From Psococerastis gibbosa (Eukaryota; Arthropoda; Insecta; Psocodea; Psocidae), in assembly GCA_963971405.1 (NCBI GenBank), contig OZ020485.1, forward strand, positions 43,955,469 through 44,019,468: a DNA stretch of 64,000 bases. Direction: 5' to 3'. Below are positions 1-64,000 of this stretch, piece by piece; within the stretch, counting starts at the first letter, position 1, and every line of letters begins with the position of its first letter. The position numbers were made by a program, and so were the translations under genes. The notes under the pieces were generated by a model. The model made no database searches. It saw only the letters and a program-made list of their open reading frames with translations, and was not told where the DNA came from.

Positions 1-478
1 TTGTAGCCATAGGGCTAGCAAACGATTTCTTGCCGATTTCTCCTGTTGTCGGGAAGCCGACCGCTCGAAAGTGTACGGTTTTTTAACCCCTCGACCCACC
101 CCGAACACGAGTCAACGTCGCTAAACCTTCAGAAGTTCGTTCAGAAATTACCTTTTCTTTGCACACACCTATCACCAGCCCATTTGCTTCCATGATTAAT
201 TTCTCATCGTTTCACGTCTGTGTGTACTGGGGCCTATAACTTCGTTAGTTCGTTGAAAAGTATTCCCCCTCATTAGTCAGCTTCGACTAGTTCTTAAAGA
301 CCTATTTAGAAGTTTTGCCAATCCTGAAAAGCAATCGGAAGAAATGCAAGTTTGATCGTATCAAATGAACAAGTGCAAATGCCAAATAAACGTATTGTAA
401 TGTATGTAGGTACGTACATCTTATTTATTGTAATTACAATAATGGTGTTGTTGTCTTTGATGTTGAAACTGTACACTG
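1..478. repeat. Gene-free left edge; possible dispersed repeat at 1-200
   Basis: No coding region is supported. Roughly 90-175 resembles 38100-38165: both run from a TCGCTAAA or TCACAAAT block through GTTCAGAAATTA or GCGTTCAGAAATTA into a CTTTTC stretch, and both are preceded by an AGGGCTAGCA- or AGGGTTAGCA-like block. That suggests two copies of an undefined dispersed repeat. The stretch 200-478 shows nothing I can name. Confidence 0.4.
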
Positions 479-664
479 CAGGCCCGTAACCAGGGGGGCG
501 AGGGGGCTGCAGCCCCCTCCGAAATTATTTGACTTTACACTAGATCGAATTGAACTTTCCATACGTGCAACATTTAACTACATGCTATGGGCAGCCCTCC
601 TGGCTGCGAGCCTGGTATACTGTACATTGAGTATATATTTTATGCGTCTTTTACTACGGGCCTG
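479..664. mobile_element. Possible hAT-like MITE with CAGGCCCGTA ends
   Basis: It starts CAGGCCCGTA and ends TACGGGCCTG, a perfect 10-bp inverted repeat that also resembles the ends of the better-supported element at 23182. A G-rich and C-rich tract follows the left end, as in the other hAT-type MITEs here. The 8 bases on each side do not match, so a target duplication is not shown and the boundaries are tentative. Confidence 0.35.
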
Positions 665-749
665 TCATGGAAATTCTGCTGCGAAGGCAATCAAGTCATG
701 CTTATATATATTTAAGCTAGAATAGGTATAGGCTGCACACCCACTCGTA

Positions 750-800
750 TACAGCTTGTGACCCCCCCCCCCCCTAATTTTCTGCTGGATCCGCCCTTGG
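750..800. mobile_element. Right end of a hAT-type G/C-tract MITE
   Basis: A run of C followed by TGGATCCGCCCTTG matches the right end of the intact element at 26611-26782. No matching left end was found upstream, so this is a truncated or rearranged copy. Confidence 0.4.
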
Positions 801-1067
801 GGGGTGAGTCCACCTCCCACCATTTGTATTCCTCGAACTAAGTGAAATGTGACCTTCAACCGCAACACCGGCCTGACTATGATACCTTTCCCAATTTCCC
901 CTTTGAGCAGTGCTGGAGATATTCCAGTGCCAATGCTGAATTAATATGGAAGACCACATCACTTACTATACATACTGCACCTTACGAACGATTTAATTGT
1001 GTAATCATGCATTTCACAGTTACTTTAATGATTTGCTTAATATTGAGTGTGAATTGTTAATATTGTC

Positions 1068-1225
1068 AGACATGTAGAGTAGTGGAATCCCACTGACTTT
1101 CACCCGAAAGGTTGTTGATCCAAGTCCTACACTAGTTAAATTTTCTGGCCATGCTTTGGAGGGCATGTAAAGCAGGCGGTCCCGGGCTTTCCTAGTTGAG
1201 TGTAAGAGAGGGCTTTATAGACAAA
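1068..1225 (+). repeat. tRNA-related SINE-like repeat, family D, copy 1
   Basis: The head CATGTAGAGTAGTGG resembles a box A region and is followed after about 40 bases by a degenerate box B. The body has the family signature GGAGGGCATGTAAAGC, GCGGTCCCGGGC and CTAGTTGAGTGTAAGAG. Related copies lie at 15404 (+), 19812 (-), 22915 (-) and 33655 (-). A tRNA origin is inferred from the spacing of box-like motifs; the parent tRNA is not clear. Confidence 0.6.
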
Positions 1226-1438
1226 CTTATAGAACAAAAAAATCATTTTTAAATTTAATATTATAATAATTTGAGCTTTTCCGTAGCAGCCTTGATTCAT
1301 TGAAATTATTAATCAGCTGGGTCGGGGTGGCCGGTAAATGTAAGCACAGAACTATCTCTCCCGTAGGTGAGACATAAGAAAATAGCTAGCCTTACAGCTA
1401 ATTAATTTTATTTAACCCACGCAATACTCTGCCCTATA

Positions 1439-2207
1439 GGGGTATTCAGCACTGCGTTTCGATTTCCCTAAGGGAATATAGGAATAGAACTCCAGTTTTT
1501 CTACGGTAGAAAAATAATTGCCATGGAAACGTAGGCCTATATCTCTAAGTTTCCAACTTTGCCCGACCTAACCTAACCTACTTCCAAAGTTTCTTTGCCT
1601 TCACTTAACTTATGAACATGAACCTCTTGCCATATTTCCTTTTTTTTTTTATTAATTCCTGCCGCAGAGATAATTTTTTTTTAAATTACATAATGAGATA
1701 AAAACCAAAATTCATATGCAAAACAACAACAAATATGGCCGTTTGGCGTTTTCGATTTCCCAAACTCAGTTTACCCAAGCAAGTAGTTGTGGAAAGTGGG
1801 GGAATCAGAGGCGGATGCAATGGCAATGCCCCTCCCCCCTTTGGATAGCAGTTATATTCTTTGCCTCTAAAATCTATGTGTTACAGCACTCAAAACACGC
1901 AAAGCCTCACTATTTCAGCCCTATTTTTCAAAAATTTCTCCCGGGGGAGACCCCTTGTCCATGATTTTATTGATTCTTTCTCGAGCAACTTTTATGAAAT
2001 TGGGTGGAGAGGCGCCAAATTATACACCTTCGAAAACCTATCGTTACGCCACTGACAAGTGCCTCCCCCTTTTATGAGGTCTGGGACCGCCTCTGGGGGG
2101 AATGTTTTGAAATACATTTCCTTACGACATTATTTTTCTCGACCGTAGAAAAACTGGAGTTCTATTCCTACTTTCCCTCAAAGGAATCGAAACGCAGTGA
2201 ATACCCC
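1439..2207. mobile_element. TIR transposon (family M), copy 1, hosting a nested hAT-type MITE
   Basis: Arms of about 80 bp form an inverted repeat. The left arm begins GGGGTATTCAG and runs through CTCCAGTTTTTCTACGG; the right arm mirrors it and ends GAATACCCC. Flanking TA on both sides is compatible with a TA target duplication, as for Tc1/mariner-like elements, but no transposase remains. A second copy in the opposite sense lies at 39129-39511 and shares an internal block around CATATTTGTTG. The segment 1806-2095 is a later insertion. Confidence 0.6.
1806..2095. mobile_element. hAT-type MITE with 8-bp target duplication GGGGGAAT
   Basis: Ends are CAGAGGCGG and CCGCCTCTG, and the exact octamer GGGGGAAT flanks both sides (1798-1805 and 2096-2103). 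An 8-bp duplication plus CAG-type ends is the hAT pattern. It lies inside family M copy 1, so it is the younger insertion. It has no coding capacity. Confidence 0.75.
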
Positions 2208-2640
2208 TATTAATATATTGTATGCACGTAACAGTGGCAAGGTTTCTTCCTTCCGTTTGGAACAATGAATAAAGTGAATGCAGACCGGAAGGTCGGATAT
2301 TTTTTCTTTACTGCATTGAGCAAATTAATTTCAATTACAAAGCGACAAGCCAGCAAATTCCAGCGAAACAGCAAATTTTGGGGGAAGGAAGAAACGGAGT
2401 CGGTGACTTGATGTGGGGAACAGGTTCATTTCCGGTGGGTAATCCAGCCACCTGCGTGATCGGTGACAGACAATAGGGGTCCCGCGGCGCTGATACGGGT
2501 CACCCCCCTCCCCAACCCCCATTACGGTACCTCCTTACTTTTTATTGCACGCGGGTAAATTTGTTATATTTCACTGTCAGCAGAAGACGAGACTCAGTCT
2601 GAATTAATTTTTCTACTTCAGTACAGAGCCTATTACTCTA
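2208..2640. other. Gene-free stretch
   Basis: No coding exon, RNA gene or bounded repeat could be supported. The short open frames show no recognisable family. Confidence 0.5.
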
Positions 2641-3085
2641 CTATTCAATAATATTTAACAAAGGGTTAGTTGGACCTACATTGTCTGTTGTGTTAATAGA
2701 AATTAGAGGCATGGTCCTCATAGTCATTGAACAATTAGGGCGGAGCCCATTGTCAGACGAGGGCCGTGGTCGAGTGGTTAGAGAGCTTGCATTAATTTCA
2801 ATCGGGAGAACGGTAGTTCGAATCCTCAAAGGGATCGGATTTACTCAATAATGCAGTGTAGAATAGAAGAGCAATGACTCAATTGGCCAGAAACCAGCAG
2901 TCCTTATCAGGACTAAACCATCAGTCTTTCTCAGGACTTAGCCTGATGATGGGAGCAGCACCTACTTCCGAAACGTCGCCCCCTTGCCCTGACAATGGGC
3001 TCCACCCTAATTGTTCAATGACTATTAACACGAGAGACAATGTAAGTACAACTAACCCTTTATAAATATTTGCCATTGCCATTAA
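2641..3085. mobile_element. Foldback element with tRNA-like core (family E), copy 1
   Basis: The left arm (2655-2755) contains AAAGGGTTAGTTGG, TTGTGTTAATAG and AATTAGGGCGGAGCCC. The right arm (2990-3065) mirrors it and ends AACTAACCCTTT. Between the arms, 2762-2828 looks like a tRNA-derived promoter, with a box A-like TGGTCGAGTGGTTAGAG and a box B-like GGTAGTTCGAATCC. Other copies or parts: 17458-17840, 22800-22885 and 23150-23540. Whether the tRNA-like unit belongs to the element or inserted into it is unclear. Confidence 0.6.
2762..2828 (+). repeat. tRNA-Ser/Leu-like SINE head within family E
   Basis: The segment reads like the 5' part of a class II tRNA: TGGTCGAGTGG as box A, then GGTAGTTCGAATCC as box B about 35 bases on. 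A proper acceptor stem is not seen, so it is a pol III promoter relic and not a tRNA gene. The following block with GGGATCGGATTTACTC recurs near 22840, as expected of a SINE body. Confidence 0.5.
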
Positions 3086-3204
3086 CCTTTACCAATAGAT
3101 TACTATTCAATAGCCCATACTAATTATATGTAAACCCAATACTATAATAATAATATATACAATATATAATACATTATGTAATGAATAATGTCAGTAGATA
3201 TAAA

Positions 3205-3825
3205 GGGCGTGACAGATATTTCCAGTAGCAACAGTGACCGGTGACAGTGACTCGACAGTCACTGATACAAATACTGGTGATTTCTGTCACTGGAGTGACT
3301 GCTTTTGTTCCTGCTATCTAAGTAATCTTGGTACATCTTGGTATGAGTAATCAAAAGTCACTGTCACTTCTCTTACTTGACAGTGATTTATACAAGTTAC
3401 ATAGACTTATTCGTTTCTCTTAACAATTAAAGTCGGTTATTCTTTTGTTTAGTTATGCTAAGAAATTTAAGAAGTAGTAATATATATATATATAAACTAA
3501 AAACTAGCCAGTTATGGAGCAGTCACGGTGACAGCCTCGGGCATACCTTATGCTTAGCTTAAGTGAGACGATCGGAAAGCATTTTGGGGAATTTCGCTTA
3601 AGACTGTCTAGTGCATAGGCTAAGCCTGAGCGAGTTACTTGCTCTTGCATGCGACTATCAGAGTATTAGAAACAAAGATATTTAAAATATAGCCTAAATC
3701 GGTGACAGTGAGACAGTGACTCAAATCACCAGTATTTTTTTTTTTTTTTTTGGTAGGAACGGGTGGTTGCAGTGACCATCGTAGTCACGGTGACAAATCA
3801 CAGTGACAGAAGTAACGCTCCACCT
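3205..3825. repeat. Repeat rich in GTGAC/GTCAC motifs
   Basis: GTGACAGTGAC, GTCACTGTCAC and close variants recur in both orientations at about 3238, 3280, 3358, 3515, 3702, 3757 and 3790, and AGTCACTG..TACTGGTGATTT at the left is mirrored by AATCACCAGTATT at the right. The arrangement looks like subterminal repeats of a DNA transposon with decayed ends. No coding sequence. Confidence 0.4.
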
Positions 3826-3839
3826 CTAATATAAAGGGT

Positions 3840-3925
3840 GATTGTCTGTAACCCTGTGCAAGAACGGCCTAACTGCATGGTGTTTGTTTGTAACCCTATG
3901 CTAGAACGGCCTAACTGCATGGTGC
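3840..3925. repeat. Short tandem duplication, unit about 47 bp
   Basis: The block GTAACCCTGTGC..AGAACGGCCTAACTGC occurs twice in a row with a few substitutions. Nothing suggests a function. Confidence 0.55.
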
Positions 3926-3984
3926 TACGGGCTAAAACAATCTATCTCCCTATGATGTGTTTTAAGCTAAGAAGACCGTGATGA

Positions 3985-4070
3985 CGTCATCATGTAGAAT
4001 AGTGGTACAGTCTCGGACTTTTAACCGGGAGGTTGTGGGTTCGAGTTCCGCACTTGTTTTGGAGGTCAGA
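3985..4070 (+). repeat. tRNA-like SINE head (family D-like)
   Basis: CATGTAGAATAGTGGTAC resembles the family D head at 1071 and includes a box A-like segment. GGTTGTGGGTTCGAGTTCC is a good box B. The segment between carries an anticodon-arm-like GGACTTTTAACC. The downstream body does not match family D, so this is either a distinct SINE sharing the head or a truncated copy. Confidence 0.5.
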
Positions 4071-4500
4071 CAACTCAAAATGCTTACAGTAAATAAATTT
4101 TTTGTAGTAATTAGCGAAACGACCGCACAAACCTAAATTGCTATCAAATATTCAGTTTACACCTTATTTTCTGAGTACTAGTCAAAAATAATGTTTGTAC
4201 AGTAGAGAAACAAGTTTACCAGTAAAAAAGGGGTAAGCCTAGTCTGTAAAGCAAACGATCATTTTTAATGAGGCGGAGGGCACGGTAGCCTATTAGGTGG
4301 CAATGCTCTTATGGCTTAAGGGTAACTACGAACATCCGTGAAAAGGTCCATTGGTTTTTCATTCCTCAATAAAATGGTGAAAGTAATAAAGAGCCCTGAA
4401 ATAAAGACCGTTTTCAGACCTCTGAGACCTACAGAAGCCTATTATAATAAGCATTTTGTTTACTCTCGGTCCCTATATAGCGTAACAAACCCCTCTTACT

Positions 4501-4994
4501 AGGGGTCTTCACAGTGTTCTTGTTATCGAGTTAGATGTGCTATTCAAGTTAACACACAATCGTGAATGGACCTCGGGAGTGAGTTATCATGCTATATCGA
4601 CAGAGTAAACAACGTGGTAGTAGTCAGACGTTCGTGGCACGGGTTTAAAGAAAGTGGCAGAACTCTATTCTAGTGCCACATTTGTTTATCTTTTTTGTTC
4701 ATTTTGGTTATTATAATTTTAAGTATTTACGGTAATTGCTTGTGATAATAGATTTTAAAAATAAATTTAAATACTACAACATTTTAAACGCGTGTTTCAA
4801 ATCAATCGACAAAAACAAATATGGCGGCGGTGAAATCTGAGCTATAGCAAGGTGAATAACACGTTAACCAACTTGGAAGTGGGTTTAGGTTAGCACGCTG
4901 GTTAGCTGGTTGTCGGGTTATCGGTGTGTTAACTTAGCTTGATATAACACACTTAACTAGGCATAACTCGATAACACGAACACTGTGAAGACCC
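4501..4994. mobile_element. TIR element (family N), copy 1
   Basis: The left end AGGGGTCTTCACAGTG continues to GTTATCGAGTTA; the right end mirrors this from TAACTCGATAAC to CACTGTGAAGACCC, giving arms of about 33 bp around 430 bp of non-coding sequence. A decayed relative occupies 55440-55690. The superfamily cannot be assigned because no clear target duplication is seen. Confidence 0.6.
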
Positions 4995-5313
4995 TTAATA
5001 ATCATTGGAATTCCAATTTTCAATAGAGACATTGCTGTATTGTAAATAAAATTCAATATTGTATGTAATCATGTAACAAAATTGGAGCACAGAGTACCCA
5101 CCTGTTTAACTTTGTAGAAAATCTCTATGCAGGAAAAATGACTCAATTTTTCCACGCTTTTCTTTCTCTAATTAGGTAAAATTAACCAACGGTTATCGTA
5201 GGTACCCTTAATGCGGTATCTTACATCTATTATGAGTCTCACAAAACATGAACTGTGTGTGTATACAGGTATATACTACCCGACCACGTTACGAAGACAT
5301 TTGCTAGGCTTAT

Positions 5314-6183
5314 TGCTTTCCAATTTATATTTTATTTATTTATATTTATATTATATTTATATAAGGAAAGCTTTGCGACGGTCGAAATTTTCGATTCCGA
5401 GATTTCAACGGATTTGCACGTCCCAGGAACCCAAAAAGTGGTTTTTACGAAATGTCTGTCTGTCGCTCTGTCTCTCTGTCTGTCTGTCTGTATGTATATC
5501 TGTCTGTCTGTGCGTCGATTTCCGGGCAAACTACTCAGTCGATTTTGATGAAATTCGGCATGTAGGCCTAGGTTCACAAAAATCATACCTCGGGACCATT
5601 TTTTTTATTTGGGGCTAACTCAATTTGGGGGGGTTTTATTCTCAAAAAACTCCAAAAAAAAATTATTACCCAAAAATGGCTCCAACGATTTCTTTTAAAT
5701 TCACATATATTGTAGTTGTTGATAAAATGCGGGGGGTCGCTTGCCCCTTGATAGTTTGCTTCTGGGGGTAAAAAATAAAAATAACTAAATTTTAATGAAA
5801 AATAACTAAAAAATAATTTTTCTGCGAAACCTTTCTATCGATAATTTCTACCTTCAGGTATGTTTTAGATGTTAAATTGAGTAACGAAATCGGACAGGTT
5901 GCTTTCCCAAAAAATTTGCAAAAACAATGTTTTTGAAAAAATGATAGAAAATTCACGGTCAAATGCATTGCGTACCCTGCCACTATTGCTGTGTGTTAAT
6001 GTGTTGGTCTGACCTATCTAGAATTTACCTCTCCTCCAGTGACGTCAGGTGGACAACCCCCCCCCCTCGAGATTTCGGAAATTTAACCATAGGAAAATTA
6101 TTTACCATGAAATTACTCATTTTCTGGATCTTCTAATTTTGATAAATTGGAAAGCATGTTCGAGTAAACTCGGACCGGTTCTT
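5314..6183 (+). mobile_element. Helentron-like non-autonomous element (family A), copy 1
   Basis: The family starts TGCTTTCCAATTTAT or TGCTTTCCTATTTAT and ends ACTCGGACCGGTTCTT. The same GCTTTCCAATTTAT motif recurs inverted about 30 bases before the 3' end, followed by a small hairpin CGAGTAAACTCG. Each copy is flanked by T on both sides. A GTCT-rich microsatellite lies about 150 bases in (here about 5455-5510). Subterminal inverted repeats, a 3' hairpin, a core microsatellite and T-T insertion are the known features of Helentron-associated elements (DINE-1 type). No helicase is encoded; the assignment is inference. Confidence 0.6.
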
Positions 6184-7639
6184 TATAACAATGTAGAAAA
6201 GGTATACAGGTATATATGTGATATTCACGATGAGAATCATTACTTTTTGTACATAGTATAATACGAGTATACGAGTAATCGCACATTTAAGGACAATGAA
6301 TTTTGTGTGATGCAATAATTCATATTATACTACGAGTGGATTTAAAATAAACTAGGCTACGTCTTCTTAACGTGGTTGGGTAGTAAAAAGGTAAAAATTA
6401 GTGTTTTAATAAAACTTGTTATAATAACTAGAGTTAAAAAACTTCAAATAATCTTTATGAAATTAACGATGCCCTAAGCGCTTTCAGCTAGAACTGCCAT
6501 GTACAGGGGGAAACCCACTAGCACAGTTACGTTACGCCTTATCAACGACTTGAGACTTACCGAAAGCGCTCAAGGGTTTAAGCACTGGCAAAATAGAGGC
6601 CTAACCTTAATTGTCAATAGAGGAAACAGTTTTACATAAGCAACTGGTAACGTGAGGTACATTTAAAAATACAAATTCCTGTTGTACATTGCTTAATAAT
6701 AATAATAATAATAATAATATAATTCAATACAATAATGCCATGTTACAGCGTTTTCTTAAGTCCATATCGCAAGGCAAGGGCCCGTGTGCGACTTATACTA
6801 TCTGGCTATGGAGGGGGGGGGGGGGTGGAGTGTTTACGGGGTGGTATACTTTTATGTTGGCAGTAGTTCGGTCTTTATCCATTGTGTAACTGCTCTTTTG
6901 AAACAATTGAAGTTTTTTAATTTAATTTAATTTAAGCATGTAAATCGACTTCGATGACAAGGTGGTTGCGTACTTGTGCGAGTCTCTACATGCCATGTGA
7001 TCGGAGACGTGAAGTAACTCAGCACAAGTATTAATATACTCATTGAGGCGACTTAAGAGATCAATCGGATACATTCATTAAATTGTTTGTATGTGATTAA
7101 CATTAACAAAAAAAAAATGTGTTCTATTATTTGATATAATAATGAATAATTATATAGTAGAAGTAAAAACCACTTACCACCTGAATTTCTTCATTGTGCA
7201 GCATTTTTCATTGTACTGTTTATTCATAGGCTACTGTTGTTTTTCTGAAAGTAGAAAAACCGTGAAAATTACAATGTTCTTCAAAACAAATTTCACTAAT
7301 TTCAAAGAAAGTTTAATATGCAATATAATAATAATAATATGCAATTTATATGGGCAAAGTATTGAGCAGTATGTACAGCAGCCATTTATAATTTGCCTCT
7401 CTACACATGAAATTTTAACTTCCTGTTAGCAAAAATTACAAAAACCTAGCAGGAATCGTATACGATCTCAAATATTGTACATTGCTTTGTAATAAAGTTC
7501 CTACAGTATATTATACAATATTTGCTTCACGTTTATACAGTAGCATTAACATCATGTATTCTCAATAGATAGGATAGCATCTGAAAGGGGTAAATTTACA
7601 TTAGAAAAGCCTAGAAAGAGCAGACTCAGATTACATTTT
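6184..7639. other. Gene-free stretch with AAT microsatellite
   Basis: Holds an (AAT)n run at about 6692-6718 and a G tract at about 6811. No coding exon or bounded repeat was recognised. Confidence 0.5.
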
Positions 7640-8496
7640 TGCTTTCCTATTTATACGTAGTATAAGGAAAGCTTTGTGACGGTCGAAATTTTCGATTCCG
7701 AGATTTCAACGGATTTACACGTTTACGCGTCCCAGGAACCCAACAAAGTGGTTTTTACGAAATGTCTGTCGTTCTGTCTGTCTGTCTGTCTGTGCGTCGA
7801 TTTCCGGGCAAACTACTCGGTCGATTTTGATGAAATTCGGCATGTAAATTCACAAAAATCATACCTCGGGAAATTTTTTTTTATTGGGGCTAACTTAATT
7901 TGGGGGGGTTTTATTCTCAAAAAAATCCAAAAAAGACTAAATAAATTATTTCTTAAAAACGGCTACAACGATTTATTTTAAATTCACATATATTGTAGTC
8001 GTTATTAATGCTAACGAAATACGGGGGGTCGCTTGCCCCTTGATAAGTTGCTTCTAGGGGGTAAAAAAAAAACTAAATTTTAATGAAAAATTACTAAAAA
8101 ATAATTTTTCTGCGTAACCTTTCTATCGATGATTTCTACCTTCAGGTATGTTTTAGGTGTTAAATTGAGTAACGAAACCGGACAGGTTGCTTTCCCAGAA
8201 AAGTAGCCTATTTGGTTTTGTACAAAAAATGTTTTTTTGAAAAAATGATAGAAAATTCACAATCAAATGCATTGCGTGCCCTGCCAGTATTGCTGTGTGG
8301 TAATGTGTTGGTCTGACCTATCTAGAATTTACCTCACCTCTAATGACGTCAGGTGGACAACCCCCCCCCCCCCCCCCCCCCGAGACATCGGAAATTTAAC
8401 CATAGGACAATTATTTACCATGAAGTTACTCATTTTCTCTATCTACTAATTTTGATAAATTGGAAAGCATCTTCGAGTCAACTCGGACCGGTTCTT
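7640..8496 (+). mobile_element. Helentron-like element (family A), copy 2
   Basis: A full-length copy with the start TGCTTTCCTATTTATACG and end ACTCGGACCGGTTCTT. Next to the start the family forms a hairpin (TTTATACGTAGTATAAGG). It contains the short GTCT array, a polyC tract at about 8360 and the octamer TGACGTCA just before it. The apparent open frame through the array is shared by copies but carries no known domain. Confidence 0.65.
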
Positions 8497-8585
8497 TTCT
8501 CAATCATTCCCAGGCTTCGGAGGCTCTAGGCACAGCTGCTCTCTGAGGGGGTCCTCCATTGGCTTTCCCTCACTGTTGCAGTGCT

Positions 8586-8756
8586 GCAGCCTGATCATGG
8601 CGATTATAATACCGGTATTTATATAATCCCCTGGTATTAAGAATGTAAACAAACAAATTTTGAATAGCACTTTCCATTATACAATTATCTTGTTTACATT
8701 TTTAATACCAGGGGATTAAATAAATACCGGTATTATAATCGCCATGATCAGGCTGC
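8586..8756. mobile_element. Palindromic MITE (family B), copy 1
   Basis: A nearly perfect 171-bp palindrome. It begins GCAGCCTGATCATGGCG, continues to AATACCGG and AATCCCCTGGTATTA, and mirrors this to end GCCATGATCAGGCTGC. The spacer is under 70 bp and includes TGAATAGCACTTTCC. There is no coding capacity and the superfamily is unknown because no clear target duplication is visible. Confidence 0.75.
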
Positions 8757-9104
8757 AGATGTAGAGTATAGTAGGTATTAGGAAAAGATGGAACAATAAA
8801 AATAAGAGCATAATACTTGTCCTTACATTTCATTTTTGTAACGGTAACGTGTCACTGCAATTAATGCCTTCTAAACTTCCCGCCATAATAAAAATTTAAA
8901 TTTACTTTTGTCGTAAGAAATTTACTTGTATATTTTTACCTTTTAAATTCGAGTTTTTTTTTTAATTTTTGTGGGGCCCCTTTCGTGTGGGGGCCCCTAG
9001 GCAGCTGCCTACTCTGCCTATTCCTAAATCCGGGCCTGATCATTTCAATGATGTAATTAATATTGAATTCACCCCCACACCGTCGTTTCTCCAGACGCAT
9101 GCTT
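8757..9104. other. Gene-free stretch
   Basis: AT-rich. The block near 8972-9040 (GGGGCCCC runs and CTGCCTA repeats) looks like an edge of a G/C-rich MITE but has no partner that I can see. Confidence 0.4.
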
Positions 9105-9775
9105 ATTGAAGAAAACGCAACACAGCCCAATCACTACATTACATAACGTCAACTCCTATTATATGAGAAATACGATGAAATGTTGGAAGAATAATAATAA
9201 TGAGAGATAACTATGTGTAATAAAATAAAATGGCTGACTTATCATTAAAACTATAAATAAGACTGTCCAGTCACGTTGCTATACAAATGGGTAGTTTCAC
9301 TAACAATGTCACATAATGGCCAGCAGGTTCTTCAAACCAATTGATATTTTACGCCCTGCTTGTTGTAAGACACGTGGTAGGTACCTCAAACTAATTGATA
9401 ATTTACGCTCTGCTTGTTGTAAGGCACGAGGTACCTAAAGCCAATTAATATTTTTCGCCCTGGCTCGTTGTAAGACACGTGGTAGGACCTATTTCAAGCC
9501 AATTAATATTTTTCGCCCTGCTTGTTGTGAGACACGTGGTAGGGCCTATTTCAAACCAATTAATATTTTACGCTCTGCTTCTTGTAAGGCACGTGGTACC
9601 TCAGACCAATTAATATTTTACGCCCTGCTTGTTGTAAGGCACGTGGTCCCTTAAACCGATTGATATTTTATGCCCTACTAGTTGCAAGACACATGCTATC
9701 CTACCTCAAACCAATTGACATTTTACGCCCTGCTATAGTTTTAAGGCAAATGGTACATCAGCCATGGGGAGGGCA
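9105..9775 (+). repeat. Dispersed element with internal minisatellite (family I), copy 1: 8 units
   Basis: A unique-looking leader (9105-9330, with CAGCCCAATCACTACATTACATAACGTC recognisable in pieces) is followed by about eight tandem units of about 54 bp, each containing AATTAATATTTTACGCCCTGC and TTGTAAGGCACGTGGTACC variants, and closes with GGGCAGTTG. The same leader, array and closing motif recur at 14706 (about four units) and 16330 (one unit). Confidence 0.7.
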
Positions 9776-9892
9776 GTTGATTTTTGTGATGTTTTTCCAG
9801 ACGCAGACTATTTACCCAGTGGACTTACTGAAATTCTACACAATCGGAATAATGCATTTTATCGTGTTTTCTTTTAGATTTATAACGTTTCA

Positions 9893-10376
9893 GCAGCCCG
9901 ATCATGGCGATATTAATACCGGGGTTAATATAATACCATGTCACGTGATGGTATTAATTCAATTGTGTAAAATAAATGAAGAGCAAATTTCAGAATCTTT
10001 TAATTTTTGATGTTGGTAATCGTCGCAAGAGTGCTAAGCGCGGAAAATTCAAATCGTGTCTATTTAAACAATTGAATGATCTTCGGCTATATTTTCTTTA
10101 TTTGTTATGCCTTAGATTTAGACAAATTTATTTATAATCCTTAATATATTAATTCAAAATTAAACCTTATTCATTTCTAGGGCGATATGTGTTTATATTT
10201 GCTATTTATATTTGTTACGGCAGCGTCGCGTCAGTTCAGTTCTTCAGTATTGCCAACATAACAATTTAAAAAATTCTGAAATTTGTTGTACATTTATTTT
10301 AAACAATTGAATTAACACCATCACGTGACATGGTATTATATTAACCCCGGTATTATAATCGCCATGATCAGGCTGC
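9893..10376. mobile_element. Long palindromic MITE (family B), copy 2
   Basis: Ends GCAGCCCGATCATGG and CCATGATCAGGCTGC with arms of about 70 bp: TTAATATAATACC, ATGTCACGTGATGG and their mirror images. About 340 bp of AT-rich spacer separates the arms. Same family as 8586 by its terminal sequence, but with a different interior shared with copies 21895 and 22320. Confidence 0.7.
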
Positions 10377-12142
10377 AGGTGAGAAAATGCAAGTTTCCTA
10401 CGAAAGCCTATATTTCTTCTTCAAAAGACTAGTCTAATCGGTTTGCGGCTGCTGTGGATCGAGAAATTAATCAATTTTGCCCAAGTAACTCGGGTCAGGG
10501 TTTGTTTACATCCACATCAAATTTTTATCGAAGAGTTTTTCAAAATATCTGGGTCTCATTGGTGTTCGTGACTGTCACGGGAGCATTCCTGCTCATTTTG
10601 CAGCAATTTTTGATGGCTCCATGATCGATGTTTCCTGTAAAAATAGACGTTGTAAAAAAACGCGTAGTGGGGGTACACCGATTTGCTCCTAACTCATAGT
10701 AATTTAGGGTAATAAATTGATCATTTAAACCCCGGTGCTAATTAACTAATTTACGCTATAGCCATAAACTATCAAGAGATTACAATGTACATAAGTAAAT
10801 ACAGTATAATGTCTGTGAATACTTCATGAATCGGTACCACTAATTAGACTTCTATTGACTTATGTGAAATCAATCAAAATATATAATAATAATAATAATG
10901 TATATATATATAATAATAATAATATATAATAATATATAATATAAAATAATAATGTGTTGTTATTGCGTGAAGCATCAAGTTGTGAGCGTGAAACCCTCAC
11001 GCTGGGGAAAGATTTGAAACTAGGAGTATTTTGTAAACAAGGAATGGTCGTGTCAATTTGATTTTGACCAAATTAACAAATTTCGTCAAATTGACTTTAT
11101 TGACTTCAAATTCTCTGTTTACAAAATAGATTGAAATCTCTGTCTTACTAATCTCCCGTACTTTAAGAATGTTTAGAACTTAAGTTTTTCATGATTTATA
11201 TAATTCAGAAAATTTACATATTTGCTAGTATGTAAGAAAGATTTAGACACACTATATGTCAGCCTGGATTAAAATAGAAAAGTTTACCCCTGCCCTCCTA
11301 TATAAAAAATTACATAATTGGGGGAATGGTCTGGATAACATCCCGTACAACTCCCATAACTTTTTCAAAAACTTGTGCCATTATCCTTCCTCTCCTTTGG
11401 GTTTCAACAAGTTTCCAAGTTAGTGTCGTATTTCACTTTGCGAGTTCTCAATGAACATCTAGACCTTCTTTTCCATTCCCTGAAGTGCTCATTTGAGAAG
11501 ATAGCTCATCGGTCCGTCAAAAAGTTCGCATTTCAAACTTTACATGACCAGTTCACTTCAACGTTCTTGAATATTTTTCTTCGAAATACGATGTATTTTA
11601 GAACCAAATTTAGCGGTCATCAGGATGTAGAACATGTAGAACCAAAGCTGAGGCCCTCTTAACTATTTCGCATTGCTTTGGTTCCATTGCAGCTGCAACA
11701 TAATCTTATCAAAACAATTTCGCACAACTTTAGAGTGTAAACTGTGAATATTGTCTGTTGTAATGATGAAGATTTTTAAAATAACGTGGTTTCGTAAAAT
11801 ATCACGGGAAGTTCTTAAGATTCTACTTGGTGAATAGGGAAAGCACTTTTTCCTAGTACCTAGTTTACAGGAAAAATATCAATAAGTGAACAAGCCAACT
11901 AAAATAATAATAATAATAATAATAAATGGGTATTGACCAGAAGTTTGACAAAATACATTTAAGATAAAATAAATAAATTTCCGACAATGCATCATTGACG
12001 GCGATGAGCCCATATAGCCCAAAATGAAAAAACTTTTCCAATATATGTATATTCAAATATTATTATGTACAGTGCATATATTGCAGTACAGAAGCGTAAC
12101 TACAATATAACCGTGCACATGATTTTACAATAATAAATAATA
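10377..12142. other. Gene-free stretch
   Basis: Contains AAT/TA microsatellites at about 10885-10950 and 11900-11925, and a small inverted repeat at about 11010-11135 whose arms share TTTGTAAACA and a CAATTTGA/TCAAATTG centre. A related block recurs near 28448. No coding exon was recognised. Confidence 0.45.
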
Positions 12143-12737
12143 AAGAACCGGTCCGAGTTTACTCGAACATGCTTTCCAATTTATCAAAATTAGTAGATAG
12201 AGAAAATGAGTAATTTATGGTAAATAATTTTCCTATGGCTACATTTCCGATATCTGGGGGGGGGGGGGGGTTTGCCCACCTGACGTCACTAGAGGTGAGG
12301 TAAATTCACACATTACCACACAGCAATACTGGCAGGGCACGCAATGCATTTGAGCGTGAATTTTCTATCATTTTTTCAAAAAAACTTTTTTGTTCAAAAC
12401 CAAATACTTTCCTGGGAAAGCAACCTGTCCGGTTTCGTTACTCAATTTAACGCCTAAAGTATGCCTTAAGGTAGAAATCATCGATAGGAAAGGTAAAAAA
12501 AATGGTCCCGAGGTATAATTTTTGTAAACCTACATGCCGAATTTCATCAAAATCGACAGAGTAGTTTGCCCGGAAATCGACGCACAGACAGACATACAGA
12601 GCGACAGACAGACATTTCGTAAAAACAACTTTTTTGGGTTCCTGGGACCTCAAAACGTGTAAGTCCGTTGAAATCTCGGAATCGAAAATTTCGACCATCA
12701 CAAAGCTTTCCTTATACTACGTATAAATTGGAAAGCA
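12143..12737 (-). mobile_element. Helentron-like element (family A), copy 3, internally deleted
   Basis: The terminal sequences of both ends are present on the minus strand (start at 12737, end at 12143), with flanking T on the element strand. The middle is about 260 bp shorter than in copies 2 and 4: the polyA-rich part and the GGGGTCGC block are missing. The GTCT array, TGACGTCA and the G tract are retained. Confidence 0.65.
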
Positions 12738-14100
12738 ATAAAAACAATAAAATAAATAAATTGGCGGCCATCAGATGGTAAAACTTTCACTCATAAAAAG
12801 ACAACGAAAATATACCTGGGCCCTTTTTATTCTTAGATATCACGATGTACATATGTTGTGGATGGATCCCTTGAGAACCATAAAGGCGTTTCATATTGGT
12901 GTTTCAACTGGCAATAATGTCTTCTTATAATAATTCAACACCACAGTTCGGTACGGTTATCATTATAATGGTATATTTATAGCACTCATAAGAATAACGT
13001 GAAAAAAAATCTGCTAAAACTCAAAATTTTGTATACTGTGGGTACCTCTTATACGAGCACAATACTTTCACTTAGATTTACATATTAACAGTGTACAATG
13101 GTTGCTTGTTAATGCCAGTTTTAAATTTTACATATATATTTGTATAATCATTTTTAGGTATAGTTAGGCTAAGATAAATTAGTTTGTAGTTAGGCCTATA
13201 GTCGTAAGTAATGTTAAGTGTTAGGTATTGAGTGCTTCAAGCTATATTAATCACAGTAATTTTAGGAATGTACTTTACTATACTTCAAGGCTATGAATAT
13301 ATTTTATATTTTATTGTTGCAACTGTCAAGTAGCCTCTTGGAAACATTTATTCCATTTCTTACCCAATAACTATTCTCAGATAGCACAGCAAACATAATG
13401 TAAGATTATAAAATATTTATAGTATTGAATGTCAGCATATAGAAGACTCCCTAGTTGAAATTGGAAATTCTCAACCCGGAAAATTTCAAGGAGCCCACGA
13501 CGAACTACAAATTGTGAAATAAATGGGAAATTACAATCTGACAAACTGTTGCTTTCCTCCCCTCTCCATTCACGGATGTGCTTTTCAAAATCCCTACATG
13601 AAATTCAGCATTTATTTCAAGACATCTCCACTTGTGAGGCTTTGTTTACTTGCCGAGTTTTTACAGCAAACTTGTTGACAACTTTTCAGTTCACAGTCAG
13701 TGATTTCACAAGGGAGACTGCCGACTTTTCAAGTTAGTTATGTACCTTAACCTCTCTTGGGTTTTTGTTTTCTTAGCTACAGCGGCTGTAATTTGTAAAG
13801 ATGGCCCAATGCCCACTTCATATGGTTTTATCGCATGGTAATTTACTGACAAATTAAAATTTCTCCAAAATAAATTCTTAGAAGACATGGGTAGGCGTTA
13901 CAAACTTTTATCTTATACAGTATATTCTTAGGTTTTTGAGATGAAATTGCCACTACTCGCTAGACCCGAAATGTGATGTTTTCTATCCAGGAATCCAAGT
14001 ATTTTGGTAGTAGTAAAAAAAATTACTTAGCTTTAAAAATTACTTCTTATTTTAGATATGCTAGGTATAAAAAAACGGAATAAAAAACCGATCATTTCAG
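12738..14100. other. Gene-free stretch
   Basis: No exon, RNA gene or bounded repeat recognised. Open frames at 13549-13737 and 13706-13888 have no family features. Confidence 0.45.
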
Positions 14101-14515
14101 TTTCCGTATAGGAAGAGTCATCAACTAAAAACTCCACACTGCAACCAAATTGCGGTGTAATCATCAATCACCGAGAAATCTTCCACAAATGGCACGGGAA
14201 GAAACCGACGAAAACACTGCAGGCATAAGTACGAAACTATTTTGCCTTGTTCGGAAAATGGCCCCATTTTTAAGTCTTGTTTCATGTTGAAAAACCCTAC
14301 CTCACGTTCCTGTAATGATCAATCATCGAGAAATTTTCCAGATTCCACAAGAAACCAACGAAAATATTGTAGGTATAAAGCAGTTACTTTGTATTTTGCT
14401 TGCTCTGAAAGGATCCCATTTTCAAGTATTGCTTCATGCTGAAAAAACATACCAAACGTCTGCGTCGATCCCTGAGAAACCTTTCACAAATGGTAACATC
14501 ACAATAAACTGACCA
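14100..14515. repeat. Tandem duplication, unit about 155 bp
   Basis: Successive blocks share ATCAATCA..GAGAAAT.TTCCA, GAAACC.ACGAAAA.A.TG.AGG.ATAA, and TTTTGC..G.TC.GAAA.G..CCCATTTT. About two and a half diverged units are present (for example 14160, 14318 and 14465). The function is unknown. Confidence 0.55.
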
Positions 14516-14705
14516 AATTGAAAAGGCAAATTGTTTAGGTAAGTTTAATGAAACATTTTACGACAAGATCAACCGACGTTCTATAAGTTTTTTAAGTCAG
14601 TCATTTTCATTTTAGGTATAGGTCATCTGTAAGGACTACTAGTATTATTGTTCAATTGCCGCACGTAGGCAATGGGAACAACAATTTTACAGAAATGGAG
14701 AAATA

Positions 14706-15135
14706 AGAGAAAACATAATGCAGCCCAATTACTACATTACATAACGTCAACACCTATTACATGATAAATACGATGACATGTTTTTCGAAGGAGGAAGAAA
14801 AATAATAATGAAAGGCAACCATGTGTAATCAGAAAATAAAATGACTGGCTTGGAATTAAGACTGTCCCGTCACGTTGCTATACAAGTGCGTAGTTTCGCT
14901 AACAATGTCACGTAAGTGACGTAACGGCCAGCAGGTTCTTCAAACCAATTGATATTTTACGCCCTGCTTGTTGTAAGGCACGTGGTACCTCAAACCAATT
15001 AAGCTTGTTGTAAGACACATGACATTTCAAACCAATTAATATTTTACGCTCTGCTTGTTGTAAGGCACGTGGTACCTGAAACTAATTAACAATTTACGCC
15101 AAGCTAGTTGTAAGGCACGTGGTACATCAAAAAAA
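14706..15135 (+). repeat. Dispersed minisatellite element (family I), copy 2: about 4 units
   Basis: Leader 14715-14935 matches that of copy 1 (CATTACATAACGTCAAC, GACTGTCC.GTCACGTTGC, GGCCAGCAGGTTCTTC), followed by about four 54-bp-type units, one internally shortened. It lacks the clear closing motif. Confidence 0.7.
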
Positions 15136-15403
15136 TTAAAGAAGCAAAGTTCAATAATTACATTTAAACGTTTATGAAAGTTTAATGAAATTAAAAGCAA
15201 TTATTACCGATATAGCAGATTACCAACCACACTGGGTGTTGCCTATAGAATATACACAGTGTTGCTTACCAACTTTTTTTCTTGGAAATAAAGCAAAAAA
15301 TAAAGTACTGTATCTGGATTTTAGGAAGGTAAAATAAAGAGTACAGTATTAAAAAAAAAGAGTACCCAGTACATATACTATTTCAAACAATATTTTTTGA
15401 TGT

Positions 15404-15515
15404 TTCGGAGGGCATGTAAAGCAGGCGGTCCCGGGCCTTCCTAGTTGACTGTAAGAGAGAGCTTAATAGCCCTAACTCCGCTAGGTTGCCTTAGTAATAG
15501 AAACAACAAAAAGTC
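15404..15515 (+). repeat. SINE-like family D, copy 2, 5'-truncated
   Basis: Starts at GGAGGGCATGTAAAGC and includes the family tail CTAACTCCGCTAGGTTGCC with AGTAATAGAA. The tRNA-like head is absent. Confidence 0.55.
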
Positions 15516-16329
15516 CTTATTTATTTTTATTTATTTTATTCCTCATTAGATGCAAAGATGCTCTATTCCTCTTATCCCGCCACTTTTCTTACAATTTTTT
15601 TTTTTTTTTTTGTTTCTGTCATGTTCCAGAAAAAAAGTATTTTTGAGTAGGTACTCCACTTCCAGCTACTTCCAGTTTGTAGAGTATACTTGTATGAAAT
15701 ATACTTGTAGGTAGAGTACGATACTCTGATTAACGATACTCAGATTCAGAGTATACGGTTGTCAACCCTAAGTAGGCTATAGACCATACCAACCCCCACT
15801 TGACAACACACTATTCTATTATTATACAAACATAAAATACGCATATGGCAATGCATTTTGATTATAAAAATACAAAATAAATAAATGCAATTGCGATGGA
15901 GGGAAAGCAGCCTACGTTCTACAGGCTTTCCCAGTCAGCCATTTTGAATGTAGGTGTATAAGGACTATTTCGACATTGCTGAGTCAAAGGGAACAAAACA
16001 GTTTTCAGTAAATGCCAAAACAGTTTGCTGAATGCGCCACACCGAAGGAACTCGAATTACTTCCGTTTGGAGCAGGCTGCAACAGCCATATAAATCTGGC
16101 CTTAGAGAAGGAAGTGGAGTTTACTTCTCTATACTAATCAGCACAAAATGTGGGGAAATTGCTGTTCAGAAAGAGAAATTAACCCATTTAATTCGAATTC
16201 AGAATTTTTCTGTGAGTTACTCCTGTTTCATTCGACGAAGAATTTTTTCTGATTTTTTTTTATAGCAAAGGCGTTTTTTTTCTATTGCCTACAAAGGAAA
16301 AGTGAATGACATTTTTAAGGAAATAGAGA
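15516..16329. other. Gene-free stretch
   Basis: A polyT run at about 15595-15612 and AT-rich sequence. The open frame at 16032-16265 has no recognisable family or splice context. Confidence 0.4.
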
Positions 16330-16640
16330 GATGAGAGAGAACTCGATACAGCCCAATTACTACAGCTACATAACGTTAACACCTGTGAGAAAGACGATGA
16401 GTTTTTTGCGGGGGGGGGGGGGAAAGGAAAATAATAGGTCTAATGAGACGCAACCAAGTATAATCAAAAAATTAAATGGCTGACGTAGCATCAAGACTGT
16501 CCTGTCACGTTGGTATACATGTACCAACCACAATTTCTTATAACAACGTAACGTAACGTTCTTCAAACTAATTGGCATTGTACGCCCAGCTTACTGCGAG
16601 GCACGTGGTACCACCGATGAGCAGGGCAGTCGCAAAGGAA
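16330..16640 (+). repeat. Dispersed minisatellite element (family I), copy 3: 1 unit
   Basis: The leader (CAGCCCAATTACTACA, CATAACGTTAACACC, GACTGTCCTGTCACGTTGG) is followed by one unit (AACTAATTGGCATTGTACGCC, GAGGCACGTGGTACC) and the closing GAGCAGGGCAGTCG. This one-unit copy is the clearest view of the element's edges. Confidence 0.65.
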
Positions 16641-16884
16641 AGTAAAGGTAACTTTTTAAGCATGGCGGAGTGACACGTTTGTCTATGAATCGCAACCTGC
16701 AAATTTCCAGATGTCAAACATCTCATTCATTTCCAACATACTCACATGTATTTATCCGTTTTAGCTCTGCCAGTCGATATAAAAAATTACCAATTACAAA
16801 CAAACAATTTCAAGTACTCAGTCAACCAATTTCTCAATAGGAAATCAGAATACCTATCTCGCACTCTTACTAATGATGAATGAA
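16641..16884. other. Short gene-free spacer
   Basis: No feature recognised. Confidence 0.4.
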
Positions 16885-17265
16885 TGAATGACTTTTTCTC
16901 TCCACTTTCTGAATGCTAGGATTGATTCCAGGTAATTTATTTTTCTATTGTGCAAAGTATTTTTACTGTAAACTAATTTAAGAAACCCCACACAATTAGC
17001 AATTTTTTTTCAGTACTCAGCATGGCCTACGTTTCATACGTAAAATGTAATTGAATTAATGCCTTCTTTTTTATTAATTGAATTTCAATGCCTTTTTCTC
17101 CCCACTTTCTGACTGCATGGATTGATTCCAGGTAATTTATTTTTCTATTGTGTATTTTTACTGTAAACTAATTTAAGGAAACCCACACAATTAGCAATTT
17201 TTTTTTCAGGACCCCTCACGGCCTACGCTACGTTTTGTACGTAACACGACGTAATCGTAAATTGT
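16885..17265. repeat. Tandem duplication, period about 205 bp
   Basis: Two adjacent blocks share CACTTTCTGA.TGC..GGATTGATTCC, TTTACTGTAAACTAATTTAAG, CACAATTAGCAATTTTTTT and a GGCCTACG..ACGTTT segment. Divergence between units is modest. No coding potential. Confidence 0.65.
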
Positions 17266-17457
17266 AATGCTATTTTGTATATTTTTTTCAACAACTAATA
17301 TATTTTGATTTGAATTAAATTATAAATTATTAATACACCGATTAGGCTAATATCTTGCACATTCAAATATGGGGCAAAATCGCCCCGTGCTCTACACCGT
17401 TAGCATTGAGCACACAAAAAAAGAGGACTAAGGCTTAACCACAGGAAACATATAACT

Positions 17458-17840
17458 TTTATTACTTAAACAAAGGGTTAGTTGGACTTACATTGGCTGT
17501 TGTGTTAATAGTCATAAGAGGCATCGAACGATTAGGACGGAGCTCATTGTCAGGGACTCCGCCCTAATCGTTCGATGACTGTGAGGCCCATGCCTCTAAT
17601 AACCATTAACACAACAGGCAATGTAAGTGCAACTAACCCTTTGTTAAATAGTATTACACCATTGCCAGGACATAGCCTGACGATGAGAGTAGCTCGATAC
17701 GTCGCCCTCTTCCCTTGACAATGGTTTCCGCCCTAATTGTTCGATGACAATGAGACCATTGATGACCATTAACACAACAGGCAATGTAAGTGCAACTAAC
17801 CCTTTGTAAATAGTATTACACCATTACCATTAACCTTTAC
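17458..17840. mobile_element. Foldback element family E, copy 2 (palindromic) plus a right-arm repeat
   Basis: 17465-17645 is a compact palindrome: AAAGGGTTAGTTGGAC to AGGACGGAGCTCATTGTC and back through CTCCGCCCTAATCG to AACTAACCCTTTG. It is followed by a second right-arm block (17665-17830) that includes GACAATGGTTTCCGCC and again ends AACTAACCCTTTG. It lacks the tRNA-like core of copy 1. Confidence 0.65.
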
Positions 17841-18640
17841 ATATAAACTTTTATCAGCTTGGTCGTACAGGGAACTAAAAAAATGGAAGCGAATTTTGTT
17901 GAAGGAATGAATGAGTGCCGGCGATGTTGATGCTCATCTGAAGCGGGAGACGCCCTGTTGGGAGGGGAGCTCTCTTACCAACGACACTGCTGGAGGGGGA
18001 GGGATCGATCCGGGCACGTGCCGCGTTGCCAAACTTCCCGTCACGTGGCCTCTTTTGCACGTGGCACAACCGGAAGAACCACGTGAGTACTATCAGGTGC
18101 TGTAGGCTGAATATATCAAGGGATAATACTTAATATAGGAAGTGGTTTGACAAGAGCGAGACTTCCATTTTCACAGCAGCAGCAGCCTCTAATGTCCAAA
18201 TTGCCATGATGATCTTAGATTGAAGAGACATAGAATAGGATGTTTGTGAGGCGTTTTAGTTTCAATTCTTCATTAAGGTGATTCTACGAATTATCGTTGG
18301 GAAAATATGAAATATTCAAATTCCAAAATCCATTTATTACCTTCTGATTGGAATGCCCATGCCCGAAAACCGGTAAACGTGGGAATAAGCTATACAATAT
18401 ATCAGACATGGGCCATGTTAAATGGCAAAATGCTCAGGGAACTAACTCATGAAACAACGACCCACTTCAGAAACTGGACTGGGGTCTGTAAACAGCAGTG
18501 ATCCGGCTCTTTGATAAGATCGACCAAAAGTTGTAGAAAGGTAGGCAAACAGGAATAAGCTAAAATAATTATAATAAAAGTAATATAAAAACTCGTGAAA
18601 GCAGTAACATTTATTGAAACTAGGTATGCCATTACAAACA
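17841..18640. other. Gene-free stretch with a GC-rich island
   Basis: 17930-18090 is clearly richer in G and C than its surroundings and has open frames on both strands, but neither frame shows a known domain or exon-like boundaries. The rest is unremarkable. Confidence 0.35.
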
Positions 18641-18644
18641 CTTT

Positions 18645-18870
18645 CAAGGCCGGAATTATTTGATGAAGCCGTAGAATCCGGGATGATGGGCCGTGGTCAA
18701 TCTGAAAGCGTACTTCCAAATACTGAGCCTCCGAGATACAATCTTATAGAAGTCTACGCAGTGCCACTGAAGACCGCAGATGTTGCGGAAACGTTTGGAA
18801 GTACGCTTTCACATCGACCACGGCTCATCATCCCGGATTCCAATGCTTCATCACAGTTAATGAGACATTC
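18645..18870. repeat. Inverted repeat with about 65-bp arms (family J)
   Basis: The left arm (TTTGATGAAGCCGTAGAATCC, GGGATGATGGGCCGTGGTC, GAAAGCGTACTTCCAAA) is mirrored by the right arm (TTTGGAAGTACGCTTTC, GACCACGGCTCATCATCCC, GGATTCCAATGCTTCATCA). A single arm-like fragment recurs at 42388-42445 and a weaker one near 58285. Probably the arms of a foldback transposon. Confidence 0.55.
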
Positions 18871-19811
18871 AACTTTAAAAATGTATTTGCCTCTTTGAAA
18901 GAACGCATTTTGAAAACAAATTGCTTAAACACAGATTAGTTGAATTATCAACGGGCCGTTACAGAAAAGATTCTTCAACCTGTTAAGGCAGGGAGGGATG
19001 TGTTGGAAGGGCGAGGATTCAGAATGGTTCCTGTAATGTAAAAATAAAAAAATAAAAATATAAAAATAATACTGCATGGCATCGCCATGCGTAGGCAGAT
19101 AGAGGTATAAATTTTGAACATACTATATTTTGAAATATAAATCTAATAATTTCATGTTTCTCTTTATTTTTATTTAACTTTTTTTTCTTAATAAGACTTT
19201 AAGTTAATCAAATTTTAAGTCTTAATTTAATAGGGGGGGGGGTCTTAGAAACATATATCCATCGCTTGCATATGTTTAACAACTTGCTGTAGTTGAAAGC
19301 CACAAAGCGGGGCAAACAGTGTCACAAAACAAAAACAAAACACAAATCAGAGTCATGATTCTCATGGAAACCAACCAAATTCATTTAAAGGTTGATTAGT
19401 CTAGCTGCTAGCAAGGCTCACAGAAAATGTGGCAGCTTAAGTGAAGTCCTCATAAAAACTAAAATGAGAAGTAGAGGGAATAGAGCCAAAGGCGGTCGTT
19501 CTGAAGACAGGGGCAGGGCGCCGTAGAAGAAGCAAAAATAAAGGGCAAAAATAAGGCTACGGGGTTTCCCGCAGTTGATGTTTTTCATCTAAAGAATTCT
19601 ACAAATTAAGTCAGGCCACACTCCTTGCCTCCTCCACCCCCCTCCCCCCTCGTCTTTGAAAGTCAAATCTAGCCATCAAGGCAAATCTTCAGTTATTTTT
19701 TGTTATTATATTTAAAAAGTCCCCGCAAGTTTTTTGTGTATAACTGTATTATACAGTGTATTTCAGGCGTACGGCGACAAACATAAATAAATAATGACTT
19801 TTGTTATATTA
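18871..19811. other. Gene-free stretch
   Basis: No exon or bounded element recognised. AAAAT-rich low complexity at about 19040-19070 and a G run at about 19230. Confidence 0.4.
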
Positions 19812-19993
19812 TACTAGGCCAACCTAGCGGAGTTAGAGCTATAAAGCCCGCTCTTACACTCAACGAGGAAAGCCCGGGACCGCTTGCTTTTCATGCCCTC
19901 CGGGCTCTGAAGCATGGCCGGAAAATGTAGCAAGTGTGGGACCGAACTCGGGTGAAAGCTAGAGTCCGTTCCACAACTCTACATGTCCTGACT
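19812..19993 (-). repeat. tRNA-related SINE-like family D, copy 3, near full length
   Basis: Read on the minus strand it starts GACATGTAGAGTTGTGG, has box B-like GAGTTCGGTCCC, then GGAGGGCATGAAAAGC, GCGGTCCCGGGC and CTAACTCCGCTAGGTTGGCC. This copy shows the head and the 3' body together and is the best reference copy here. Confidence 0.65.
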
Positions 19994-19997
19994 TCTA

Positions 19998-20250
19998 GGG
20001 GGTAGTAGTAGTATGGTTGGACACAGTCCCAGGCCACGGTGTGGGCCCATAGTACAAGGGACCTCCTGATTATAGTGGATTCCGAACCACTTGGGAAACA
20101 CAGTGAAGTCACACGATTAGTTCGGAGGTGACCAGGGCAAGTCCTACCATGTTTCCCTACCGGCACTGTGTACACTACCAAGTTATCTGCATCTTTGAAC
20201 CTGCTCTGGTCCGCTGGATTCAACTTGGTAAGGCGGCCGGCACTTCTAGG
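19998..20250. repeat. Dispersed repeat family G, copy 1
   Basis: Begins with GTAGTAGTAGTATGG and runs to ACTTGGTAAGGCGGCCGG. It is the reverse complement of the copies at 31119-31365, 46422-46700 and 63867-64000. Its sequence is strongly conserved between copies, including GTGGATTCCGAACCACTT and CCATGTTTCCCTACCGGCAC. The class is unknown; an open frame spans the copies on one strand. Confidence 0.6.
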
Positions 20251-20284
20251 GGGTGTTCCCCGTTCAATTTGGAGCAAATACGAG

Positions 20285-20570
20285 CAGAGGCGTAAAGTTT
20301 TAGAATGATGGTGGGGGCAAAACTAAGTAGACCTTATGACGTCATCAGACAGGATTTAAGGAAAAATTGAATATATAAGAGCAAAATAGTAGGGTTTTAC
20401 GCATTTTAATAGTTGTAAAGTATAGCTGTAGTTTTTACCAAGCTAAAAAAGGAATGCTTATATTAATATTGCAGCAAAGGGAACCGTAAAGTATGAACCA
20501 CGTCTTACAATACTCGAGGCGGGGGGGGGGGCAGTTGGACCGTGCCCCCCCCCCGAACTTTACGCCCCAG
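20285..20570. mobile_element. hAT-type G/C-tract MITE with target duplication AATACGAG
   Basis: Ends CAGAGGCGTAAAGTTT and AACTTTACGCCCCAG, flanked by identical octamers AATACGAG at 20277-20284 and 20571-20578. A G run and a C run face each other near the right end (about 20519-20555). Same type as 49167-49570. Confidence 0.75.
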
Positions 20571-20690
20571 AATACGAGTATAATTCACATAATTACAATA
20601 CCGAAAATTCATCTATGTCCAGCTAGGATCGTGCTACCCTTAAACTGCTCTTAGCTCGATAACGGTGAATTTTTGGTATTGGCATATGTT

Positions 20691-20797
20691 ACCGAAACTA
20701 GAGGATCTATAGAAAATTTGGACTTGTCGGGATTCGAACTCACGACCAATGCCTTGCCCTGGTAAGTCCAGATTTTTCTAAATCCTCTTTTTTCGGT
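20691..20797 (-). repeat. Inverted-repeat element around a tRNA-like core (family K), copy 1
   Basis: Arms ACCGAAACTAGAGGAT..TAGAAAA and TTTTTCTAAATCCTCT..TTCGGT enclose a minus-strand core with GTGAGTTCGAATCCCGAC, a good box B, and GGACTT/AAGTCC that could pair like an acceptor stem. A box A or D arm is not convincing, so it is not called a tRNA gene. The relative at 56092-56220 has both boxes. Confidence 0.55.
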
Positions 20798-21894
20798 TAT
20801 AACGAGGAGGTTGCCTTTTCAACCTAAGTTAGTTTAATGCCAGTATTATATATTATACCATATAATGCTACAATTTAACAATTACAACATATGGATACAC
20901 CATCATGGAACACTTATAAAAATCGAATAAACACGGTGTTCAAATAAACAAAGTGTTCCAAGGGCCATACTATCGTGGTAGGGTATTATAGTACAACCAT
21001 ATGGGGGGTTATTTTTGCTGCAAATTGAAAGGGAAACAAGCCCTAGAAGTTTGTCGCCATTCGCCTGAAACACCCTGTGCACCTACACATTTTTAATGTT
21101 TACAATGACTAGCTGCAGGTAATCCCTTCCACAATTTGCTGCTAGCGTTGTAATTTCAACAATCCCTTAGGATTACCGGGAAAAGAGAATGGTTGTTATG
21201 TAATTGTTTCATTTAATGCTTTTTTTTGGCTTTCCCCTTTTCAGATCTCAAGATAGATGGGAGAGGGGGGGGGGGGGAAGGAGGGCCTGCACAGATAAGA
21301 CCATTCTTTTATTTATTTAAAATGTAAAAAAATGTTGTTTTTTTTTAAATGAAACAAGAACGTGGAAACGAGAAAAACAAATGAAAATAAGGAAGAGAAA
21401 GATCCTTAGAAACTCAGCAAGTTCTTTCCACGACACCAAGCTTATGCTATTGAAAAAGAAACGTAGAAGGCAAGACTAATTATTTGCTCTTAAAAAATGA
21501 AAAAGTATTTAGGAAGAGAATTGAAACTCAAATGAATTTCGTTCTTTTGTGTTTTTATTGCGTCAGTGGCAAATATAATAATTTGAAAAGAGAATTTTCT
21601 ACAGCGATAATTGCTGCTGCTGCTTCAAATAATATCTTTTATTTTGGTTTGAAATGAACCCGATAGACCTTTATGAGAAAATCCAGCCACTTCAAAGGAT
21701 TTAGATGCTCTGCAATACGAGACGTCCCCGTTGAAAATGAAATTAACGAATTGCGATGTGGAAAAAAGAGCTAAAATACCATATATATTACGAAGAAGAC
21801 AAGATAAAAATTAATGATCTAAACTGAGAATAGTGAGCTGCAGGCTACTGGCGGGGCCGCAGGTGGATAGCGAAAAGGCCACCAGCAGCCCGAT
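20798..21894. other. Gene-free stretch
   Basis: A G tract at about 21266-21280 and AT-rich sequence. No exon recognised. Confidence 0.4.
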
Positions 21895-22319
21895 CATGGC
21901 GATTATAATACCGGGGTTAATTAAATACCATGTCACGCGATGGGATTAATTCAATTGTTTAAAATAAATTAAAAGCAAATTTCAGAATTTTTAAATTGTG
22001 ATGTTGGCAATACTAAACAACTGAACTGACGCGACGCTGCCATACCAATATAAATAGCAAATATCAGCAAATATAAACACACATCCCCCTAGAAATAAAC
22101 AACACATTTTAATTTTGAATGAATATATTAGGAATTATAAAGTATTTGTCTAAATCTAAGGCAAAAAAAATTAAGAAACTCACCAAAAATATAGCCGAAG
22201 AACATTCAATTATTTAAATAGACACAATTTGAATTTTCCGCGCTTAGCACTCTTGCGACGATTACCAACATAAAAAATTAAAAAATTCCAAATTTTACTG
22301 TTCATTTATTTTGACTGCA
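21895..22319. mobile_element. MITE family B, copy 3, right end lost
   Basis: Begins GCAGCCCGATCATGGCG and follows the interior of copy 2 (AATACCATGTCACG, then a long AT-rich segment). It stops where copy 4 begins, without its own right terminus. Confidence 0.6.
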
Positions 22320-22789
22320 GCAGCCCGATCATGGAGACTTTAATACCGGGGTTAATATAATACCATGTCACGTGATGGTATTAATTCAATTGTTCAAAAT
22401 AAATGAATAGTAAGTTCAGAATTTTTTAATTTTTGATGTTGGTAATCATCGCTAGAGTGCTAAGAGCGGAAAATTCAAATTGTGTCTATTTAAACAATTG
22501 AATGATCTTCGGCTATATTTTTGGTGAGTTTCTTAATTTTTGCTGCCTTAGATTTCGACAAATTATTTATAATTCCTAATATATTAATTCAAAATTTAAA
22601 CTAGTTTATTTCTAAAGCGATATATGTGTTTATATTTGCTATTTATACGTGCTAAGGCAGCGTCGCATCAGTTCAGTTCTTCAGTATTGCCACAATTTAA
22701 GTTAATTTTTTTTAAACAATTGAAGTAATACCATCATGTGACATGGTATTACATTAATACCGGCATTAAAATTGCCATGATCGGGCTGC
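22320..22789. mobile_element. MITE family B, copy 4, both ends present
   Basis: Left end GCAGCCCGATCATGG and right end CCATGATCGGGCTGC with the long AT-rich interior of copy 2. It abuts copy 3 directly, suggesting insertion into or recombination with that copy. Confidence 0.65.
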
Positions 22790-22799
22790 AGTAGTGCCG

Positions 22800-22985
22800 T
22801 AGTTATAGTTCTAGGACTACGGTAGCTTTAATCTTCAAGGGGATCGTATTTGCTTAATAATTCAGAGTAGAATACAGGAGCAATAAAAATCAATAAATAA
22901 ATAAATATCGACTTTTTTGTTCTATTACTAAGGCAACCTAGCGGAGTTAAGGCTATAAGCCCTCTCTTACACTCAACTAGGTAAA
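22800..22985. repeat. Fragment of family E body followed by family D copy 4 (minus)
   Basis: 22835-22885 matches the GGGATCG.ATTT and AGTAGAATA.A..AGCAATA block that follows the tRNA-like head in family E copy 1. 22920-22982 is the family D 3' body on the minus strand (AACCTAGCGGAGTTA, CTCTCTTACACTCAACTAGG). Confidence 0.5.
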
Positions 22986-23149
22986 AAATATTATCATTAA
23001 CACTGTGTGGACTAATAACTTGTTAAGTAACTGACCGGCAATCCGGATATCCCCATTTTGCATTGCGTTTCTAATATTTTTGTAGAGCCGTTGCAACTAG
23101 TTCCTAGTTTAAGAACCGTTCTTAGGAACGGTTCCAGTAAGAACAACCC

Positions 23150-23540
23150 ACCTCTATCACGAATAAGCCATCAGTCCTTCTCAAGGCCGTAGCCAGGATT
23201 TTTTTCGGGCAGGGGGGGGGGTGGTGGTAGAAATTTCATTGGGTATTACATAGTGGATTTTATTTTTCCTCTCAAAATCCGATTCTATCTAGTATGAAGC
23301 CATTTCATTTCGGGGGGGGGGGGGGGGTTGAACCCCCCCTTGGCTACGGCCATGGTCCTTCTCAGGACTTAACCTGACGATGAGAGTAGTTCGATACCGC
23401 CCTCTTCCCCTGACAATGGTTTCCGCCCCAATTGTTCGATGACTATGAGACCCATGCCTCTATATTGACTGTTAACACAACAGGCAATGTAAGTCTAACT
23501 AACCCTTTGCTAAATAGTATTACACTATTGCCATTAAGAA
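23150..23540. mobile_element. Family E right arm, interrupted by a hAT-type MITE
   Basis: After removing 23182-23354 plus one duplicated octamer, the sequence reads CATCAGTCCTTCTCAGGACTTA, then GACAATGGTTTCCGCCC and AACTAACCCTTTG, as in copies at 2930 and 17655. This shows that family E is older than the insertion. Confidence 0.6.
23182..23354. mobile_element. hAT-type G-tract MITE with target duplication GTCCTTCT
   Basis: Ends CAAGGCCGTAGCCAGG and TTGGCTACGGCCATG, flanked by GTCCTTCT at 23174-23181 and 23355-23362. Two long G runs (about 23212 and 23313) lie inside. Confidence 0.75.
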
Positions 23541-24036
23541 TAAATTTTTAATGCATTTTTAGAATAAGATAGTTTAAGTTAAACGTATTTTGTTTGGTTG
23601 GCTATGCATTTTGGAAATTGTATTGGGTTTTTGGAAGTGGGTTGGACTGTAACGGTAATAGACTTTGTCTTAGTCTCGCCCCGTAAATGTAAGACATTTA
23701 TTGTTATTATTTATATAATTAAAACTAAGTTATTTGATGCTAACACAGACGTGAAATAGAAAACATGGTGCATCATCTATATCACAGATCAACATAATAT
23801 ACTATATAATGATATATGATCTACTAGTATATTCTATAGCGTTTACTGTGCGAGCCCCCGACAAGTTTATTTACTTGGGGACCCACAGGTTTTTTGCATG
23901 ACAAGGGTATGATTGATTATATTTATAAAAAATACATTCCTTCGGTGCAGGAAAGTACCGGCCGAAGAAAATGAAAAAAAAGAACCTTTACTAATAAAAT
24001 ATAATAAAAGATTATTGTAAGTTATGATCCCCCCCC
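23541..24036. other. Gene-free stretch
   Basis: AT-rich, no exon or bounded repeat recognised. 23590-23700 (GGTTGGCTATGCATTTTGG, then GTAAATGTAAGACATTTATTG) may be a LINE or SINE tail, but this is not certain. Confidence 0.35.
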
Positions 24037-24311
24037 CAGCGCCGGACGAAGGGTAAAGCGACCGCTTTAGTCCCAAAGTTAAAGGGGGCGCCAAAACGAG
24101 TGAAAATACCGACATAAAGAACACCACAATCACAAACATTTAAAAATAAAAATTTTATTGAAGAAAATTAAGTCGTTTAATAAAATAAGAACTTTTGATT
24201 GTTGTACTGCTTTTGCCAGCCGCCTTTCAATTTATGTTCGTTCGGGGGGGGGGGGGGCGCCGAAATTACATCTCGCTTTACCCTGAAACCTCGCTCCTCC
24301 GTCCGCCCCTG
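24037..24311. mobile_element. hAT-type MITE with CAGCGCCGGAC / GTCCGCCCCTG ends
   Basis: Subterminal blocks GGGTAAAGCG and CGCTTTACCC are inverted copies. The 8 bases outside are CCCCCCCC and CGCCCCCC, a 7 of 8 match but in low-complexity sequence, so weak support for a target duplication. Confidence 0.55.
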
Positions 24312-25264
24312 CGCCCCCCCCCCTCCCCCTTTATTACACACTGGAATATTTTAAATGGAATTGAATAATGGCACAAGCTTGCATTTTTAGAAGAAGCAAA
24401 TACACTTTTAGAGGGGTGGTAGGGACGACAACAGAGAGCGATTTCGCCAATGTAGTAATGAGAAATGAGTAAAATAATTTGGAAAATTCCCCCTAAAGTC
24501 CTCAATGATAACTCTAAGATATCTCCTGTGAAATTTGACTTGGCGAAAAGAATCGAGGTGGTGGTAGGATCTTATCTTCGGGCATAGGTACCTACAAGCC
24601 TGTCAGGGCCTCAGGGGGGACATGACACACTTATAACTACAATATCATAATTTAAAGTGAGGTAGTACCGTTGGCTTCGGGATTGGTGGTAAAATAAACT
24701 TTTGTAACTTGTAGAACCTGGCAGACCAACTCCAATTTAAATCAAGAGGCCGAGCGTAATATCATGTATCGGAAAATTACTCCTTAAACCTCTTAGTCTT
24801 AGTACGATAGTTTTCAAGAGTTTTCCACAGTTTCCAATAGTTTGAAGAGTCCACGACACAGGGAGGAAGGGGTAAGTTTCAATACCCAACAGCTAAACAG
24901 TATAAGAGCGCTGAAGCTTCTACAAATTTTAATCTTTTGTCTATTGACAGGCCATTTTGACATCAGAGTATTTAAGAACAATGCGGAAGAATAAACCACG
25001 ATTTGTTGAAGAGACACAAGTAATCCTACAGATGAGTGCCTCGGTGGGAGGGCACAAACTTTGTGAAAGTTGGCATTATCATTTTGGAGTATTTTGAAGT
25101 TATCTAACCAAAGCCACAGCAGTCTGCCGCATTCCTTCCACATTCTGCGTCTCGTCAGGCCAATCGACCGAACATGATGGACTGTTTACTATCACCAACC
25201 CAAAGAACAAAATACCAACAATTCACATTCGCCCTTTTGAGGTTTACAGTAACAATTGGTTACT
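24312..25264. other. Gene-free stretch
   Basis: The longest open frame (24814-25143, minus, 109 codons) has no recognisable domain and no repeat partner here. Nothing else could be supported. Confidence 0.4.
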
Positions 25265-25736
25265 GCAGCCTGATCATGTCGATTATACTATAATACCGGT
25301 ATTTATTTAATCCCCTGCAGCCTGATCGAGGCGATTATAATACCGGGGTTAAATAAATACCCAAGGATTATAACAGTAAACAAACAAATTTTGAATAGCA
25401 CTTTCCATTATAAAATTATCTTGTTTACATTTTTATTACCAGGGGATTACATAATACCGGGGTTAAATAAATACCCAAGGATTATAACTGTAAACAAACA
25501 AATTTTGAATAGCACTTTCCATTATAAAATAATCTTGTTTAGCCTACATTTTTATTACCAGGGGATTAAATAAATACCGGTATTATAATCGCCTCGATCA
25601 GGCTGCCGGTATTATATTGTAATTGTTAACAAGATAATTTCATAATGGAAAGTGCTATTCAAAATTTATTTGTTTACATTTTTAATACCAGGGGATTAAA
25701 TAAATACCGGTGTTATAATCGCCATGATCAGGCTGC
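25265..25736. mobile_element. Nested cluster of palindromic MITE family B
   Basis: At least four terminal arms occur: starts at 25265 and 25316, internal inverted ends at about 25567-25608, and a final end GCCATGATCAGGCTGC at 25736. The core GTAAACAAACAAATTTTGAATAGC appears twice in direct order and once inverted (split here for length). The picture is family B elements inserted into one another and partly duplicated. Confidence 0.6.
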
Positions 25737-26167
25737 TGGAATATGAAAATGAGGAGTGGACCTATATTAAATAATAAATAAATAAATAATAATATTATAG
25801 TAAACGGAAACACTCCAATTTTGACAAAGTTGCTACAAGTGGAATAATAACGGTACATATGGTATTATAACGCATGTTTTACGGCTTACCTACTAATGCT
25901 ATTTACTGATTCATGGAATATATCTATGTTACACTTCTGGTTAAGAATTTATTTTTTTATTAATTTAAGGGCGCGAGGCCACGCTTGTGGCATATGCGCC
26001 AAGACTCTAAGTGTTCTTAGTAGTTATATCGCTTTTAGAAGCTCTGTGTGGTGGAGAAAGGCTGAAAGTGAAACGACATTACTAACGTCGTCTCCCAGGA
26101 TTAGAGAGAGAGTTGATTGTATGTTGTACATTGCACGGGCTGTTTGATAGTTGGGGCAATCTGGTCA
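25737..26167. other. Gene-free stretch
   Basis: Nothing recognised apart from an AATA-rich run at about 25770-25795. Confidence 0.4.
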
Positions 26168-26549
26168 GGCGCCCATTCCATTGACCGGCTAGGGCTATTT
26201 CCAAAACGGTGACGTGGTAGCAGACACTCAAGACTTAGGTAGCGTCTCCACCGACCTCGCATTGCAGATTGCAAGTGACATTGACGGTAATGTTTGTTTT
26301 TCTTTTTATAGAAATCTATTAAAATGTTTGTAATTAACATATCCCATGAAGCCATTTTTTAATTTTAGTTTGTTTGTTTGTGATTTTATTGCATGATCAT
26401 TGATCAATTTTAACTATGGCATAGAGGAAAATAAACATTTCCGTCAATTCTGCAATGCGAGGTCGGTGGAAACGCCACCTAAGTCTTGAGTGTCTGCTAC
26501 CACGTCACCGTTTTGGAAATAGCCCTAGCCGGTCAATGGAATGGGCACC
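26168..26549. mobile_element. Composite PIF/Harbinger-like MITE (family C), target duplication TCA
   Basis: Outer ends GGCGCCCATTCC and GGAATGGGCACC, with TCA on both sides. Inside each outer arm (ACCGGCTAGGGC to GCAGACACTCAAGACTTA) lies a second inverted arm (GGTAGCGTCTCCACCGACC to ACATTGACGG). GG-starting ends and 3-bp duplications fit PIF/Harbinger-type MITEs; no transposase is present. Confidence 0.7.
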
Positions 26550-26610
26550 TCAAGAATATTACACCTGGTTAGCATTCTGTTGAGACCAACTTCTAGTAGG
26601 TAGTTGGCTC

Positions 26611-26782
26611 CAAGGGCGGATCCAGCCGAAAATTTAGGGGGGGGGGTCACAATTTTTTTTTTAAAGTTTAAAAGTTTTTTTTTTTTTAAGTTGAGTTTTA
26701 TTCATCTTTTTTTTACTAGGTATCTTATGAATTTACTCATTTACCCCCTGACTCCCCCCCCCCCCCCGTGGATCCGCCATTG
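26611..26782. mobile_element. hAT-type G/C-tract MITE with target duplication GTTGGCTC
   Basis: Ends CAAGGGCGGATCCA and TGGATCCGCCATTG, exact octamer GTTGGCTC at 26603-26610 and 26783-26790. A G run follows the left end and a C run precedes the right end. This is the intact reference for the truncated end at 750-800. Confidence 0.8.
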
Positions 26783-27839
26783 GTTGGCTCTGTACAAATT
26801 CATCAAATTCATATATAAAACAGACTTTTGTGCCGGGTGTTTGAAGGGACATGGATATTAATGTTCACTAGAAGCGAAGAACATTCAAACTTATTTGATA
26901 GGATATTATAAACAGCAAGAACATCATACATGCTTCTCCTGTAAGTTAGTGAACTGATTTAAAACAAAGTTAGCAAATATTCATAGGTAAAATTGTTTCT
27001 AACGACATGCTTCTTATCGCAAATCTTTTAAAATTTCTTTGCCCATTCCCCATTCCCAATTTTCATAATTTGGCAATTAAGGTATGGATTCCAGGCTGGA
27101 CAGTTATATTCTAGGATTGGTCTTACTAGTGTTATATAGAAGAGTATCACTGTTTCCGCTGTAAAATGATGACTGTTTCTTTTTATGAATATTAATTGTA
27201 GTGATAGCCTCTGTAGTAAAGTAGTACGTTGATGTTTTTTTAATTACATTACAAAAAAAAGTAGGCTAATTTTCGTGCAAGAACATAACTTCAACCACTA
27301 AAAATTTCAAAAGCATCTCCATGTGAAGCAATTTTTAAGGAGCTTTCAAAGTCAGTAATTTAGACAAAGCCCCCCCCCCCCCTCTGTTGGGTTTTTATCG
27401 TTATTAAACGATGTCTTAAGCTAGAGGTATCAAGTTTGTCCTGGCGGATAATTAGCTGAGAAGTTGTTGCCTGCTACCTCCTCAGGTTTCCTCATCTCTT
27501 GCTCCCGATTTTCCCTCTAGTGGCCCATCAAACTGAAACTGAATGCTCCACAATATAAATGATCGTGTTCATCGCTGATAAAGTACTATACAGTAACCAA
27601 AATTTGGGATGTTTTACCTCATTATTATTTAAAAGGGTTTTATGCACGTAGCCCTACTTGCCCATTGAATCTTACCCCGCCAACGACCCCATGGGACATT
27701 GTTTCCATATGTACTTTTGCCGTTGCATTGACAAATCAGTAGTCCGCTACTAGCTAAAACTGGAACCTCTTGTCAGTTGTCGCTCTCACTTCATAAAATT
27801 AAAAATCATGACAACCCCAAGTCTTTACATATCATTTAG
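26783..27839. other. Gene-free stretch
   Basis: A C tract at about 27369-27382. No exon recognised. Confidence 0.4.
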
Positions 27840-28380
27840 ATGCATTTAACACATCTTAAGGCCTGAAGCGTGGGGGAAATTTAAACAAAACGGGGACACC
27901 CATACCTACAGCACGAGGCAAATGGGAGACCTTGTAAGGGCAGCACTACACATAGCCAAGTGTGAGCGACTGTGTGAGCGACTGGATCCTATATTACAAG
28001 AATTCGCCTACCTTAGAAAACTCCCAAGTGAACTGAGAATGGCGAGGAATGCTACTAACTTCCCTGAATTGCTTAGAGACCATCTCTTAGAGAAAGCTTC
28101 CTGCACTATCACTGAGGCACTAGCACAGTGACAATTACAGAACTACCTGATTTTGACAATTTTACTTTATACTTTCTGGGTGATTACTTGTTCTACTTGC
28201 TGAATTACTTGATAGCATACTTTAACAGAAATATAGGTTTATTTATTTATTTATTAAATGTTCACGACCTCGATGTCAACCCACACCCATTACAAGTGAC
28301 AATGCGGACAAGCTGGGACAGGCTTACAATCTTTTCCATAGAAGTCCGAGAAATAGTCGTCTTAATGTTAATATAAATAA
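27840..28380 (+). mobile_element. LINE 3' fragment (reverse transcriptase ORF C-terminus)
   Basis: The frame from 27889 to 28131 reads HTYSTRQMGDLV, then KLPSELRMARNATNFPELL and a DHLLEKASCTITEAL tail before the stop. This is the typical end of the second ORF of non-LTR elements of the Jockey/CR1/RTE type (NTR block, LPxEIR block, FKxxLxxYLL block). The rest of the element is missing, so it is a 5'-truncated copy. 28132-28380 is probably its 3' untranslated part. The clade is not assigned. Confidence 0.6.
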
Positions 28381-29998
28381 ATAATTAAGCATCACTAGCT
28401 TCTGCCGTAGAATAGCATGACATCGAAAACAGTTTTAGACAGTGATTTTAAAATGTTTTGTAAACAAAGAATAAGCGAGTCAATTTTACGAAATTGATTA
28501 ATTTCTCTCGCCACAGCCGCGGTAATAATTATGAAAATGGCCGGATGAAAAATTCACAAAAAATGTAAGCTATAAAAGCAGATTTACATTTTAAGATAAT
28601 ATATATTTATATTTGTACAGGTACAATTTACACCAGTTATACATACATACCTATACAAAAAAATAACAAAATATCAAAGAAAACATGAGAATGGAAGTGC
28701 GGTTATTTCTTACTATGCTCTTCCATTACAAACGTCAAAAAAAAAAAAAAAAAAAAAAAACTTAGTCAGTTTGTCTTATTATTATGATACATGACATTAG
28801 CGTATATATTATTTACCGGTACGATATATGACTGACTAATTTTCTCACTTGAAATGTGTTCACCTAAAAAAAACCTTAAAGTGCATTAAACACATTGTAT
28901 AGAATAATTATTTTTAAAAAATTGACTTTTTTTTGTTGATTACTAGTAGTTTATTTTTAGTAGTTACAAATCAGTTCGGTGAACGACTCATTTTTGAGAT
29001 AGCTTGCAATATTTTATTAAATATATATAATCGGACCACTTTCATAAGCCGATCTTTGAGTCTATGTAACGAGACATAAATTAATTTCGTCAAAAATACG
29101 CAGATATTTGTTGTTTACCAAATGTTTTCAAATTTCTACATCAAGTCATTATTGATTGAACTGAAACTATCGAGATATTTCTGCTTGATTAACCTTTTCG
29201 GGGACCCATCGAAAAAGGAATTATTATTTTTTGGCTCCTCTGAAGTGGGACTGCAGCTGCCCCACGCTCAAACCACAGTTTAGAAGGGCAAAGCTTCATA
29301 GTTTAACATTTTACCGGGAAATGCATATGAGTATTGCAGCCATTTTCATTGAAATTTATTTTTTGTAATCATAAAAATTAAATGTGTCCCTCAAAGGGTT
29401 AATAACGTAGTGATTTTTTCATGTTTATGCCAATAAAAAATATTAATCGCCCTAACAAAAGAATGGGCAGCTTAATATTTCGAGAAAACCACCCTTATAG
29501 TACATATTCGACCTGATGCGAAACCATGAATCGAAGCGGACGTACTTTTTTAATACAAATTGTAAACGGCAGTAAATAAAACCACGGTAAAACCCCCAGA
29601 AATATCGGAAAACACAATATAATATCTGCGGAGGGAACATATGGTTGATGAGAAAGATGCCCGAAGCGAAATATTGCCGATATACTCGCATTCCACAGCA
29701 GCTAGACGAGATCAATAGCAGGGGTGGCACCGTAACAAAGCTAAACACATCCCCAGTTATCTCTTATCTGGTGGCAGTACCACCATTTAGACAACTAACT
29801 GGGGTGGCACCCTGCAACCATAGGAGCCCAATTATATTTTCGAGGGGACCCCTAGGTTGCACTGACTTATCGAGTAAATCCGGCCCTTCCATGCCCTCTA
29901 CGCCATGCCCTCATTTCTGCTTCCCTGTGTCCTCCTTTTCGTTTTTTATATGGCGAACCTAATTTAATATAGACTTTCGCGAGTACACACAGTCCGAC
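28381..29998. other. Gene-free stretch
   Basis: A polyA run at 28739-28760 and AT-rich sequence. No exon recognised. Open frames at 29452-29748 and 29645-29962 overlap on opposite strands and neither has family features. Confidence 0.4.
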
Positions 29999-30276
29999 GG
30001 AAGCCTCACCATGCTGTTAATCCAATTTTTCCCCAAACATAGTGTAGGCATACTAGGGTACTTACTTACATAATTTTTCGTGTTTAAGCGAACGTCCAAG
30101 CGAACGTCCGAGAATCGGGTGAAATTATTGTAGGCAGCGCTATTGGCGGAAGCCTCACCATGCTGTTAATCCAGTTTTCTCCCCCAAAGTTAGTGTACGT
30201 ATACCAGGGCTCCTACTTTTTCGTGTCCAAGCGAACGTACCAAAATCGGGTGAAATTGAAGGCAGCGCTGTTGGCC
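29999..30276. repeat. Tandem duplication, period 149 bp
   Basis: GGAAGCCTCACCATGCTG begins both units (29999 and 30148) and each ends in a GGCAGCGCT.TTGGC block. The shared AGCGAACGT motif is itself doubled in unit 1. Confidence 0.65.
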
Positions 30277-30958
30277 ACCCACAGGTCGTCTTTCGTGCAT
30301 TGGGCTGCCTCTGACCACACGAGCACAGGGTGCTGTTTACGTCTATCTGGCCCCATCTCGCCCTGCTGGCTTTCACAGAGGTTCTATGTTTTTTTTTTCT
30401 CGTATCTGTACTTGGTTAAGTCATGCTTTCGCCTGTTTCAGGGCGTCAATGGTAAGTTTGTTTCAGCTTGTCTATTATCGCTTGTAGCCGGTGTAGGTTG
30501 ACATCGATAACGTATTTACGTATACCAGTTTGCCAATGGCCAAAAATTCATACGGAAACAATACAAATAATGTCCGAAATCCATAGGGTCATTGGTTGGT
30601 ATTGGACAAGGGACGCATGGATCCATAAAAAGTCCTTAAATAGGATTCAGAATAATAATAATAAGGAGGGCTTTGAAAGCTGGATTGTTGTATTTTCAGA
30701 TACGCAAGAGCTAGGAGTAAAATAAAATAGTAGAAGGTACACATAAATACACTGGACAAAACCAAGAGGTCTAGATAGAGCTGATATCTTGTTTGATTAA
30801 CAGGGTGACATAATATAGGCGGTACAACGGTACAAGTACCTATACACTGGAGTTGTTAAGAATTTGAGAGCTACTGTTTTTCAGAATGTTCCTGTTTGAT
30901 CATGCTTCATTTCATCTACCTAAATAAAATATATGAGAGCTTTGTAGATGTAAGTAAA
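30277..30958. other. Gene-free stretch with a weak repeat
   Basis: 30480-30600 (GTAG.CGG, GGTTGACATC, AACAATAC.AATAATGTC, GGGTC.TTGG) resembles 33520-33610, so the two are copies of an undefined dispersed repeat. Nothing else recognised. Confidence 0.4.
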
Positions 30959-31365
30959 TTTAATAATAATAATTTGTATTTTTTAGTACAATACAATTAC
31001 AATTTAATTACATTAGGGAAATAGGCCAATTAGGGGTATACGGGAAATTAATAATTCGTTAATTACCAAGATTAAATGACATTTGCGGCAGCCATGACAT
31101 TAAGTTACACTTCTATATGCAGCCGGCCGCCATACCAAGTTGAATCCAGCGGACCAGAGCAGGTTCAAAGCTGCAGATAAATTGGTCGTGTGCACAGTGC
31201 CGGTAGGGAAACATGGTAGGACATGTCCTGGTCACCTCCGAACTAATCGTGTGACTTGACTGTGTTTCCCAAGTGGTTCGGAATCCACTATAATCAGGAG
31301 GTCCACTGGAGTCCTATGGGCCCACACCGTGGCCTGGGACTGTGTCAAACCATACTACTACTACA
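30959..31365. repeat. Dispersed repeat family G, copy 2
   Basis: Starts AATAATAATAATTTGTATTTT and contains CAATACAATTACAATTTAATTACATT in pieces, then GCCGGCCGCCATACC through ATGGTAGGACATGTCC to CCATACTACTACTAC. The same order is found at 46145-46700. If read on the minus strand the ATT-rich edge would be a 3' tail, as in LINEs or SINEs; this is inference. Confidence 0.6.
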
Positions 31366-31661
31366 CTTCTATGCGGTTAGAAGCATACACCAATTTTTCC
31401 CAAGTTTGATCTTTTGATGTGACATAATAAAAGCCATGTCGGATAGAAGCGTTACAAATGGCAAGTTTGTATTGAAAGTTTTACAAAGGCTACACTACGT
31501 ACATCTAGGAGAGAAATCTCCCCAGCGTAAAATCCGTTTACAGCAATTGGAGCAGCGTAGCATATAGCGATATAGCCTACATAAGTAAATACAAGGTAGA
31601 GGTCTTTCTTGTGTCAGTCCCGTTCAAAATGTTTAACTAAAAATTCCCAGACCAACCAAAA
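31366..31661. other. Short gene-free spacer
   Basis: Nothing recognised. Confidence 0.4.
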
Positions 31662-32536
31662 AAGAACCGGTCCTAGTTTACTCGAACATGCTTTCCAATT
31701 TATCAAAATTATTAGATAGAGAAAATGAGTAATTTCATGGTAAATAATTTTCCTATGGTTAAATTTCCGATATCTCGGGGGGGGGGGGGGGGGGTGTTGT
31801 CCACCTGATGTCACTAGAGGTGAGGTAAATTCTAGATGGGTCAGACCAACACATTACCACTCAGCAATACTGACAGGGCGCGCAATGCATTTCAACGGGA
31901 ATTTTCTATCATTTTTTCAAAAAAACATTTTTTCTACAAAACCAAATACTTTTCTGGGAAAGCAACCTGTCTGATTTCGTTACTCAATTTAACACCTAAT
32001 ACATGCCTGAAGGTAGAAATCGTCAATGGAAAGGTTTCACAGAAAAATTATTTTTTAGTAATTTTTCATTAAAATTTAGTTATTTTTATTTTTTTACCCC
32101 TAGAAGCAAACTATCAAGGGGGAAGTGACCCCACGCATTTTGTCAGCATTAATAACGACTACAATATATGTGAATTTAAAAGAAATCGTTGGAGCCGTTT
32201 TGGATAAATAATTTTTTTTTAGACGTTTTTTTGGAGTTTTTTGAATATAAAACCCCCCCAAATTGAGATAGCCCAAAATAAAAAAAAATGGTCCTGAGGT
32301 ATGATTTTTGTAAACCTACATGCAGAATTTCCATCAAAAACGACTGAGTAGTTTGGAAATCGACGAACAGACAGACAGAGCGACAGAGCGACAGACAGAG
32401 CGACAGACAGACATTTCGTAAAAACCACTTTTTTTGGTTCCTGGTACCTCAAAACGTGTAAATTCGTTGAAATCTCGGAATCGAAAATTTGGACCATCAC
32501 AAAGCTTTCCTTATACTACGTATAAATTGGAAAGCA
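31662..32536 (-). mobile_element. Helentron-like element (family A), copy 4, full length
   Basis: Both terminal sequences are present (element start at 32536, end at 31662) with T flanks on the element strand. It has the G tract at about 31778-31794, the GTCT-type array (here GACAGACAGAGC repeats) at about 32370-32415, and a CRE-like octamer changed by one base (TGATGTCA). Confidence 0.65.
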
Positions 32537-33228
32537 ACAAGATCACACACTGAAGAGAACTTATTTCACAGTAATTTTTGCTAAACACATTTGAATCAAA
32601 AGTAGCCTAGGGTGCCTACCGGAGAAATAATCAACCAACTCAAGCTTTAAACGTATAAACGTATAACTGACGTTGTGAAATACGATACCATACTCTTAAA
32701 TATGAAAGAACTTCAATTAAATCCCTGCCACAACTATTAAAATTAAAGTCAGAATTTCAGTATTAAAAAAAAAACAACAAGCCAAAGTATGTGACCCAGA
32801 AAGCTGCAATGTCGTGAGTTTCATCCAGAGGGTTTAGAAAGCCGTGTAGTGGATCCTGAAAATTACGACATGTGTCAACAAAATAATTAATCTCGGGAAC
32901 ACTGGAGTGGAAGCGATATAACCGACCGCATTAAGTAAAGCCCAGAGACAAACTTTGCGAAAAGGTTTTCTTACACACCGGAGCATTCCCGTCAGCTTTC
33001 TACCCACGTTGTTCGTCTCAAAAGATTACAATAATTACACAATCAATAATCTATTGTAACATGTGACAATATTGAGCTTTATACCCTTCCTGCAACATTT
33101 GTACTGCCGCTGCTTTCTGTTTGTTTTAGGCGCGTACAACAAACTTCTACCGGCGGCAACAGGCTAAGTTCGCTGCGGGATAGGAGAGGTGTTTAATGCC
33201 ATTCAGTGCTGCGCCCAAGCAGGCGGAC
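32537..33228. other. Gene-free stretch
   Basis: No exon recognised. 33128-33228 is GC-rich and may be part of the LINE fragment that follows. Confidence 0.35.
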
Positions 33229-33360
33229 CAAGAGGGAACTCTTCTTCGGATTAAGATTACGATAATTGCGCAGGCGAAGGAGAGCGCAGGACCGCGCAGG
33301 CTGGGGCGACGTGGCAGAGCAGGCGAAGACCCTCCACGGGCCGTAGCGCCAAGGATTAAG
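33229..33360 (+). mobile_element. LINE 3' coding fragment
   Basis: One frame reads LRRRRRAQDRAGWGDVAEQ followed by AKTLHGP and a stop near 33342. This DRxxWxxVxxxAKxLHG ending is the usual C-terminus of many invertebrate LINE reverse transcriptase ORFs, and the fragment at 53345 has a related one. Only about 30 residues are clear, so the clade is not named. Confidence 0.5.
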
Positions 33361-33404
33361 CAAGTATAAACCTAATAATAACCTGTTTTACAATTAATTT
33401 TTAA

Positions 33405-33500
33405 CTGCTCACTTGGCAATGACGATTAGTCTAAACCGGTAGTGACATAATTTATAAGTTTTATCCGTAATATTTGTAATAAATTATCATTATTCGATTA
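33405..33500 (+). mobile_element. Possible Penelope-like terminal fragment
   Basis: CACTTGGCAATGACGATTAG then TCTAAACCGG resembles the decayed terminal motif at 37385 (CTTGGCGATGGTGTGAGCC, TAAACCGG) and the better one at 41894. No coding sequence is linked to it. Weak call. Confidence 0.3.
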
Positions 33501-33654
33501 TGCATGTCGATTTTCATTTGTAGTCGGGTCGGAGGGTTGACATCAAGGGCGTGAATCAATTCGGAGGAACAATACCAATAATGTCATAAAACTCATGGGG
33601 TCGTTGGCAGGGAAAGGTTCAATGGGCCACTAAAAGCAATATTGACTTTTTGTT

Positions 33655-34378
33655 CTGTTACTAAACCAACCTAGCGGAGTTAGGGTTATAAAGCCCTCTC
33701 TAACACTCAACTAGGAAGGCCGGGGACCGCCTACTTTACATGCCCTCCGAAAACTAAAACTCTAAGGAATTAGTTTCCACGTTTCCAAAACCTCAAAGAC
33801 GCAGCACAAACGAGAGACCACTGCTACAACACTCGGCAAAGAGACGCACTCCTACTACCAAAACAAAATCTCAGCTTGGCAAAACGTTGCAGCTACAAGC
33901 ACATACCTGGCACCAAAAATATTTAACCTGCTCCCCGTAGACATAAAAAGTTGTACAATGAAAACTTCTTTTAAACACCAACTAAACTTATGGCTTCATG
34001 AGAAAAGAACAGGCTTAGAAAACTTACTATTGCATGTAGAACAATAAAAATATATTTTAATCAATGTAAAGAACAAAACATATATTTTTATTAACTGTTA
34101 TCTAACATACACACATTTACATACGTAACGCATGCCTGCACACCGTCAAGACAAATCTGACTTAAATTGAAACACTAGGTACACCGGCCCTAGCACGTGG
34201 AAACACAGTTGGGCAGGTTAATTCCTCGAAAAATCTTAAACTTAATTTAATTTAACTAATTTAAATTTAATTTTATACAATTTATCATTTTATGTATACT
34301 TGTCTTGCTGCAAAAATTTGAATAAATATGTATTTGATTTGATCTGATTTGAGCATGGCCAGAAAATGTAGCAACTCG
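33655..34378 (-). repeat. SINE-like family D, copy 5, split by a LINE
   Basis: 33660-33753 is the family D body on the minus strand up to CATGCCCTCCG. Its continuation GAGCATGGCCAGAAAATGTAGC appears only at 34354-34375. The 600 bp between are a LINE 3' end (separate entry). This orders the two insertions: family D first. Confidence 0.65.
33755..34353 (+). mobile_element. LINE 3' end inserted into family D copy 5
   Basis: Coding remains read HCYNTRQRDALLLPK, then after a one-base frame change APKIFNLLPVDIKSC and SFKHQLNLWLHEKRTG to a stop at about 34048. This is the C-terminus of a non-LTR reverse transcriptase ORF (NTR block, LPxDIK block, FKxxLxxWL block). A 3' untranslated region of about 300 bp ends in TTTGATTTGATCTGATTTGA-type repeats, a common LINE tail. 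5'-truncated and frameshifted, so dead. Confidence 0.7.
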
Positions 34379-35210
34379 AAAAGTATGCCAACGTCCATAT
34401 AAAGCCCTTCAAATAATGATAACATTTCAATTTCATTCCTAAATTCAAAAGCAAACCTTCCTACCATTATAATGATGGAAACATTGCAAAAGCCAACTAA
34501 TGACATGGGAAAAATAAAATGACAATTTTTTAAAGCCTCATTTTAGCAACGCAAGCAATGAAAACCCCATAAAGACCAATAAAAAGGAAAATGTGACGAA
34601 AAAATGGCAAAGGGTGTTGACTTAAAAAGGAAAACCATTAAGGTACCAACAATTATTATAATAGGAGTGATGACTTTGAAGAGGGCTTCACGGAAGGTTG
34701 CGCGCAATAAATGAAAGGAAGTGGTTGCGGCAGAAAAATACACTTATAACTGCTCGTATATGGTACCACTGTGTATCAGTAAAGATATCGCTCTCTCGAG
34801 AATTAAATAAGCCTTCGAGAGGGAAAAAAGAAGAGAAAAAAAACGCAAGTCAAAGAGCCGGAAGGGAGTAAGAGTTTTCAATTAAAAAATGTGCAGCGGA
34901 AGAGAGGGAAAGGCTAGTACTGAGGGATTTGTAAGTAGGAAAGAGAGGACTTTAGAGCTTGAAAGAACATGGAAGAAACTGGAAAATATGTCTTTTGTAG
35001 CTTTCAAATAACAATTTCATCACCTGCGTAAGACGCTTATTTTTAACAGGTACTCGCATATGTCTGAGAGTAATATTTTCATTTGTATGTCTGATAATGT
35101 ATTACTGGGCACAGGTATTCTGTATTACAAGGATACTGATTAGCAGTGCAGGGGAATACCGGCTGAAGAAGAGGAAGAAGAAAAAGTATTACTTTCTGCC
35201 AAGTTCTTAT
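34379..35210. other. Gene-free stretch
   Basis: AT-rich, purine-rich around 34800-34990. No exon recognised. Confidence 0.4.
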
Positions 35211-35810
35211 TGCTTTCCTATTTATACACAGTATAAGGCAATCTAAGTAATTTCGATTTCGGGATTTCAGCGTTTTTAGGTCCGAGGAACCCAAAAAAGT
35301 TGTTTATACGAAATGGTCTGTCAGTCGGTTGGTCTGTTTGTCGATTTACGGGCAAACTATATTGGTGGATTTAGATGAAATTTGACTTCATCCCTATCAT
35401 ACCGATTTTTTTATTTTGGGCTAACTTAACATTGGGGTTTAACCCCCCAAAACTGCTAGAAACATTATTTCTTAAAAACGGCTCCAACGATTTCTTTTAA
35501 ATTCACATGTGTTGTAGTTGTTATTAATGTTAACAAAATACGACGATTTTATCTTATACTTTACCTGTATTGTATAATTTAAAGGAAATATACGTATATG
35601 TATATATTAAAATATTTTTACTTAACTTTGTGTATTTTTTTCAATCAACCGGAGGTTAGTTTCTGAACGGCCCTCGTATATTATATTGTATTGTACAATA
35701 GGTTGCTTGCCCCTTGATAGTTTGCTTCTGGGGGTAAAAAAAAAAATACCTATCGCTTCTTTCTACCTTTAGGTATGTTTTAGGTGTTAAATAGAGTAAC
35801 GCATTTTGAT
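35211..35810 (+). mobile_element. Helentron-like element (family A), copy 5, 3'-truncated
   Basis: Starts TGCTTTCCTATTTATAC with flanking T and follows the family through TTTCGATT, the CGATTTACGGGCAAACTA block and GATGAAATT. The GTCT array is much reduced. A foreign segment of about 150 bp (about 35545-35695) interrupts it, and it stops near ATAGAGTAACGCA without the 3' hairpin. Confidence 0.55.
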
Positions 35811-36223
35811 GAAGACATTTCGAGCTTTTTTAAAGAGGATTTTGTTTCCATCTTCATCGTACTATATAACTTCACTTAACATGACACTTTGGGATATAAT
35901 GAAAAATTAGCGATAGAAAGGAAATCTTTGACTATAAGAAGCCAATGCAAGAACGCGAAAAGGAAGTTTCGCCCTCTCTTAGTCAGAGATTCTTAAGTGC
36001 AATATATACTTGTGAATATTACATAAGCACTTTCATTGAAATTCTCTTTGCATCCACGTAATCAATAAGGTAAGTTATTCATTAAGAGGGAATCTATGCA
36101 GTAAGTAGACCTATGTACTATACGATTACATACAGTATGTCCATTTTACGAGCACAAACAGCTGTGAATGGCGGAACCCCTGTTAAACAAATTTCAACTC
36201 ACATAGGTACTCGTAAGTTCTAA
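35811..36223. other. Gene-free stretch
   Basis: Nothing recognised. Confidence 0.4.
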
Positions 36224-36547
36224 GGCGGGGTTTCTACCGACCTCTCATTGCAGAATGGAAAGACATTGACGTGGTAGCAGACATTCAAGACTTAGGCGGG
36301 TATTCCACCGACCTCTCATTGCAGAATGCAAATGACTTTTACGGAAATTTTTGTTTTACTCCATGGCATAGTTAAAACTGATTAATGATCATAGAGTAAA
36401 ATCACAAACAAACATACTAAAATAAAGAAATGGCTTCGTGGGATATGTTAAGTACAAACATTTTAATAGATTTCTATAAAAAGAAAAATTCTAATTTCCG
36501 TCAATGTCATTTGCATTCTGCAATGAGAGGTCGGTGGAAACGCCGCC
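36224..36547. mobile_element. PIF/Harbinger-like MITE (family C), target duplication TAA
   Basis: Begins GGCGGGGTTTCTACCGACC and ends GGTGGAAACGCCGCC, with TAA at 36221-36223 and 36548-36550. The left side carries two arm copies in a row (second at about 36295, GGCGGGTATTCCACCG), the right side one, so one outer arm has been lost or replaced. Confidence 0.7.
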
Positions 36548-37267
36548 TAACGTGACCGCTCAGATAAATAATAAACAGTAATAAGTAATAATTAATAAAA
36601 CAATATGATAAATTATCCTACTATATTTTTTAGACATTTCCATGATCTACTATATTTTTAGACATATTAGTATATAAAATACTATGTTGGCTGGAAAAAA
36701 AAGGCGGCGACCCTACTGACACAGCATAGGGAAGTGCACCTTCTTCAATGCAGATTTTACAGGAGAACAGTGTGTTGCTATGGGAAAAATTGTCCAAAAA
36801 CTTTTAACAAACAGGTCATCGGTCTGGAACTCAAGGCCAGGAGGGAGGCAGGAGTCAGCAGCAGAGTCACGTGTCCCATGCTCCCGCCAACAGGGCGCCA
36901 ACACCCCCACCCCACCCACCGACCCCCTCCCTTCAGCTCAATCAACAGGCATTGAGCGAGCTTGAACCCCCGACCCCCAAACCACGGGGCACAAATGAAG
37001 AACCACTTTTAATTGGTTAATTTATAGGAAATCATATATCAACCCCAACAATCAACCAGAATTCAAATGTCGTTGAACAAATAACAGTGATGAGGAGATT
37101 TTGAAAGCTTTAAAACTATAGTTAGCCTATGTCTTTAAGATTTCTATCAAAAATTTTTAAATCAAATTTAAAGATTTTCAATATGCAAATTAAAGACAAC
37201 GGCGCGGCGTGGCAACTCAATGAGGGTTTAGGCCTGAGGACTGGTAAAGGATCTTCTCTCTTTACCA
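36548..37267. other. Gene-free stretch with a GC-rich segment
   Basis: 36700-37000 is GC-rich with overlapping open frames on both strands and many Pro codons from CCCACCC repeats. No domain was recognised and no splice context is clear. Confidence 0.35.
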
Positions 37268-37488
37268 CTTTGCGCTTATAATTGCTCTTATTAACTCTGT
37301 AAAACTTACTGTTACTCATTGTGAATACAAATAACTTAGTTAAGTTTAACGTCATACAATTATAAAAACAACAATTTTCGGCTGACTTGGCGATGGTGTG
37401 AGCCTAAACCGGTTGGGTTTTTATAATTGTACCACGTTAAACTTTACCTACTAAGATATTTTTATTCACTATGAGCAATCCAAACAAA
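37268..37488. mobile_element. Penelope-like terminal remnant with hammerhead-like core
   Basis: Arms of about 75 bp are inverted: ATTGCTCTTATTAACTC, TTACTCATTGTGAAT, AATTATAAAAACAAC against GTTTTTATAATTGTACC, TTTTTATTCAC, TATGAGCAAT. Between them lies CTTGGCGATGGTGTGAGCC-TAAACCGG, a decayed version of the motif in the element at 41348. No coding part is left. Confidence 0.5.
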
Positions 37489-37539
37489 ATTCACGTCCCT
37501 CCGCAAAATCATTCATGATTAAGGTATGCAAAATAATGG

Positions 37540-37582
<43 letters not shown>
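37540..37582. repeat. TA dinucleotide microsatellite
   Basis: About 20 uninterrupted TA units. Confidence 0.9.
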
Positions 37583-37587
<5 letters not shown>

Positions 37588-38344
37588 TGCTTTAAATTTA
37601 TTCAACATTCCATGCCACAAATCTGGAAGGGGAAGCATTTCAAGGTATCATAACGATGCATAAAATAACTGTTAAGCCTTAAAATGTCTAGACACCAGAT
37701 ATAGATACTGGATATAGAAGAAAAAAGTAAATAGTAATCATAAAAAAAAATTAAAATTGTATAAAAACCTCGTTTCGGGGCCGCGAAGTCCACATTCTGG
37801 AGAAACTTCGGCCTACTTGGCACCCATCACGCTGCCATCAACAACAGACTGCAACAGAAAAACATTCGCTGGTCAACTCAAAGGAACATGCTAAAACGCC
37901 AGGGGGATGGGGCATCAGGAGTAGGCCTAGCTAGGAAGTAGTGAGTCAAATGTTCTTCATTGGATGTAAGGTAACTGTACAAACTAAAGATATAATAATT
38001 ATTAAAACAATTAATGTGATTTTTAGGCCCGGCACACACGGATGATTCATCCAGTCGCTTTTCCCTTGTAGGGTTAGCAGAATATTTCGGGTTTCCCCCG
38101 TCATCGTCAGCGTCACAAATCCTTTGGAAGTGCGTTCAGAAATTAACTTTTCTCTGTACCAACCGCGCAGCGCAAGCTATTTTCCAACCGCTATGGCAGA
38201 GTGAGACTACCCGTAAAGATGGAAGCCTATGTTTTTTACTATTGATAAATAGGTTTATAGTTTTCGCCTTGTTTACCATATGGTAAGGTGCATTCTAATG
38301 AGAAATCTGAGAATTTTACAAAAAAGGGCTGCGCCGAACATATT
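37583..38344. other. Gene-free stretch with a dispersed repeat at 38030-38200
   Basis: 38090-38165 resembles 60-175 (see that entry). Nothing else recognised. Confidence 0.35.
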
Positions 38345-38965
38345 GAAATGTACCACTTTTTAAATGCTCAATAAAACACAGATGAAATTGAGACGCAAAC
38401 TTGCCAGCAGACTCAATTTAAATTCAGTAAAGCTATGAAAGTCTCAATTCATCCTCGGCACAATTCCATTAAAGATGAAACAGTACCGAGAAGGCAGGGA
38501 GTCAGCACAAACGGAACATCATTACCTCGCCCATTCACCGAAATAACAAACATGATTCTCAGTATTCTGACGAATTATCCAACCAAATCCTAGTATTCCG
38601 CCAATTATCACTAGCCTTTCGCAAAACCGTAGCTCATTCTAATAAATGTGGACTGAGGCGACTGCACTTAAACGTACCAGTTTTTAAATGCTCAATAAAA
38701 CATACAGATGAAATCGAGACGCAAACTTGCCAGCAGACTCAATTTAACAATTTAAATTCAGTAAAGCTAAGGAAGTCTCAATTCATCCTCGGCACAATTC
38801 CAATAAAAATGAAACAGTACCGAGAAGGCAGGGAGTCAGCACAAACGGAACATCATTACCTCGCCCATTCACCGAAATAACAAACATGATTCTCAGTATA
38901 TCTGACGAATTATCCAACTAAATCCTAGTATTCCGCCAATTATCATTATCCTTTCGTAACTCAGT
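38345..38965. repeat. Tandem duplication, unit about 280 bp, period about 327 bp
   Basis: 38349-38628 and 38675-38962 are about 90 percent alike: GTACCA.TTTTTAAATGCTC, GAGACGCAAACTTGCCAGC, AAACAGTACCGAGAAGGC, ACCTCGCCCATTCACCG and CTAGTATTCCGCCAATTATC occur in both, in order. The second copy repeats a short AATTTA block. It is recent compared with most repeats here. Confidence 0.75.
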
Positions 38966-39128
38966 TTCATAAATGTGGAATTGATAAGGGCAATCCGTCT
39001 CTGGTTGGGGGGGGGGGGGGTTGATAAATTCAAATCATAGGAGATGGAAGCGTATGACAGAGCATTAAATTTACCCCGCATGTTTCTAATTATATTGTAG
39101 TTCCTTATTCCGGGTGTATCACACATTA
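38966..39128. other. Short spacer
   Basis: G tract at about 39006-39020. Nothing else recognised. Confidence 0.4.
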
Positions 39129-39511
39129 GGGGTAGGTATTCACTGTGTTTGGTTTAAGTGTAGGAAACTGAGAGAAAATAGAAAAATAGAACATAGAAAA
39201 ATAATGCCGTAAGGAAACGTGTTTCTCTAATATTCCCACTTTACCCAGGTTGGGGAACTGTACTTGGGGAATCGAAAACGGCCATATTTGTTGTTTTGAA
39301 TTTGCTTTTTGTTTTTATTTAATTTAAAAAATTAGCTCTGCGACCGAAATTAATTAAAAAAGGAAACAGGTGGCAAAAGGTGGACTACAGCAGATATTGG
39401 AGGTAAGTTAGGTTAGGTTTTTCTATTTCAATGGTTGGCCGAGGTATCCTCATGTTGAGCTATTTATCTATTTTCCCATTTTCCATTTTCTACCAACACA
39501 GTGAATACCTC
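39129..39511. mobile_element. TIR transposon (family M), copy 2
   Basis: Ends GGGGTAGGTATTCACTGTG and CACAGTGAATACCTC with TA on both sides. It shares the internal TTTCGATT, GGCCATATTTGTTG and AAATAATG blocks with copy 1 at 1439. It is non-coding. Confidence 0.55.
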
Positions 39512-39545
39512 TATTTACTGATTTCCTAGAAAAATTAGATTACTC

Positions 39546-39625
39546 TTTTCCTGTTTATACGTAGCATAAGGAAAACTATGTAATAGTCGAAATTTTCGAT
39601 TTTGAGATTTCAATGGATTTACACA
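39546..39625 (+). mobile_element. Family A fragment, 5' end only
   Basis: CTGTTTATACGTAGCATAAGG then AGTCGAAATTTTCGATT and GAGATTTCAATGGATTTACAC match the first 80 bases of family A. The rest is absent. Confidence 0.5.
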
Positions 39626-41175
39626 TTAGTCCCCAGTTCTTCCGACAAAAAAAAAGAGCTCAGAATCCTAAAAAAAAACCGTGACTTCAGAATATTTAGC
39701 ATTAAACTGAGACTCAGATCTTGTATAGTACTTAATTTCTTGGCAAACCTTTCGAAAACAATACGAGTTTCTGGTTTTGAATGAGTCTTCATCTAATTTC
39801 CTGAAGCCCCAGGCAGCTTTTCCCCACAAAGGCTTGTAATGTCAAGCACTCCAGCATTTTTCACTCAGTTGCCCAAATTTTAAGGCGTCAACTAGCTTAT
39901 TAAGAAGCTGTAAACTTTGTTTATTTTAGTGTATAGTTAAAAATTAAATGGATGTTTAAGACAATTTTTCTAGGCATTAACAATCGGGTGATTCCGGGTA
40001 ATGATAACAACACAATAAGCAGTATGTTAAGAGCAGAGGTTCTCAAACGTTTTTAATAATTTAGTAATTTCTACATTGCAATTTTTACTTCGATTTCCTT
40101 CCTAAAAAAAGGCCTTATTGTCCGTTCATGTTGAGTCTCCAACCTCAACCGGATTTTGATAGTCTATTGCAGTTCTCCGTAAACTGGACTATTCCTGGCC
40201 AGGCTTCAATTATAAAAATCGCTTCTGGCCGAACAGGTGTAGGGAGATTCCATGCAAGCGCCCGCTTTTCCTCTATGCTACGCTATGTATGTAGATAAAA
40301 ATAAAAAATACTTCATTCTTTTCCCGACCACAACATCTACATACAAAACACTCTTGCATTCCAAATTTCGAACCACAACGACGACTATGAACTTTTACTT
40401 TTCAATTTATTTTTACTTTGACTGGACGCCAACTTGAAATCGTAAAAAGTCTTGATGACCGTTATCGTAGATAATAATACGGACTTTCAGTCAAATTTTA
40501 ATTCCTCTGCTGTGATATGAATTATATGAATTATACAAGGTCTCAATCAGCCGCCATCTTTTAACTAAATAGTGGATCTAGCTGATTAACGAACTCGATC
40601 AAGACATTTGTGTGATCAATTTTTGTGCCAAGTTTCATGAAAATAGGATAATATTTACGGAAGTTAGAGTGTTTCCAAAAATCGATATACATGCATACTG
40701 TACATACATACAGTATATAAAGTATATAGAACATTTTGAACGGAGGGTGGTTTTAGCCTCAGGGGTCGTGAAACGAATAATTGTGAAGACATTTTCTGGA
40801 AGTCGAACATTGGTCACCGTCTCTAAATGAAACACATCCGAGCCTAAGGCTGATGGCTAAACTACTACACTACAATATACAGTAAGTTAATGGGTATTTC
40901 TGTCTGTACATTTATACATTAACAAGGTAATTTTACACGAGAATCAACGTCTAGTTATTAAATAAAGTCAGGCACAGATCCTGCCTCGTCAGGGGACGAA
41001 AAAAAGAAGTCACAGGGTCTCCCCCGAGGAAACCTTTTGAAAACATTAATGCGAAATTGAATAGATTATTAAGTAATGTATGCTATTGTATATCCTACAT
41101 AATGCATTGTCTTGTAAAATTTGGACTTCAAATTTTGGGCACAAACATCCAGCTTTAAATCTAGTAGCTTACTTA
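39626..41175. other. Gene-free stretch
   Basis: No exon or bounded repeat recognised. Open frames on opposite strands at 40612-40835 overlap and have no known features. Confidence 0.4.
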
Positions 41176-42180
41176 GGCGGGGTTTCTACCGACCTCTGAT
41201 TGCAGAATGCAAAGACATTGACGTAGTAGCAGACATTCAAGACTTAGGCGCGTATTCCACCGACCTCTCATTGCAGAATGCAAATGACAGTGACGAAAAT
41301 TTTTGTTTTACTCTATGCCATAGTTAAAATTGATCAATGATCATAGATAAACATAATAGTCTCCTTAGTAACTTTGTAAAACTTGCTGTCACTCATTGTT
41401 AAAATTAACTTTGTATAGTTTTACAAATAAAATAAAATTAAAAATTCACAACCGGTTTCGGCTCACGCCATCGTCAAGTGCTATTGAAAACGGATAAAAC
41501 AAAAGGTATGCAAGCTAAAACAAAATAAAACTCATTGTCAGGATAACACACAGCATCGCAAAAAGTAAACAATTTAAATTGAACAATTAAACATTAACCA
41601 ATGGAAGCGCCAACAAGGGGGAACTACTTAAAAAGGTTATGTCATTAAGTAACGATTTGTTTTTAGCCATAGCTTCCCTAATCTCAATGGTTTCTAAATT
41701 ATCAAGAATTTTCCCCTTGTTGGCTACATGTAAGATCTTAAAATTATCGAAATCACAGGCATGGTTGTGGGTGTTTATATGTTGGGCAAAGGCGGACTGA
41801 GTGTTGGGTTTTCCTACCCCCCGTCTATGCTCCGCTATTCTTTCTTTAAACCCTCTCCTAGTTTGTCCAATATATAAGCTACCACAATCGCACTTGACGA
41901 TGGCGTGAGCCGAAACCGGTTGTGAATTTTAAATTTAATTTTATTCGTAAAACTATACAAAGTTAATTTTAACAATGAGTGAATGATCATAGACTAAAAT
42001 CACAAACAAAATAAAATTAAAAAATCGCGTCATGGAATATGTTAAGTACAAACATTTTAAGAGATTTCTATAAATAGAAAAAGAAAAATTTCCGTCACTG
42101 TCATTTGCATTCTGCAATGAGAGGTCGGTGGAAACTCCGCCTAAGTCTTGAATGTCTGCTACCACGTCAATGTCTCTGCA
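41176..42180. mobile_element. Family C MITE split by a Penelope-like insertion
   Basis: The left half (41176-41347) begins GGCGGGGTTTCTACCGACC after TTA and has two arm copies in series. The right half (41982-42180) carries the mirrored arm GAGGTCGGTGGAAACTCCGCC and continues to CTACCACGTCAATGTC before the outer arm is lost. Removing 41348-41981 plus one 12-bp repeat restores the contiguous order seen at 36224-36547. Confidence 0.65.
41348..41981 (-). mobile_element. Penelope-like element fragment with GIY-YIG endonuclease
   Basis: On the minus strand (about 41904 to 41600) one frame reads CDCGSLYIGQTRRGFKERI, AEHRRGVGKP, HINTHNHACDFDNFKIL and LDNLETIEIREAMAK. GSLYIG and the Arg/Glu/His-containing helix are the GIY-YIG signature, as at the C-terminus of Penelope-like reverse transcriptases. 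The reverse transcriptase itself is missing (5'-truncated). About 95 bp on each side form an inverted repeat containing a hammerhead-like core. The 12-bp sequence AATGATCATAGA flanks the insertion exactly (41336-41347 and 41982-41993). Confidence 0.75.
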
Positions 42181-43537
42181 TTCAATAAGTACAATAATTT
42201 TATTCAATGTCAATTTAAAACCCTTACCGACACTGCATACTCACAAATTAATATTTAAGGAAAAATGTCGTATTTATAAACTGGATGGAAGAGTTCCCCG
42301 GGAATTTCTGCACTTTTTAAACTATGCAACTGCGATAACAGGGGATAATGAATCCTTTCAATCATATAATTACGAAGATTTTCACGGCCAGAGTTATTTG
42401 ATGAAGTAGTAGAATCCGGGATGATGGGCCACAGTCGACCGGTCAGTGTATATAAAAAAAAAAACGTACCATATTTTGGGAGTTCATTTTCAAGCAATGG
42501 CAATAATAATAATAATAATCATTGATAATTATTAGCTTATTGCAGTCAATATACAGGTATTTGATTTGATTTTTGGACAATAATCTCTCTCCTATACCAC
42601 TCCAACGATAAAGAATAGAGATTTTATAAAGCAGAAATAAAGAAAGAACAAGAGGTTTACGACAAGCGTTTATGGAGTGGTAAAGAAAAGCGGTCAGACT
42701 ATTACGTCATAAAGATTGAAGACGGGAGTGCCACACATTAACATAGGCCTTTATGACAGAACACGCCATCTTTTTTCTCTTTTACGCCGTTTTTAAAAAC
42801 ACTAATATAATCTCATGACGAAAACAACAAAGCGTCGTACCTTTACTAAAAAAATACTACGGAGTTATTGCCAGCATAAGATAGATTACAGGATACGTCA
42901 ATATATTATTTCACTGAATTCTTCTGTCCTCTGTCTTCTGCAACCAAAAAATCAAGGTTCCTAGTAACGCACGTTGCCTCCTTGAGTCTAGTGGTAGTAT
43001 GGTCGGGCAACATTTTATTATCGCCAAAAATCGTTTCAAGCGCTGGTCTTGATCAAGACCGATTTGAGTGTGCTCTGGTGGTGGAAGGATTGGCTTTCCA
43101 TGGACGCCCGATTGCTCACATTCGTGCTGTGATCTCAAAAAAAAACTTAATCTGCTGGGCAACTCCTTCCATGTCTTTACTAAGATACCTCCATGAAGCA
43201 AACGACAAAGACGTCCAAGCCGCTCAATTCTGGACAGCCCATTAAATGTGTGTATCCCTGAACACGTGAAGTAAGTATCGTCAAAAATAGCGAGTCCCAA
43301 AGTGCTGACCACCGATGAAAACTCACTTCATGCATAAACAGAGCACTGGGTCAAACATGACCCCACCCCGCTGGGAAATTGGTCAATAAGCACTACATAG
43401 AGTCGAGACATTTTTGAGCCGAATGAACGACGACGCCGACGACGACCAAAACGACGAAGTATAACATTGAACTGGATAGGATTTTAGTACAATTCATTTC
43501 ACCTCTCAATGTCAATGCAATGGCTCTTTCCTACTTA
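42181..43537. other. Gene-free stretch with a family J arm fragment
   Basis: 42388-42445 matches one arm of the inverted repeat at 18645 (TTATTTGATGAAGTAGTAG, AATCCGGGATGATGGGCC). An open frame of 133 codons on the minus strand (43312 to 42911) and one of 87 on the plus strand overlap; neither has a domain that I recognise. Confidence 0.4.
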
Positions 43538-43698
43538 GGCGGGTATTCCACATACGTCAATCGTCAATGAAAAATTGAAAAATGACGTTTTAGCAGACAT
43601 TAAAGACATACTAAAAATTCTGCTACCACATCAATTTACGTCATTGTTACGTCATGTTCCAATTTTTTATTGACGATTGACGTATGAGGAATACCCGC
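43538..43698. mobile_element. Simple palindromic family C MITE
   Basis: Starts GGCGGGTATTCCACATACG after TTA and ends CGTATGAGGAATACCCGC before TTTA. The arms include GTCAATCGTCAATG and GACGT..TAGCAGACATT. It resembles the outer arms of the composite copies without the inner element. Confidence 0.6.
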
Positions 43699-43769
43699 TT
43701 TATGTAGAGATGCCCATACATGAATGCTGTATGAATGACCCCTTCCTGGAAAAATCTCTGGATCCACCA

Positions 43770-44400
43770 CTGGTCTAACGCTGGAGTTTCCAACAGGCTT
43801 CACAGAAAGCTACTTTTATAGTATGTAATCCGGTCATTGTATAGAGTCTATCTCTGGATCCACCACTGGTCTAACGCTGGAGTTTCCAACAGGCTTCACA
43901 GAAAGCTACCTTTATACTATGTAATCTGGCGCCCATTCCATTGACCGGCTAGGGCTATTTCCAAAAACAGTGACGTGGTAGCCGACATTCAAGACTTAGG
44001 TTGCGTTTCCACCGACCTCGCATTGCAGAATGCAAATGACATTGACGGAAATTAGAATTTTTCTTTTTATAGAAATCTATTAAAATGTTTGTACTTAACA
44101 TATCCCATGACGCCATTTTTTAATTTTAGTTTGTTTCTTTGTGATTTTACTGTATGATCATTGATCAATTTTAACTATGGCATAGAGGAAAATAAACATT
44201 TCCGTCAATTCTGCAATGCGAGATCGGTGGAAACGCCACCTAAGTCTTTAATGTCTGCTACCACGTCACCGTTTTTGGAAATAGCCCTAGCCGGTCAATG
44301 GAATGGGCACCTAACGCTGGAGTTTCCAACAGGCTTCACAGAAAGCTACCTTTATACTATGTAATCCGGTCATTGTATAGAGTCTATCACTATAGTATAG
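43770..44400. repeat. Direct repeat of about 96 bp, three copies, with a family C MITE between copies 2 and 3
   Basis: CTAACGCTGGAGTTTCC, AACAGGCTTCACAGAAAGC and TATGTAATC occur at 43774, 43870 and 44312. Copies 1 and 3 continue into GGTCATTGTATAGAGTC. Copy 2 is cut off by the family C insertion at 43928. Confidence 0.6.
43928..44311. mobile_element. Composite family C MITE
   Basis: Outer ends GGCGCCCATTCC and GGAATGGGCACC with the same nested inner arms as 26168 and 50230. The flanking triplets (TCT and TAA) do not match, which fits its position at a junction between tandem repeat copies and suggests a later rearrangement. Confidence 0.65.
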
Positions 44401-44668
44401 AGTGTGAAATTGTTTTAGTCCCTTTGACGTAATTTATTGTGCATTTGTGGGAAATAGTTTGCTTGTATTGAAATGATTTTTTTTAGCTCCAATATTATTT
44501 TCTTCAGCGATAAAATTAAAATATGACAACCAACCAAGATTGGTGGTTATTTTTCGTTTTAAATTATGAATATACAATATCAAGTCGGCCGCCCTATTTA
44601 ATACACACGTCCAACAGCCACCTATGTCCATTAAATACAAAAATAGGTTAAAACGGTAAATTAATAAT

Positions 44669-47600
44669 TTACAGAAGTTTTATTTCAAATCTTTCCTCAG
44701 CTTTCCTTTCTTTCTGGCCCATAACAATTTTTTCCCGACCCTTTTCGACGAATTCGAAGAAGAGTTCAAAATTAAACACAACAACCATTTAAATATAGCA
44801 AATTAAAATCATCGTGAATTTTAAATACACTTACTCTCAGCTCAGTAATAGTCTTATCCCAATTCCGCTGAGCAATTCGAGGAACGACAGCGCGAATGAG
44901 CTTAGTGACTTTGTCGACGTTTTTCTTAAACATGGCAAGCACATCAGCCACACACACACGCTCTCCTGTCTCTCTCCAGCAGTCGTAGTCTGTTGCTAAG
45001 GCTATCGCAGCGTAGCACAGGCCTGCCTCTTTCGCCAAAACCACCTGCAACAAGTTATCATGATAAACAAAAAACAAAAACTTAAGAGTTTTAGAAAAAC
45101 TTGTTATAACCATAAAGATACATTAACTGGAGCGGCGGGAGCCATAATATGCCGAGGCACCCGTTAACCATAAGCCAACTATCAGAGATAAGTACCAACG
45201 CAAAAAATATCGAAGTCTTACACATTGCAGCATAGCAGAACGGATACCTGGACCCGGTCAAAAACTCTGTACTTAGCTTGTGCAGGCTACACTTATCACT
45301 GGGTTTCCCCGCCAAATTGCGTACTTGTGCAGGCTACACTAGCAGCCATATTGATAACGGTCTCCAACCACGGGATGGTTATAACTATAACCCGAATTAG
45401 TAAAACCCAAATAAACAAGTGGGTGTCTTAGGCGGGGATTCCACATACGTCAATAGTCAATAGTAAATATGGTATTGACGGAAATTTCAATTTTTCATTG
45501 ATACAATACATTGGCGGGGATTCCACCAACGTCAATAGTGATATTAAATGTTTTTTGACGTGGTAGCAGACATTTAAAGACTGTCTAAAAATGTCTGCTA
45601 CCACGTCAATTCGGGTTATAGATATAACAAGTTTTTCTAAAATTCTAAGTTTTTGTTTTTTTGTTTATTACAATGAAATACCACGAAGTCACGAGAATTG
45701 TAATTTTTTCTAATTCTCATGAGGTTGCAGAGAAATAATTTGTATTAACTTAGCCCATGTTGATGCTTATATTCACAATAAGCGCTTGTGTTAAAAGCAT
45801 AGAAACCTTGCAGGTTACAGAAAATTGTGGTTATAATTTTGTTAAAAAATGATAGGCGTACAGAACTAGTACGAGTACCTCTGGCACGGTCGTCATATTG
45901 ATGACGTCAGCTCCCCAAGTTCTAAAGACTAAGCTTTCAGCCTTGCTAGAGAACCGCGGTCCTTCAATTGTGACGCAGGTGCCAGTAGGCCGAACCTCCA
46001 AGTCCAACGATTTGGCTGTTTCTAATATAATTTGCCGCGTCTCCTCACAGAAAGCTGGCTCCATAGGCAAATGGCAGATCCCACGTCGAAATTCATCCGG
46101 CCCTCCGTACAATGTCTGCTCCCTTTTCGTGGTTCTGGAAGAAGTTTTAATAATAATAATTTGTATTTTTCTTCAAGTAGCCAGTAGGTATACAATTACA
46201 ATATAATTACATTTGGAAGGGGAGCCCAAAAGACAAGTTATCAAGTAATAACAAAAGAAAATGTACATACATTTCATATTGATGCATTATTTTACTCAGT
46301 TTGGTACAGGTAACTTTAGCTTCAACGGAACATGGTGAAAATTTAGAAAGTTAGCCGTAAAATACAAAATAATGGTATCAGTCATTGTTTTATCTTGATA
46401 GTTAGGCCTATTTGTTAGCCAGCCGCCATATCAAGTTGAATCCAGCGGACCAGAGCAGGTTCAAAGCTGCAGATAACTTGGTCGTGTGCACAGTGCCGGT
46501 AGGGAAACATGGTAGGACTTGTCCTGGTCACCTCCGAACTAATCGTGTGACTTCACTGTGTTTCCCAAGTGGTTCGGAATCCACTATAATCAGTAGGTCC
46601 ACTGTCCTATGGGCTGGCATAGGACAGTCAAGTCGGAGTCGCTCTATGGGCCCAAATATGAGGCCTAAGTCGTTATTAACCCCACGAACACTACTACTAC
46701 TAGACCTATTTGTTACAAGAGCGGGTAATAAAGTGTACCTGTCTATAAAAGAACTGAGTATTACTGCATCTCCAGGTTTAATTTCTTCTTTCAGTGATCC
46801 GCAGGCTGTGCTGACGATTAGATGAGTGCAGCCAACTTGGCGGAGGGCCCAAATATTGGCGCGGTAATTTACTTGCGAAGGAGAGATATCGTGAAGACGT
46901 CCGTGTCTTGCCAGAAGAACGCATGGAATTCCTTCAATCTTGCCCTCAATCAAAACATCTGAAGGCTTCCCAAAGGGCGTGTCAATGAGGCGCTCGACGC
47001 GATCGCTGACAATGTCTGGATCGTCTAACCCTGAGCCTCCAATGATTCCAACCTGAGATAAAGGCAATGCAAAATTGTAGAACTGAGCTGTTATGGCGCC
47101 CATTCCACATACGTCAATCGTCAATGAAAAATTGAAAAATGACGTAAATTGACGTGGTAGCAGAATTTTTAGTATGTCTTTAATGTCTGCTAAAACGTCA
47201 TTTTTCAATTTTTCATTGACGATTGACGTATGTGGAATGGGCGCCTAATCGAAAGGCATCCTAAGAGCACAGAGAAATCACGGCCCAGTTATCCCTATAT
47301 AATACATACTGTGTATACAGTATATAAGATATAATGTATATGCATATGCAACTTTACATAGGAAAATGCATTGTCAAAGAAGTTTGTACATGTGAAACAT
47401 AAATAAACTCAAACAGTTCCTAATAGTAAGCATACATCTATTAAAAATATTATATTTTCTCTAGTGAGTAGACAGTTTTGTTGAGGTACAGATCTTTGAC
47501 AGTTGTTTTAAAAGCTTGCCTGTTTAGGATCTTTGTTTGTAAATTTAGTTTACTATGAGGATGAGGAACGTACAAAATTGACACACCAAAATCAGATGCT

Positions 47601-48045
47601 TAATATTCTTTATTTAATTTACAAAGAATGTTGTAGAATGAATGTTACTGGGAACTACCGCCCCCACCACCCCCCAAGGTTGATGTGCCACCCTCCCACG
47701 CTTCGGCTTGAGGGGAGCATGGATGATGGACATTGGACACATAAACATGTATATAGAATATCCTTGTCTATTAGGCTGTGGGAACAGCCATTGTGGCATT
47801 GTAGGCAGCTATACGAGTGTTTGTCGTCAGCCTAATTAAAAATCAATTTAAAAATTAGCTACAGGCTATTCGGCTACCATGCGCAGTGCAGTCTTACTCA
47901 AAGCACCGGCCTCGGTGAGCGTTATATTACTTATTATACGGTATTAGAACAAATACAACTAGTCTGAAAATCACAACTAGTAACTAAAATTTAAACCAAA
48001 TTGTTGTAATGCATAAACTAAACTTACTTTAACTGGATATTCCAT
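44669..48045 (-). CDS. MTAP: S-methyl-5'-thioadenosine phosphorylase (MTAP), five coding exons
   Basis: The enzyme splits methylthioadenosine with phosphate into adenine and methylthioribose-1-phosphate, in methionine and polyamine salvage in the cytosol. Coding exons on the minus strand: 48045-48028 (MEYPVK, donor GTAAGT), 47052-46739, 46134-45879, 45044-44835 (donor GTAAGT) and probably 44740-44669; phases agree and the total is 289 residues, against 283 in human. Visible family features: GIIGGSG (8-14), LLARHGR (53-58, phosphate Arg/His), STACGSL (87-93), [11 protein letters not shown] (168-178), INMTTVPE (189-196) and ATDYDCW (213-219) with the two Asp that hold the base. The first four exons are secure. 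The last exon rests on the only AG within 94 bases of the donor and a plausible 23-residue lysine-rich tail. Introns carry family C and G repeats. Confidence 0.92.
45055..45671. repeat. Inverted repeat in MTAP intron 3 with family C-like arms
   Basis: GTTTTAGAAAAACTTGTTATAACC (in pieces, 45088-45111) is mirrored by GGGTTATAGATATAACAAG and TTTTTCTAAAA at 45614-45645. The interior contains GGCGGGGATTCCAC twice and a GACGTGGTAGCAGACATTT palindrome (about 45556-45605), so one or more family C elements sit within it. The boundaries are approximate. Confidence 0.45.
46145..46707. repeat. Dispersed repeat family G, copy 3, in MTAP intron 2
   Basis: Order as in copy 2: AATAATAATAATTTGTATTTTT, an AATTACAATATAATTACATT block, then GCCGCCATATCAAGTTGAATCC through CATGGTAGGACTTGTCC to ACTACTACTAC. 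There are extra bases between the two parts and a small internal duplication around 46610-46640. Confidence 0.6.
47095..47245. mobile_element. Palindromic family C MITE in MTAP intron 1
   Basis: Perfect-looking palindrome: GGCGCCCATTCCACATACG, GTCAATCGTCAATG, AATTGAAAAATGACG and mirror, ending CGTATGTGGAATGGGCGCC. Its open frame runs into MTAP exon 2, so a naive reading of this strand would give a false extended N-terminus. Confidence 0.75.
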
Positions 48046-49158
48046 CTTAAAAATAATTAGAAATATTTAGATTTTAGCCTAATCGTATGAACAAAATCAA
48101 CAAATCAACAACAACAAAATCAAATCAGCTGATTGATTAACATGTTTGTTTTAGGTACTACGTGCTCCTAAATGTCTTTGCAATTATTCAAATCATTTCA
48201 CATTTTCAGCAAAATATATGTAGAGACAGCGCAGTTCTGTTAAAAAATATTAAATATATATTTATTTTATTTTATTTTAAAGTTTAATAATAAAGAGAAA
48301 ATGATGAGAAGTAAGCACTCTTGAGTCTTGACTGAAGTAGTTATTTTGTGAGGGGAGGGCAAAAAACAAATTTTAAAAATTGAAATGTTTTGTTTTATTC
48401 ATGTTTTATTGGTCATTAGGTCATCGTTAAACCAATGAAATTTTCCAGTTTTATTTATTTTTACTTGTTTTGTAACTGATTTCAAGCAAATCTCAGGCAA
48501 AAATGCTTGACGGCATAAACTTTTTGAGAAATATTACTACTAGATCTTTCATTTAAATAAATAAAGCAGACGATGCGACAAATTTATTGATCAATGACAA
48601 TGATACCATGCTGAGCAGCCGGGGGTTCAACAAAATTTATAAGCTCCCTATTAATTATATTGCCGCTTGAATATAAATCTCAACATCAAGGTAAGCCTTT
48701 ATTTAATGCATGACAAAAGATAAACATAATTAAAAATTTAATGTACTGAACGCAGAATTTTGGCAGCCAAAAAAGCGTTTGCCCTACCTATTCACCTTTC
48801 GTTATTGAAATGCAAACCCCACTGATGTAAGAACAGTTATAAATATGTATGTATTTCATAACCGCACTATGTAGTTAGAACTAGAACCTGTTCAATTCGT
48901 GGTTTAATTTTCGTAGTAGTCATTTAAAATTTATCTAACCTAATCTATGTACTTGTACTGTATTACTACCAAGGTGCCTACTTGCAAAATAAATAAATAT
49001 GCCAAAATAATAATAGAAGTAATAAATAAATGCCTACGGGGGGCATGACACAAGTTATATTCATGTATCAAAGATCAAACTGGTTGCTAACAGAAATTGG
49101 TTACCTACTGTTGTCACGTGGAATACGAAACACATAAGAAACTATACAGTATAAAAGT
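48046..49158. other. MTAP upstream region, gene-free
   Basis: The MTAP start codon is preceded on its strand by a T-rich run ending AAG, so either a 5' untranslated exon or simply a promoter-proximal leader lies here. No TATA box or other promoter element could be fixed. No other feature recognised. Confidence 0.4.
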
Positions 49159-49166
49159 TAATCAGT

Positions 49167-49570
49167 CAGTGGCGTAAAGCTGGTGGTGGCACGGTCCATC
49201 TTGCCCCCTCCGGCTCCTTGGGAGGGGGGGGGGGGCAAAAGCCTCCAACATTGCAAGACGTGGTTCATGGAGACCCCAGGGCCTCCCTGTTTGTAGCAAT
49301 ATGAATATAAGAATTCCTTTGTTAGCTTTCTAAAATCTACAGCTATACTTTACTGCTATTAAAATGTGAAAAACCCCACTAGGTACTCTGTACTTATATT
49401 TTCAAATTTTTCCCCGGGGAGACCCCCGAGCCTCCTCTTTGGTTAAATGCATTATTATTTCTATACAATCTTAACCGTCGTAATGATAACATTGCAATTT
49501 AGTCCACATGTCCGCAATATATTATCTGCCGGTTTTGCCCCCGCCATCATTCCAAAACTTTACGCCTCGG
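49167..49570. mobile_element. hAT-type G/C-tract MITE
   Basis: Starts CAGTGGCGTAAAGCTGG and ends AACTTTACGCCTCGG. Flanks TAATCAGT and CAATCAGT agree at 7 of 8 positions. Same subfamily as 20285 (shared GCGTAAAG end and GTTTTGCCCCC.CCATCATTC.AAAACTTTACG right side). Confidence 0.65.
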
Positions 49571-49689
49571 CAATCAGTTAATATAATAATCCCACTTGCT
49601 CATATTCAAGAGAAATGGCAAGAAACCGCAGAGGGAATGTTAAACAATTTTACTCTGTAAGTTACTAAACAAAAAAACAGGAACGAAAT

Positions 49690-50150
49690 TGTTAGGTATA
49701 GCATAAGTGCAGGGTGCATTGGTCCCTCTTACAGTACCGTGGCTCTCTATGTTCTGGAGGTGTGCACCTATGTAAAGAAGGTTTATGGCACCTTGCCTTG
49801 GCCTTGACCCTCATGTCTATGGTACTAGGGGCAGGTATGACCTCGTGATCCCTATGCGTAGAACCAGCAGGTATGCGGGTAAACCAGCCTATGCCGGTGC
49901 TAGATACATACAAGGGCTACCTAGGAACATTAGCGAGGTGGAGAAAATGACCGCTTTTAGAAGTAAACTAAAGAGACGCCTCATAGACCACTGTTTGTAT
50001 GTGGAGGACATGATGTGGAACTATACAGCCGGTGTTTTTCTTATGATTCTCAGTGCAGATATTACTAAAACCACTACCAACAACTGGTATATTGCTTTAG
50101 GCTATTTTTTAGTATTTCATTTATTTATTGTTATTGTGTCTTAGGTTTTA
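49690..50150 (+). mobile_element. LINE 3' fragment (reverse transcriptase C-terminus, frameshifted)
   Basis: One frame reads STVALYVLEVCTYVKK (about 49733-49780), the next GRYDLVIPMRRTSRYAGKPA, IQGLPRNISEVEKM and RSKLKRRLIDHCLYVED. SLYxxExCxYVKK, LPxxI and FRxKLKxxL are the usual order at the end of LINE reverse transcriptase ORFs of the Jockey/CR1 type. At least one frame change separates the first two blocks, so the copy is dead. Confidence 0.65.
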
Positions 50151-50229
50151 GAACGTTTCATGTTAATGACTCAATACAGAAATATTCTATTTTACTCTAA
50201 TATCGCTACGACTATAAAATACATAGTAA

Positions 50230-50614
50230 GGCGCCCATTCCACCGACCGGCTAGGGCTATTTACAAAAACGGTGACGTGGTAGCAGACATTCAAGACTTA
50301 GGTGGCGCTTCCACCGACCTCGCATTGCAGAATGCAAATGACATTGACGGAAATTAGAATTTTTCTTTTTATAGAAATCTATTAAAATGTTTTTACTTAG
50401 CATATCCCATGACGCCATTTTTTAATTTTAGTTTGTTTGTTTGTGATATTACTGTATGATCATTGATCAATTTTAACCATGGCATAGAGGAAAATAAACA
50501 TTTCCGTCAATTCTGCAATGCGAGGTCGGCGGAAACCCCGCCTAAGTCTTGAATGTCTGCTACCACGTCACCGTTTTTTGTAAATAGCCCTAGCCGGGCG
50601 GTGGAATGGGCGCC
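50230..50614. mobile_element. Composite family C MITE with target duplication TAA
   Basis: Outer ends GGCGCCCATTCCACCG and CGGTGGAATGGGCGCC, TAA at 50227-50229 and 50615-50617. The nested inner element (GGTGGCGCTTCCACC to GGCGGAAACCCCGCC) occupies the centre of the outer palindrome, as in 26168 and 43928. Confidence 0.75.
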
Positions 50615-51517
50615 TAAATTGCTACAAGTGCAACGTGGATAGCGGATTTTATGGTTTGCGGGCTACGGCCCATTTCGGACATGTAAAGAGACCCAAACAC
50701 ATCGTCTTGTGATGACAAACAATCAACTGTCACGAGTATCATGACGTGACACCATGAAGATTGTTGGTCCCCCCATTGGGCCGTAATAAATTAAGTAACC
50801 CATTTGAGGATGTTTTACGAACTTCATGAAGGTCACGCATTTCTTATGTAACCTAGTTAGCACCAAAATGAATGATAATTGAACAGGCGTCAATATGAGT
50901 GGTATTGGAATTTTTTTCCACTGAAGACATGTAATTAGTCTGCACACTATCAGCATCCACGGCTTGGCGGTATTCTTCGTAACAATAAACTGAGTCCGAG
51001 CACAATGGAAAGCCTCTTATCTCTATTCAAGTCTAGTAGTCAGTTGGGGTGGAGCTTGTTCGTATACTACAAAATGTATAGAAAATTATTTAAGAACAAG
51101 TTTTTTTCTTCTGATAAACCGTTTTCGCGATATTTGACAGTCAAGATCAATCGTATTATAAAATACTGTTCCAACTTTGCAGTGTTTTTATATTCTTCAA
51201 GTTTGTTTTATTAAAGGGACAATCTTATAATCCTAAATCTTATAATACTAACCTAGCAACTAAGACAGAACCCATCACGTGCCACATGGCCTATAGGGTT
51301 CATTTTCTAATTTGTACATTTTGTATTGTACTCTTAATTTTGAATATATTGATTGATTGGTTAATTGAATCGGAGGGTGAGAAGCCTTCCAGGTGTAAAA
51401 ATCAAATATATCATGACATGTCGATCATAGGTACAGCACAGTAGCGAGCTATTTTCTATGGTCGAAAAAAAAAAAATTAAGAACATAGTTGATTAATTCC
51501 TAATTTTTCTTCTTAAG
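50615..51517. other. STARD7 upstream region, gene-free
   Basis: No exon recognised. 51280-51360 ends in a TTGATTGATTGG run that looks like a LINE tail. A promoter cannot be pinpointed. The STARD7 start codon follows a pyrimidine run and AAG, so a non-coding first exon may lie in this region. Confidence 0.35.
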
Positions 51518-54500
51518 ATGCACGTACGTCTATCCCGTCTTGTGGAGTCTTTGCGGCGCCATAGCTTAGAAATCGTACGAAGTTGCGTGCAGAATTGTGA
51601 GTGCCTGTGTGCCTACAAACTTCACCGAGCTCAGCAAGTTTACCACCGCCTCTGGGGTGTTCCCCGTTCAAGAACTCTTTTACGAGCTTTACGGAGTCGT
51701 ACTATTCTTGGTGCTACGACTCTTGCAATTTTTAACTGGGACTCCCATCGTATTCCTGACTCATCTTTGACAGATCACTATCGGGACGTTGAAGAGGTAT
51801 GCTAATACTTTTAACTCTAGGACAACTTACAGTTACCAGTTTAATTACATAATGAGAAAAACTAGGGTAGAAAGGGAGACTATGTATTAATGTATTATTA
51901 ATTATTAATACCAATAATAAATGTATTAATTGACAGGAGCGTTTCATAGTAGTTTATCCATGGAGATATTTTTGACGAATTTTTGCTTTTAGTTCCCTAA
52001 GACGTAGAAAATTAGCACCCCAAAATTTGTTGTTTTTATTGACTTTTAATTATTTAATTAATTCAATAATTCAATGCAAGTTATTAAAGATTTGGCTCAT
52101 GTAAGTTGCAGAAGACTACATCATGCATCATACAATAGGGAATAGTAAATTTTTGGTGCCTTAGTTCTTTAATAAAAACTAAAATTTCGCGTAAAATGGA
52201 ATTTTAGCCAAAACTACAAAACCGAAAAGTAAAAATAATCGATTGTATTATGCACGAAGTAGTTTTCTACAACTTAAATTAGCCAAATGTTGAATAACTT
52301 GCGGAGTTAATGAAATAAAAAATAAAAAGTACCTATTTAATTTTGGGGTGCTAATTTTCTACGTTGCATATCCTCTTAAATAAACATTTGTTTTTAATAG
52401 TCAAAGTATTAGAATCAGGCCATTATTCACAGCCATGTATACTTAACTTTAAAAAAACATACATTGGGCACCGCCATAGACTTGTTACCTATTCAGCTTC
52501 TTTTTGCCTCAGCAATTTTAATTTTCAAACGTTTTTAGGTAAAACAGTTGACAATTGACACATTGTCCTGTCGAAACTGCGGCCAAAGACTAATCGTTGA
52601 TATTCCTGCCCCTGGTATAAACTACTGCACTTGCGAGAACTCTTCTTTTGCTGCCCGAAGTGTTCAAGGTGCCTGGATCCCATTTATTGAACGAAAGGAC
52701 CTTTTGGTATGGAGGAGAGAAAAAGTGCCTAAATCTGGCATGTTCGAGTATAAATTATATGGTGCCTATCCTGAAGTTTCCGCTGATGTTTTCTTCCACG
52801 TTCAGGTATTAATTTTAATCGTATTCCATTATTTGAGTTATACTTAAAGCTGCAACTACAAAAAAATTAGTACTTCGACTATTAGGAGGATTTTCAGAAA
52901 AATCATTACAGTTGACCGCTGCAACGGTATGCCGACTCAGGCAAAAGCATGGCGAGTGTTTTTAGCCACCCCAATTTTCTGGAGTATTAAAGTGTCTCAA
53001 TTATTAATTTGGTTTAAGAGGAAATCTGACGTGGAGGTCCCCACTACGCTATTTTTTTTTTTTATACATATTGATGTATAATATGTTGCCGTCACTAACA
53101 ACCATTGGCCACAGTTTTGGTGCGCCCTCCTTCCTTTAAATTGTGGTCAATCTGTGTTATAGGCGGGCACGTGTCATATATCAAAACGTAGGGGAGCATT
53201 TCTACTAATTAAATTCAGCTCTACGATCGGAAAAACATGAGATATTCGACTTGTGCACCCGTACAGGTTTTCCGTCTCCGATTTTCTCTAATTAAGAGAC
53301 AACAGTGACCTGAGAAGGCCGACGTTTGGCTTAAAGATTTGTACATAGTAATTACACTACTTGACTTAATTAGGCGCGATCAGCCCAGGGGGACTTTTGG
53401 CCGCTCTGACGATTTCCCTCCATCTTTGCCGATCCTCAGCAGCCGCTGTCCAATCTGCTGCCTCGACGCCAACTCGAAGGAGGTCCTCCTGGAACTGGTC
53501 CGCCCATCTTCGCCTTGGGCTTCCTCTTGGTCTTCTTCCGCGGGGGATTGCTTCCCACACGGCCTTTGGAGGTCTGTGGTCCGGCATCCGGTGCACATGT
53601 CCTATCCATTGTAGCCTTTTTGCTCTAAGATCGTCAATGACGCCGAGGGCATTGTAGAACCGATGGATTTCGACGTTGCATCGGATTCGCCAGACTCCGT
53701 TGATGACTACATTATTACATTATATTTACTACTATTTACTATTTACTACATTATACACTATTACACTACATATTGTATAATTGCCAACCAAAAGTGCATA
53801 GTAATTTTTATTTAGAAACCAGTATTATGGCTAAACACATGGAGATAGGTTTTCTCATGTTTAAGTCAAAAATAAATCTGGTATATTGTCAGTGAGCAAA
53901 ATTTAGACAACAAAATTAACACTTGCATGTAAAAAAAAAATGTAAAGAAAGCTAACAGGACCTTGTTTATGGGCAATAGGAGATCAAAACTAAATATAGT
54001 ATTCTGTTTTATAAACAAATAGAGCGTTTAATTTTTTTTTATATATATATTTTTTTCAATAAATAGGCGCTTCTGCTTGGAATATTGTTGTCAACCCCAG
54101 GGTCTCCTCGAGAGTATCCTGAAGAGGCAGATTGACCTCGAGGTACGCAATGACGAGAGGTATGACCTTTCCATGCTGTATGTACGGAAGCCGCAGAAGG
54201 GCTCTGGTTTAGACCGGACAGGTCAGCAAGACATGCGCCACTGTCAGTGAGACGTCAAAGTTATGGCAACTCGGTGGCGGGTCGTTTGCCATAAGCTGGA
54301 GTCTGGAGCGGCTCAGATGCATACGCGACAACAGAATTTCCTCTCGTCGGTGGGGGTGGTTTGGTGTTGCCCGCCAGCCCAGACGCGGCTTATTGATGCT
54401 TATTTGTCTGAATTTTATTTCTAGTTGGACCCTGACTACAGAATAGATTGGGACAAATCGGCGGTTCAAGTCCGTGTTGTTGACGTTGATCCAAAGGTTC

Positions 54501-55345
54501 ATGGTAGTGAAATTTTATACTGGGAAATGAAGTGGCCAAAGTTGTTCAGTAACCGCGACTACGTGTTCAATCGGCGTTACTTGGTGAATCATCAACAGAA
54601 AGTCATGGCAATTCGTAACGAAGTGGTAGAGCACCCTTGTGTACCTGATGACAAAAGTAAATACCGCGTCAAGGTGAGCTTATTTGATTCCATTTGATGT
54701 CTCTCGCCTAACACTGGAAGTGACAAAAGTAGAAGTACTGCTGCAATTAAAACAGATCAGACAAATAAAGTCATACGCTCAAATGATAATCCTTCCGATC
54801 GTATATTAATAATTGTGGTTATGCTATAGCTTATATAGGTTGTCTTAGTGCAAGGAAAACGTGATTTCCCTACACACTGTACATTACTTGGCGCCTCTAG
54901 TAAATCATACCCTTTCTCCCCCTGCATGTATACCGAGAAGAACGGGTGATACCCGTTACAAGGAGTTAATTAATTTCGCCAAAAATACCGCAGTATTCAT
55001 TGGTTACAAAATATTTAGAAATCTGCCTTAATAATTCGAGCTAATCATTAGCCGAAATTGTTTTTTTTATTTCAGGAATATTACTGTACGATGGTTATCA
55101 AGCCTTTTAAGAATTTTGAAGAACCAGGAGTTGAATTTTGTATGACATATTTTGACAACCCTGGCCTATCTCTGCCTACGCCAGTACAAACTTGGGTTGC
55201 CACATCTGCAATGCCCGACTTCTTAATGCGCTTGCGTAATGCTTCAATAGCCTATGCAAAAAGGACTGGTTGCAAAGGACCCGGAGGACAATGCAATAAA
55301 CCAAGGGCTACTCCTGTTTTCAATGAAGCCGTTCGCGTATCTTGA
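51518..55345 (+). CDS. STARD7: StAR-related lipid transfer protein 7, mitochondrial; four coding exons
   Basis: STARD7 moves phosphatidylcholine to and within mitochondria. Exons: 51518-51796, 52539-52805, 54425-54673 and 55076-55345, all phase 0, giving 354 residues (human 370). Residues 1-60 are Arg-rich without acidic runs (MTS-like), with HRAQQ as in human STARD7; TILGATTLAIFNWD (about 63-76) matches the short hydrophobic segment that in human is cut by PARL. The START domain runs from about 130 to 340: LLVWRREK, EYKLYGAYPEVSADVFFHVQ, LDPDYRIDWD, EILYWEMKWPKLFSNRDYV, VEHPCVPDDKSKYRVK, MVIKPFKNFEEPGVEF and MPDFLMRLRNAS. Unusual is a Cys set at 104, 107, 123 and 125 (CX2C-X15-CXC) between the two parts. 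Exon 2 has two possible acceptors 9 bases apart (52539 or 52548); the first has the better pyrimidine tract. Confidence 0.93.
53345..53710 (-). mobile_element. LINE 3' fragment in STARD7 intron 2
   Basis: An open minus-strand frame of about 120 codons reads NGVWRIRCNVEIHRFYNALG, LRAKRLQWIGHVHRMPD, HRPPKAVWEAIPRGRRPRG, RRRWADQFQEDL and DRQRWREIVRAAKSP to a stop at about 53366. RLxWxGHVxRM, GRRxRGxPxxRW and DRxxWRxxV are the classic C-terminal motifs of many invertebrate LINE reverse transcriptases. The frame is intact, so the insertion may be fairly young. It is 5'-truncated; a CTA/TTA-rich low-complexity run abuts it at 53711. Confidence 0.75.
54064..54440 (-). mobile_element. LINE fragment (RNase H-like region to C-terminus) in STARD7 intron 2
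   Basis: The minus-strand frame reads RREEILLSRMHLSRSRL, ANDPPPSCHNFDVSLTVAH and VLLTCPV to a stop near 54212, then continues in frame to about 54065. RREEIxLSRMRxGHTRL, PPPxCxxC and LTVxHxLLxCP are known from Jockey/I-type LINEs after the RNase H region. It lies immediately before STARD7 exon 3 (54425). Confidence 0.65.
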
Positions 55346-55439
55346 GGTCTCCCTAGTCTATCTGCATGACAATATTTAATAATTATTTATTGTTTTTTTT
55401 TTCACTGTACATACGTAAGACATTTTTAGATTAATTAAT

Positions 55440-55690
55440 AAGGGTATTCACAATGCTGAAGTTATCAAGTTAAAAGTGTTATCAGAGTTAGCCCACATCG
55501 TCAGTGGGTCTCTGGGTGTTGCAGGTTCACAAATATAAATCAATATGGTGGCGCTGACATTCCTTTGAATTATCGATCGCAGCGCCACTTTAACCAAGGT
55601 CGAAGCTGACACACTGGTTAGCTTAGCTCTCCGCTTCCACGGGTGCTAACTCCACTTAACCAGGTATCACAGTTTAACACCAACAATATT
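55440..55690. mobile_element. Family N element, copy 2, decayed
   Basis: AGGGTATTCACAATGCTGAAG and TTATCAAGTTA match the left arm at 4501, and inner GCACACTGGTTAGCT-like and GGTGCTAACTC blocks match the interior. The right arm is no longer clear. Confidence 0.4.
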
Positions 55691-56091
55691 AATTCCCTTA
55701 ATTACCCTGGCACCAGCTAAGGCTGATCTCATACCTTTTTATTTTCAAGCTAAATATAGACGAAACATCAATATTTTTACCTTCATTAATGGCGCCAATA
55801 GGATGTAACTTAGTGGATTTTCTGTAAATTGTGGTATTTCCTGCTTCGTAAAGATATGATCTTTAATCAAACACAGGTTACTGGTGTCCAAGGACGAAAC
55901 GAAAACATATGTATGCACAGTCCCTGTTAAGAAATAGTCATTTTTCAAAGGCACGACGTATTAAACAAATAATGGCGATGTGTCCATCGTTGGCGTTGGT
56001 GATAAAACTGAGGTCCTTTCAAAATATCCGGGCTACTCATTTGGTCTAGTAGTTAATGACAACTAACTTTTTTGGGGCCCATGATTAACTC

Positions 56092-56220
56092 ACCGAAATT
56101 AGAGGATATAGAAACACTGGAGATGGCGGGATTCGAACCCACGATCTACGCCTATCCGGGGGCATCGTCTTAATCTGGACCACAAGCCCGAGTACAGTAC
56201 AGTGCCCTCTAAATCCTCTT
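56092..56220 (-). repeat. Inverted-repeat element around a tRNA-like core (family K), copy 2
   Basis: Arms ACCGAAATTAGAGGATATAG and CTCTAAATCCTCT enclose a minus-strand tRNA-like stretch (about 56192-56120): GGGCTTGTGGTCCAGATTAAG has a box A-like segment and CGTGGGTTCGAATCCCGCC is a strong box B. The segment between is long for an anticodon arm. It may be a SINE or decayed tRNA pseudogene caught between the arms. Confidence 0.55.
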
Positions 56221-56454
56221 ATACTATACTATACGTATACGCGGTTGCCGTCAATGCGAGAATTGCAATAAGATCGAACATTACTAAACCAGTCGCTGTG
56301 GATTCCGTATAGCGCAACTATCTGATTAACTATCATGCATCACTGCAATAGATCAGGGAAACCCTTGTATATGTTAGTTTTGGTTCATTATATTGTTGAT
56401 TCTTGAATAGCAAGCTAGTTTTAAAATGTTTATTAGCGAAAACTATGGATTCGG

Positions 56455-56590
56455 TATTTTATTTGGCCTACTATGGCGATTATTTTTATCTATACTCGGG
56501 ATTGAAAATGTAAACAAGATAATTTTAGAATGGAAAGTGCAATTCATAATGGTTTTGTTTACATTTTTAACCCCTAGAATAAGTTAATAA
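56455..56590. mobile_element. Decayed family B MITE
   Basis: CTATGGCGATTATTTTTATC, AATGTAAACAAGATAATTTTAG, TGGAAAGTGCAATTC and GTTTACATTTTTAA match the interior of the copy at 8586. The terminal arms are largely lost. Confidence 0.45.
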
Positions 56591-57707
56591 TATACGACAT
56601 AGTGGGCAGCTGGACTTATATCGTTATTGATCTGTTAATAGTTGGTCCACAAGCAGAGTAATATAATCATTATATTATAATGCATTAAAATCTTTTGCAA
56701 GAATTTATTAATTTTTTAGTATACCCTTGGAGAGCTGCTTATTTTTTTTAAGGTGCAATGGAAGTGTGAAAATAAACCAATCTTGACGTGGTGTACTTAG
56801 GTAGCCTACTTATTCAACATTAACTTGAAAATAAGGTTGAAGTAAGTGTATTAAGGCTGCGGTATAGTAGCATCGCCATCATATTTGAGTTATAACTTTC
56901 TTAATTTAATAGTTAAAATTGTGAAATTTTTTAGGATAGTGTATAATAGAGTAGTCTAAGTGCCCAGTATATTGAAAACTAAAAATTAGGCCTAACTTAC
57001 CTAATATGGCCTATTTACCTTGAATTTTACCACTTTTTGCCACTTCTAGGCTTATAACAATATTATTTCAGCTCCTAAATTTCTAAAATTGGTAATGATT
57101 ATGGAAAATCATCTGGGCTATATGCCCAGTATATATGAATACGGTACAGTAGATCTAAATAGTACTTTTTCCATTTTTAGTCTGAATTTAGCCACTTTTT
57201 GACATTTTTGCCCCGTAGAATTTTTTATTTTGAAGATAGAGTATAAAAATTTTACCTGTAGATTCATTTAATCTTAAGAATTAATTTGCATTCATTTTTG
57301 TTAGTGAAAAAATATATATATATTGCGTAAAATGTCAATTACAAAACCATCCTACTAAACCCGCGAATATGCAAATAGCAACTTGAAATAAATACAGATG
57401 TTATAGTGTTAATACATCTTTTTGCTCTCAAATTTTCATATCAATAACTTAGAAACTTATTACGTAAAAAAATAAAATTAAAATAAGCCCGTGCATTCAG
57501 GCAAGAAAGGCATAACAAATGAATTGGGGTTGGTACCCTAATACGGTTCAGCGCATGGTTTCAGTACCTTCCCAAATTTTGAAGGTAGTGGTGTTTTTCT
57601 CTCGCCGGTGAATCTCGCTCGTATTTATTTTCGCTCGCGGAATAATTAAGTTATCAATAGGCTAAGGTATCTGTTTCTTTTGTGTATATTTGTGCATTGT
57701 GCTTATC

Positions 57708-60700
57708 ATGGGAAATAAACGAGATGCTTCGAGAAATTACTGGAGTAAAAACAGAAGGTATGTATTTCTTATCAGTTATTTCATTTTAATATATCTTGTC
57801 TGAATATGTAAAACTTAAAATAAGCCTTACGTTTGTTGGTATCACGACTTCACGTACCTAGGGCTAGGTAATAATCCTAGGTAACATAGGCTACATAGCT
57901 ATAGGTATTTCTTTGTAAACTATGTAAAATAAGTATACGAGGATGCGCACCTGTAAATGTTAATTATGAGTAGGCTAAAAGTGCAGCAATGGGTTACTTG
58001 TGGAATAAAAAAGGTCTTCGTATTAGAATAAATGAATAAAATAATTAAAACAATTCCTACACTAGGTACATAAGACGAGATGGTGGGAACGGGCTGCAAT
58101 TAGTTATTTCATAATTTTTATTATATGTCATTACGGTTCTTCGAGTGGAAAAAATGAGAACCTTATCTGTTGCAGTTCTCCGATTTGGGAATTCTTATAT
58201 CTCCATCATAATCAGTGACAATGAGATAGTAGAAATCAATATGAAAAATTAAATTAAATTTAAGTCAAGAATCTGTCAAATGTAGTTCATGAGGAAGCAG
58301 TAGATGAGCTGATGGGAGTGGTTGATCTGAATGTGTACTTAGGCCTATGTATAGAAGATTCCAGCCTTAAAAGTCTTAGATTTATATACATTCCTTATAC
58401 AACATATTTCCTGAAACGTGAAGAATTATGAACCCCGGTCTTAGAAGTTACTGTCAACAGTGTCAATATTATACTGTAGATACCATTGTATTACTATGAA
58501 CAGCTGTATTTATAGCCTACATCTTACTATTCCAGGAAAGGTGGACGAGGGAAATTCATTCGATTACCACCAAGCAGTACCGAAATATCTCTGGAGCCAG
58601 AAACAACAATAAACGTTGATACACCCATTGTTTGGCCCATTGATCAGAGTACGCCCATCAGCACTTGGTGTACCGAAGGGGTACACGAAGATTCCACTTC
58701 AACAGTCAATAATATTCCTCCTTATACCCATAGTGACGGTGAGTGTACCTTTCAATTATTTAGGGCCATGGTATTATATATAGTATGTATTCAACCGCGA
58801 GTAGGGATATAATAACAATGTTAGCAAGTTGCAAGTAATTCCTCTGTCTCCCTGCGTCCCCTGACGAAAATATTCAGGTTATAGGCCATAATTAATTATA
58901 ATTGTTGTGTTTATCATTCGTTTTCATTCAGGGCCTTCTCACATAAAGTCCTTTTCGTAAGTTTTGCCGTAGTTAGGGGCGCCGGCCCGACCCTTCCATG
59001 CTTCCATGCTTCCAGGCCTCGTGCTTTGCGTTACGTTGTCCATCAAGAAACACACTAGACCTGATTATTGAAATACTTTTCTATTTGACCGAAGTCATAT
59101 TCAAAATTAAATTTATTATCGAGATCTCCTCTCCATATTGCCTTTCAAACCCCCGCGATGGTGTCAAGACGCGGGGGTGATTGGGAACTAAGGTGATGCC
59201 CCCTCCTCTAATTTAAAAAGCTGCGCACGCCCTTGATCGCGCCCATTCTATATAAATGTGGTCAGAAAAAAACTAAAAAACGTAGAAGAGCGTTTCCTCT
59301 AGAACGAGTGCCACAGCTTTCTTCGTAGAGAAGAGCAGCCTCAAAAGATCTCAACACATTTTTAATTCTAGGTACCATATAGTGGGGTTTTACTTTGACT
59401 TGTTTTGGCAGCGAGAAACATTAGAGATTCTACAGATTAAGACATATTTAATAGAACTGTAAACAGTGGAAATGTTTTATTGATATCTCCCCTATTACAT
59501 ACAGGCCTACTCGAATATTCGATCCAATAAATATTGGTGGACTAAAAATGCGAAAGTGCAAGGTCTAAATTCAGAATCAAATCGTATAGGCTATTCAATA
59601 TAAATATTTCTTGGATCGAATTTTCATTCGAGGATGTAATCATGGCCTGTATGTTCGAGATAGTCTGATTTTCTGTATGCAAAATACTTCAGATTTTACT
59701 TATTCAATATACATGTACAGTAGGTACAAAATGGAGGGATTTTACTCTTTTATTTTAAATTGCAAGTATAGAATATTCCAAAAAATTCAATATAAATTCA
59801 ATGTTTAAAACCAAATATTAGATTCTACAAACCTTGACTAATTCCTATAAATGGTAGATTTTTCTGAGTTCAGGTGTTAATTTTTTGTCAAGTTCGTTTT
59901 TTTCGGCCTGACTGCGGCATGTTGTTTATCTTCTAGGGCAACCTACAAACTACTTAGTTCCATTTTGTGAATGCGGTGCAATGGTATAGATTGTGAATGT
60001 TGAATGCGACAGGTCGTTTTTAATTGTAATAAAATTCTCCCCCCCCCCCCGGTCTCCAGTGTATAGCCTAGGATGTGTATTGGTTTCTTATACTTGGAAC
60101 TTGAATACATAGGTTCCAATTTTAGGCTAAATTCTCCCGCCCCCTCTGAGAAAAATGCCTAAATCCGCGCCTGGTTGGTATCACCATTCTGAACAGGTTC
60201 AGCAATTTGGCCGTTATGCATACATAACTAGGTCGCAGAGCGGGTCAGAACTTTTAAAAAAAATGCAGGAGATAAAAAACAACGTTATTTTTTATTATTT
60301 AAATGTCGAAAACAAAAGTTGCCTTTTTACTTCTTTTGTTTTACTGAACTTGAATAGTATAGTGTATATAATGTATTTCATACACATTAAAAAAAATTAA
60401 ATAATGAAAAGTCATATAGTTTGCAAGGTAGACTTCAGAAGTGAATGAGCCATCTATCAAAATCTTGGGGTCCTAAAGCCCTCCCCCCAGAAATTTTGGG
60501 AATTTACGCCGATGACATGCACTGTAACGTATACAGTAGGAAAAGGGAACTCACATCCTAACGCATGGTGCCCCTAATTTAGTTATACACAGTTACAGCA
60601 TGTACTGGATTTAAAAATAAAAGTAGTGGCTTGCCAACATGTTAAAACCATTGGCGTAAATTCCCAAAATTTCTGGGGGGGGGGGGGCTTTAGGACCCCA

Positions 60701-63693
60701 AGATTTTGATTCATTACTCATTAACTTCTGAAGTCTGCCTAGCAAATTATATTACTTTTTATTATTTAATTTTTTTTTTTTTTTATGAAATACATTACAC
60801 ACAAAACTATTCAAGTGCAGTAAAACAATAAATGGGCCCAAATTAGTGAACTTTTGCTCATGTTTTACCCTGGAAGAAGGGGGGCCAGGGCAAGGACGGC
60901 TATAGGGGGTAGGGGCCCCCCAAAAACTTAGTAAATCTATTGTAAATTAATCTATAACGCTGTAATTTAATCGATCCTACATATGTTTTTCCTATTTTGA
61001 CCCACAACTACCCCCCCCCCCCCACCAATGGGCTGGATCCGTCCCTGGGCCCGAGAAGAAAAATCGATAAATAGGCCCAAATTAGTGCGGTTTTACGCAT
61101 TTTAAAAGCATCACAGTTGAGATTTTACCGACGAATAAATCTACCACTGAGGGGGGCCCGGGGGTCTCCCCCGTAGAAAAAGCAATTTGAGTAATATATT
61201 TTTTGTGAAAGTACTTGTAACTTGGTCAATATGAAGATTTTTTTATGATGTCTTTCATGTCAAATAAGCATACCAAGAATTAATTTCCCTTTCGATATTG
61301 TGGATACTATGCCTTTCGCCTCCATAGCGTCTATGTCACCCCCCCCCCCCCAAGGACCCCCTATTTATGCCAATGGTTAAAAAGTCATTAGTACGAACAA
61401 TGTGTATGATAGTTATACCTCATAATTTTATTTTATTTCAGGGAAGAGGCGAATATATCTCGTCGACGTACATTACCTATTTCGCCAACTCCAGGAAACA
61501 TATTCCCACGGTTCCTGCGACTGTTCTTTTCGGGACATGGTAATTATAAAAGAGAGTAAAAGGGGTCTATTGAACGCTTGGACCTTCAGGTGTAATATGT
61601 GTAAATTGGAACAAACAGTTAAGTCAGAAAAGACGGAAGGGTATAATTCAAGCAACTTCAAGGTGGCCAATGCTGCGATTGGTGCAGGAATTCATTTTAC
61701 GCAAGCCATGGATTTTCTTTCTGGCATGGACATCACGCCGTTAAGTATTAATACCTTTCAAAAAGGTTATGAAGTGGTTTCTAGGCAGTTAATGAAGACC
61801 ACCGAGGAAAGTCTGGAACTGGCAGCAGGCGAAGAATGGCGTCTAGCAGAAAAGGAAGGCTGCGTCGACGATGATGGTGTCGCAAATGTAACTGTGGAAG
61901 TGGATGGAGCTTGGTGTTCTCGTTCCTACCAGGGACACTACAAGTCGCTTGCAGGTTTTGCTTGCATAATAGGTGAAAGAACAGGAAAGGTTTTAGACTA
62001 CGGGGTAAAAAATCGATACTGTGTGCTTTGTGAGAGGGCAGAGAAAAAACGTCTCAAACTAGGCCAAGAAGTGTCACCGAAATCACATATATGTTATAAA
62101 AATTGGTCTTTACCCCCAAATGGAATGGAGGCAGCCATACTGGCCGAGTGTTTCACAAGAAGTGTCGAAAAATACAAGCTCCGGTATGTGAAGTTCATAG
62201 GAGATGGTGATTCCTCCACCTATAAGACAGTCCTAGATGCCGAGCCATATGGGCCTTCCATAATTCCAAAAAAACTGGAATGCGTTATACACATAAGCCG
62301 GGTATTTTATAGAAAGTTACGAGAGTTAGGGAAAAAGAAACAACATCCAAAGGAGCTCCGTGACTTCATAAAAAGTAAAAAATTCATCAAAGAGTTGAGG
62401 CAAAAAATAAGTGAGGCGTCTTCCTATTTCCGAGAAGACGACAGTAAATCAGATGACGCAAAATCTATAAATTTGCAAAGATGCTTATTAAGTGTTCTTC
62501 GCCACTGTTTGGGCAATCATATGTTATGCAGTGCTGCAGTCTCATGTGAATGTGATGGAGGCGATTGGAACTCCCTATGGACCACCAAGGCAGGGGTAAT
62601 ATTTTTTGCAGAAATATCCACAGCATTTGCCAGGGTAGTAACAAATGCTGCTTCCTTGTTAGAAAATAAAACTACGAATAAAGCGGAATCATTCAACAGC
62701 ATTTTAAACAGATACAACCTGGCAAAAAGGGTGATGAATTACCAGCGCAATGGGTATAATGTTCGAGCTGCAGCTGCCATAATTCAGAAAAATAGTCGTG
62801 GACATTTCATTGGCGAGTCAACTCTTGCTCTCACTGGCCGTAGCCCCAGCAGTGCTATAAAAATAAATGAACGCCGTAAACTGAAAAAACGCAAAGCCCG
62901 AACTAATGTGTTGGACGAGCCAACTTCAAAGCGACGTCGGTTATTTTTTTATAAAAATGACCAATATGGGGCACCAAAGGAGGACTTGGCCAGTCGCGGA
63001 TTTCCTCTACTCACAAAGGAAGACATGCTGAAGAGCATAGAAAATAATGCTGTGGGGTTTCAGCAATTGGAAATTAGGACTAGGCTACAAGCGCTGATAC
63101 CAGAGTGGCACTGCGAGCGAAAGAAAAGGCTGACTGCTAGCAACTTTGGACCTGTTATATGTGCGACAAAGCGAAAAAACATGAACAAGTTCGTACAATC
63201 AATACATAAGGGTGCTCCATCTACAGCGGCCATTACATGGGGAAGGGACAATGAAGAGGTGGCTAGACTCGCGTATGAGTATGCGACTGGCAGCAAAGTT
63301 CAGAGGTCTGGATTAGTTGTAAGGTCAGACTATCCTTTCCTCGCTGCTTCGCCCGACGGTGTCATAGGTGACAACATGCTATTGGAGATAAAGTGCCCTT
63401 ATTCGGCGATAGGAATCAGCACACCAGAAGAGGCAATTACTTCGGGGAAACTGAAGTATTTGAAAATCTCCGATGAAGGCCTCATTTTCAACAAGAAAGA
63501 TAGATACTATCATCAAGTCCAGGGGCAGCTATTTATGACCAAAAAAAAAACTTGCCACTTTTTCATTTGGACCCCAATGTGGACACTGTGCTTACAGGTG
63601 GATAGCGACGCACAATGGCGAAAGAACATCCCAAAACTACAATCATTTTATTTCGACCACTACTTACCATCAATCTGTCAACCTATATTCTAA
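57708..63693 (+). CDS. Mutator-like DDE transposase fused to YqaJ-type nuclease, three exons
   Basis: Exons 57708-57757, 58536-58738 and 61442-63693 have canonical junctions (AAG|GTATGT, CCAG|GAA, GACG|GTGAGT, TTTCAG|GG) and phases that agree, giving 834 residues without a break. An N-terminal Cys set (CDC near 110, CNMC near 135-138) may bind zinc. The Mutator-like domain has the DDE candidates D239 (VEVDGAW), D339 (FIGDGDSS) and E500 (NKAESFN), plus CVLC..HIC (278-302) and ECVIH. A basic stretch (562-586) could be a nuclear signal. The C-terminal YqaJ domain (about 635-820) shows RLTASNFG, WGRDNEE, SPDG (D723), LLEIK (E733, K735) and HQVQGQ (776-780), the complete PD-(D/E)XK set. Proteins with this domain pair occur in many invertebrates and come from DNA transposons. 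No terminal repeats were found, so mobile or domesticated status is undecided. Confidence 0.9.
58739..60648. other. Intron 2 of the transposase-nuclease gene, left part
   Basis: Non-coding. 58970-59235 carries GGGGCGCCGGCCCG and GCGCACGCCCTTGA blocks that look like decayed G/C MITE ends. 60290-60510 is an inverted partial copy of the hAT-type element at 60649 (GTAGACTTCAGAAG, ATCTTGGGGTCCTAAAGCCC, AATTTTGGGAATTTACGCC). Confidence 0.45.
60649..61375. mobile_element. hAT-type G/C-tract element in intron 2 of the transposase-nuclease gene
   Basis: Ends CATTGGCGTAAATTCCC and CTATTTATGCCAATG. Flanks GTTAAAAC (60641-60648) and GTTAAAAA (61376-61383) agree at 7 of 8 positions. Inside, 60890-61050 has its own facing ends (CCAGGGCAAGGACGG and CTGGATCCGTCCCTGG), so a second MITE is probably nested. 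It ends about 65 bases before exon 3, leaving the acceptor intact. Confidence 0.65.
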
Positions 63694-63866
63694 ACTGTAC
63701 CAAGTAGCAACTACGGTCATATCTTTTAAGAAAAAAACAGTCACTTGCAGGACAGCAAATCTAGAAGGAAGGTGTTAAAATATTTTACTGAGAGAAATTC
63801 ATAACCTCTGTGGAGGAGTGCTGTGTTAACTTATACAAAACTGTGAGTAATTTGACATGTGGTTTA
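63694..63866. other. Downstream of the transposase-nuclease gene
   Basis: AT-rich; no AATAAA directly visible, and no sequence matching the inverse of the region upstream of 57708. Confidence 0.4.
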
Positions 63867-64000
63867 GCCGGCCGCCATACCAAGTTGAATCCAGCGGACC
63901 AATAGCAGGTTCAAAGCTGCAGATAACTTGGTCGTGTGCACAGTGCCGGTAGGGAAACATGGTAGGACTTGTCCTGGTCACCTCCGAACTAATCGTGTGA
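63867..64000. repeat. Dispersed repeat family G, copy 4, cut by the window edge
   Basis: GCCGGCCGCCATACCAAG, then GAATCCAGCGGACC, CAGTGCCGGTAGGG and AACTAATCGTGTGA match copies 2 and 3 almost base for base, with small indels. Confidence 0.65.

Follow-up and report, generated by a model that had tools for sequence, protein, structure and literature searches.

An intron-bearing open frame lies in the right part of the 64,000-nucleotide stretch of DNA analysed here (the window, which is part of contig C2 of the 409-Mb host genome), and it appeared to encode a DDE transposase joined to a YqaJ nuclease. The locus raised the question of what kind of element or gene this is, and of what role an exonuclease fused to a transposase could have. 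Judging from its ends, target sites and encoded domains, the locus is very probably a DNA transposon that looks autonomous and was probably mobile recently, belonging to the KolobokE lineage of the Kolobok superfamily, with one predicted spliced gene for a DDE transposase joined to a YqaJ nuclease. The coordinates of the features are listed in Table 1.

Table 1. Parts of the transposon and of its predicted transposase-nuclease gene, in window positions
Feature	Positions	Strand	Remarks
Left target-site duplication TTAA	56851..56854	.	Partner TTAA at window-equivalent 68688-68691, outside the window
Probable KolobokE transposon, part inside the window	56855..64000	+	Boundaries set by the limits of homology among the copies
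Left terminal inverted repeat GGCTGCGGTATAGTA, 15 bp	56855..56869	+	Right end has the same 15 bp in reverse complement
Exon 1 of the transposase-nuclease gene (predicted)	57708..57757	+	ATG at 57708; ATG and donor also in older copy L050
Intron 1	57758..58535	+	
Exon 2	58536..58738	+	L050 has gaps of 39 and 6 bp here, both in frame
Intron 2	58739..61441	+	Nested inverted repeat inside
Exon 3	61442..63693	+	Encodes the DDE transposase and YqaJ nuclease domains with the linker between them; stop codon included
PF20700 "Mutator-like transposase" match	61459..62553	+	Exon-3 protein residues 6-370; includes D239, D339, the CxxH motif and the residues of both putative fingers; E500 lies beyond the match
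PF09588 YqaJ domain	63103..63546	+	Exon-3 protein residues 554-701; E689, D723, E733, K735 and Gln motif 776-780

A DNA search of the host genome with the final 8 kb of the window found 15 near-identical copies. The whole element was 11,833 bp long, with its right end at window-equivalent position 68687 (G000:C2:44024155), 4.7 kb past the window, and its ends, GGCTGCGGTATAGTA...TACTATACCGCAGCC, carried inverted repeats of 15 bp. On the left, TTAA was followed by GGCTGCGGTATAGTAGC in 15 of 15 copies; on the right, TACTATACCGCAGCC was followed by TTAA in 14 of the 15 and by TAAA in the remaining one (L012), and the right tip of the element had the same sequence in every copy. The 25-base pattern of the left end occurred in the genome 15 times exactly and six times with one mismatch, while the reversed control gave no occurrence. 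One insertion (L017) was located in a dispersed repeat, element-free copies of which were present at 43928-44312 of the window and at 506-892 of L022. Both of them had a single 4-bp TTTA at the insertion point. Since these two empty copies read TTTA and are relatives of each other, the comparison identifies one 4-bp target, the exact word aside, and it is consistent with the duplication of a single 4-bp target whose word was one base off TTAA. The copies showed, at the level of their sequences, an element that spread recently, as a unit, into TTAA. The stretch behind the gene, at 63864-64000, matched three other places in the window (46415-46550, 31121-31254 and 20109-20241) with 95-97% identity over 134-137 bp, and the right side of the transposon thus carries a dispersed repeat.

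The copies of about 99% identity comprised 15 with both ends and one represented by a left end only (398 bp). Thirteen were uninterrupted, each about 11.84-11.86 kb long, and two further copies held nested insertions. From the left end to the window edge (7.15 kb), the number of substitutions between any two uninterrupted copies was 0-13 (median 8), with indels outside the count; when the window copy was compared with two others over its right 4.7 kb, 0 and 3 mismatches, plus gaps, were counted. In all 13, the sequences of exons 1 and 2 were unchanged, each of the four splice signals was present, and exon 3 was open over 749 codons. Such a set of near-identical uninterrupted copies with open frames suggests recent activity. 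Only four of the 23 variable sites among the 13 young copies were in exons, and these substitutions are therefore uninformative on selection. Older copies on contigs C19 and C20 (about 87-98% identical) were fragmented. Regarding the two nested insertions, copy L023/L024 (C14) was split in intron 2 by a later insertion of about 3.8 kb, the printed end of which resembled a hAT-type transposase by eye, and copy L022 (C2) was split near the end of exon 3 by a later insertion of about 20.8 kb.

The three predicted exons gave a frame of 834 residues with the stop codon at 63691-63693, and both junctions followed the GT-AG rule (GTATGT..TTCCAG for the first intron and GTGAGT..TTTCAG for the second). 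Seven more open GT-AG combinations, of 832-844 aa, could be assembled; the 834-aa combination was picked because its donor GTGAGT was the best among them. The three-exon frame of 834 codons with correct junctions, as given in the original prediction, was borne out by these junctions and by conceptual translation, and since the open exon 3 and the junctions were identical in the 13 uninterrupted copies, the frame is not a product of chance. In L050, an older copy that lies on contig C14 in pieces of 70-96% identity, the start codon and the donor and acceptor of each intron were preserved, and the gaps of 39 and 6 bp in its exon 2 were each a multiple of three. In exon 3 of this copy, where 716 of 2,252 positions were alignable, the substitutions at codon positions 1, 2 and 3 numbered 15, 14 and 36, and single-base gaps marked it as a decayed copy. 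The corresponding numbers for exons 1 and 2 together were 10, 5 and 6, with the third-position excess absent, so that the support for these two exons comes from their splice sites and from gaps that preserve the frame. Intron 2 contained an inverted repeat of 126 bp with arms at 60363-60488 and 60678-60803 that were 87% complementary, and a piece related to this repeat (60363-60803) was found near C20:4013208.

A Pfam search matched both halves of the predicted fusion. PF20700 was matched with an E value of 5.9e-76 and 256 bits (cut-off 26.5) over residues 89-453 of the 832-residue splice version, and PF09588 (YqaJ) with 4.4e-20 and 73 bits (cut-off 22) over residues 637-784 in the same numbering. 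The candidate DDE residues D239 (VEVDGAW), D339 (IGDGDSS) and E500 (NKAESFN) were present exactly at the positions predicted for the 834-aa frame. A CxxH motif, C365VIH368, was located between D339 and E500 and was common to a sister family described below. A putative zinc finger (H439, H444, C447 and C453) was found between this motif and the last E, and a putative second finger of the CCHC type (C278, C281, H300 and C302), also present in the sister family, followed the first catalytic D; the finger residues were assigned by inspection of the window protein aligned with three members of this one family. Because a single-sequence AlphaFold model of the exon-3 protein reached a mean pLDDT of only 33.4, the DDE triad rests on the sequence alignment. 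No Pfam match to a THAP domain was found in the transposase-nuclease protein at E values up to 10.

The nuclease half contained a predicted PD-(D/E)xK site of the kind with a helical Glu, formed by E689, D723 (SPDG), and E733 and K735 (LEIKC), together with the Gln motif QVQGQ at 776-780, so that the full YqaJ site named in the original prediction was found in place. A phmmer search of the exon-3 protein against the PDB returned five exonuclease sequences with E values from 1.6e-7 to 1.1e-6, and lambda exonuclease (PDB 1avq) was matched at 1.7e-7 with 63 residues aligned. In this alignment, E689, D723, E733 and K735 corresponded to lambda exonuclease residues which we take to be its metal site; the metal-site residues of the lambda exonuclease/YqaJ family (PF09588, 1avq) are kept in the aligned region. 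Lambda exonuclease is a free enzyme, whereas the YqaJ domain here forms the C-terminal part of a transposase. Lambda exonuclease also works paired with an annealing protein; no such partner was seen here, the 4.7 kb to the right of the gene having no ORF longer than 108 aa.

The PF20700 match (E 5.9e-76) carries the Pfam name "Mutator-like transposase", and this name would imply a Mutator-like (MULE/MuDR) element. The usual target-site duplication of MULEs is 8-11 bp, and the 4-bp TTAA found here is not of MULE-like length. A C/DxxH motif does agree with a Mutator origin, being common to MuDR, hAT, P, Dada and Kolobok (Kojima and Bao 2022, PMC9587614), and hAT, Kolobok, P and MuDR jointly have duplications of 4-10 bp (PMC3706591); however, a zinc finger located after the second and before the third catalytic residue, as in this protein, is reported missing in MuDR, P and hAT (PMC9587614). 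Membership in Mutator/MuDR, which we regard as highly improbable, is contradicted by the TTAA duplications and this finger. The fusion of a DDE transposase and a YqaJ domain in a gene with introns stood as originally predicted, but the designation "Mutator-type" had to be dropped in view of the TTAA duplication, the RR/YY ends and the finger between CxxH and E. An intron-bearing open frame could also belong to a host gene domesticated from a transposase-nuclease fusion. The gene is nevertheless part of an 11.8-kb repeat that has transposon ends and occurs as 15 near-identical copies dispersed in the genome; domestication of the window copy is contradicted by the terminal repeats and the copy number, and is hardly credible.

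The KolobokE assignment draws on traits described in PMC9587614. Kolobok elements have TTAA duplications, RR/YY ends and a C/DxxH motif, with a zinc finger between C/DxxH and the last E in almost all lineages except Kolobok1; a second CCHC finger after the first catalytic D occurs in KolobokE, KolobokP, KolobokD and Kolobok5, and KolobokE has a lambda-exonuclease-like domain downstream of the transposase. The TTAA, the C/DxxH motif, the fingers and the lambda-exonuclease-like domain published for KolobokE were all matched here, and the termini followed the RR...YY pattern, with GG...CC in the window family and GA...TC in two sister-family copies. Filed by these sequence features, the window family is probably a new member of the named KolobokE type, and apparently a young one. 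Kolobok transposases "usually" have a THAP domain (PMC6004289), and since the wording is only "usually", the domain was not treated as defining; the missing match nevertheless speaks against the assignment. The Xenopus Kolobok families of the same paper, with full-length elements of 6.8-13.9 kb, likewise have TTAA targets, short inverted repeats, and a DDE domain with an H2CH finger. In those families THAP is usual and a word beginning with "nuclease" does not occur in the text of the paper, whereas here the nuclease is present and a THAP match is absent. ISL2EU elements (PHIS/Harbinger-like superfamily; PMC4482050, PMC9179366) are animal DNA transposons that likewise carry a YqaJ exonuclease, but with a separate YqaJ ORF, a Harbinger-type DDE transposase and an AT duplication; the single fused ORF, PF20700 and TTAA ruled out membership in this group. 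No relatives were found in the viral contig collection or in the bacterial/archaeal contig collection.

The pairing of the two domains recurred in the host genome. There were at least 107 PF20700 matches, and 44 of the 45 strongest (E up to 9.3e-72) were followed by YqaJ within 2.5 kb on the same strand; only some of the 150 PF09588 matches entered this count, the short stand-alone ORF classes being excluded beforehand, which can only lower it. Many of the strongest matches belonged to a second family of the same architecture, with proteins of about 875 residues that were 35% identical to the exon-3 protein. According to the sequence alignment, this family retains both D residues, the CxxH motif, both fingers, the E and the nuclease residues, and the two copies examined were bounded by TTAA and had the ends GAGTG...CACTC. 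When one member of each family was compared, the identities were 62/148 in the YqaJ domain, 90/257 in the DDE core, 44/143 in the N-terminal segment, 34/125 in the linker and 20/50 in the C-terminal segment, making the nuclease domain the most conserved of the five. Conservation of YqaJ at least as strong as that of the DDE core argues, in this single between-family comparison, that selection maintains the nuclease together with the transposase. At least four further classes of repeated YqaJ ORFs, of 191-260 residues, were present (L046, 260 aa; L047, 215 aa; L048, 253 aa; L049, 191 aa). In the one member considered per class, the L046 ORF adjoined a DDE_Tnp_4 transposase and the L047 ORF adjoined a SAP-domain ORF, and no transposase was found beside L047, L048 or L049 among the ORFs scanned. 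The L046 pair of DDE_Tnp_4 and YqaJ resembles the ISL2EU arrangement (PMC4482050).

The original prediction had remarked that the mechanism of such fusions is not established, and our search agreed with this: no paper testing or establishing the role of a transposase-fused exonuclease was found, nor any pairing Kolobok with YqaJ by name or naming PF20700, in a literature where subscription journals were thinly covered. From family knowledge, the transposase would bind the short inverted repeats, excise the element and join it into TTAA, with the DDE domain cutting and joining the DNA. The original prediction had proposed that a protein able both to cut DNA and to resect ends could couple transposition to recombination-like repair or copying, which is a possibility. 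The tethered nuclease would degrade the 5' strands at the excision breaks and expose 3' single strands, and the donor gap would then be copied from the sister or homologue, which would restore a full-length donor copy. The reading that we favour, tentatively, with somewhat less than an even chance and less firmly than the transposase part, is that resection of the excision breaks would steer repair toward copying from a template. The 15 two-ended copies against the one 398-bp left end, at about 99% identity, speak weakly for this reading. The small number of internally deleted copies may, however, reflect youth, and the genome search scores the best candidates only; the fragmented older copies on C19 and C20 and the missing annealing partner were counted against templated repair as the explanation. 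A stronger proposal, in which the resected donor break forces templated gap repair and the donor copy stays, so that the exonuclease turns cut-and-paste into self-copying, seems distinctly unlikely. If it were true, the copies through which the family spreads would be full-length (11.8 kb), and internally deleted derivatives would be few.

The main rival to templated repair holds that the nuclease trims the 5' (non-transferred) strand ends of the transposon itself, or flaps, at excision or integration. Fusion to the transposase would place the nuclease at the element ends, and the identity of the right tip in all 15 copies agrees with this, but lambda-type exonucleases are processive on long duplexes, beyond what trimming would need. 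KolobokD and some Dada elements have 3'-5' exonucleases, and a role in 3'-end degradation has been suggested for the DEDDh nuclease of KolobokD (PMC9587614), as has 3'-end processing for Dada (PMC3706591). On the other side, certain Kolobok lineages encode the transposase alone (PMC9587614), and the chemistry can therefore do without an enzyme of this kind to trim the ends. We consider trimming doubtful, though a serious contender. The YqaJ domain could also be a passenger that lacks nuclease activity and serves only a structural purpose or DNA binding. Transposons commonly capture domains, and the nuclease activity is so far predicted from sequence; nevertheless, both KolobokE families retain the residues aligned with the lambda metal site (E, D, E and K), and the domain is conserved between them at least as well as the DDE core, which makes a passenger quite improbable. 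Whichever role applies, the pairing of a transposase with an exonuclease recurs in KolobokE, KolobokD, some Dada elements and ISL2EU (PMC9587614, PMC3706591, PMC4482050). With its ends, duplications and gene defined and 13 uninterrupted near-identical open copies, the window family is a convenient object for experiments on this partnership.

Two other places in the window gave matches on the minus strand. A 113-aa ORF at 41587-41928 had a weak GIY-YIG match (E 0.0027, under the Pfam cut-off) and possibly belongs to a retroelement. At 44772-47244, three ORF pieces matched PNP_UDP_1, the third of them (E 0.001) under the Pfam cut-off; these pieces resembled exons of a host gene for a purine-nucleoside or methylthioadenosine phosphorylase, the finer name being given by eye.
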